The notes beneath the pieces are model-generated. The model worked only from the letters and a program-made list of their open reading frames with translations, had not been told where the DNA came from and searched no databases. A stretch of 33,002 nt of DNA, taken from positions 1-33,002 of the IMG/VR virus record IMGVR_UViG_3300021142_001973; one strand, written 5' to 3'. The translations under genes were made by a program, and so were the position numbers. Below, piece by piece: positions 1-33,002 of the stretch; position 1 is the stretch's first letter, and each line of letters starts with the position of its first letter. The DNA is from a virus.

Positions 1-44
1 TTGAAGCCTGTCACGGAAAGGTTCGATTCCTTTTAGGGGCGCCA
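1..44 (+). tRNA. tRNA, 3' part only (cut by window edge), isotype unresolved
   Basis: The window opens inside a tRNA. A T-arm (AAAGG, loop TTCGATT, CCTTT), a 3' acceptor strand TAGGGGC, discriminator G and an encoded CCA are clear. The anticodon cannot be fixed without the 5' half: a 4-nt variable loop gives GAA (Phe) and a 5-nt loop gives TGA (Ser), but the discriminator G does not suit Phe and the short variable loop does not suit Ser. The isotype is left open. Confidence 0.85.
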
Positions 45-46
45 AT

Positions 47-1561
47 CTAGGACTGTAGATAGGATCTACAGTCCTCTAATTCGGGTATGTAATCCTTGAG
101 ATAAACACCACGAATAAAATCTAAGCGATCATTGTATTCAAAAAAATCTTGTAAATCTTTCAAGTTGCACTTGGGATCTTTGGAATAATGATCGTATAAG
201 GAATCTATACAAGTTCGATTGGATTTTCCATCTGAATAGTAAATTTTTGTTTGTCGGCATTTTTCCATAGATTCAACTACCAGTTGTGAATTGGGATGAT
301 TAAATGCTGATTGTATAGGAAGACGATTAATCTGTAGATAAACCCCTGCATGCGGGAATTCTTGATCTAGAAATTCAAACAACAGATGTAAATTTGTTAC
401 ATTATAAATTCCAGGCACAGTATTGATGGATATTGTATGTCCGCGAGATTCTAACAGTTTGGTGTTGCGAATTACAGTTTCCCAATCGGATCCAGATCGC
501 CAGTAGTCGTTTATTTTTCCGTAACCATCTAAACTGACTGAAAAATTCATATTGGTAAAGTGATCAGATAATTCTAAAAATTTATTACTTAAACTAACTG
601 CATTTGTGCCCAACGTAAAATCAAAATCAGTTTTCCCGGCATCTATACAGTTTCTCATAAATGTTAAAACTTCAGACATCACAGTGGGCTCTCCACCAGT
701 TAAATAAATTCTAGTTTTTGGTGATATGGTGTTAATATTGACTAAGTCTAAACTGGAATATCCGTATGTTTGCGGTGCAGGGTATATTATACCGTGTGTT
801 TTAAATTCTTTTTCTATTAGATGACTATATTCGGGCTTGCAAGAACGACACATTATATTACATTTATTACTTAATCTTATTTCGTAATAATAGGGTTGGG
901 TAATTTTATGTAAGTCATCAAATGACTCAATGTTTAGTTTGCTAATCCACTCTTTTGATTCAAATATTCTATAACTTTCGATTCCTTTTTCTTCATAATT
1001 GTAACATCTACTGCAACGATCGGGCATTGTTTCGCCTTTGAGCATTTTTTCTCTAATTTTTGTATACTCGGAATTGGTTTGCCAGTTATCCAATTCTTTT
1101 AACGGAATTATTTTTTTATTGCTCCTGGCACAGGCAACAAGATTTCCGCCCTCTTCGATCATGTTGATCCAGGGGTAGATACAAAAACTTTTGTTTGTTT
1201 CAAAAATATTATCAAATGTGGTATATTTTTTGATATTGGCATTATCTTTATACACTGTACAGTATCTTAAACGATCTAGTTCTACCATTAGTTTATATGA
1301 CGACAACAACAATTTCCAATGACTCCATTGGCTTGATGGTTGATCTAGAAATCGAATAATGTCGAAATTTTTTGCCAAAGCAACAATAGCACCAAACGAT
1401 AAATCTATTATGGATGTGTGATAATAACCTGGTAATTCAGGAACAAATGATTCATCTGCAATCAGTCCATGATTGACTGAATTGTTTGTTTTGGCAATGT
1501 GTGATGTTTCGATATCGGTACTGACATCGTTAGTACCAAGTACAAGTATTTTCTTTTTCAT
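47..1561 (-). CDS. Radical SAM / twitch-domain protein
   Basis: This 504-residue protein has a radical SAM cluster motif CxxxCxxC at about residues 234-241 (C234, C238, C241) and a GGEP motif at 289-292, as expected for binding the 4Fe-4S cluster and S-adenosylmethionine. Ahead of the core, FCIYPW at about 126-131 and a C-x2-C pair at 183/186 resemble the extra cysteine region of twitch-domain radical SAM proteins common in environmental phages and surface-polysaccharide clusters. The first 100 residues are not recognised. The substrate is unknown; peptide or sugar modification is possible. It is transcribed leftward, against the flanking tRNAs, and ends three bases after the partial tRNA. 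The fold call is firm; the role is not. Confidence 0.88.
   Translation of the reverse strand: MKKKILVLGTNDVSTDIETSHIAKTNNSVNHGLIADESFVPELPGYYHTSIIDLSFGAIVALAKNFDIIRFLDQPSSQWSHWKLLLSSYKLMVELDRLRYCTVYKDNANIKKYTTFDNIFETNKSFCIYPWINMIEEGGNLVACARSNKKIIPLKELDNWQTNSEYTKIREKMLKGETMPDRCSRCYNYEEKGIESYRIFESKEWISKLNIESFDDLHKITQPYYYEIRLSNKCNIMCRSCKPEYSHLIEKEFKTHGIIYPAPQTYGYSSLDLVNINTISPKTRIYLTGGEPTVMSEVLTFMRNCIDAGKTDFDFTLGTNAVSLSNKFLELSDHFTNMNFSVSLDGYGKINDYWRSGSDWETVIRNTKLLESRGHTISINTVPGIYNVTNLHLLFEFLDQEFPHAGVYLQINRLPIQSAFNHPNSQLVVESMEKCRQTKIYYSDGKSNRTCIDSLYDHYSKDPKCNLKDLQDFFEYNDRLDFIRGVYLKDYIPELEDCRSYLQS
49..75. terminator. 12-bp perfect hairpin between tRNA 3' end and radical SAM stop codon
   Basis: Positions 49-60 and 64-75 are a perfect 12-bp inverted repeat around a 3-nt loop. 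It starts five bases after the tRNA CCA and covers the last codons of the leftward radical SAM gene. No strong U-run follows on either strand, so it may be a processing or stability hairpin, or a bidirectional transcription stop. Confidence 0.55.
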
Positions 1562-1568
1562 TGTGTAT

Positions 1569-1576
1569 TATTTATG
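1569..1576 (-). promoter_or_regulatory. Late-promoter-like octamer CATAAATA before the radical SAM gene
   Basis: On the minus strand CATAAATA lies 7 nt before the ATG at 1561. It matches the NATAAATA late motif known from T4-like phages, where the T4 consensus is TATAAATA. The very short gap to the start codon is unusual, and this single site could be chance in AT-rich DNA. Confidence 0.35.
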
Positions 1577-1588
1577 GTACCATGATAT

Positions 1589-1663
1589 GGAGTTGTTAGT
1601 TTAGTGGTAAAACCGCGGGTTGTGATTCCGCTATCACGAGTTCGATTCTCGTACGACTCCCCA
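1589..1663 (+). tRNA. tRNA-His (GTG)
   Basis: The cloverleaf has acceptor GAGTTGT paired with ACGACTC, anticodon GTG at 1622-1624, and T-arm ACGAG/CTCGT. The extra 5' G at 1589 lies opposite C73 (1660), the signature recognised by histidyl-tRNA synthetase. CCA is encoded. Confidence 0.95.
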
Positions 1664-1685
1664 AGACAAGTATAAGTAAAGTACG

Positions 1686-1769
1686 GCCCCGGTGGTGTAA
1701 TGGCAGCCACGCTGGTCTTAGAAGCCAGTGGAGAGATCCGTGTCGGTTCGAGTCCGACCTGGGGCACCA
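1686..1769 (+). tRNA. tRNA-Leu (TAG)
   Basis: Acceptor GCCCCGG pairs with CTGGGGC. The anticodon stem CTGGT/GCCAG encloses loop CTTAGAA, giving TAG at 1719-1721. There is a long variable arm typical of Leu, discriminator A and encoded CCA. Confidence 0.95.
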
Positions 1770-1777
1770 GAAATAAT

Positions 1778-1852
1778 TCCAGAGTAGCACAGCGGTAGTG
1801 CAGTTGACTGTTAATCAATTGGTCGTAGGTTCAATCCCTGCCTCTGGAGCCA
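1778..1852 (+). tRNA. tRNA-Asn (GTT)
   Basis: Acceptor TCCAGAG pairs with CTCTGGA, discriminator G, encoded CCA. Anticodon loop CTGTTAA gives GTT at 1810-1812. It lies 8 nt after tRNA-Leu, so the two are probably co-transcribed and processed together. Confidence 0.95.
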
Positions 1853-1867
1853 AATATTTTAAAATAA

Positions 1868-2617
1868 ATGAAAAAAGTATACCTTATAACCGGAGCCGGA
1901 CACTTTCCCGGAATAGGCAGTTGCTTGGCCGAATATTTACTGGAACACGACCACAATGTGGTAATAAATTCTAGAACCTTTGATTCAGAATGGCAAGAAA
2001 TACAATCCCAATATTCTGAACAATTGCGAATAGTTGCTGGAGACATAACTGATCCTGCAGTGCAAGATCACATGATCTCTAATGCAATTGATTCCTGGGG
2101 AAGAATTGATGTATTAGTAAATAATGCCAGCTCGACCAAAAACTTTCCTTTGTCCGATAGAGAAGAATGGAACAAAGAATTTTTGTTGAACGTGATAGTT
2201 CCATATGAATTATCCACTCGAGCATCTGAATATCTTAGATTGTCTAAAGGTAGCATTATCATGATTGGTGCTCGAGTGGCACTACAGATTCTAAGACCCA
2301 GCGATGCTAAAAATTTAGCCTATAGTGCATCCAAGTCGGCCATGCATCATTTGTCAACTTCGTTGTCAGTGCTGTTGGGCCCAGATATCAGAGTTAATAC
2401 CGTGGCACCGGCACTGTTTCCCAGTGCGCGACAACAGGTCAAATATACCCAACAACAATTGGTTGATCTTGCAACAAGATGGCATGATGATTCTTTAACC
2501 GGAGAAATAGTGAGCAGTCAAGGTTTAGTTGACACAGTTATATTTTTGGCCAACAATCCAAATATAACCGGACAAATAATACCGGTCTGTAATGGCGCCA
2601 CAGTGAATAGAATATAG
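1868..2617 (+). CDS. Short-chain dehydrogenase/reductase (SDR)
   Basis: A classical SDR of 249 residues, the usual length. It shows the Rossmann motif TGAGHFPGIG at residues 8-17, an NNAS motif near 85-88, and the catalytic YSASK near 151-155 with an upstream Ser in a GSI strand. These predict NAD(P)-dependent oxidation or reduction of an alcohol or ketone. The closest look is to 3-oxoacyl-ACP reductase or glucose dehydrogenase type SDRs, but the substrate cannot be read. It sits directly behind three tRNA genes with a 15-nt gap and no strong Shine-Dalgarno, and a housekeeping promoter begins right after its stop codon. Confidence 0.9.
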   Translation: MKKVYLITGAGHFPGIGSCLAEYLLEHDHNVVINSRTFDSEWQEIQSQYSEQLRIVAGDITDPAVQDHMISNAIDSWGRIDVLVNNASSTKNFPLSDREEWNKEFLLNVIVPYELSTRASEYLRLSKGSIIMIGARVALQILRPSDAKNLAYSASKSAMHHLSTSLSVLLGPDIRVNTVAPALFPSARQQVKYTQQQLVDLATRWHDDSLTGEIVSSQGLVDTVIFLANNPNITGQIIPVCNGATVNRI

Positions 2618-2646
2618 TTGACAAATATAACAGATTGTGTTATAAT
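2618..2646 (+). promoter_or_regulatory. Consensus sigma-70 promoter for the second tRNA group
   Basis: TTGACA (2618-2623), a 17-nt spacer and TATAAT (2641-2646) form an exact consensus promoter. Transcription would start about 3 nt before tRNA-Gly at 2656. It implies that the host RNA polymerase transcribes the tRNA, membrane-protein and omega group from here. Confidence 0.88.
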
Positions 2647-2655
2647 AAGTTTTAA

Positions 2656-2729
2656 GCGGGATTAGTTTAATGGTAAAACGAAACGTTGCCAACGTCTAGA
2701 CACCAGTTCGATTCTGGTATTCCGCTCCA
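2656..2729 (+). tRNA. tRNA-Gly (GCC)
   Basis: Acceptor GCGGGAT pairs with ATTCCGC, discriminator T as usual for Gly, encoded CCA. T-arm ACCAG/CTGGT. The loop TTGCCAA gives GCC at 2688-2690; the anticodon stem has one A-C mismatch. Confidence 0.93.
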
Positions 2730-2735
2730 AATAAC

Positions 2736-2984
2736 ATGTGGCAGTACCTAGAAACTTTTTTATTAGTATTTGCAACCGATATACTTTATACCTACTATTT
2801 GCGTGCAGTCAACGAAGATCGTGCAGTGGTAGCAAGTTTGTGGTCGGTGGTGTGCACCTTTACGGCCAGTATAGCGGTAATCAACTACACAGAAAATCAT
2901 TTGACCTTGATTACAAGTTTGGCAGGTGCCGGAGCCGGCACCTATTTTGGAATGCGATTTAAAAATAAACTCGGTGTAGGCTAG
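2736..2984 (+). CDS. Small membrane protein
   Basis: An 82-residue hydrophobic protein with two or three predicted membrane segments: one near residues 5-22, a second near 33-50, and a Gly/Ala-rich stretch near 58-72, followed by a short basic tail. I do not recognise the family with confidence. It sits between tRNA-Gly and tRNA-Pro, and its last 15 nt, including the stop codon, form the 5' end of tRNA-Pro. No clear Shine-Dalgarno precedes the ATG, which lies 6 nt after the tRNA-Gly CCA. Confidence 0.75.
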   Translation: MWQYLETFLLVFATDILYTYYLRAVNEDRAVVASLWSVVCTFTASIAVINYTENHLTLITSLAGAGAGTYFGMRFKNKLGVG

Positions 2985-3047
2985 CCCGGTCAAGTCACTT
3001 GCTTTGGGAGCAAGAAGCCGCAAGTTCGAATCTTGCCACCGAGACCA
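2970..3047 (+). tRNA. tRNA-Pro (TGG)
   Basis: Acceptor CTCGGTG pairs with CACCGAG, discriminator A, encoded CCA. Anticodon stem CTTGC/GCAAG encloses TTTGGGA, giving TGG at 3005-3007. T-arm GCAAG/CTTGC. The first 15 nt overlap the preceding reading frame. Confidence 0.95.
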
Positions 3048-3054
3048 AATCAGT

Positions 3055-3129
3055 AGCGGGATGGAGAAGAAGTAACTCGTTAGGCTCATAACCTGAAGAT
3101 CAGTGGTGCAAATCCACTTCCCGCTTCCA
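3055..3129 (+). tRNA. Initiator-like tRNA-fMet (CAT)
   Basis: The anticodon CAT at 3087-3089 lies in loop CTCATAA. The body follows bacterial initiator tRNA rather than elongator Met: a D-arm starting TGGAGAAG with a CTCG 3' arm, then GGCTCATAACC and GAAG. Acceptor AGCGGGA pairs with TCCCGCT, so pair 1-72 is A-U. Bacterial initiators normally have a C1-A72 mismatch; a weak pair here may still allow formylation. The three G-C pairs of the anticodon stem are reduced to two, with an outer A-T. The discriminator is T, which is unusual for Met. CCA is encoded. Confidence 0.85.
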
Positions 3130-3154
3130 TTTTTTTGTTAACTTAAGGAAATAT

Positions 3155-3376
3155 ATGCAGTACACTAGTCGTGGCACACAAATAGACACTGAAAAATGTG
3201 TTGAAATGATTGGGAATAGATTTCAATTGATTATAATTGCCAGTGCTCGAGCAAGACAAATGGCGCAAACAAATCGAAACAGTGACCTGTTTGCACACCT
3301 ACATACTCCAGTTTCGGCGCTACTAGAAGTACAAGAAGGCAAGTTAAATATTGAAGGAATACGATTAGTTAAATAA
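3155..3376 (+). CDS. rpoZ: RNA polymerase omega subunit-like protein
   Basis: A 73-residue protein matching the conserved core of bacterial omega: an N-terminal segment ending in CVEMIGNRFQL (residues 15-25), the arginine-rich helix ARARQM (31-36), and PVSALLEVQEGK (52-63). In bacteria omega clamps the beta-prime subunit and aids polymerase assembly. The protein is shorter than E. coli omega (91 residues), lacking most of the variable C-terminal tail. AAGGA at 3145-3149 supports the start. It lies between tRNA-fMet and tRNA-Gly(TCC), in what looks like one transcript. An omega gene in phage DNA suggests modification or stabilisation of host polymerase during infection; that role is inference. 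Confidence 0.85.
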   Translation: MQYTSRGTQIDTEKCVEMIGNRFQLIIIASARARQMAQTNRNSDLFAHLHTPVSALLEVQEGKLNIEGIRLVK

Positions 3377-3382
3377 TGTTAT

Positions 3383-3456
3383 GCGAGGTTCGTATAGTGG
3401 TAATACCTTAGCCTTCCAAGCTAATGCTGAGAGTTCGATTCTCTTACCTCGCTCCA
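3383..3456 (+). tRNA. tRNA-Gly (TCC)
   Basis: Acceptor GCGAGGT pairs with ACCTCGC, discriminator T, encoded CCA. Anticodon stem TTAGC/GCTAA encloses CTTCCAA, giving TCC at 3415-3417. Together with tRNA-Gly(GCC) it covers all four Gly codons by wobble. Confidence 0.95.
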
Positions 3457-3463
3457 GAACAAT

Positions 3464-3541
3464 GTAAGGGTGGCAGAGCGGTCCAATGCACCAGATTGCA
3501 AATCTGTAAAACCGGGGGTTCAAATCCCTCCCCTTACTCCA
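3464..3541 (+). tRNA. tRNA-Cys (GCA)
   Basis: Acceptor GTAAGGG pairs with CCCTTAC, discriminator T as in other Cys tRNAs, encoded CCA. Loop TTGCAAA gives GCA at 3498-3500. Its 3' end overlaps, antisense, the last codons of the leftward gene at 3520-4431. Confidence 0.93.
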
Positions 3542-4431
3542 CAAAATTTAACCAATTTGGCTTGAGATATATTTTCTTTTCCGCTTATGACATTTCCGAG
3601 CGGATAATTGCCGTGAAAATCAGTTGGAGACATTCCCAACCAATTGCGAAATTCTGGACTTGAATATAAAATATCCCTGCCTTGATTTAAATCTATATGT
3701 AACGCACCACTGGTTAACACTGGCGGGTGAATATCAAATTCGTGTGGATCGTCGTGATCTGCAAAAGCAGTGATAAAATCTTTTCCAAGAAGATCTTTTT
3801 TAATCCATACATCGTATCCGGTTAATCGTAATTCAGATTCAAATCCTCTGGGTATATCAATAGCAACATCGTCATGATATATAGTTACATCATTGAATTG
3901 GCTTGCTTGAAATTTAATTTCTTTTATTCTAATAGATTTGTTAAATTGTTCACGATGTGGTGTAACTACCAGTTCTTCAAACCCGTGTATTTGCTGATTC
4001 AGCAAATTTAATAAGTATTCATAATCGTTATTGGTACCATAAGGAATGTAATCAAATGTCGGGCTTGAGTCATTGATCCAACGATCTCTAATACTACTTC
4101 CGACAACCGCGCATCTGTGCAATTTGTTTAGTATTTTTTGCGATTCTAGATCAAGTTGATTGAGCATAGATGTATCAATTTCCAATGGCAATTTAGAAAG
4201 GTACGTGGCATTATTAATTTGGTTTACAATAGATAATATTTTTTGAACTCGCGATTCTGTTTCACCAGGTTTGGGATCTCGATAATAAGGCCATCTAATT
4301 CCTTGCAAACTATTAGAATATTTGGCTGACATACGCAGAAAATGATCTAACCAAAATTTTGCAATATTTGTATCTAATAGTTCAATTGATATATTTCCGG
4401 TATCAAATTGAAAATCTAATATAGTTGACAT
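3520..4431 (-). CDS. Uncharacterised phage protein
   Basis: A 303-residue soluble protein without membrane segments. I do not recognise a named family. The C-terminal half is rich in His, Asp and aromatic residues, including an AFADHDDPHEFDIHPP stretch (near 231-246) and a DLNQGRD motif, which could hint at metal binding but is not a known signature. The start is taken at the ATG at 4431 rather than the longer frame beginning near 4530, because the extension runs through the opposing promoter and a late-promoter octamer sits just before 4431. The last seven codons and the stop are antisense to tRNA-Cys. Confidence 0.75.
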   Translation of the reverse strand: MSTILDFQFDTGNISIELLDTNIAKFWLDHFLRMSAKYSNSLQGIRWPYYRDPKPGETESRVQKILSIVNQINNATYLSKLPLEIDTSMLNQLDLESQKILNKLHRCAVVGSSIRDRWINDSSPTFDYIPYGTNNDYEYLLNLLNQQIHGFEELVVTPHREQFNKSIRIKEIKFQASQFNDVTIYHDDVAIDIPRGFESELRLTGYDVWIKKDLLGKDFITAFADHDDPHEFDIHPPVLTSGALHIDLNQGRDILYSSPEFRNWLGMSPTDFHGNYPLGNVISGKENISQAKLVKFCGVRGGI

Positions 4432-4436
4432 GTGAG

Positions 4437-4444
4437 TATTTATA
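4437..4444 (-). promoter_or_regulatory. T4-type late promoter TATAAATA
   Basis: The minus strand reads TATAAATACTC, the exact T4 late-promoter core, ending 5 nt before the ATG at 4431. The usual start point would give a leader of only a few bases or none. Confidence 0.5.
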
Positions 4445-4451
4445 GACCCAC

Positions 4452-4480
4452 TTGACAAACAATGGAATAAGTAGTATAAT
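4452..4480 (+). promoter_or_regulatory. Consensus sigma-70 promoter for the phosphoesterase gene
   Basis: TTGACA (4452-4457), a 17-nt spacer and TATAAT (4475-4480) match consensus exactly, 20 nt before the ATG at 4500. A Shine-Dalgarno-like TAGGAGA follows at 4488-4494. Confidence 0.88.
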
Positions 4481-4499
4481 AAATTTTTAGGAGACAGCA

Positions 4500-5084
4500 A
4501 TGCCATCAGTATTTCTTGTAAGCGACACACATTTTGGACACACGGGTGTATGCCGTTTCACACGAAATGATGGTGTGACAAAATTGCGTCCTTGGGACAC
4601 GGCAGATGAGATGGATGAGGCCATGGTGAAAGCCTGGAACGAACGTGTTCGGCCTAACGACAAAGTTTACCATCTTGGCGATGTGGTGATCAATCGTCGA
4701 GCAATGAAAATATTGCACCGACTCAACGGCGACAAGGTTTTGATTCGTGGTAATCACGATATCTTTAGAGATGAAGAGTATCGTGAACACTTTAGAGAAC
4801 TTAGAGCCTATCACGTCATGAATGGCATGATCCTCTCTCACATACCGCTCCATCCTGAAAGTTTGGGCCGCTTTGGTGTAAACATACACGGACATTTGCA
4901 TGCCAATCGTGTCATGATCTCCAAGCACAAGGGTGCCACTCCCGAAGTTGATGTACGCTATCACTGCGTGTGCGTAGAACAAACTCCGGACTTTGCACCT
5001 ATCCTGTTTGAAGATGTTATAAAACGCATCCGAGAGGAAGGTGGTACAGTAGGTTTCCAAAATGGTAATGGTCCCATAATGTAA
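4500..5084 (+). CDS. Calcineurin-like metallophosphoesterase
   Basis: A 194-residue protein carrying the full metallophosphoesterase motif set: SDTHFGH (residues 8-14), GD (60-61), GNHD (84-87), a later His in the LSHIPLH segment, and HGHLH (130-134). These residues coordinate two metal ions for hydrolysis of phosphomono- or diesters. Single-domain phosphoesterases of this size occur in many large phages; the substrate (nucleotide, RNA end, cyclic nucleotide or protein) cannot be told from sequence. It has its own promoter and is followed 6 nt later by tRNA-Ser. Confidence 0.93.
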   Translation: MPSVFLVSDTHFGHTGVCRFTRNDGVTKLRPWDTADEMDEAMVKAWNERVRPNDKVYHLGDVVINRRAMKILHRLNGDKVLIRGNHDIFRDEEYREHFRELRAYHVMNGMILSHIPLHPESLGRFGVNIHGHLHANRVMISKHKGATPEVDVRYHCVCVEQTPDFAPILFEDVIKRIREEGGTVGFQNGNGPIM

Positions 5085-5090
5085 AGGACA

Positions 5091-5180
5091 GGAGAGGGGG
5101 CAGGATGGTAATGCAGCAGATTGCTAATCTGTAGACTGTAGTAATACGGTCACTGGGTTCGATTCCCAGTCTCTCCACCA
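5091..5180 (+). tRNA. tRNA-Ser (GCT)
   Basis: Acceptor GGAGAGG pairs with TCTCTCC. Anticodon stem GCAGA/TCTGT encloses TTGCTAA, giving GCT at 5123-5125. A long variable arm with a GAC/GTC stem fits Ser. The discriminator reads A rather than the usual G of Ser. CCA is encoded. Confidence 0.92.
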
Positions 5181-5187
5181 AAGTGTT

Positions 5188-5442
5188 AATTGGTTTAGGC
5201 AGACGGCGTGGCGGCTGATCTGATACATGTGGTAGTCTCTAGGCGTGACAGGTATTCTTTTTTGCCCTGTGGTCCTTAACCGGACAATATCGGATACTTC
5301 CGAGGGTGGTTTTTATTTTAAAGTCGCGAAGAGGTTGCAAGATTCCGCAACTGGCATCTGCAAAGATGTTGCACTGGGGTCGCTACCCGGGGCTATAGGC
5401 GGTCCACTGTCGAAATGCAGATTTTGTCTGCCTAAACCAATT
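5188..5442 (+). ncRNA. Candidate structured RNA closed by a perfect 17-bp stem
   Basis: The 280-nt gap between tRNA-Ser and tRNA-Thr has no convincing reading frame. Positions 5188-5204 and 5426-5442 are perfectly complementary over 17 bp, which would close a 255-nt RNA. Inside, local hairpins are visible: TCGGA/TCCGA near 5290-5303, CATCT-GCAA-AGATG with a GNRA-type loop near 5355-5368 flanked by GCAA/TTGC, and GGGT/ACCC near 5377-5388. The 3' closing strand can also pair locally with GCAGA at 5418-5422, giving an alternative fold. I see no tmRNA, RNase P, 4.5S or group I intron signatures. Its place in a tRNA operon recalls the stable RNAs of the T4 tRNA cluster. Confidence 0.6.
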
Positions 5443-5460
5443 GGCATTAAATAGTATTAG

Positions 5461-5534
5461 GCCCTGCTAGTTAAGTGGCATAACAGTTGATTTGTAATCA
5501 TCAGTTGGCAGTTCGATTCTGTCGCGGGGCACCA
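5461..5534 (+). tRNA. tRNA-Thr (TGT)
   Basis: Acceptor GCCCTGC pairs with GCGGGGC, discriminator A, encoded CCA. Loop TTTGTAA gives TGT at 5493-5495; the anticodon stem has one T-T mismatch. T-arm GGCAG/CTGTC. Confidence 0.93.
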
Positions 5535-5551
5535 ACAAAAAAAGGAAACAC

Positions 5552-5719
5552 ATGACCAAAGACGCAAAACCCAAAAACTTCGCAGAAGCCATTCGTGCGG
5601 CAGCAAAAATCAAATCCAAGGTACCTGCTGGCACTGTTGCAAAAGTACAACAGGCCAAATTTCGAAATCAAGTTACTACAAACCGCCCCACAAAAAGAGC
5701 CGCCGGAAGAGGCGGTTAA
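5552..5719 (+). CDS. Small basic protein
   Basis: A 55-residue Lys/Arg/Ala-rich protein starting MTKDAKPKNFAEAIRAAAKI and ending TKRAAGRGG. AAGGA at 5542-5546 lies 5 nt before the ATG, in good position. Its charge suggests nucleic-acid or host-protein binding, but no family is recognised. The end of the gene forms a CCGCC/GGCGG hairpin followed by an AT-rich stretch, a possible weak terminator for the tRNA operon just before the next promoter. Confidence 0.65.
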   Translation: MTKDAKPKNFAEAIRAAAKIKSKVPAGTVAKVQQAKFRNQVTTNRPTKRAAGRGG

Positions 5720-5728
5720 TTAAAACAC

Positions 5729-5758
5729 TTGACATACATAGTATAAATACTATATAAT
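5729..5758 (+). promoter_or_regulatory. Sigma-70 promoter with embedded late-promoter motif
   Basis: TTGACA (5729-5734) is followed after 18 nt by TATAAT (5753-5758). Within the spacer, TATAAATA (5742-5749) continues as CTA, matching the T4 late consensus. Early and late polymerases could therefore both start here, driving the outer-membrane protein at 5786. Confidence 0.8.
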
Positions 5759-5785
5759 ATAGTTTTTAATTTAAGGAGATTTTTA

Positions 5786-6253
5786 ATGAAAAAAGTACTA
5801 TTATCTGCAATCTTGGCAGTATTCGCAATTGGTGCAAGCGCACTAGAATTAGGCATTAATGCATCAAGCGATCGCAATGATGCAGATCATTCTAATGCAG
5901 GCTTTGGCTTGACATTAGGCCAGCATTTTGGTAAAGTAAGTGTAACTGGTGAAGTTGACTCTTATGCCAAAACTGGAATCACAAAGACCAGTGGTGTTGT
6001 TGGCTATGACGTTATGTCATTTGGTCCAGTAACTGCTACAGTTAAAGGTGGTGCAGTTTGGATTGATCAACAAACCAATGCCTACAACACAGTTAAGAAC
6101 AATGGCCTAGCTGGTTTATATGGCGCAGGTGTTAGTCTAGGTGTTGCCAAGAACATTGCTTTAACTGCTGATTATCGTTATCAAGTTGGTAATGACACTG
6201 TCAAGCGTTACAATGATAGTTCATACTTAGCAGGTGTTAAGTACTCGTTCTAA
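5786..6253 (+). CDS. Outer-membrane beta-barrel protein with signal peptide
   Basis: A 155-residue protein with a clear signal peptide (MKK, hydrophobic stretch, cleavage after ASA near residue 19), alternating beta-strand pattern, and a C-terminal YSF, the aromatic ending recognised by the BAM insertion machinery. It looks like a small 8-stranded OmpA/opacity-type barrel. AAGGAG at 5773-5778 supports the start. It is a single-gene transcription unit: own promoter, then a terminator at 6276. In a phage, an inserted outer-membrane protein could block receptors (superinfection exclusion, as proposed for Lom-like proteins) or alter host adhesion; that is inference. It implies a Gram-negative host. 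Confidence 0.85.
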   Translation: MKKVLLSAILAVFAIGASALELGINASSDRNDADHSNAGFGLTLGQHFGKVSVTGEVDSYAKTGITKTSGVVGYDVMSFGPVTATVKGGAVWIDQQTNAYNTVKNNGLAGLYGAGVSLGVAKNIALTADYRYQVGNDTVKRYNDSSYLAGVKYSF

Positions 6254-6275
6254 TCTAAATTAGGATAAACCAATT

Positions 6276-6298
6276 GCCCACTCTGGTGGGCTTTTTCT
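6276..6298 (+). terminator. Rho-independent terminator
   Basis: The perfect stem GCCCAC/GTGGGC encloses a 4-nt loop and is followed by TTTTTCTT, right after the outer-membrane protein gene. Confidence 0.9.
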
Positions 6299-6326
6299 TG
6301 ACTAAATTTTCTTGTTGTGTTATACT
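6298..6326 (+). promoter_or_regulatory. Sigma-70-type promoter at the left edge of the glycan island
   Basis: TTGACT (6298-6303), a 17-nt spacer and TATACT (6321-6326) precede the small gene at 6355, which has AAAGGA at 6344-6348. It probably also drives the next two genes. Confidence 0.75.
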
Positions 6327-6354
6327 AATGTTTTATAATCCTAAAGGAATCGTT

Positions 6355-6510
6355 ATGTTTGAAAGTTTAGAAATTAGAAAAGCCGCAAATGGTTTTATTT
6401 TAGTAGTAAATACAGAAGAGGAACAACGCGAATATGTTTATGATACAGAACGTAAATTACTGCGTGTTATCAAACAACATCTAGGCGAAAAAATAACAAA
6501 CGATGAGTGA
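6355..6510 (+). CDS. Small hypothetical protein
   Basis: A 51-residue protein starting MFESLEIRKAANGF. The start is set by the Shine-Dalgarno AAAGGA and the promoter just upstream, so the longer frame beginning in the terminator is rejected. It has alternating strand-like segments and a charged C-terminus. The next gene begins inside its last codons (8-nt overlap), so translation is probably coupled. No family recognised. Confidence 0.7.
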   Translation: MFESLEIRKAANGFILVVNTEEEQREYVYDTERKLLRVIKQHLGEKITNDE

Positions 6511-7150
6511 AATTCGAGAAGTCTTTACTGACATATATCAAAATAGAAAATGGGATCCGCAAGGGGTCGTGCTAGACTCAGTCAGTGGGCCTGGGTCAAC
6601 TATACAATACACATCAAATTTAAGAGCCGAACTACCACGGTTATTTGATACTTTTGGTATCACACGAGTATTTGATGCTCCTTGCGGTGATTTAAACTGG
6701 ATGAGTCACGTGCTTGACCAATGCCCCGACATAGAATACATTGGCGGGGATATTGTACCGGATCTAATTCGATCAAATATTGAAAAATTTGGTCAAAGGC
6801 CCCGTACACAATTTGTTGAAATAGATATCATACATGATGCATTACCCGATGCCGAGATCATGATATGTAGAGAATGTTTATTTCATTTTTCAAATGCAGA
6901 TATAAATTCATTCTTTCAAAATTTCGTAAAATCTAATATCGCCTCACTGCTGATCACATGTGACCTTGTGCCTGATGAAGCAAATTTTGATATCACAACC
7001 GGGGAATTTAGGCATGTTAATTTTTTTATAGATCCTTGGAATTTTTCTAGAGATTACATATATCAAATCAATGATTGGCCCTATTCCACACCAGCATGTA
7101 GACAGATGTACATGTGGAGCCAAGATCAAATAGCCAATTTTATCAAATGA
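6503..7150 (+). CDS. Class I SAM-dependent methyltransferase
   Basis: A 215-residue protein with the SAM-binding motif I DAPCGDLNWM (near 59-68), an acidic turn in IGGDIV and a motif IV-like segment MICRECLFHF, where the acceptor-side residues would lie. This fits small methyltransferases found in phage and bacterial polysaccharide loci. The acceptor is unknown; a sugar or a small molecule is most likely from context. It overlaps the preceding small gene by 8 nt and the next gene by ATGA. Confidence 0.82.
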   Translation: MSEIREVFTDIYQNRKWDPQGVVLDSVSGPGSTIQYTSNLRAELPRLFDTFGITRVFDAPCGDLNWMSHVLDQCPDIEYIGGDIVPDLIRSNIEKFGQRPRTQFVEIDIIHDALPDAEIMICRECLFHFSNADINSFFQNFVKSNIASLLITCDLVPDEANFDITTGEFRHVNFFIDPWNFSRDYIYQINDWPYSTPACRQMYMWSQDQIANFIK

Positions 7151-8100
7151 AAGTTTTATTCCACACCACTGAAATGAATTTGAGAGGTACTGCTGTTGCG
7201 GTACTTGACTATGCAAGATACAATCAAGAGATACTGGGCAACGAAAGTGTAATATCTTATTGTGCAGATGCACAGTCTGGTAACGGTGATGGCGGAAACG
7301 AACAGTCAGTTATAGAAAAAGCAAGAAGTATTTGCGAAGTTAGACAGGTGTACAACAGTCAATTCAATCCGGTATGTTCGGGTATTGATGTTGCTTATTA
7401 TTTGAGATCGGGATACGTTGAACCTGACGCACCACTGCCCGATGTTCGTACCGCAGTACATGTTATATTTCAGTTTTATCAACCGCACGGTGATAGATAT
7501 GCTTACATAAGTGAGTGGTTAAGTAATAGAATGACGGGTGGTACTTGCCCACATGTGCACCATATTGTTCAACTGCCTGACCCCAATGCCAACTTTAGAC
7601 AACAATTGGGAATACCAGCCGACAAAATTGTTATTGGTCGCCATGGTGGTAAGAGCACGTTTGATATACCATATGCCCATCAAGCAGTGGCTGAAATATT
7701 GCGTAATAATACTGACTATGTGTTTGTGTTCTTAAACACCAATCGTTTTATTGAACACCCGAACGTGATCTATCTAGATCCCATGACTGATCTACAAACA
7801 AAATCAAATTACATCAACATGTGTGATGCATTTGTGCAAGCCAAAACCGCTGGGGAAAGTTTTGGATTGGCACCTTGTGAAAGTCTATATTTCAATAAAC
7901 CCACATTTTGCTTTAATGGTGGGGTAGATCAATTTCATCTTGATTATTTGAAGGATACTGGACTGTTATATAACAACACACAGGATCTAGTGGAAAAGTT
8001 ATACAACTATCGTAGTTTTGATAAACAATACAGCAATATAGTAGCAAGATTCAATCCGGCCACGGTCATGCAGCAGTTCAAAGATATATTTTTGTCTTGA
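7147..8100 (+). CDS. Glycosyltransferase, GT4-like (GT-B fold)
   Basis: A 317-residue protein starting MKVLFHTTEMNLRGTAVA at the ATGA overlap with the methyltransferase; upstream extension is not needed. The C-terminal half has the GT4 signature E-x7-E in AGESFGLAPCESLYF (near 241-255), where the two Glu contact the nucleotide-sugar, and a conserved G-R-H-G-G-K phosphate-binding loop near the middle. It would transfer a sugar from a nucleotide donor. Donor and acceptor are not readable. Its stop codon directly abuts the stop of the leftward operon. Confidence 0.82.
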   Translation: MKVLFHTTEMNLRGTAVAVLDYARYNQEILGNESVISYCADAQSGNGDGGNEQSVIEKARSICEVRQVYNSQFNPVCSGIDVAYYLRSGYVEPDAPLPDVRTAVHVIFQFYQPHGDRYAYISEWLSNRMTGGTCPHVHHIVQLPDPNANFRQQLGIPADKIVIGRHGGKSTFDIPYAHQAVAEILRNNTDYVFVFLNTNRFIEHPNVIYLDPMTDLQTKSNYINMCDAFVQAKTAGESFGLAPCESLYFNKPTFCFNGGVDQFHLDYLKDTGLLYNNTQDLVEKLYNYRSFDKQYSNIVARFNPATVMQQFKDIFLS

Positions 8101-9048
8101 TTACCAAATAAAGTTTTTAACGTAATACGAAACTATTTCTTTTAGTTTAGTATCAAAATCGGCCTTGGGCGACCACCCCAGGGCTTTTATTTTGTCGTCG
8201 TTGATGGCATAACGTACATCTTGGCCTTGACGCTTTATAGTGCCGTCGATAAATGTTGCATAATCATATAAATCACTGTCGTGATTGAGATACTCGTCAA
8301 TGATTTTGTGTGCAATCACTATGTTTTGTTCTTCGTAGTTGCCAGATATATTGTAGATATCGTTTTGTACTCCGGCGTTGATCAATGTTATGATAGCATT
8401 GGCTGTATCCTCGGCATGCAACCAGGTGCGTCGAGGTAACCCAGCATCGTGTAGTGGTATGGCTCTGCCTAGACTCAGGCACTTGATACTTTTGGGGATA
8501 AACTTTTCTATATATTGCCCAACCCCGTAATTGTTTGTGGGGCGAACAATCAAGTAAGGGACCGAGTAAGTCCTGGCCCATGCCAGTATCAATTGATCTG
8601 CGGCTGCTTTTGTTGCACTGTAAGGATTGCTGGGTTTTAGTAAATCGGTTTCTACATGAAATCCATCAACCAAATCGCCGTAGACTTCGTCGGTGCTAAA
8701 ATGCAACAATGTGGGCTTGTGTTTTGAGTTTTTAATTAGTTCCAGTAAATGATGTACACCATTGATGTTACTACGCAAAAATACCGCACTGCTGGCAATA
8801 CTGTTGTCCACGTGTGTTTCGGCAGCAGTATTGATAACATAATCACATTCGTACAATCGTTCTATGTGATTTATATCGGCTCGTTCGTAGGTGAAGTTCG
8901 AATATCGTGCAAAATCTTCGGGCCTACTAGTAGCTGCGTAAGTTTCTGCGTCAACGCCACGCACATGCCACCCCTGCTCTAGACAGGCACGAGTCACATG
9001 TGATCCTATAAATCCCAAACATCCGGTAACATATACTACACGTTTCAT
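8101..9048 (-). CDS. dTDP-glucose 4,6-dehydratase-like (RmlB family)
   Basis: An extended SDR of 315 residues, close to RmlB length. It shows TGCLGFIGSH (residues 8-17), AETHVDNS, the catalytic region STDEVYG, YSATKAAAD with the Tyr-Lys pair, RPTNNYG and a C-terminal RYAINDDKIKALGW segment typical of RmlB, where the substrate nucleotide is bound. The expected reaction is NDP-glucose to NDP-4-keto-6-deoxyglucose. It overlaps the transketolase gene by 4 nt and is the last gene of the leftward operon. A second, divergent paralogue is at 13275. Confidence 0.9.
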   Translation of the reverse strand: MKRVVYVTGCLGFIGSHVTRACLEQGWHVRGVDAETYAATSRPEDFARYSNFTYERADINHIERLYECDYVINTAAETHVDNSIASSAVFLRSNINGVHHLLELIKNSKHKPTLLHFSTDEVYGDLVDGFHVETDLLKPSNPYSATKAAADQLILAWARTYSVPYLIVRPTNNYGVGQYIEKFIPKSIKCLSLGRAIPLHDAGLPRRTWLHAEDTANAIITLINAGVQNDIYNISGNYEEQNIVIAHKIIDEYLNHDSDLYDYATFIDGTIKRQGQDVRYAINDDKIKALGWSPKADFDTKLKEIVSYYVKNFIW

Positions 9049-9527
9049 ATTTTTCTCGTTAAATTCAAGTATGCTGGACTGGCACTGTTGATCCAGGTAT
9101 CAAAGTCAGTTTTTAGTTCCGACAGGTCTTTTGGCTTGTGTATCGCAATATTTGGCAGTGATTTTAATACTGCTTCGTCGTCGTCGGCCCAGTGAGTTAT
9201 GCCATCGTGACTGTAGTCTCGATCTCGACCTGACCCCAATAGTTTGACTGGTATTTGTTCGTAGTTTACATAGTTACGCAGAAATTCAAAAGGCCTATAC
9301 AGCAAAAAACTACTCATGCTATAACACACAGGAACAAGTCCTTCTTCGGCCATGCCAATCGCTACACCAATCATGAGTTGTTCAGCAGCACCCACATTGT
9401 AAAATCTATCGGGATAGGCATTGCGAATATCATCCAATATGCCAAATCCTAGGTCAGCGGTGATTACACGAATACGATCATTGATACTCATTTCTTCTAG
9501 TAGTAATGCTGCACATTCTTTTCTCAT
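9045..9527 (-). CDS. Transketolase, C-terminal (pyrimidine-binding) subunit
   Basis: A 160-residue protein matching only the pyrimidine-binding domain of transketolase/DXS-type enzymes: ITADLGFG near the start, and GAAEQLMIGVAIGMAEEG (46-63), containing the Glu (E49) that activates thiamine diphosphate. The usual third C-terminal domain is absent. It overlaps the N-terminal subunit gene by 4 nt, so the two form a split enzyme. In sugar clusters such pairs can add a two-carbon ketol unit to a keto-sugar. Confidence 0.88.
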   Translation of the reverse strand: MRKECAALLLEEMSINDRIRVITADLGFGILDDIRNAYPDRFYNVGAAEQLMIGVAIGMAEEGLVPVCYSMSSFLLYRPFEFLRNYVNYEQIPVKLLGSGRDRDYSHDGITHWADDDEAVLKSLPNIAIHKPKDLSELKTDFDTWINSASPAYLNLTRKI

Positions 9528-10168
9528 TTTTGCTCCGGATATAGCAATTGATAATCTTCGGATTTGAGCACATAATAATGTGTCAGTAGGTCCTTGGCAA
9601 ACGGAAACACCGGTGGCTGACTTATTTTAAATTTTATACGCGGCATAAACACTGCAAGCCGTGAAACCAAGGCAGAGTTATCAATTTTGTCATATGCCCC
9701 CATGCCGTTTATGTTGACATAAACTTCGATGTTGTCAACTTTGTTGTCGGTTATAAATCTTAAACTTTCCCATATACTGCCTTCAGCACATTCGCCGTCA
9801 CTGATCATGCAATACACTTTTTTATCTGGGGTAGCCAATGCGTGTCCGATTGCAATTGGTAATCCTGATCCCAGGCTACCGGTACTGCAATGCAGATGAT
9901 TGTCTAGATCTTTTCCGGGATGTATACCGTGTTTTTCCAATAGAGCAACCGGATTGACACCATAGTGATATTCTAGTACCACATACAGTGCAAGACCGGC
10001 GTGGCCGTTGCTGAGAATAAAAACTTCATTGTCTTGTTTCTTATTGTAAATTTCTTCAATTATGGGCAATGCACTCAGTGTGCTACTTAGATGGCTTAAT
10101 TTTTGTTGATACGTGAGATCAATCAATCTTCGTGTCATTGTTTCCAGTGGAGTTGGTAGTAGTGCCAT
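9524..10168 (-). CDS. Transketolase, N-terminal (TPP-binding) subunit
   Basis: A 214-residue protein covering the thiamine-diphosphate domain. It has LSNGHAG (52-58), CSTGSLGSGLPIAIG (94-108) and the TPP/Mg motif that begins SDGECAEG (123-130) and ends near N153. The ATG at 10168 is used; an in-frame TTG at 10183 lies inside the preceding gene. The domain is somewhat short for a bacterial split transketolase. It partners with the C-terminal subunit next door. Thiamine-dependent two-carbon transfer is well supported; the acceptor is unknown. Confidence 0.88.
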   Translation of the reverse strand: MALLPTPLETMTRRLIDLTYQQKLSHLSSTLSALPIIEEIYNKKQDNEVFILSNGHAGLALYVVLEYHYGVNPVALLEKHGIHPGKDLDNHLHCSTGSLGSGLPIAIGHALATPDKKVYCMISDGECAEGSIWESLRFITDNKVDNIEVYVNINGMGAYDKIDNSALVSRLAVFMPRIKFKISQPPVFPFAKDLLTHYYVLKSEDYQLLYPEQK

Positions 10169-10169
10169 T

Positions 10170-10880
10170 CTATTTCCAGGCAAACAGTTGATCGTGTATA
10201 ATGTATTCTACGTTGTACCCGGCATTTTTTAATATGCTGCCGATCCGACGACGGTTAGTTTCTAAATTCCCGGGCCACTTGGCCAAATCTCGATCAGTTT
10301 GGTGTACTTCCACAATCCAACTACCAATTTTATTCTTTACAGGGTCAACAGTTTCTTCGGTGATGGCCAATACTTCTGCACCTTCTATGTCACACTTTAA
10401 AAAATCTACAAAATTCAAATGATATTCATCTAAGACATCGACAATTCTTTTGGTACCAACATCAACAGATACATCGGTATCTGTTTCATACATGATACTG
10501 TTGCAAGTTGAAGACCCGTGTATATTTAATTTTAGTACACCGACCGAATCGCTTAATGCACTTGGGTCTAATATTATATTATTAAATTGCTGGGTAAGTT
10601 GTTCAAACACATATTGATTTCTTGGATCGGGCTCTATGGCAATAACTTTGCTTGCTCGATCCTGGGCATATATGCTGAATATTCCAATATTGGCACCGCA
10701 ATCGATTATCACGGCCCCATCATTTTTGGGCATGAATCGATCATGTATGCCACTATTGATTTGTTGTATTAAAAAATCTGAATGATTGGCTTTATTCAAA
10801 AACCAGTCCGATATAATTTGGTCGTTATTTTCTATTGTTACTTCTGCACCTGTTCGTGTTTTGATAGTTTTTGTTATCAT
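10170..10880 (-). CDS. FkbM-type methyltransferase
   Basis: A 236-residue protein with IDCGANIGIFSIYA (near 59-72, SAM motif I), AIEPDP (motif II acidic turn) and the FkbM hallmark FLKCDIEGAE (near 159-168). FkbM enzymes O-methylate hydroxyls, including sugars in surface polysaccharides. It overlaps the epimerase-like gene upstream by 4 nt, and ends 1 nt before the transketolase start. A second FkbM-like gene lies at 18268. Confidence 0.88.
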   Translation of the reverse strand: MITKTIKTRTGAEVTIENNDQIISDWFLNKANHSDFLIQQINSGIHDRFMPKNDGAVIIDCGANIGIFSIYAQDRASKVIAIEPDPRNQYVFEQLTQQFNNIILDPSALSDSVGVLKLNIHGSSTCNSIMYETDTDVSVDVGTKRIVDVLDEYHLNFVDFLKCDIEGAEVLAITEETVDPVKNKIGSWIVEVHQTDRDLAKWPGNLETNRRRIGSILKNAGYNVEYIIHDQLFAWK

Positions 10881-11707
10881 AGTGTACTCATTTTTTCTAT
10901 AAAGTGTCGAATCCCCAAATCCAATGTAAATTGTACATTATAATCAAAATTATTAGATGCTTTGCTTGTATCGCAAACCCAGACTCGATTTTCAAATGCT
11001 TTGCTTAATTCTGCTATCTTAGACACCGGAGCAGTTTGCCCGGTGATCTTTTCAAATTTTGTCAACAGGTCAAAATTACTTATCTGCATTCCGGATCCAA
11101 AATTTATAATTTCCCCCGGTGCCAGATCCCAGTGCAACAACATTAGGTCAATGCCACGCACAAAGTCGTCGATATAGATAAAATCGTGCCAGCCCTGGTA
11201 CAGAGTCATTGGCTCATCATGATAAAAAGCACGATACAGTCTTGGAAACAGCCGGTGTTCCCGTTCGCCGGGACCGTATACACTATACGGTCTTGCTATC
11301 CAAATAGGCAAGTTGAATTGTCGTGCCCAGCCCTGGCACATCAAGGTACCGGCACCCTTGGTACCTTGATAAAAATCCACAGGTTTTAACAAGGTATCTT
11401 CGCTTGTGGCATGATCAGTTGGGCCATATTCGCTGCTGCTACCAATCTGTACCATGCGGCACCATTGTTCACTGTTCTTAACATATTCCAAGCAGGTGTA
11501 GGTCATGACAATGTTACTGTCAAACATTGATCCAGGATCATAAATTTCTGCAGCACTGTGTATGATATTGTCCGGAGCAAATTTTTCTAAAGCAGTTTGT
11601 AAATCCTCGCCACGGCGGTATGCATACACTTCGTGTCCAAGCCGTTGATAATAGGCCACCAAATTTGAACCAATAAAGCCCGTTGATCCAGTGATAAATG
11701 TTTTCAT
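10877..11707 (-). CDS. NAD-dependent epimerase/dehydratase (extended SDR)
   Basis: A 276-residue protein starting MKTFITGSTGFIGSNLV with the Rossmann motif TGSTGFIG at 7-14, GSSSEYGP holding the catalytic Ser/Thr region, YQGTKGAG with the Tyr-Lys pair, and RPYSVYGPGE. It belongs with GDP/dTDP-sugar epimerases and reductases. The exact reaction (4-reductase or epimerase) cannot be decided. Its overlaps on both sides place it in the same leftward operon as the split transketolase. Confidence 0.87.
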   Translation of the reverse strand: MKTFITGSTGFIGSNLVAYYQRLGHEVYAYRRGEDLQTALEKFAPDNIIHSAAEIYDPGSMFDSNIVMTYTCLEYVKNSEQWCRMVQIGSSSEYGPTDHATSEDTLLKPVDFYQGTKGAGTLMCQGWARQFNLPIWIARPYSVYGPGEREHRLFPRLYRAFYHDEPMTLYQGWHDFIYIDDFVRGIDLMLLHWDLAPGEIINFGSGMQISNFDLLTKFEKITGQTAPVSKIAELSKAFENRVWVCDTSKASNNFDYNVQFTLDLGIRHFIEKMSTL

Positions 11708-12351
11708 CTTGTGATTTGAGAAATTATTTTGGGTGCTCGATCAATTCTAACAGATTTATCAATTCCGGGCCAGTGAATAATCCAATCACCAATGTCCCAC
11801 TCGCCTTTGTTCTCAAATATATCTTTTTTTACATAGTCGGCAAATGGGCCGTATGCAGGTGGATCGTAACTGTTCATGTATTTTTGCTCTACAATTTTAA
11901 CAGTGTCAGAATAATCTGCCACAGTGTCAATTATGACCTGTTGTTCAGCCCATTCGTGTGTTTTGTATTCGGGCTCAGAATCCATGATCATTTGCAAGTA
12001 AGCACGACCTTTTGCACTATTACGTACCAAAAAATTTCCGCTGTTGATGTTAAGCCTATCGACTGGAACGATAAAGTGGTAGTCGTTGTCGATTCGGTCT
12101 TCTATTCGTATTCGTAAATTGGTAATAGTTGCATCACATTCGGTAAACAATAACCATTCTATATCAGGATACTGATCAAACAAGTCCAAAACAAATCCAA
12201 TTTTATTGAATCCCATGCATTCGCTGTACCGTTTTTCTTTGAGCACAAAGAATCGATAGCCATATCGATCACAGTATTCCTGTTTTGGTGGATCTGTTAT
12301 ATCGGCTAGGTCTTGATAATTGTCGGTATTGAGACTGGCAACTGCGTACAT
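11704..12351 (-). CDS. Glycosyltransferase, GT34/GMA12-like
   Basis: A 215-residue protein resembling the galactosyltransferase GMA12/MNN10 group. An acidic ECDATI motif (near 71-76) stands where these GT-A enzymes have their metal-binding Asp residues, followed by NSGNFLVRNS (near 101-110), and HWPG near 193-196. It is the first gene of the leftward operon, with AAGGAA about 5 nt before its ATG. Donor sugar unknown. Confidence 0.72.
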   Translation of the reverse strand: MYAVASLNTDNYQDLADITDPPKQEYCDRYGYRFFVLKEKRYSECMGFNKIGFVLDLFDQYPDIEWLLFTECDATITNLRIRIEDRIDNDYHFIVPVDRLNINSGNFLVRNSAKGRAYLQMIMDSEPEYKTHEWAEQQVIIDTVADYSDTVKIVEQKYMNSYDPPAYGPFADYVKKDIFENKGEWDIGDWIIHWPGIDKSVRIDRAPKIISQITR

Positions 12352-12401
12352 TGCGTTCCTTGAAAATATTTTGTATAATATTTATTATACTTAAATACTC
12401 A
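12351..12401. promoter_or_regulatory. Divergent promoter region with TATAAT palindrome
   Basis: An 8-bp inverted repeat, GTATAATA and TATTATAC separated by TT (12373-12390), places a TATAAT on each strand. On the plus strand TTGCGT (12351-12356) lies 17 nt upstream of TATAAT (12374-12379). The minus -35 is poor. Late-motif-like octamers AATAAATA (minus, 12379-12386) and CTTAAATA (plus, 12390-12397) overlap. The region would fire both glycan operons and could be a shared operator. Confidence 0.65.
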
Positions 12402-13271
12402 ATGAAAATATACGACTGTTTTACCTTTTATAATGAACTAGATCTACTAGAGCTCAGACTGTCTGAACTCTATGATTTAGTTGATTATTTTGTCTTGGTT
12501 GAAGCCAACACCACATACACTTCAAGACCAAAGCCGTTTTATTTTGAACAAAACAAAGATCGTTATGCTCCTTGGTTGGACAAGATTATTCATGTACAGG
12601 TAGAAGACATGCCGCATCACCCCGATGCTTGGGTAAATGATAGATTTCAACGAGATCAAATTTATCGTGGCATAAAAAATGCCGATGACAATGATTTGAT
12701 TTTGGTTAGTGATTTAGATGAGATCATTCGACCAGAAGCAATCAAGCATATGGCAACCAGTGATCAAACCATATATGCGTTACGCATGCCCATATACAAT
12801 TTTAAATTTAACTACATGAAGGTCAACCCCGATCGTTACAATATTTGGGGTATGGCCGGTAAAAGATTTTTATTTGAAGACCTTAAACCTGATGCATTTC
12901 GAGCACTACGATTTAACTTCTTTGATAAACCTTACCAATTTGTCAATGATGGTTGTGAAGTAATTGAACATGGCGGGTGGCATTTTGGCTACATGGGCAA
13001 CAAAGAATGGTTGTTGGACAAAGCAATAAGCTTTGCACACACCGAAGTTAACACCCCGGAATTTTTAGCACAAATCGATCCCGAAGCCAGTATTGCCAAA
13101 GGCACAAGTTGGCAACAAAATAGTTCAGACCAATACTGTATAGTTAAACTTGATGATTACTTTCCACGAGCATTGGTCAGCAATCAATCTAAATATAAAA
13201 ACTTTATTCTAGATTATTCGGGAAACACCAAAGCACTTGACATTTTACCAAAATATCCTTATAATACCTAA
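12402..13271 (+). CDS. Glycosyltransferase family 17
   Basis: A 289-residue protein matching GT17 (beta-1,4-N-acetylglucosaminyltransferase III-like): MKIYDCFTFYNELDLLELRL at the N-terminus, FVLVEANTTYT, the segment PHHPDAWVNDRFQRDQIYRG, and a metal-binding type VSDLDEI motif near 103-109. GT17 members occur widely in bacterial and phage glycan loci. The ATG at 12402 is chosen because the upstream extension would run through the promoter palindrome. It is the first gene of the rightward operon. Confidence 0.88.
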   Translation: MKIYDCFTFYNELDLLELRLSELYDLVDYFVLVEANTTYTSRPKPFYFEQNKDRYAPWLDKIIHVQVEDMPHHPDAWVNDRFQRDQIYRGIKNADDNDLILVSDLDEIIRPEAIKHMATSDQTIYALRMPIYNFKFNYMKVNPDRYNIWGMAGKRFLFEDLKPDAFRALRFNFFDKPYQFVNDGCEVIEHGGWHFGYMGNKEWLLDKAISFAHTEVNTPEFLAQIDPEASIAKGTSWQQNSSDQYCIVKLDDYFPRALVSNQSKYKNFILDYSGNTKALDILPKYPYNT

Positions 13272-13274
13272 TAT

Positions 13275-14321
13275 ATGAAAAAATCAAAAATAGTTTTAAT
13301 TACTGGTGGTGCCGGCTTTATTGCACACCACGTTATCGATAAAATTTTAAAGGACACCACGTGGAATATTGTTTGTCTTGATCGTTTGGACATAAGTGGT
13401 AATCTAAATAGATTACACGATATGTTACAAGATCACGATCCAAAAATGATTGCAAGCCGACTGCGTATTATATTTCATGATCTCAAAGCAGAAATAAACA
13501 GTCAGATAGTTAACGATATTGGTCCAGTTGATATAATACTGCATCTTGCAGCCGGTTCGCATGTGGACCGTAGCATTACCTATCCCATGGAGTTTGTGCA
13601 AGACAATGTAGTGGGCACAGTCAACATGCTAGATTACGCACGCAAGAATCATCCCAATTTGGAACGCTTTGTTTATTTTTCCACTGACGAAATATTTGGT
13701 GTTGCTCCCCCAGGGGTGAGTTATCGCGAGTATGATCGTTACAACAGTACCAATCCCTACAGTGCCAGCAAGGCTGCTGCAGAAGAATTCTGTGTTGCTT
13801 ATGAAAACACTTATAAAATGCCGATTGTGGTAACACATACCATGAATGTGTTTGGTGAACGTCAACATCCAGAGAAGTTTATCCCGGGAACCATACAAAA
13901 GGTACGTGATGGCGAAAAAGTGATCATTCACGCCAATCCCGAACGTACCGAAGCCGGTACTAGAATGTATATTCATGCACGTGATGTGGCTGAGGGCTTG
14001 ATGTTTATTTTGAATACTTTGCCTAAAGACTATCGACATACCGGTGACTATGGTCATGCACACTGCCCTAAATTTAATTTAGTGGGCACAGAAGAAATTG
14101 ATAATCTAACACTGGCCGAAATGATCGCTCGAGCAGTTGGTAAAAAACTCATATACGAAATGATTGATTTTCATGGCAGTCGACCCGGGCATGATTTACG
14201 ATATGCACTGGACGGCGGCTTGCTTACTAGACTGGGATGGCAGCCAAAAATTAAATTAAGCGAACGCATACACGATATGGTTCAATGGACATTGGAGAAT
14301 CCGAGATGGTTAAGAAAGTAA
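13275..14321 (+). CDS. Nucleotide-sugar 4,6-dehydratase-like SDR
   Basis: A 348-residue extended SDR, RmlB-length. It has TGGAGFIAHHV (10-20), LAAGSHVDRS, the catalytic STDEIFG, YSASKAAAEE with Tyr/Lys, and NVFGERQHPEKFIP as in RmlB-type dehydratases; a terminal RPGHDLRYALDGG segment fits substrate-nucleotide binding. It differs clearly from the paralogue at 8101 and is preceded 3 nt earlier by the GT17 stop. Likely product: NDP-4-keto-6-deoxyhexose. The next gene starts inside its last codons. Confidence 0.88.
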   Translation: MKKSKIVLITGGAGFIAHHVIDKILKDTTWNIVCLDRLDISGNLNRLHDMLQDHDPKMIASRLRIIFHDLKAEINSQIVNDIGPVDIILHLAAGSHVDRSITYPMEFVQDNVVGTVNMLDYARKNHPNLERFVYFSTDEIFGVAPPGVSYREYDRYNSTNPYSASKAAAEEFCVAYENTYKMPIVVTHTMNVFGERQHPEKFIPGTIQKVRDGEKVIIHANPERTEAGTRMYIHARDVAEGLMFILNTLPKDYRHTGDYGHAHCPKFNLVGTEEIDNLTLAEMIARAVGKKLIYEMIDFHGSRPGHDLRYALDGGLLTRLGWQPKIKLSERIHDMVQWTLENPRWLRK

Positions 14322-15025
14322 GACATTGTTTTGTACTGAATAGTGCAATCAATACCAAGTTTGGTGTGTTTCGTCCTGATCAACGTTTACAACAAACACT
14401 AGACACTATTCGAACAATACGTGATCGAATGCCAGATGCAAAGATAGTTATAGTTGAATCTGCTGGAACCAGTTTAACCCAGCAGCAAGAACAAATATTA
14501 ATCACTGCTTGCGATAAGTTAATAGATTATACACGTGATGAAGATGTACAATCCATTTATCTCAGTGACAATCACGACATAGTTAAAAACTGTACCGAAA
14601 TCATGTGCTTTTCTAGAGCACTGCAAGAATGTTTAGATGATGGATTCTTTTCGGATGTTGATCGTGTGCACAAGATGTCGGGTCGCTACTTGTTGAACGA
14701 TCAATACAGCCTGGAACTATACGAAAACAATCCTGACAAGATTATTATAGGACCAAAACATACAAGTCAATTTCCGTTTGAAGTCACCGGCATCAAATTG
14801 CAGTACATGGCACGCTTGTGGTCTTGGCCAACTCAGTTAACAGAAAAAATCATAGAAGTCTATCAAGACAGTCTAGCATACACAGCAGATCGTATTGCCA
14901 ATGGCGGCTATGCCGATATTGAACATGTGTTATACCGGTTTCTTCCAGTGGAATTGGTGTTAGAAACTCCGGTACTGGGAGTAGAGGGTGGCATAGCACC
15001 TAACGGAATGTATATTAAAAATTAA
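14306..15025 (+). CDS. Uncharacterised protein of the glycan operon
   Basis: A 239-residue protein starting MVKKVRHCFVLNSAINTKFG. The ATG at 14306 has GGAG 8 nt upstream and overlaps the previous gene by 16 nt. The early strands, TIRDRMPDAKIVIVESAGT and a later VHKMSGRYLLND segment, resemble GT-A-like nucleotide-sugar folds, but no DxD motif is certain. Position between a sugar dehydratase and a 2OG oxygenase suggests a sugar-transfer or sugar-modification role. Family not recognised with confidence. Confidence 0.7.
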   Translation: MVKKVRHCFVLNSAINTKFGVFRPDQRLQQTLDTIRTIRDRMPDAKIVIVESAGTSLTQQQEQILITACDKLIDYTRDEDVQSIYLSDNHDIVKNCTEIMCFSRALQECLDDGFFSDVDRVHKMSGRYLLNDQYSLELYENNPDKIIIGPKHTSQFPFEVTGIKLQYMARLWSWPTQLTEKIIEVYQDSLAYTADRIANGGYADIEHVLYRFLPVELVLETPVLGVEGGIAPNGMYIKN

Positions 15026-15026
15026 C

Positions 15027-15776
15027 ATGCTCAACAATCACAACTGGGCTGAAATAAAAGATAAGTTCCAACAAGCCAAACCGTTTAATCATGTGGTAAT
15101 AGACAATTTCTTCAAAGAAGAAGTTGCGGTTGAATTGGCCAAGGAGTTTCCATCTTACGACAGTGGTCAATGGTCACTGCACATGAATGCAATAGAAAAT
15201 AAAAAATCCTGTAATCGTTGGGGAGAATTTCCTAAAAATACGTATCGTGCATTTTTCTATCTGACTACCCAGTTGGTTGAGACCATGCAGGCCATGCTTG
15301 ATGACCCTGCACTCGAAGCCGATTCTGGTCTGCACGGCGGTGGATGGCATGCGCACAGTCGTGGCGGTAAAAACAACATACATCTAGATTACAGCATTCA
15401 TCCCAAATTGGGACTACAAAGGAAACTCAATATTATTATCTATATGACCCCTGATTGGGACCAGTCATGGGGCGGTGGATTAGAATTATGGAATCATGAT
15501 TCGGACACCGAACTTCCCGGGCAATTGATTACAACGGTTAACAATTGTTTTAATCGTGCTATAATATTTGATACTACACAAAATTCCTGGCACGGACTAC
15601 CAAAAGAAATCGCCTGTCCTGAAGGGGTTGTGCGACAGAGTCTAGCAGTTTACTACGTGACTACACCAGAAGAATCTGCAAATCCACGAGGGCGAGCCTT
15701 GTTTGTTCCGTATGGCGAGCAAGCAAATGATCCTGCAGTATTGGAATTGATAAAACAAAGAAGTATTGTTAAATGA
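15027..15776 (+). CDS. 2-oxoglutarate/Fe(II)-dependent oxygenase
   Basis: A 249-residue protein with the iron-binding facial triad: HLD at 119-121 (H119, D121) and H189 in SWHGLP, with R203 in RQSLAVYY expected to bind 2-oxoglutarate. The layout fits the prolyl-4-hydroxylase/2OG-FeII_Oxy_3 group. Such enzymes hydroxylate sugars, amino acids or proteins; related genes are frequent in marine phages. Within a sugar operon, hydroxylation of a glycan or its precursor is plausible but unproven. It overlaps the next gene by 4 nt. Confidence 0.88.
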   Translation: MLNNHNWAEIKDKFQQAKPFNHVVIDNFFKEEVAVELAKEFPSYDSGQWSLHMNAIENKKSCNRWGEFPKNTYRAFFYLTTQLVETMQAMLDDPALEADSGLHGGGWHAHSRGGKNNIHLDYSIHPKLGLQRKLNIIIYMTPDWDQSWGGGLELWNHDSDTELPGQLITTVNNCFNRAIIFDTTQNSWHGLPKEIACPEGVVRQSLAVYYVTTPEESANPRGRALFVPYGEQANDPAVLELIKQRSIVK

Positions 15777-17011
15777 AACATTGCACTCCGATTACAACTT
15801 GCATAGCCTGCGGAAATCATAATTTATTTCTTACACTAGATTTAAACAGTCAACCATTGGCCAATAATTTTAGAAAAGAAAAAAACACCAAAGGTGAAGA
15901 TAGATATCCATTAGCAGTCAACCGATGCAATGATTGCAATCATTTGCAACTGACTCATGTAGTTGATCCCAAGATAATCTATAGTCATTATCTATATGTC
16001 AGTGGTACCAGCCGAACTTATGTCGAGTACATGCAGTGGTACGCACATTTTGTTGCCGAACAAATATCAGACAAGTTCACTGTGAAAAATGTACTGGACA
16101 TTGGTTGCAATGACGGCAGTCAATTGGATGCATTTAGAGAACTGGGTTGGGTAACATTTGGTGTAGATCCTGCAGAAAATCTATATGAACAAAGCCGTCA
16201 AAAAGGTCATACCATATGGTGTGAGTTTTGGAACCAGGAAACTGCCAAGAACATTAACAACAAATTCGATGTGATCACTACACAGAATTCGTTTGCACAC
16301 ATTCCTGATCCACTCACATATTTACGACTGGCTCGTGATCGCTTGGCCGATGATGGCCGTATCTTTATCAGCACAAGCCAAGCCAACATGGTCTTGAACG
16401 GTGAGTTTGACACTATCTATCACGAGCATATCAGTTATTACAATGCAAACAGTATGAATTGTTTGGCCAAGCGAGCCGGCCTACATCTTGTTGACGTTGT
16501 TAAGACCAGCATACATGGTACCAGTTATATCTTTACATTGGCAAAACAACCGTTAAACAAATACCGAATGGCAAACATTCTTGCAATGGAAGTTGTTGCT
16601 GGTTTGATGCGTGAAGAAACTTACGATAAATGGTCCAAGGGCGTTGCAGATTTGTTGGCTAGATTAAAGCGACAAATTGACAGTTATCGCAAGCAGGGAT
16701 ATATCATTGTTGGTTACGGTGCAGCCGCCAAAGGTATGACACTGATCAATGCCAGCAAAATACAGTTAGATGCAGTGATTGACGACAATCCACTAAAGCA
16801 AGGATTATACTGTCCAGGTACAACTATTCCAGTGGTCAGTATCGATTACCTAAATGAAATAAAAAACTCTGATAAAAAAGTTGTGTTTATTCCGTTGGCA
16901 TGGAACTTCTACAACGAAATTGTACAAAAGATTCGATGCCAGCGAGACAACAAAGATGATATGTTTATTAAATATTTTCCCGACATCACACACGAATTTT
17001 TTCTAAAATGA
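15773..17011 (+). CDS. NDP-hexose C-methyltransferase (TylC3/TcaB9-like)
   Basis: A 412-residue protein with all three parts of this family: an N-terminal zinc site (C10/C13 and C52/C55), a SAM domain with VLDIGCNDGS (107-116), and a C-terminal Rossmann-like domain with GYGAAAKG (314-321). IYHEHISYY (215-223) carries the Tyr/His residues that in TcaB9 act as the catalytic base. These enzymes put a C-methyl branch on NDP-4-keto-deoxy sugars, the products of RmlB-type dehydratases; both enzymes are encoded nearby. Overlaps by ATGA on each side. Confidence 0.92.
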   Translation: MKHCTPITTCIACGNHNLFLTLDLNSQPLANNFRKEKNTKGEDRYPLAVNRCNDCNHLQLTHVVDPKIIYSHYLYVSGTSRTYVEYMQWYAHFVAEQISDKFTVKNVLDIGCNDGSQLDAFRELGWVTFGVDPAENLYEQSRQKGHTIWCEFWNQETAKNINNKFDVITTQNSFAHIPDPLTYLRLARDRLADDGRIFISTSQANMVLNGEFDTIYHEHISYYNANSMNCLAKRAGLHLVDVVKTSIHGTSYIFTLAKQPLNKYRMANILAMEVVAGLMREETYDKWSKGVADLLARLKRQIDSYRKQGYIIVGYGAAAKGMTLINASKIQLDAVIDDNPLKQGLYCPGTTIPVVSIDYLNEIKNSDKKVVFIPLAWNFYNEIVQKIRCQRDNKDDMFIKYFPDITHEFFLK

Positions 17012-17892
17012 ATATAGAAACACCAATTAATATTTTAGTTAGACGTAGAGCCGCTATTGGTGACGTAATCATGAGCACCGGTGTTGTACGTGAATTAAAG
17101 AAACGATACAAACAAGCCAATATTGATGTAGTAACTGAGAAGTTATCGGTCTGGAGAAACAATCCACACATTCGTAACATGTATCATGTGAATGATCCAC
17201 CTGCAATTGAAAATTACGAACTATACATCAATTTAGATAACGCATACGAATCTAACCCGGTAAATCATTTTGTAGACAGCATGTTCTATCGAGCATTTGG
17301 CCCAAACCAATTGGATCGCAGTGTTGAATTATTTCCTGATGATGCGGACCGTGACACAGTGGATCGCGACCTAGCGGAATTTGGCGAGCGATTTGTTGTG
17401 GTGCACATGCGCAATTGGCATTACTCACAAAAGAATGTTACCATGGACGTTTGGCTTGATGTGTATGCAAAACTGTTTGAACTGCGTACCGACTTTAACA
17501 TAGTTGTAGTGGGCGGCACAACCGATTACACTGTTGATCATCCCATGTTCTTTGATCGTCGAGATCGATACAATGATCAACAGATAAAATATCTATGTGA
17601 CCATGCCCAGTGTTTTGTGGGAATTGATTCAGGACCCTACTGGTGTGCGGCCGCAAGCAAAGCACCAATAGTGGCATTGTTGACAAACATTCCAGTAGAA
17701 AGTATATTGCCGCACCGAAGACATGAAATGGGCTATAAATGCACTGCTGTACAAACACAAGAAGACTGTCGCGGTTGCTATAACGAACAGGCACGTCCAG
17801 TGGTGACATGGACTTGCAAAAAGGGTACAACTCCTTGCAATAATAATTTTGACACCGATGCCATAGTCAATGCAATAGCGGGGTATCTATGA
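17008..17892 (+). CDS. Glycosyltransferase family 9-like (heptosyltransferase-like)
   Basis: A 294-residue protein with RRRAAIGDVIMSTGVVRELK (12-31), typical of the GT9 N-terminal nucleotide fold, and GIDSGPYWCAAASKAPIVAL near 206-225, the GT9 donor-binding region. GT9 enzymes add ADP-heptose or related sugars to LPS core. The C-terminus is Cys-rich (QEDCRGCYN and later CKK, PCNNN), which may bind a metal and is not standard for the family. ATGA overlaps link it to both neighbours. Confidence 0.85.
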   Translation: MNIETPINILVRRRAAIGDVIMSTGVVRELKKRYKQANIDVVTEKLSVWRNNPHIRNMYHVNDPPAIENYELYINLDNAYESNPVNHFVDSMFYRAFGPNQLDRSVELFPDDADRDTVDRDLAEFGERFVVVHMRNWHYSQKNVTMDVWLDVYAKLFELRTDFNIVVVGGTTDYTVDHPMFFDRRDRYNDQQIKYLCDHAQCFVGIDSGPYWCAAASKAPIVALLTNIPVESILPHRRHEMGYKCTAVQTQEDCRGCYNEQARPVVTWTCKKGTTPCNNNFDTDAIVNAIAGYL

Positions 17893-18260
17893 TAGTAATG
17901 GCACCAATCTCGGTAGGTGAATTGGTTGATAAAATAACCATACTACAAATTAAGCAACAAGAAATAGTAGACGCGGAAAAAAAGCAAAACGTCACTGCCG
18001 AATTGAATCAACTCACTGATATATTAAGCAATTTAAATTTGCCTGATATACAGGATCTCACTGATCAACTGTTTCATGTAAATCGTATGTTGTGGACCAT
18101 TGAAGACTTTAAACGCTCTTGCGAAAAGCAACAGAAATTTGACATTGAGTTTGTGGAAGCTGCAAGATCAGTGTACAAGAAAAATGATCAACGAGCCAGC
18201 ATCAAACGACAGATAAATGAACTGTCGGGCAGTGCAATTATAGAAGAAAAAAGTTATTAG
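17889..18260 (+). CDS. DUF6165-like small protein
   Basis: A 123-residue mostly helical protein; ISVGELVDKITILQIK near residues 7-22 resembles the DUF6165 family, which I know from polysaccharide loci of aquatic bacteria and phages. A long coiled-coil-like middle is followed by WTIEDFKRSCEKQQ. The function is unknown; its co-occurrence with glycosyltransferases suggests an accessory role. The start may be this ATG or the ATG at 17898. It overlaps the GT9 gene by 4 nt. Confidence 0.72.
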   Translation: MIVMAPISVGELVDKITILQIKQQEIVDAEKKQNVTAELNQLTDILSNLNLPDIQDLTDQLFHVNRMLWTIEDFKRSCEKQQKFDIEFVEAARSVYKKNDQRASIKRQINELSGSAIIEEKSY

Positions 18261-18267
18261 GAACTAG

Positions 18268-19077
18268 ATGGAAACAACATTTGAAATACCAAAATTAAGA
18301 CGTGGCCACAGAGTAGACGTGGGTGATGCCACCTGCTACTGGTTCGAGATGGATCATGCCGGTGAAGGATCAAAAAGTCTACTAGATATATTTGATCAAT
18401 ATCTCAATCAATATCACTGGGATCAGTTTATTCGTCCAGGCAGTACCGTGGTGGACATTGGTGGACACAGCGGTGATACTGCGGTTCCCATGCAATTTGT
18501 TGCTAGAGGAACTGTGCTTGCAGTAGAACCAAATCCGGTAATTCGTCCTTACTTAGATTTTTGTTGCAACATGAACGGACACTTGGGGAAATTTATAGTT
18601 GCTGGAGAAGCAGTTACCACACAAGATCTAGATGCAGTTGATATACTGGATCACAATAACAATCTCTGTAATGGCGGATTGGTTGACCAATCCTGGACTC
18701 CAGAACTGAAACGTGAAGTTATGGCCATGGCCGGTAACAAAGTAACAGTGCCGGGATTGACTCTAGAACATTTGTTAAACAAATACCTCACCAAAGACGA
18801 AATCAACAATATCAGTTTTTTAAAGACTGACACCGAAGGACACGATGTCAGTATATTGGAATCCAGTCGAGACTTAATTGATCGAATACGTCCGGTTATA
18901 TTTACTGAATGGTTTTGGTTATACGGTCCCACAGAAGTTGCAAAAATGTTTCGGGTAATTGCTGACATGAATTATTCAGCATTTGACCCTATAACATTAA
19001 AGCCAGCAACAATGAATCAACGTTGCGAAGACTTGATACTAATTCATAACACAAAGTTAAATGACTACAACCTATAA
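18268..19077 (+). CDS. FkbM-type methyltransferase (second copy)
   Basis: A 269-residue protein with VVDIGGHSGDTAVPM (near 65-79, motif I), AVEPNP, and the FkbM hallmark FLKTDTEGHD (near 184-193). It is probably an O-methyltransferase acting on the glycan. It differs from the paralogue at 10170 in having a longer insert between motifs. Its last 17 nt overlap the next gene. Confidence 0.87.
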   Translation: METTFEIPKLRRGHRVDVGDATCYWFEMDHAGEGSKSLLDIFDQYLNQYHWDQFIRPGSTVVDIGGHSGDTAVPMQFVARGTVLAVEPNPVIRPYLDFCCNMNGHLGKFIVAGEAVTTQDLDAVDILDHNNNLCNGGLVDQSWTPELKREVMAMAGNKVTVPGLTLEHLLNKYLTKDEINNISFLKTDTEGHDVSILESSRDLIDRIRPVIFTEWFWLYGPTEVAKMFRVIADMNYSAFDPITLKPATMNQRCEDLILIHNTKLNDYNL

Positions 19078-19849
19078 ACATTCTGGCACGCTGGGCGACC
19101 TAATCTACAGCCTCAGTGTTGTTAAAAAAATGGCAGTGGACAACAATGCTGTATTTTTGGTTGCATTAAACAATTTAGAATTAACCATAGCACGATACAG
19201 TCGTAATCCCTATGTGCCCGAGACTGTGGATCCTGCACATGCAGGACGTTTTACCTACCAAGATTACGAATGGTTAAAGCCCTTGCTTAATCGCCAACCC
19301 TACATACATTACTCGGGCACATGGACACAGGGCACACCCGAGCCTGATGTGGATCTAGATCATTTTCGCACTGTGTTGTTTCGCACACTAGAAGGCAACT
19401 ATGTACAGGCCTATCATCAGGCATTCAATTTACCATTTACAATGAGCGATTATGACACTCCGTGGTTGGAAGCAGATGCTATAAAAACTCGACCAATAGT
19501 GGTCAGCAGAACCGCAAGATACCGCAGTACTGAGCCCGCGGCCACCGAAAGTCATCAGCAAATGGCACAAGATGCTGATTTGGCCAACAACGGTATTTTT
19601 GTAGGAACTCGAGTCGAACACGAAGACTATGTAACCAGTATCGGGGTTGATATTCCCTATCGCCCGGTTCGGGATTTTTTAGAATTGGCCGGAATTGTAG
19701 CCGGGGCAGACTTGGTAGTGGCCAATCAAAACTTTGTTTACAGTTTGGCCATGGGCTTGGGCAAGCCGTCCATATTAGAAACAATCAAAATCAAGCCGTT
19801 ACAACAAAACGAATGCTTTTTCCCAAGAACAAATTGCCAATATTTTTAA
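19061..19849 (+). CDS. GT9-like glycosyltransferase, short
   Basis: A 262-residue protein with HSGTLGDLIYSLSVVKKMA near 7-25, the GT-B/GT9 N-terminal loop, and VVANQNFVYSLAMGLGKPSI near 221-240, the donor-binding half. It lacks the His/Asp found in classical heptosyltransferases at this place, so activity is uncertain. It is the last gene of the rightward glycan operon; GroES follows 9 nt later. Confidence 0.7.
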   Translation: MTTTYKHSGTLGDLIYSLSVVKKMAVDNNAVFLVALNNLELTIARYSRNPYVPETVDPAHAGRFTYQDYEWLKPLLNRQPYIHYSGTWTQGTPEPDVDLDHFRTVLFRTLEGNYVQAYHQAFNLPFTMSDYDTPWLEADAIKTRPIVVSRTARYRSTEPAATESHQQMAQDADLANNGIFVGTRVEHEDYVTSIGVDIPYRPVRDFLELAGIVAGADLVVANQNFVYSLAMGLGKPSILETIKIKPLQQNECFFPRTNCQYF

Positions 19850-19858
19850 GGACTAGAT

Positions 19859-20149
19859 ATGAGATTACGACCATTAAATGAAAAAATTGTAGTTAAACGA
19901 TTCAAAGAACCCGAAACAACCAAGGGCGGTATAGTCATCCCCGATAATTTTTCTGAACGAGCCGAGCACGGCAAAATCCTAGCAGTGGGACCGGGCAAAC
20001 GCGACAAATACGGTGAATTAGTGAAAATTCGTGCTCGAGCTGGAGATCACATTCTGTTTCATCAGCACGCTGGGCAGACTGTGGAAGTGGACAAGGAAGA
20101 ATACGTTATTTTGACAGAAAACGATATTTTGGGAATTATCAAGCAGTGA
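19859..20149 (+). CDS. groES: GroES co-chaperonin
   Basis: A 96-residue protein, normal GroES length. It begins MRLRPLNEKIVVKR and has the mobile loop EPETTKGGIVIPDN that contacts GroEL, the conserved GKILAVGPGKR, and the C-terminal EEYVILTENDILGII. It would cap host GroEL to fold phage proteins. T4 uses the unrelated-looking gp31 for this job; here the sequence is bacterial-like. No GroEL gene is in the window. AAGGA lies just before the start. Confidence 0.95.
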   Translation: MRLRPLNEKIVVKRFKEPETTKGGIVIPDNFSERAEHGKILAVGPGKRDKYGELVKIRARAGDHILFHQHAGQTVEVDKEEYVILTENDILGIIKQ

Positions 20150-20165
20150 TTCTGGAGGGCGTGGC

Positions 20166-20173
20166 GATAAATA
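20166..20173 (+). promoter_or_regulatory. Late-promoter-like octamer GATAAATA
   Basis: GATAAATA sits 7 nt before the ATG at 20181, matching NATAAATA. The spacing mirrors that before the genes at 1561 and 4431. Confidence 0.4.
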
Positions 20174-20180
20174 AAACATA

Positions 20181-20900
20181 ATGAGATTTAAGTACTTTGC
20201 CTATGGAATGAATACCAACACTGCCGAGATGGAACGTCGTTGTCCGGGCGCTGTCAGTTTGGGACGTGCCAAATTGCCAGGATATCGTTTTAAATTTGCC
20301 ACAGTTGGCGATGTTGCCAAAGACGAGCAAAGCGTATGTGACGGGGTATTATGGGAAATCACATACGATAATCTCAAGGCTCTAGACCGATTAGAAGGTT
20401 ATCCTTGGTTGTACAATCGAAAAATGGTTCGAGTTGAGAAAAATGGCAATCCAGTTGCGGCCCTGGTGTATTACAAAATTACCGACTTGGTTGACGATTA
20501 TCCCTCTCAGCGATACTACAACATGTTGATACAGGGCTATACCGAACACGGTGTTCCTACAGATCAAATCGAAGATAGCCTGGACTATATTGAAGCACAC
20601 TACGAAGAACTACATCCACCACAGGCCACCCCCACATACGGTGCCGGCGGTGATTACTACGACAATTTGAAAAATTATAACGACTATGATGCCACATACG
20701 GTAAAGGGCACATGGTATACAACAAGGCCACCCAACAATGGATGAACCTCAACGATGTTGACTACGAGGACAAAGACAACATTGACTGGGAAGCCGACGA
20801 CGGGCTAGACGCAGCTGCTTGGCCCGACAAGTGGGACGATGACGAAGACGATTTTGACGGATGGGATCCCAACAATCGACATCACAAAAGATCGTTGTAA
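20181..20900 (+). CDS. Gamma-glutamylcyclotransferase-like protein with acidic tail
   Basis: A 239-residue protein. Residues 1-110 match the GGCT/AIG2-like fold: YFAYGMN (5-11) forms the substrate-binding loop and LDRLEGYP contains the likely catalytic Glu (E72). The family cleaves gamma-glutamyl bonds to give 5-oxoproline. The remaining 100 residues are phage-specific: a Tyr/Asp/Asn-rich linker and an acidic end with many Asp residues, ending in a short basic cap. This tail is not part of the enzyme fold and could mimic nucleic acid or bind a partner. Confidence 0.85.
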   Translation: MRFKYFAYGMNTNTAEMERRCPGAVSLGRAKLPGYRFKFATVGDVAKDEQSVCDGVLWEITYDNLKALDRLEGYPWLYNRKMVRVEKNGNPVAALVYYKITDLVDDYPSQRYYNMLIQGYTEHGVPTDQIEDSLDYIEAHYEELHPPQATPTYGAGGDYYDNLKNYNDYDATYGKGHMVYNKATQQWMNLNDVDYEDKDNIDWEADDGLDAAAWPDKWDDDEDDFDGWDPNNRHHKRSL

Positions 20901-20911
20901 CAGGCCCGATC

Positions 20912-21100
20912 ATGGATCAACATGATAAAGCGGTCAATTATATTTCAAACTCGTTAGCACAAATAAATCCGCACAAAGAAGCAAATCTATATCTAGCATA
21001 CCAATTGGGATTTTTACAATCTTTTGTTGCCAGCATCATAGCAGAAGACCATTGGGCCCGCCAACAGTTTGATAAAACAGTAAATTCTAAGAAAAAATAG
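20912..21100 (+). CDS. Small hypothetical protein
   Basis: A 62-residue protein starting MDQHDKAVNYISNSLAQI, helical, with a basic C-terminus. The ATG at 20912 is chosen; the upstream frame lies inside the previous gene. A second ATG at 20921 is possible. No family recognised. Confidence 0.6.
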   Translation: MDQHDKAVNYISNSLAQINPHKEANLYLAYQLGFLQSFVASIIAEDHWARQQFDKTVNSKKK

Positions 21101-21135
21101 TGTTGTTTTCTTGCAACAACTGACTCTGCCCATTT

Positions 21136-21164
21136 TTGTACAGAAATGGCGCTTGTCTTATAAT
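21136..21164 (+). promoter_or_regulatory. Sigma-70 promoter with inverted repeat over the -10
   Basis: TTGTAC (21136-21141), a 17-nt spacer and TATAAT (21159-21164). The -10 is enclosed by GCTTGT/ACAAGC (21151-21170), an operator-like inverted repeat. It closely resembles the promoter at 21452. Confidence 0.75.
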
Positions 21165-21194
21165 ACAAGCATAAGATATAAAAAAGGAGTTAGT

Positions 21195-21440
21195 ATGCAG
21201 TTTACCTCAGCAGCCTCGTGTGTTCTGTACGTTAAATTAGTGCTTAAAAAGCGTCCGTACAGTGAGACCCCATTGCATTATGCTTTAATAGCAGATGCCA
21301 ATCCCGCAAATCTTCGCGTTAATCGAGCAAGTTATACTAAAGTATTACCTTTAGAATTTAATACTGAAGTATTACCTTTTGAGTTAGAAAAGATGTGCTC
21401 CAAATACAACTTTGCCACAGTACAATTTGTTGCCAAATAA
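21195..21440 (+). CDS. Small hypothetical protein
   Basis: An 81-residue protein starting MQFTSAASCVLYVKLVLKK. AAGGAG at 21185-21190 fixes this start. A nearly duplicated pair of segments, KVLPLEFNTEVLPFELEK, suggests a small internal repeat. No family recognised. It has its own promoter and lies between two related promoter regions. Confidence 0.7.
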   Translation: MQFTSAASCVLYVKLVLKKRPYSETPLHYALIADANPANLRVNRASYTKVLPLEFNTEVLPFELEKMCSKYNFATVQFVAK

Positions 21441-21450
21441 CAACAGCAGA

Positions 21451-21490
21451 GTTGCCCAGAAATGGGCAACCTGCTATAATTATAGCATAA
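21451..21490 (+). promoter_or_regulatory. Sigma-70 promoter with hairpin over -35 and palindrome over -10
   Basis: TTGCCC (21452-21457), a 17-nt spacer and TATAAT (21475-21480). The -35 is inside the inverted repeat GTTGCCC/GGGCAAC (21451-21470), and the -10 is inside the perfect palindrome TGCTATAATTATAGCA (21472-21487). CAGGAG at 21501 precedes the AAA+ gene. Confidence 0.78.
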
Positions 21491-21512
21491 GTTAATAAAA
21501 CAGGAGTTAAAG

Positions 21513-22532
21513 ATGTCAGCAAGTTTTGTTCAAATTGTGTCTGGTAACTATCGTAAAAATGACTGCTCGGGTCGAGTATTTGAGCTAGTCGAGCAATATA
21601 AATCTGGCGCCAAGGGCGGATTTGTTACTGTAAAAAACGGTGGCACTTTTCCTGGCTTTAGTGATGTTATTCGTATCAATATAGAGGGTCCAATGAGTTA
21701 TCAATTTGTAAGCGAAGGTTCTGCGGCATCAGTGCCTGCGGCAGTGGAAACGTTTGTGGAAACTGACGAAGAAGTTATTGCTCGTATTCGTGAGAGATTC
21801 CAAATCCTAGATGAAATGACTGAAGCCGCTACCAACGGCGACATTCGTGCCATGATTGTGTCAGGCCCGCCTGGTGTAGGTAAAAGTTTTGGTGTAGAGC
21901 AAATAATTGACAAAGCCTGTTTATTTGACAAGATCGCCGGCAAGCGTTTACGTGCCGAGGTTGTCAAAGGTTCAGCTACTCCAATTGGCTTGTACCAAAC
22001 TCTGTACAAGTATTCAGACTCAAATTGTGTTGTGGTGTTTGACGACTGTGACAGTATTTTGCTTGACGATGTATCGCTTAATTTATTAAAAGGTGCACTG
22101 GATTCAGGCAAGAAACGCAAGATTTCGTGGTTGAGTGAATCCAGCGCATTACGACGCGAAGGTATTCCTGACAGCTTCAACTTTAACGGTAGTGTGATCT
22201 TTATTACCAACTTGAAGTTTGATGGCATGAAATCGCAAAAGTTGCGTGATCACTTGGATGCGTTACAGTCTAGATGTCACTACCTGGATCTTACCCTAGA
22301 CACCATGCGTGACAAATTGTTGCGTATCAAGCAAATTGCACAAGACGGTGCCTTGTTTGATGGCATGGACTTGGATCAGGTGGCACAAGACGAAATTATT
22401 GCATTTATGGATGCCAACAAAGATCGTTTGCGCGAAGTCAGTTTGCGTATGGCTATCAAGGTCGGACAGTTGCGTAAGAGTTTCCCTGTAAAATGGATGC
22501 AAATGGCCAAGACTACCTGTATGAAAGTATAA
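21513..22532 (+). CDS. AAA+ ATPase
   Basis: A 339-residue phage AAA+ protein. Walker A GPPGVGKS is at 118-125 and Walker B VVVFDDCD near 173-180; a FITNLKFDG sensor-1-like strand follows and arginines near LQSRCHY may be the finger. The first 80 residues are not part of the ATPase core and may bind the target. Similar stand-alone ATPases occur in T4-like cyanophages, with no settled role; helicase loading or protein remodelling are possible. It has its own promoter and strong Shine-Dalgarno. Confidence 0.85.
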   Translation: MSASFVQIVSGNYRKNDCSGRVFELVEQYKSGAKGGFVTVKNGGTFPGFSDVIRINIEGPMSYQFVSEGSAASVPAAVETFVETDEEVIARIRERFQILDEMTEAATNGDIRAMIVSGPPGVGKSFGVEQIIDKACLFDKIAGKRLRAEVVKGSATPIGLYQTLYKYSDSNCVVVFDDCDSILLDDVSLNLLKGALDSGKKRKISWLSESSALRREGIPDSFNFNGSVIFITNLKFDGMKSQKLRDHLDALQSRCHYLDLTLDTMRDKLLRIKQIAQDGALFDGMDLDQVAQDEIIAFMDANKDRLREVSLRMAIKVGQLRKSFPVKWMQMAKTTCMKV

Positions 22533-22536
22533 CTCC

Positions 22537-22591
22537 GAGTGCTACGGCACTCTTTACAATAAGGCAATGTCAATAAGTCCTTATTCTTTTT
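22537..22591 (+). terminator. Two tandem terminator-like hairpins
   Basis: GAGTGC/GCACTC with loop TACG (22537-22552) is followed by TTT. A second hairpin, AATAAGG/CCTTATT (22558-22585), is followed by CTTTTT. They lie between the AAA+ gene and the small-gene operon; read-through may feed the latter, since no promoter is obvious after them. Confidence 0.65.
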
Positions 22592-22610
22592 AATTTACAA
22601 GGAGATGAAG

Positions 22611-22730
22611 ATGTGGGAAATTTATGAAGGCGACTTGTTATTGTTTACAGTTGATACCGAATACGAAGCCGATGAAGCACGTGAACAAGGTTTTACGGTA
22701 GTTTATTACATGACTGAGAGTGTGGAATGA
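22611..22730 (+). CDS. Small hypothetical protein, first of the micro-gene operon
   Basis: A 39-residue acidic protein starting MWEIYEGDLLLFTVDTEYEA. AAGGAG at 22599-22604 gives a well-spaced start. Its TGA overlaps the next ATG (ATGA). No family recognised. Confidence 0.65.
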   Translation: MWEIYEGDLLLFTVDTEYEADEAREQGFTVVYYMTESVE

Positions 22731-22987
22731 CAGATGACGACGGTAATCCAGTTCCCACCGATGTTACTGTACTGGATAGAATCAAGAATGTGGTATTGAC
22801 TGTGATACTTTTTAATATATTTAGAATGAGATCGTATACTTGGACGCAGTACTACAGGATTTATAAATTTATTTGTTATCGATCATGGTACTTTATTAAT
22901 TCAAATGGGAATCGAGGCGACGCCGAGATTTGTTTGGAAGCAACCGATCACAAAAACATTCTAAGCCATTTTGGAATTAAACTATGA
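22727..22987 (+). CDS. Small hypothetical protein with hydrophobic segment
   Basis: An 86-residue protein starting MTDDDGNPVPTDVTVLDRI. A hydrophobic stretch, VVLTVILFNIF (near 22-32), is followed by a Tyr/Arg-rich part, suggesting membrane association. It is tied to both neighbours by ATGA overlaps. Confidence 0.6.
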   Translation: MTDDDGNPVPTDVTVLDRIKNVVLTVILFNIFRMRSYTWTQYYRIYKFICYRSWYFINSNGNRGDAEICLEATDHKNILSHFGIKL

Positions 22988-23199
22988 ATGAACGTCTTGA
23001 ACAATTGATGTACGAGTCAGGCTTGACTGCACAAGGCAGTTGGGATGAAATGGACAGTTATGATCAAGAAGCTATACTCAAACTTGCCGAGTTGATTATT
23101 AGAGATTGTGGTCGAGCACTACATCCTGAGTTACGTGACATGATCAGTCGTGGCCAAGCACACAGATTAATTAAAGAACACTTTGGAGTTGACAAATGA
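22984..23199 (+). CDS. Small hypothetical protein
   Basis: A 71-residue soluble helical protein starting MNERLEQLMYESGLTAQGSW. It has a mixed charge pattern and no membrane segment. ATGA overlaps on both sides. The family is not recognised. Confidence 0.65.
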   Translation: MNERLEQLMYESGLTAQGSWDEMDSYDQEAILKLAELIIRDCGRALHPELRDMISRGQAHRLIKEHFGVDK

Positions 23200-23306
23200 A
23201 AGACGACAAACTCGTACCCCTATTGCTTTTATGCACAGGCATAATGGCGACTACAGTAGGCATACTATTGGTTATGTTTGGTTATTGGTTAGCAAGTGTG
23301 CTATGA
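23196..23306 (+). CDS. Single-pass membrane miniprotein
   Basis: A 36-residue protein: charged MKDDK head followed by one hydrophobic helix (residues 6-33). ATGA overlaps on both sides support it as a real gene. Role unknown. Confidence 0.55.
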   Translation: MKDDKLVPLLLLCTGIMATTVGILLVMFGYWLASVL

Positions 23307-23446
23307 TTTACATTAATTTATTTTGCATATTCTTTTCAGCTTGGTGTGCTTGGTATTGCTTCAAACACGACAACCAAGGATGTGGTTGGTTTAATGTATG
23401 TGCAAGTTCAGCCAACTTGGCAGTATTACTTCATCACTTATTATGA
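23303..23446 (+). CDS. Cys-rich membrane miniprotein
   Basis: A 47-residue protein starting MIYINLFCIFFSAWCAWYCF, with one N-terminal hydrophobic helix and five Cys residues. ATGA overlaps link it to the genes before and after. Confidence 0.5.
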   Translation: MIYINLFCIFFSAWCAWYCFKHDNQGCGWFNVCASSANLAVLLHHLL

Positions 23447-23664
23447 ATCAAGAAATTTTAGGTTATCGCAAAACCGGCAAAGATACGTGGTCGCCCATAG
23501 TTCAACCACGTGGTGGAATACGTACCGCGGCTGTGTTAATGTGTGGCGATTGTCGACGCTTTATTAGTGGCTCAGGTGGCCCAGGTAACCGTAACACACT
23601 TTGCCCCACCTGTTTTGACAAGTTCAAATTGGTAAACTTTGCCGAAGGAAATGATCCTGTATGA
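23443..23664 (+). CDS. Small zinc-ribbon-like protein
   Basis: A 73-residue protein starting MNQEILGYRKTGKDTWSPIV. C-x2-C pairs at CGDC (near 34-37) and CPTC (near 54-57) are spaced for a zinc ribbon. It may bind nucleic acid or protein. The start at 23443 is at an ATGA overlap. Confidence 0.68.
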   Translation: MNQEILGYRKTGKDTWSPIVQPRGGIRTAAVLMCGDCRRFISGSGGPGNRNTLCPTCFDKFKLVNFAEGNDPV

Positions 23665-23888
23665 TGGTATTTGCATTAATGCTAGGCGCCCTAATGTTGT
23701 TGATGACCATTGTAGGCGATAGGCTAGCCCAATATCGAGAAACAATAGCAGACCAACAACTTTGGATTGAGAATTTAGAGCAAACTGTTGCATTCAAGAT
23801 GCAGACAATTGCTCAACTTGATGCTATAATAAATCGATTAGAAGAAGAAAAGCAACAACTTGTTCAAGGACATATCAACAATGTTTAG
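23661..23888 (+). CDS. Membrane-anchored coiled-coil protein (spanin-like shape, unproven)
   Basis: A 75-residue protein: an N-terminal hydrophobic helix (residues 2-19) followed by a long coiled coil rich in Gln, Glu and Leu. This is the shape of i-spanin or Rz-like proteins and also of many unrelated small phage proteins; no lipoprotein partner is visible, so I do not claim a spanin. It overlaps the next gene by 8 nt. Confidence 0.6.
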   Translation: MMVFALMLGALMLLMTIVGDRLAQYRETIADQQLWIENLEQTVAFKMQTIAQLDAIINRLEEEKQQLVQGHINNV

Positions 23889-24111
23889 TCGTAAAATAGA
23901 ACTACCCCCAGTACCCGAAATCGCTCCCTTAAAGGTACCACATATGGAAAATGAAAACACCGCAGTTGGCTTTATGGTGGGTATCACTACCGATGGCAGA
24001 ACACAATTACGAGTTGGGTATGACACGGCATTGACACTGACAATGACCCGGGACACAGTTCGTGCACTTATTGTATTGTTGGAAGCCACACTTCCACAGG
24101 AAGAAGAATAA
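23881..24111 (+). CDS. Small hypothetical protein
   Basis: A 76-residue protein starting MFSRKIELPPVPEIAPLKVP. AAGGA lies about 10 nt before this ATG; an upstream TTG in frame is less likely. A Pro-rich head is followed by beta-strand and helix segments. No family recognised. Its stop overlaps the next start (TAATG). Confidence 0.62.
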   Translation: MFSRKIELPPVPEIAPLKVPHMENENTAVGFMVGITTDGRTQLRVGYDTALTLTMTRDTVRALIVLLEATLPQEEE

Positions 24112-24209
24112 TGTGGCTCTGGTTCGTTCCTATTATACTAATATTTGCTGGTCATTTTTGGTTTGCTATGTTTTGTGTGCTTTTGCTGATACTGGCAGAA
24201 CCTAAATAA
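24111..24209 (+). CDS. Membrane miniprotein, last of the micro-gene operon
   Basis: A 32-residue, almost wholly hydrophobic protein (MWLWFVPIILIFAGHFWF onwards) ending in EPK. The TAATG start overlap and a terminator 7 nt after its stop support it as the operon end. Confidence 0.5.
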   Translation: MWLWFVPIILIFAGHFWFAMFCVLLLILAEPK

Positions 24210-24215
24210 CGTCAG

Positions 24216-24234
24216 GCCCCGTAAGGGGCTTTTT
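24216..24234 (+). terminator. Rho-independent terminator
   Basis: GCCCC/GGGGC with a GTAA loop (24216-24229) is followed by TTTTT. Confidence 0.9.
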
Positions 24235-24237
24235 CGT

Positions 24238-24266
24238 TTGCATTTATTCTTTTATTCTGTTAAAAT
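24238..24266 (+). promoter_or_regulatory. Promoter abutting the start codon (possible leaderless transcript)
   Basis: TTGCAT (24238-24243), a 17-nt spacer and TAAAAT (24261-24266). The ATG at 24267 follows the -10 at once, and a second in-frame ATG lies at 24273, where transcription would begin. No Shine-Dalgarno is present. Confidence 0.5.
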
Positions 24267-25451
24267 ATGTCTATGACAAAATACCCTTATGTTGAAGACT
24301 ACATTGAGTTTATTGGCGGATATAAAAATCCCAAAAATTCTTTACCAATTGTTTCAGCACAAGAAGACAGTCCCCTAAATTTGGCCAGATATGATGTCAA
24401 AATGATTGATAGTCTTGCCACACAAAGCATGAACGGAACCGGCTACACCGATCGTCAAGCACCATTAGCAGTGCAATTGGTTCTCAAATACGAACGTCAA
24501 TTGACCAAAAACAATGTGGACATTGAACCAGTAAAACTGGCAGCCAAGTTTCGCTTGCCCATTAGGGTACTTGATAGATCCACACGAGCCTGGATCGAAG
24601 ACGAAATGATTCGTCTACGATTTCCCTATAGTGTTGAACTGGTAGAAGAACTTAGAACTGCAGCAAAACAAAGTCATGGCATGATGCAGTTTCACCGCGA
24701 CAGTAAACAGTGGCGTGCCAGTTTAACCGAACATAATGTAAATTTGGTTTACAGTTTTGCTGAGAAAAACAAGATCACAATTGATCCCACATTGTCCGAG
24801 GTCATGCAGTTGATATTGGCGTGCGAAAAAACTGCCTACAAGATTGAATTGGTGGCCGATGATCAGTTAAGAATAACCAATGCTGAATCCAGTTTAGTAG
24901 AATATGTTGAACAACATCTAGGCGGATTTAAGTTAGATAATATTCTAACACTTGCAGATCGCAGTGCTGAATTGGGATTTACAGTAAATAACGTTATAGC
25001 CGATGTTATCATTCAAGCATACGGAACTAGATTCTACAGTTTATGTATCAATCGTGAAATTAAAATCGCACGAGAATCTCGGCAGAGCGATCAAGTCAGT
25101 GAAATTGTTCGTTATGCCACTGAGACCAAAAGATTTCCCATTTACATATACGAACCCAACATGAGTGACTGTATTAGTCATTTGTTTGCCAGTTATTTTA
25201 CCAAAGAACAAGTGGTCAATTTGAACTCGCTAACAACTGATTACCAACCCGGTGCAGAAGATCGATTGGTGTACTTCAATCGTATTCCCAAATATTCTCT
25301 GGATCGAATTCCGTTGTTTATCAGCACAGCCGGAATGTTATTTGGCGGTGACAAAATTATATGGACACAGGCATCTGAAAAAATTGTGTATTTCACTGAA
25401 GAAGTGTACAGTAAAAATAACCGAGGGCGCGAAATTTGCAGGCTAAATTAA
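24267..25451 (+). CDS. Uncharacterised protein coupled to UvsW
   Basis: A 394-residue soluble protein without Walker or membrane motifs. Residues near 136-170 (FHRDSKQWRASLTEHNVNLV) resemble the substrate-recognition modules that accompany some SWI2/SNF2-like helicases (HARP-type domains), but this is a weak visual match. The start is the ATG at 24267, or the ATG at 24273 if the transcript is leaderless. Its last 16 nt overlap the UvsW gene, implying a joint role in recombination or replication restart (inference). Confidence 0.75.
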   Translation: MSMTKYPYVEDYIEFIGGYKNPKNSLPIVSAQEDSPLNLARYDVKMIDSLATQSMNGTGYTDRQAPLAVQLVLKYERQLTKNNVDIEPVKLAAKFRLPIRVLDRSTRAWIEDEMIRLRFPYSVELVEELRTAAKQSHGMMQFHRDSKQWRASLTEHNVNLVYSFAEKNKITIDPTLSEVMQLILACEKTAYKIELVADDQLRITNAESSLVEYVEQHLGGFKLDNILTLADRSAELGFTVNNVIADVIIQAYGTRFYSLCINREIKIARESRQSDQVSEIVRYATETKRFPIYIYEPNMSDCISHLFASYFTKEQVVNLNSLTTDYQPGAEDRLVYFNRIPKYSLDRIPLFISTAGMLFGGDKIIWTQASEKIVYFTEEVYSKNNRGREICRLN

Positions 25452-26896
25452 TAATACGAGACGAAGTTAATCTAAAAATAGAAGGACTTGATCTTTCCAC
25501 AAGAAAAAAACTTGTGGATCGGTTTAAATTTACGATGCCCAATGCTAGGCATCTACCAGCAGTGCGATTGGGAAGATGGGACGGCAAAATTGCATTCTTT
25601 CAATTGGGCGGTAGCAGTTACATAAATCTTTTGCCGGATATCATACCCATATTAGAATCTGACGGCTATGATATTGAAATAGAAGATCTACGAACCTACA
25701 GTACTCAATTTGCATTTGATGAAATACGAGAAGACACTTTTGCGGACAAGGTGTGGCCCAAAGGGCATCCTAGAGAGGGCGAATCAATTGAACTCAGGGA
25801 TTATCAGCCTGAAATATTAAACAGATTTCTAGCCAATCCACAAAGCATACAAGAAGTTGCCACCGGAGCCGGAAAAACAATCATGACCGCGGCCTTGAGT
25901 CGGAGTGTGGAGCAGTATGGTCGCAGTATTGTTATCGTGCCCAACAAAAGCCTAGTTACACAAACCGAAGCCGACTACATCAATCTTGGGTTGGATGTGG
26001 GCGTGTACTTTGGCGATAGAAAAGAATACAATCGTACACACACTATTTGTACCTGGCAAAGTCTAAACAACATGTTAAAGATGACCAAGTCGGGCGATGC
26101 CGAAGTGGAAATAGGTGACTTTATCGAGGGGGTGGTCTGTGTCATTGTTGATGAAGTACACATGGCCAAAGCCGATGCTCTCAAAAGTCTCTTGACCACA
26201 GTGTTTGCACATGTGCCGATTCGTTGGGGGCTGACCGGAACAATTCCCAAAGAAGATTACGAAAAGATAAGTATATTTTGTAGTCTAGGCTCTGTAGTAG
26301 GACGACTCAGCGCCAGTGAACTTCAAGAAGCGGGACATCTTGCCAACTGTCATGTGAACATAGTGCAGTTGGTGGATTACGTAGAATACAAAGATTATCA
26401 ACAAGAACTAAAATATCTAGTAGAAACACCCGAGAGAATTGCATACATGAGTCAATTTATAACTCGTGTTAACGATACCGGCAATACTCTTGTACTTGTG
26501 GATCGGGTAGCAACAGGTAAACTATTGGTTGAACTTTTAGGCGAGCGGGCAGTCTTCGTTAGTGGTGCAACAAAAGGATCTAAGAGACAAGAAGAATATG
26601 ACGAAATCGCAACTAGTACTGGCAAGATTATTGTGGCGACTTACGGTGTGGCCGCAGTGGGTATTAATCTCCCTCGTATTTTTAATTTGGTTTTGGTGGA
26701 ACCCGGAAAGAGCTTTGTTAGGGTTATACAAAGCATTGGACGAGGTATACGAAAAGCAGAAGATAAAGACCACGTAGAGATTTGGGACATTACAAGCACA
26801 TGTAAGTTTGCCAAACGGCATTTGACCAAGCGACGTGCGTTTTACAACGAAGCCAATTACCCGCACACAACCGAGAAAATAGAATGGCAGAAGTAG
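25436..26896 (+). CDS. uvsW: UvsW-like superfamily 2 DNA helicase
   Basis: A 486-residue SF2 helicase. It has an N-terminal DNA-binding region with LGRWDGKIAFF (45-55) aligning with T4 UvsW, then Q/motif I ATGAGKT (142-148), motif II DEVH (239-242), motif III GLTGT (265-269) and motif VI QSIGRGIRK (432-440). UvsW unwinds branched DNA and R-loops and drives the switch from origin- to recombination-dependent replication. Translation probably starts at TTG 25436, with GAGGG at 25423-25427 and no ATG before the conserved N-terminal region. Slightly shorter than T4 UvsW. Confidence 0.92.
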   Translation: MQAKLIIRDEVNLKIEGLDLSTRKKLVDRFKFTMPNARHLPAVRLGRWDGKIAFFQLGGSSYINLLPDIIPILESDGYDIEIEDLRTYSTQFAFDEIREDTFADKVWPKGHPREGESIELRDYQPEILNRFLANPQSIQEVATGAGKTIMTAALSRSVEQYGRSIVIVPNKSLVTQTEADYINLGLDVGVYFGDRKEYNRTHTICTWQSLNNMLKMTKSGDAEVEIGDFIEGVVCVIVDEVHMAKADALKSLLTTVFAHVPIRWGLTGTIPKEDYEKISIFCSLGSVVGRLSASELQEAGHLANCHVNIVQLVDYVEYKDYQQELKYLVETPERIAYMSQFITRVNDTGNTLVLVDRVATGKLLVELLGERAVFVSGATKGSKRQEEYDEIATSTGKIIVATYGVAAVGINLPRIFNLVLVEPGKSFVRVIQSIGRGIRKAEDKDHVEIWDITSTCKFAKRHLTKRRAFYNEANYPHTTEKIEWQK

Positions 26897-27600
26897 GGAA
26901 ACCCAAAAAACGTATAATTGTTTGTGGTGACAGTTTTGCCAGTGCAGATCGTAACAAGCCGGGAACGCATTTCAGCGAACTGTTGACCGGATACGGGCAC
27001 GAAGTAATCAACATGGCACGTGGTGGCATCAGCAATACCGGCATAGGATTTCAATTGGAAACTGCTATTACCATGGCACCGAATGTTATTATTTTTACCG
27101 AAGCGCCTGGCGGAAGAATAGATGTTCCCATTCAAGGCAGAAAATTTTATAGGCCCGAGGGAATAAAAAATTTCATATATCCCTATCCCAGTGACAGCAG
27201 TACCGGACTGGATTTTGTTGGCAATTTCTCTGCTCCCATATTGTCAGACACCATACATTCGTTCATGAACCCAAGACCGGACTTGCCAGAAGAACTTCGA
27301 GACCCCAACATACAAAATGCTGTCAAGCAATATTTTACTTTCATGTACGACAATCATTTTAAGGAAATTGTCGACAGTTGGATAATTGGATTTTGGGAAT
27401 ACCGATTGGCTGAATTAGGATTCCCGTTTTTGAAGTTGGGCATGAACGATCCTGTTGGCAATATCATTTACGAGTACGCAAATGCCAACCCCGACAAAGT
27501 CACACAAGCAGTTTATCACACAGACGAAAGCACACAAATACAAGTAGCAAGGAAGTTAAATGAAAAAATTGATCGTATGCGGATGCAGCTACAGCGCTGA
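26884..27600 (+). CDS. SGNH/GDSL-hydrolase-like protein (copy 1)
   Basis: A 238-residue protein with the block I motif CGDSFAS (near 14-20, catalytic Ser), a block II-like GGISN (near 47-51), and a HTDES segment near the C-terminus that could hold the catalytic Asp-x-x-His or a variant. SGNH enzymes are esterases or acyltransferases and often add or remove acetyl groups on glycans. It overlaps UvsW by 13 nt and the next SGNH gene by 41 nt. Confidence 0.78.
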   Translation: MAEVGKPKKRIIVCGDSFASADRNKPGTHFSELLTGYGHEVINMARGGISNTGIGFQLETAITMAPNVIIFTEAPGGRIDVPIQGRKFYRPEGIKNFIYPYPSDSSTGLDFVGNFSAPILSDTIHSFMNPRPDLPEELRDPNIQNAVKQYFTFMYDNHFKEIVDSWIIGFWEYRLAELGFPFLKLGMNDPVGNIIYEYANANPDKVTQAVYHTDESTQIQVARKLNEKIDRMRMQLQR

Positions 27601-28384
27601 TTCGTCCAAACCCGAATTAAAGGGCACCGGGTACGGGCATCAATTGGCCCAGCGACTGGGCTGGGACGTACAAATATTGGCACGGCAAGGTTGCAGCAAC
27701 GGCGGAATACGTATTCAAATTGACGAAGTGATTAGACAACGTCCGGCATTTGCAATCATTGCCCCCACATTCCATGACCGTATGGAAATACCAGCAAAGG
27801 CCGCGCCGTATGATTTTAAAAAAAATCAAGAAGGACCACTGGGTTGGGACAACTTTTTTGAAAAACATTTGAGAAAAAGTCACCGTAACGGTTACGCACC
27901 TGCTGCCGGTATAAACAATGTAAATTATGGTAACAATCCCTATCGCATGATATGTGAAACCATGTTTACCTTGGCAGAAAATATAAAAAATGAATACAGA
28001 AGTGTTAGACTAGATGATGGCACCACCAAGGCCATGAAAGAATACATCAATTATTTGTATGACAGCGATTGGAAATTGCAAAAAGATCGTTGGATGATGC
28101 GAGATGGTATAATGCAGTTGTATTATGCCAATATTCCGTTTTTGTTAGTGGCAAATAACTTGTGGAATGTTGATACAGTCAGACAAGAAATGCCGGCAGT
28201 GTTACCAGACCGATACATGACTTTACGGCAAGAACATACCCCAGCACATGCAACTACCATATACCCAATCAAGGGCGATAATTTTAAAAATGATCCCGGC
28301 TATCATGGCGATCCCGAAAGTCAACAGTATTTGGCCGACATATACTATCAAATCATAACCAAAGAATTTGGGATAGCGCCATGA
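27560..28384 (+). CDS. SGNH-like protein (copy 2)
   Basis: A 274-residue protein starting MKKLIVCGCSYSAD. The GDS motif is replaced by GCS (Gly-Cys-Ser), a variant common in phage SGNH-like proteins, followed by GCSNGG at the block II place. The late HGDPESQQYLAD segment may supply the His/Asp. AAGGAAG before the ATG supports the start, giving a 41-nt overlap with copy 1. Substrate unknown. Confidence 0.75.
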   Translation: MKKLIVCGCSYSADSSKPELKGTGYGHQLAQRLGWDVQILARQGCSNGGIRIQIDEVIRQRPAFAIIAPTFHDRMEIPAKAAPYDFKKNQEGPLGWDNFFEKHLRKSHRNGYAPAAGINNVNYGNNPYRMICETMFTLAENIKNEYRSVRLDDGTTKAMKEYINYLYDSDWKLQKDRWMMRDGIMQLYYANIPFLLVANNLWNVDTVRQEMPAVLPDRYMTLRQEHTPAHATTIYPIKGDNFKNDPGYHGDPESQQYLADIYYQIITKEFGIAP

Positions 28385-28920
28385 AAGCAGTTGCGGCAGT
28401 GGCCCATCCCGATGACTGCGTGATATTTGCTTGGCCTTTTATCGAAGCACATCCCGAATTTGATTGGACCATTTTGTATCTAACCTATACCAATTACGAA
28501 CCTAGAGGGCAAGAAGTCAGTGATTATTGGCGCACACACAATATCAGTTGTGTGTTTTTGGGATTCCCCGATGACTGGGAATATGTTAAGCGTGGCGAAT
28601 TGGGATTCAACAGCGAACAAGCCGAACGAGAATTAAAAAATATCACTGCCGGCTACGATTTAGTTTTAACACATTACGAAGATGGTGATTACGGACATGT
28701 ACATCACAAGTTTGTGAACTCGGCAACAAGAAAAAATACAGTGCCCAAGGTTTACTTTGCCAGCACTTTCAACTATAATACAGAGTATAAAGTACGGCAG
28801 CCGGTTAATTGTGATCGGTTACCTTTGCATCGATCAGTGATTGAACAATTTCAAGATCGAGATACGGGACGTTATATCGTAACCGATCAAGCACGAGAAT
28901 TATTAACAACTATAAAATGA
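28381..28920 (+). CDS. PIG-L/LmbE-type deacetylase
   Basis: A 179-residue protein with the zinc motif AHPDD (8-12) and the second site HVHH (106-109). The family removes N-acetyl groups from GlcNAc-type sugars and related molecules. Together with nearby SGNH proteins and the glycan island it suggests acetyl-group editing of a polysaccharide (inference). It is tied to its neighbours by ATGA overlaps. Confidence 0.9.
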   Translation: MKAVAAVAHPDDCVIFAWPFIEAHPEFDWTILYLTYTNYEPRGQEVSDYWRTHNISCVFLGFPDDWEYVKRGELGFNSEQAERELKNITAGYDLVLTHYEDGDYGHVHHKFVNSATRKNTVPKVYFASTFNYNTEYKVRQPVNCDRLPLHRSVIEQFQDRDTGRYIVTDQARELLTTIK

Positions 28921-29417
28921 GAATACTAACACTTGACAACATGGCTTACCCCATGGACCAGATTCCTGAGGAAATTGATGAACTGAGATTTTGCGTACTA
29001 GACAATAGTGATCCCAAAGATCCCGATTACTTTTATATACCACTTATATTTTTAGAAAGTTTTAACAGTCCGGCCTTGGTGTTACGCATAGGTGAGCATG
29101 TGATACGCATGCCGGTGGATTGGCAATTGCTGATTGGTGAACCCGACTTTGGCGATCTAGAAGTGGTGCCATTAACCAGTATAAATGATCGTGGATTTAA
29201 TGTGTTTTGCTTTAATCCATTAAGCAGTTTTAGGCCAGAATTTTACCCAGTTGAAATAGTGGACATATATCAAGATGTCAAATGGTATTTTCCCAAATTG
29301 AAACCGGGACAGATGTTGGCAATACCGTTAACTGAAGGCGAACGACCCTTGTGTGCTTATTTTATCAAGGACATAAGTCGCCAAAGCGAAGTGGTAGATT
29401 ATTCAAAGGCATGGTGA
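28917..29417 (+). CDS. Conserved-looking phage protein, function unknown
   Basis: A 166-residue soluble protein starting MRILTLDNMAYPMDQIPEEI, with segments DNSDPKDPDYFYIPLIFLES, IGEPDFGDLEVVPLTSINDR and FFPKL-like strands rich in Pro and aromatic residues. The pattern looks like a compact, strongly constrained fold typical of core phage proteins, but I cannot name it. It overlaps the deacetylase by 4 nt. Confidence 0.72.
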   Translation: MRILTLDNMAYPMDQIPEEIDELRFCVLDNSDPKDPDYFYIPLIFLESFNSPALVLRIGEHVIRMPVDWQLLIGEPDFGDLEVVPLTSINDRGFNVFCFNPLSSFRPEFYPVEIVDIYQDVKWYFPKLKPGQMLAIPLTEGERPLCAYFIKDISRQSEVVDYSKAW

Positions 29418-29418
29418 C

Positions 29419-29712
29419 ATGGGCACATTAAAACCCGGAGCACAATACATATATGAATCAGTGAATGGTATAACCTATGCACGTGAACATGGTGCCGATC
29501 CTGCCACTCGAACGGAAATAGGATACAATTATGATCCTAGAACTCCCAATGGTAGACCGCTTCACGACCATCTACTGGAAGATAAAATGTGGGGCGAGAT
29601 ACGCCGAATGGCTCGAACAAATCCCACTTTACAGGCCGAACTTGAACGTGTTATAATGTTGTATCATTTGATCAAACAAGAAAATGATACTGTACCGCAT
29701 CATAGAGTATAA
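29419..29712 (+). CDS. Conserved-looking small phage protein
   Basis: A 97-residue protein starting MGTLKPGAQYIYESVNGITY. It has a Gly/Pro-rich strand region followed by a helical C-terminal half. It begins 1 nt after the previous stop and ends 1 nt before the next ATG, so the three form one translational block. No named family. Confidence 0.7.
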   Translation: MGTLKPGAQYIYESVNGITYAREHGADPATRTEIGYNYDPRTPNGRPLHDHLLEDKMWGEIRRMARTNPTLQAELERVIMLYHLIKQENDTVPHHRV

Positions 29713-29713
29713 A

Positions 29714-30244
29714 ATGGCAACAAAAAAACCCGCTAAACCAAAAAAAGAAGTTGATTACAATTCAAAATTGTATATTGGAAATGAAATGGCTGCATTTGAT
29801 CGTAAAGATCGTGGTTACTATGACAGCATGACCGAAGAAGAACAGAAAAAATTCAGTCCGTTTTTGATGATACGTTGGGGCAGCAGTGTCAAAGAAAATG
29901 CCAGATTGGGCACCGAAGAAAACTTTATTTTGCAGGGACACTATGTTAAAAAAACAAACGAGAATCTAAATCGACATTTCTTTGATATTAATACCACACA
30001 ACACAAAAAATTGCAGTGGCTGATGGCCACAACAGTCAGCCCCGACTTTGGTACACAGTACCATCAATGGATTGGTACCTCAAAGTCAGACACCAAAACT
30101 GTTCGGTTTTTAAAAAAGATTTACCCCACACTCAAAGATTCAGATATTGAATTAATGGCTGAAATAAACAATCAAGATGATTTAAAACAACTGGCACGTG
30201 AACATGGATGGAGCGACCAAGACATCCGAGAGGAATTTCGATGA
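29714..30244 (+). CDS. Possible clamp-loader small subunit (gp62-like)
   Basis: A 176-residue protein starting MATKKPAKPKKEVDYNSKLY. The order of FSPFLMIRWGSS, a NENLNRHFFDI segment, KLQWLMATTVSP, a YHQWIG segment, and a helical end LKQLAREHGWSDQDIREEF resembles the layout of clamp-loader subunits gp62 in T4-like cyanophages (a PF-x-x-x-R-x-x-S start, N-x-N, KW core). In T4, gp62 with gp44 loads the sliding clamp. The match is by eye and moderate; no gp44-like ATPase is adjacent. Confidence 0.5.
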   Translation: MATKKPAKPKKEVDYNSKLYIGNEMAAFDRKDRGYYDSMTEEEQKKFSPFLMIRWGSSVKENARLGTEENFILQGHYVKKTNENLNRHFFDINTTQHKKLQWLMATTVSPDFGTQYHQWIGTSKSDTKTVRFLKKIYPTLKDSDIELMAEINNQDDLKQLAREHGWSDQDIREEFR

Positions 30245-30999
30245 TAGATAAATTAATAGCAAATGGATGTAGTTACATGAACAACTACACCAAAGGACAT
30301 GGCAAAAATGGCGGACACGTTGATTTAGCAAAAAGATTAAACATGTCAAAAGTGGACAGTATAGATGTGCCCGGCAGTGCCAACAGTAGAATCTTACGCA
30401 CCACTTTGAAACACAGTTACATGACTCAAGAGCCCACATTTTATCTCTTGGGCATGACCTTTGTCAGTCGTGAAGAAATACCCATACTCAGAGTTGACGA
30501 TGAACACACATTTGAAGGACGCTGGAACAATCCGGCCAATCAAATTTTTATAGACCGATGGGAACATCATTGGACCAAAAAAGATGTTGAACGCTATGTA
30601 GATTTTCAACGCAAATGGGAAGTGTACAGTCTACTGGATCGTACAGAAAATTTAATGTACATGATGCTGGCCGCCATAGACAGTTTGCACAGTCGTGGGC
30701 ATCAGGTCTTGATGTATCAACAGGCAGATACCGATTATTGGAGCCTATACGACAACCCCAAATTGAATCTGTTTACCAGTACTCCCTGTATCGTAAATGC
30801 ATTTCGTTGGAGTGCTACCAAATATCAACACGATATGGGAGTTCCACCAGTTCCTATAGATCCCAGTTTACCGCAAAGTCTATTGCCCATTCCACACGGA
30901 CCAGTCACTCCGGATTATCAAAAAAAGCCCAGTGATCATACAGTATTGAATGAATTTTTAGTTGACTATATCCACGAACATAAATTACTAGATGTATAA
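30241..30999 (+). CDS. SGNH-like protein (copy 3)
   Basis: A 252-residue protein starting MIDKLIANGCSYMNNYTKGH, again with GCS in place of GDS and a GSANSR block II-like segment. A C-terminal KPSDHTVLNEFL carries D-x-H-like residues (SDH) where the catalytic His is expected. It begins at an ATGA overlap with the clamp-loader candidate and overlaps the next gene by 8 nt. Three such genes in 4 kb is unusual. Confidence 0.72.
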   Translation: MIDKLIANGCSYMNNYTKGHGKNGGHVDLAKRLNMSKVDSIDVPGSANSRILRTTLKHSYMTQEPTFYLLGMTFVSREEIPILRVDDEHTFEGRWNNPANQIFIDRWEHHWTKKDVERYVDFQRKWEVYSLLDRTENLMYMMLAAIDSLHSRGHQVLMYQQADTDYWSLYDNPKLNLFTSTPCIVNAFRWSATKYQHDMGVPPVPIDPSLPQSLLPIPHGPVTPDYQKKPSDHTVLNEFLVDYIHEHKLLDV

Positions 31000-31672
31000 G
31001 TGTAAGTATTGTGAAAAAACATATCGTAAAGAAAGTACGTTATTTGCACACTTGTGTGAGCAAAAACGACGTTGGCAACAAGAAAAGGAAACCGGAGTAC
31101 AACTGGGACTTAAAGCATATCTGAGATTTTATGAATTAAGCCAAGGTAGTGCAAAGTTAAAAACATATGCGGATTTTGTTACTAGTCCTTATTATAATGC
31201 TTTCGTCAAATTTGGAAGATACAGTCAATCTATACGGTGTATTAATTTTGGCAATTATTTGGATTGGTTACTGCGTAACAACAAAAAAATAGATCGCTGG
31301 TGTAGTGATCAATTGTATACCGAATGGCTGCCGGAATATTTGAAAAAAGAAGCAACTCAAGATGCACTGGAACGTGCACTTAAAGAAATGACCGAATATG
31401 CAGAAACACATCCCGAACTTAGAAATGGCTTTAGTGACTATTTCAGATACGGTAATGCCAATCGTATTTGTTATCACATCAGTACCGGTCGTATTAGTCC
31501 TTGGGTTATCTATAATTGTGGATCTGGTATTCAATTTCTTGAAGAACTTAATGAAGAACAAACCGTGATAATACTGCCCTGGATCGATCCCGAGTACTGG
31601 CAACGACGATTTCATGACTATTTGGCCGACGCCGAATGGGTCAAAGATATATTACAAAAAGCCGGATTATGA
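30992..31672 (+). CDS. Zinc-finger-like conserved phage protein
   Basis: A 226-residue protein starting MYKCKYCEKTYRKESTLFAH. The first 30 residues form a C2H-type finger (C4, C7, H20 and probably C23). The remainder, including YYNAFVKFGRYSQSIRCINF and LPWIDPEYWQRRFHDY, is a compact helical domain that looks conserved but that I cannot name. DNA or RNA binding is plausible. A small overlapping frame starts near its end. Confidence 0.78.
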   Translation: MYKCKYCEKTYRKESTLFAHLCEQKRRWQQEKETGVQLGLKAYLRFYELSQGSAKLKTYADFVTSPYYNAFVKFGRYSQSIRCINFGNYLDWLLRNNKKIDRWCSDQLYTEWLPEYLKKEATQDALERALKEMTEYAETHPELRNGFSDYFRYGNANRICYHISTGRISPWVIYNCGSGIQFLEELNEEQTVIILPWIDPEYWQRRFHDYLADAEWVKDILQKAGL

Positions 31673-31754
31673 TATAGAACCAATATCTCATATTGATATT
31701 GACTTTATAAATGAGAGAAGGTTGGGCAAGACGAAAAGCAGAAAGAATAAATGA
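31614..31754 (+). CDS. Short overlapping ORF with DnaE-like DIDIDF motif
   Basis: A 46-residue frame overlapping the end of the zinc-finger gene by 59 nt and joined to the mini-DnaE start by ATGA. It carries HIDIDFINERR, resembling the PDIDIDF-x-x-x-R motif of C-family polymerases, which appears again at the start of the next gene. It may be a small real protein or the leftover of a longer, split polymerase-like gene. Confidence 0.4.
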   Translation: MTIWPTPNGSKIYYKKPDYDIEPISHIDIDFINERRLGKTKSRKNK

Positions 31755-32350
31755 ATCTAAAAACTAAATTCTCTAGTGACATTGACATTGACTTTGGTGA
31801 CAGAACTCAAGCATTGAATCTACTTCGGCATACACCAGCCGGTATTGCCAGAGACAGTCAAATGATCAAACACAATACCGGAGTTTATGTTACCAACATA
31901 CCAACAGATCCCTTTACTGGAATAGCCACAATAGATCACAAAACGGCTGAAGACTTGGGATATACCAAATTGGACTTTTTGAATGTGTCATTATATACAC
32001 AGATAAAGAGCGAGCAACATCTAACGGAATTGATGATTCGCGAGCCAATTTGGGAACTGCTACAGGATCGCGAGTTTTGCAGCCTTGTGATACACATCGG
32101 CAATCATTATGATCTCATACAAAAGTGTCCGGAACCGGTCAATTCAATCCCGAGAATGGCCATGTTATTGGCCTTGATACGTCCGGGAAAAAGGCATTTG
32201 GTGGGACGTCCCTGGCGAGAAGTTGCCGAAACAGTTTGGACTGCTACCGAAGAAGGTTATACATTCAAAAAGAGCCACGCCGTGGCCTACGCACATCTTG
32301 TTGTGGTTCACATGAACCTCATATGCGAACAAGTCAAGGCATCCGCCTAA
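31751..32350 (+). CDS. Miniature DnaE-like (C-family DNA polymerase) protein
   Basis: A 199-residue protein whose landmarks run in the same order as in the DNA polymerase III alpha core: DIDIDF (10-15) with the paired Asp residues, HNTGVYVTNIP (41-51) like the AGVHAGG region, KLDFLNV (73-79) matching KFDFLGL with its catalytic Asp (D75), ALIRPG (141-146) matching ALYRPGP, and FKKSHAVAYA (172-181) matching FNKSHAAAYA. Full DnaE is about 1,160 residues. PHP, thumb, most of the fingers and OB domains are missing. Whether it polymerises, or has become a regulator or structural factor, cannot be told. It ends 17 nt into the convergent gene. Confidence 0.75.
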   Translation: MNLKTKFSSDIDIDFGDRTQALNLLRHTPAGIARDSQMIKHNTGVYVTNIPTDPFTGIATIDHKTAEDLGYTKLDFLNVSLYTQIKSEQHLTELMIREPIWELLQDREFCSLVIHIGNHYDLIQKCPEPVNSIPRMAMLLALIRPGKRHLVGRPWREVAETVWTATEEGYTFKKSHAVAYAHLVVVHMNLICEQVKASA

Positions 32351-32708
32351 CCAGAGTGATATTTTTACGTTTGCTGCGTTTTGTGGCCATTTCTTTTAGG
32401 CTCACATACGGGCCCATCTTGATCTCTACGTCTTTGCTGTTCATTGTACGTAAGCAGACTCTAAACTGATTCCAATCCGACTTCAAAAACACATTGATTG
32501 GTATAAGCCTATTGCTTTCCCACCACCAAGTCTCGCCCAAGGCCAGGTAAGATTTTTTTAACGCTGCGTCCTTTAACAATCCAAAATCGTATAAAGTTGT
32601 GATAATTTCATCGGAATTTTGTATGATTCCAATATAGTCGTTGCCACCATAAGTTACATAACTTATAAAGGGATATTCGCCTAGTAGTTGCTTGTAGTGT
32701 TCTTCCAC
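32334..32708 (-). CDS. Conserved-looking phage protein, function unknown
   Basis: A 124-residue frame from GTG at 32708; an in-frame GTG at 32774 would add 22 residues. The shorter start fits a promoter-like TTGACA (minus 32753-32748), 17-nt spacer, TTTAAC (32730-32725). The protein shows YGGNDYIGIIQNSDE, ETWWWESNRLIPINVFLK and a basic C-terminus (ATKRSKRKN and RR near the end), suggesting nucleic-acid binding. Family not named. It converges on the mini-DnaE gene with a 17-nt overlap. Confidence 0.7.
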   Translation of the reverse strand: MEEHYKQLLGEYPFISYVTYGGNDYIGIIQNSDEIITTLYDFGLLKDAALKKSYLALGETWWWESNRLIPINVFLKSDWNQFRVCLRTMNSKDVEIKMGPYVSLKEMATKRSKRKNITLVRRMP

Positions 32709-32715
32709 GGTTTCC

Positions 32716-32723
32716 GATAAATA
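32716..32723 (+). promoter_or_regulatory. Late-promoter-like octamer GATAAATA
   Basis: GATAAATA lies 16 nt before the ATG at 32740, the normal spacing for a T4-like late promoter, and in front of a probable virion gene. This is the best-placed late motif in the window. Confidence 0.6.
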
Positions 32724-32739
32724 TGTTAAAGACAACGAA

Positions 32740-33002
32740 ATGATCACTGTCAAAGCATATTTATATCCAAACACCGTCGAGGTTCAAGTTTTTGATCCCA
32801 CGATATTCACTACAAGGAACAGAAAAGTGTACTCACGTCCTATTAAAATTTATCAGGGAGTAGATAACCCCATACAAGTGGTAGTCATGAATCAGGATCA
32901 AAAACCCGTAAATCTAACTGGTAGCAGTGTCACTGCCAGTATTCAAGACCCCACAAATCAAGTCACTGTAAAAAGTTATCCGGTGACCTGGGCCAACATA
33001 CA
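32740..33002 (+). CDS. Probable virion protein, N-terminal part (cut by window edge)
   Basis: 87 residues are visible, starting MITVKAYLYPNTVEVQVFDP. The segment IYQGVDNPIQVVVMNQDQ followed by PVNLTGSSVTASIQDP looks like the N-terminal domain of baseplate/tail-fibre-associated proteins of the BppU type (a beta-sandwich with a D-x-D-x-x-P-V-x-LTG pattern). The late motif upstream agrees with a structural role. The rest is outside the window. Confidence 0.6.
   Translation, partial: MITVKAYLYPNTVEVQVFDPTIFTTRNRKVYSRPIKIYQGVDNPIQVVVMNQDQKPVNLTGSSVTASIQDPTNQVTVKSYPVTWANI

Follow-up and report, generated by a model that had tools for sequence, protein, structure and literature searches.

The 199-residue open reading frame (ORF) examined here is quite probably the gene for one of two subunits, the C-terminal one, of a minimal nucleotidyltransferase of the C family (Pol III alpha) found in large T4-like phages, and the repeated motif in front of it would, on the same reading, be a scar. 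The window, that is, the whole stretch of DNA analysed, is a complete record of 33,002 bases and represents a virus fragment; its relevant features are collected in table 1. Judged from the sequence comparisons, the ORF is real, is under purifying selection and is homologous to DNA polymerase III alpha. Both this homology and the status of the protein as half of an enzyme (hereafter the C-half) are well supported.

Table 1. Features of the window that bear on the C-half gene and its upstream junction
Feature	Position	Strand	Basis
C-half gene of split minimal Pol III alpha, 199 aa	31751..32350	+	PHROG_11778, hhalign, AF2 model, invariant residues
Upstream repeat copy ATTGATATTGACTTT, putative left edge of lost endonuclease element	31692..31706	+	Repeat; same left edge in L019 and L035
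3' end of homing-endonuclease gene (reads MREGWARRKAERINESKN), running into the first C-half codons	31710..31767	+	Identity to L019, NUMOD3 ORF
46-codon HIDIDF frame, read as a chance frame (end of upstream gene, out of frame, plus scar)	31614..31754	+	Locus comparison
226-aa protein with one CxxC...HxC zinc finger, PHROG_11058 (E 2.5e-56)	30992..31672	+	Directly upstream of C-half gene in nearly all relatives; conserved zinc-finger residues; synteny
Small convergent gene, PHROG_11637 (E 2.4e-32)	32334..32774	-	Overlaps 3' end of C-half gene; synteny

The ORF contains the DnaE landmarks in the order that the initial annotation had given. Over almost its whole length it matched PHROG_11778 ("DNA polymerase"; E 1.8e-57), and at least 572 confirmed relatives of the protein were found in IMG/VR. 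Annotated phages with a C-half include RaK2, 121Q, GAP32, CBB, PA5oct, Paride, Atu_ph07, and Phosso. All complete relatives were 182-216 aa long; thus the shortness of the protein is fixed and does not reflect a local truncation. The dN/dS ratio was 0.06-0.12 in the three pairs where it was computable, a rough estimate because dS was high or saturated throughout. Pfam and NCBIfam alone did not recognise the protein, giving only a sub-threshold TIGR00594 match at the FKKSHA segment, and neither phmmer nor hmmsearch returned a true match among PDB sequences. Foldseek alone was weak as well (E 2e-3 for the C-half and 0.26 for the N-terminal partner described below). Therefore, profile-profile and structural comparisons were needed.

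In these comparisons, the C-half family aligned with 13 DnaE sequences by hhalign at E 5.9e-11, with KLDFL placed on KFDFL. The AF2 model was confident (pLDDT 92.7), and its leading PDB matches were all Pol III alpha or PolC chains (Z 6.5-9.9), while everything else had Z of 3.2 or less. Both the profile relationship to C-family polymerases and the structural one, as initially proposed, were thus borne out. The catalytic residues of E. coli DnaE are D401, D403, and D555. Window residues S9-D10-I11-D12-I13-D14-F15 were aligned on E. coli P400-D401-F402-D403-V404-D405-F406; it follows that D10 and D12 would form the catalytic pair and D75 would be the third aspartate, so that D10, D12, and D75 correspond to D401, D403, and D555. 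The initial annotation was right that three catalytic aspartates are retained, and right about D75, but had placed the pair at D12/D14. Among 41 relatives with 39-76% identity to the window protein, D10, D12, D14, and D75 were invariant. The reduced fingers elements of the window protein, ALIRPG and FKKSHAVAYA, were partly invariant in the same relatives (the second as FKKSHAxAY). From D14 to H41 the C-half has 26 residues, compared with 105 from D405 to H511 in E. coli, which is the stretch that carries the thumb; the thumb region of DnaE is replaced by these approximately 26 residues. A complete DnaE, with PHP, palm, thumb, fingers, clamp-binding, and OB regions in one chain, is therefore not what the 199-aa protein represents.

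The C-half is also without the GxGRGS part of the palm. In the relatives, GxGRGSS was found in a separate gene of about 170 aa (the N-half), which is encoded far from the C-half gene in related genomes. In split Pol III alpha, PHROG_11127 is the N-half family and PHROG_11778 the C-half family. The Pfam domain DNA_pol3_alpha was matched once in each of 8 records out of 10. Each match spanned no more than positions ~16-98 of the model, which has 260 positions, and lay in another small ORF elsewhere in the genome and not in the C-half. All of them carried G[LV]GRGS and stopped right after "EFL" plus one or two residues, where E. coli has ERFLNPERVSMPDFDVDF. Consistently, all 80 N-halves fetched ended at EF[LMI][KR] or one residue later. 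The N-half family aligned with DnaE (hhalign E 5.3e-10) and ended at the same place, at about residue 393. Its AF2 model was moderate (pLDDT 80.8, and about 60 around GRGSS) and aligned with residues 278-393 of E. coli DnaE (Z 7.2), and the C-half model aligned with residues 393-784. Thus, the two halves tile DnaE, with the cut at about residue 393. The window protein itself shows catalytic-aspartate homology and starts just before PDxDxDF, as expected of the C-half of a split Pol III alpha. Since half of the palm resides in the partner protein, the 199-aa protein is not a palm-plus-fingers polymerase alone; the radically reduced enzyme of the initial annotation stands as regards C-family homology and drastic reduction, and falls as regards a polymerase acting by itself.

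The N-half gene was found in G001-G004, which are longer contigs of close relatives, and in W01-W08. Among 63 phage records bearing the C-half, 58 also had the N-half by tblastn, the accession lists being compared by hand, and both of the further records covered by Pfam had it too; one of the other three is only 109 kb long. The N-half was absent from the 33-kb window, as would be expected because the record is a fragment. No fused or adjacent arrangement of the two halves was found among the fetched loci. In one 117-kb contig (IMGVR_UViG_3300032288_004815; L104 and L105), the N-half gene occurred twice in opposite orientations, perhaps through an assembly artefact or an inverted repeat. The N-half also matched PHROG_13169 (463 aa) and PHROG_7513 (461 aa) near their C-terminal ends. 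Both families end shortly after the GRGS region, and their members may represent the N-terminal parts of further split Pol III alpha enzymes.

The remaining parts of a bacterial replicase were sought in the carrier phages. PHP was detected in none of nine relative records and in all 14 controls. A separate fingers gene was likewise found in none of the nine, the fingers model giving at best weak matches to the C-half gene itself. The relatives showed neither PHP nor any other Pol III domain. Of 14 records, 11 contained a family-B polymerase (PolB), and those in which it was lacking were three IMG/VR records 81-180 kb long. Several annotated carrier phages have the C-half gene beside primase and helicase genes. 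The circular genome of Alishewanella phage Slicko01 (L222) contains the C-half, the N-half, and PolB, and at only 141 kb it indicates that the split system is not confined to jumbo phages. The PolB match of Slicko01 is spread over two open frames. In the window, a UvsW-type helicase is encoded at 25436-26896, as in T4-like phages.

We hypothesized that the C-half would provide the metal-binding aspartates D10, D12, and D75 and a reduced fingers region, and that the N-half would provide the GxGRGSS loop, whose position in DnaE suggests that it binds the incoming nucleotide. The halves would assemble without splicing into one Pol-beta-fold palm lacking PHP, thumb, clamp-binding, and OB modules. 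Such a pair might carry out short or specialised DNA synthesis (repair, gap filling, or restart) alongside the phage PolB; the loss of the thumb and of the clamp contacts argues against ordinary processive synthesis. The same absences of thumb, PHP, OB, and clamp-binding region would also suit a nucleotidyltransferase other than a templated DNA polymerase (a terminal transferase, or a modifying or priming enzyme) formed by the two halves, in which the palm was kept and processive synthesis was not needed, and a family-B polymerase already serves as the replicase in these phages. However, the fingers elements ALIRPG and FKKSHAxAY have been kept and are partly invariant, and several of these phages have primase and helicase genes next to the C-half gene, so that we regard this alternative as unlikely.

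The DNA in front of the C-half gene has a history of its own. A 15-nt near-exact repeat, ATTGA[T/C]ATTGACTTT, occurs at 31692 and 31781, 89 nt apart, with a chance expectation of 0.01 in the window. The initial annotation had recognised a 46-residue frame with the repeated motif, joined to the 199-aa ORF by ATGA. Frame, ATGA overlap, and repeat are all present; a second protein they are not, the first ~20 codons of the frame overlapping the 3' end of the upstream gene out of frame and the rest being the probable remnant of a mobile element. An uninterrupted junction, of which L004 is an example, was found in 34 of 79 relatives; there, the zinc-finger and C-half genes overlap each other directly at ATGA. 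At the same site, L019 and L035 have an intact 195-aa ORF with NUMOD3 repeats, assigned to a homing endonuclease by PHROG, between the zinc-finger and C-half genes, so that intact element and empty sites are both found, as for a homing endonuclease. In these two loci, ATTGATATTGACTTT stands just before the intact ORF, and the 3' end of the ORF runs into a C-half gene starting MNLK[IT]KFSSDIDIDF. The window keeps the left edge of the element and the last ~40 nt of the endonuclease gene, and ~550 nt between them are missing. In L058 and L065, the element was lost with a different left breakpoint. Between L019 and L035, the element is 86.8% identical and the flanking genes ~70%. Between the window and L019, the 37 nt of element tail that immediately precede the C-half start are all identical, as are 28 of 30 nt of the C-half start, compared with 68% elsewhere. 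The greater likeness of the element and the C-half start than of the flanks is as expected from recent horizontal spread accompanied by conversion of the flanking sequence.

The upstream repeated motif is most likely a scar, left by a selfish DNA element that has since disappeared. A NUMOD3 endonuclease gene would have inserted at the 5' end of the C-half gene, bringing its own copy of the first codons, and would later have been deleted in the phage of the window, leaving the repeated DIDIDF motif. On this view, the left repeat copy would be what the gene had as its 5' end before the element inserted. A tandem duplication of the gene start, encoding a functional small peptide, could likewise produce a near-exact 15-nt repeat at a distance of 89 nt, but is quite improbable, considering that the same two end sequences enclose a full endonuclease ORF in L019 and L035, that L058 and L065 show a second, different deletion, and that the element is so much more conserved between L019 and L035 than the flanking genes. 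Most relatives have no such frame, and the idea that it encodes a conserved small protein was rejected. Gaps of 44-1354 nt between the zinc-finger and C-half genes are common in the relatives and hold varied small ORFs; thus the endonuclease is one of several insertions there. In L031, an endonuclease-VII-type ORF lies at the same junction. Across L001-L080, the junction upstream of the C-half is an insertion hot spot, with NUMOD3, endonuclease VII-like, and many unrelated small ORFs.

The initial annotation also raised the possibility that the 199-aa protein, on its own, has been repurposed to act on host Pol III as a decoy or loader, for which its likeness to the host enzyme and its small size might speak. 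This is the least credible explanation, because the catalytic aspartates are all kept and invariant, purifying selection is strong (dN/dS as above), the same genomes also retain a matching N-half that carries the nucleotide-binding motif, and the DnaE regions that touch clamp, tau, and epsilon are missing, as are PHP and OB.

Two neighbours accompany the C-half gene. The zinc-finger gene was found at 80 of 80, 25 of 25, and 18 of 21 loci in three C-half sets and is a nearly constant neighbour across distant phages; its CxxC...HxC residues are conserved among 127 sequences, and the protein (PHROG_11058) is a candidate accessory subunit. The convergent gene was found at 77 of 80, 23 of 25, and 20 of 21 loci of these sets, and annotated records from very different hosts show the same PHROG_11637 gene, a candidate regulator. 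It is kept in nearly all relatives though the surrounding genes run the opposite way. A GroES-like co-chaperonin frame was noticed by eye at 19859-20149 (+) of the window, and a GroES gene adjoins the N-half in phage Phosso. One may go further and imagine a polymerase of at least three parts, the N-half, the C-half, and the adjacent zinc-finger protein, in which the zinc-finger protein would hold the DNA in place of the missing thumb, the convergent gene would act as regulator, and the whole would serve as a dedicated second polymerase beside PolB. This extension is tentative and, in our view, rather unlikely.

If the split reading is true, a C-family polymerase has been divided at a single constant position next to its active site, and this form has persisted across phages of many hosts. 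The split enzyme would then represent the bacterial replicase in a very small form, on which ideas about the origin of such enzymes could be tested, and the scar would add a case in which a selfish element occupied the most constrained DNA of a replication gene.

The kind of enzyme is already known. Split minimal Pol III alpha was described from sequence in "group 2.2" jumbo phages (Iyer et al. 2021; PMC7824862). To these, the window adds a further member, which comes from a fragment of an environmental phage and is preceded by the probable homing-endonuclease scar, and a relative occurs also in a 141-kb phage. The upstream scar, the conserved three-gene context, and the 141-kb carrier are apparently new, scar and context being modest additions. 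The split enzyme was not mentioned in the passages retrieved from two DNA polymerase surveys, and our literature search found no biochemical test of split Pol III alpha. The intact ORF of L019 and L035 is of the same kind as the free-standing NUMOD3 (PF07460) homing endonucleases of phages, of which the window keeps only the element ends. With E. coli DnaE and full-length phage DnaE, the C-half shares the motifs PDxDxDF, KxDxL, RPG, and FxKSHxxAY in the same order and, as modelled, the fold. Unlike DnaE, the window-type enzyme consists of two chains, cut at about residue 393, and is without PHP, thumb, clamp-binding, OB, and tau-binding regions. Viral PolX, a minimal family X polymerase of viruses (PMC11646218), offers an analogy in its possible working: both are reduced nucleotidyltransferase-fold polymerases in large viruses, but PolX belongs to another family and is a single chain.
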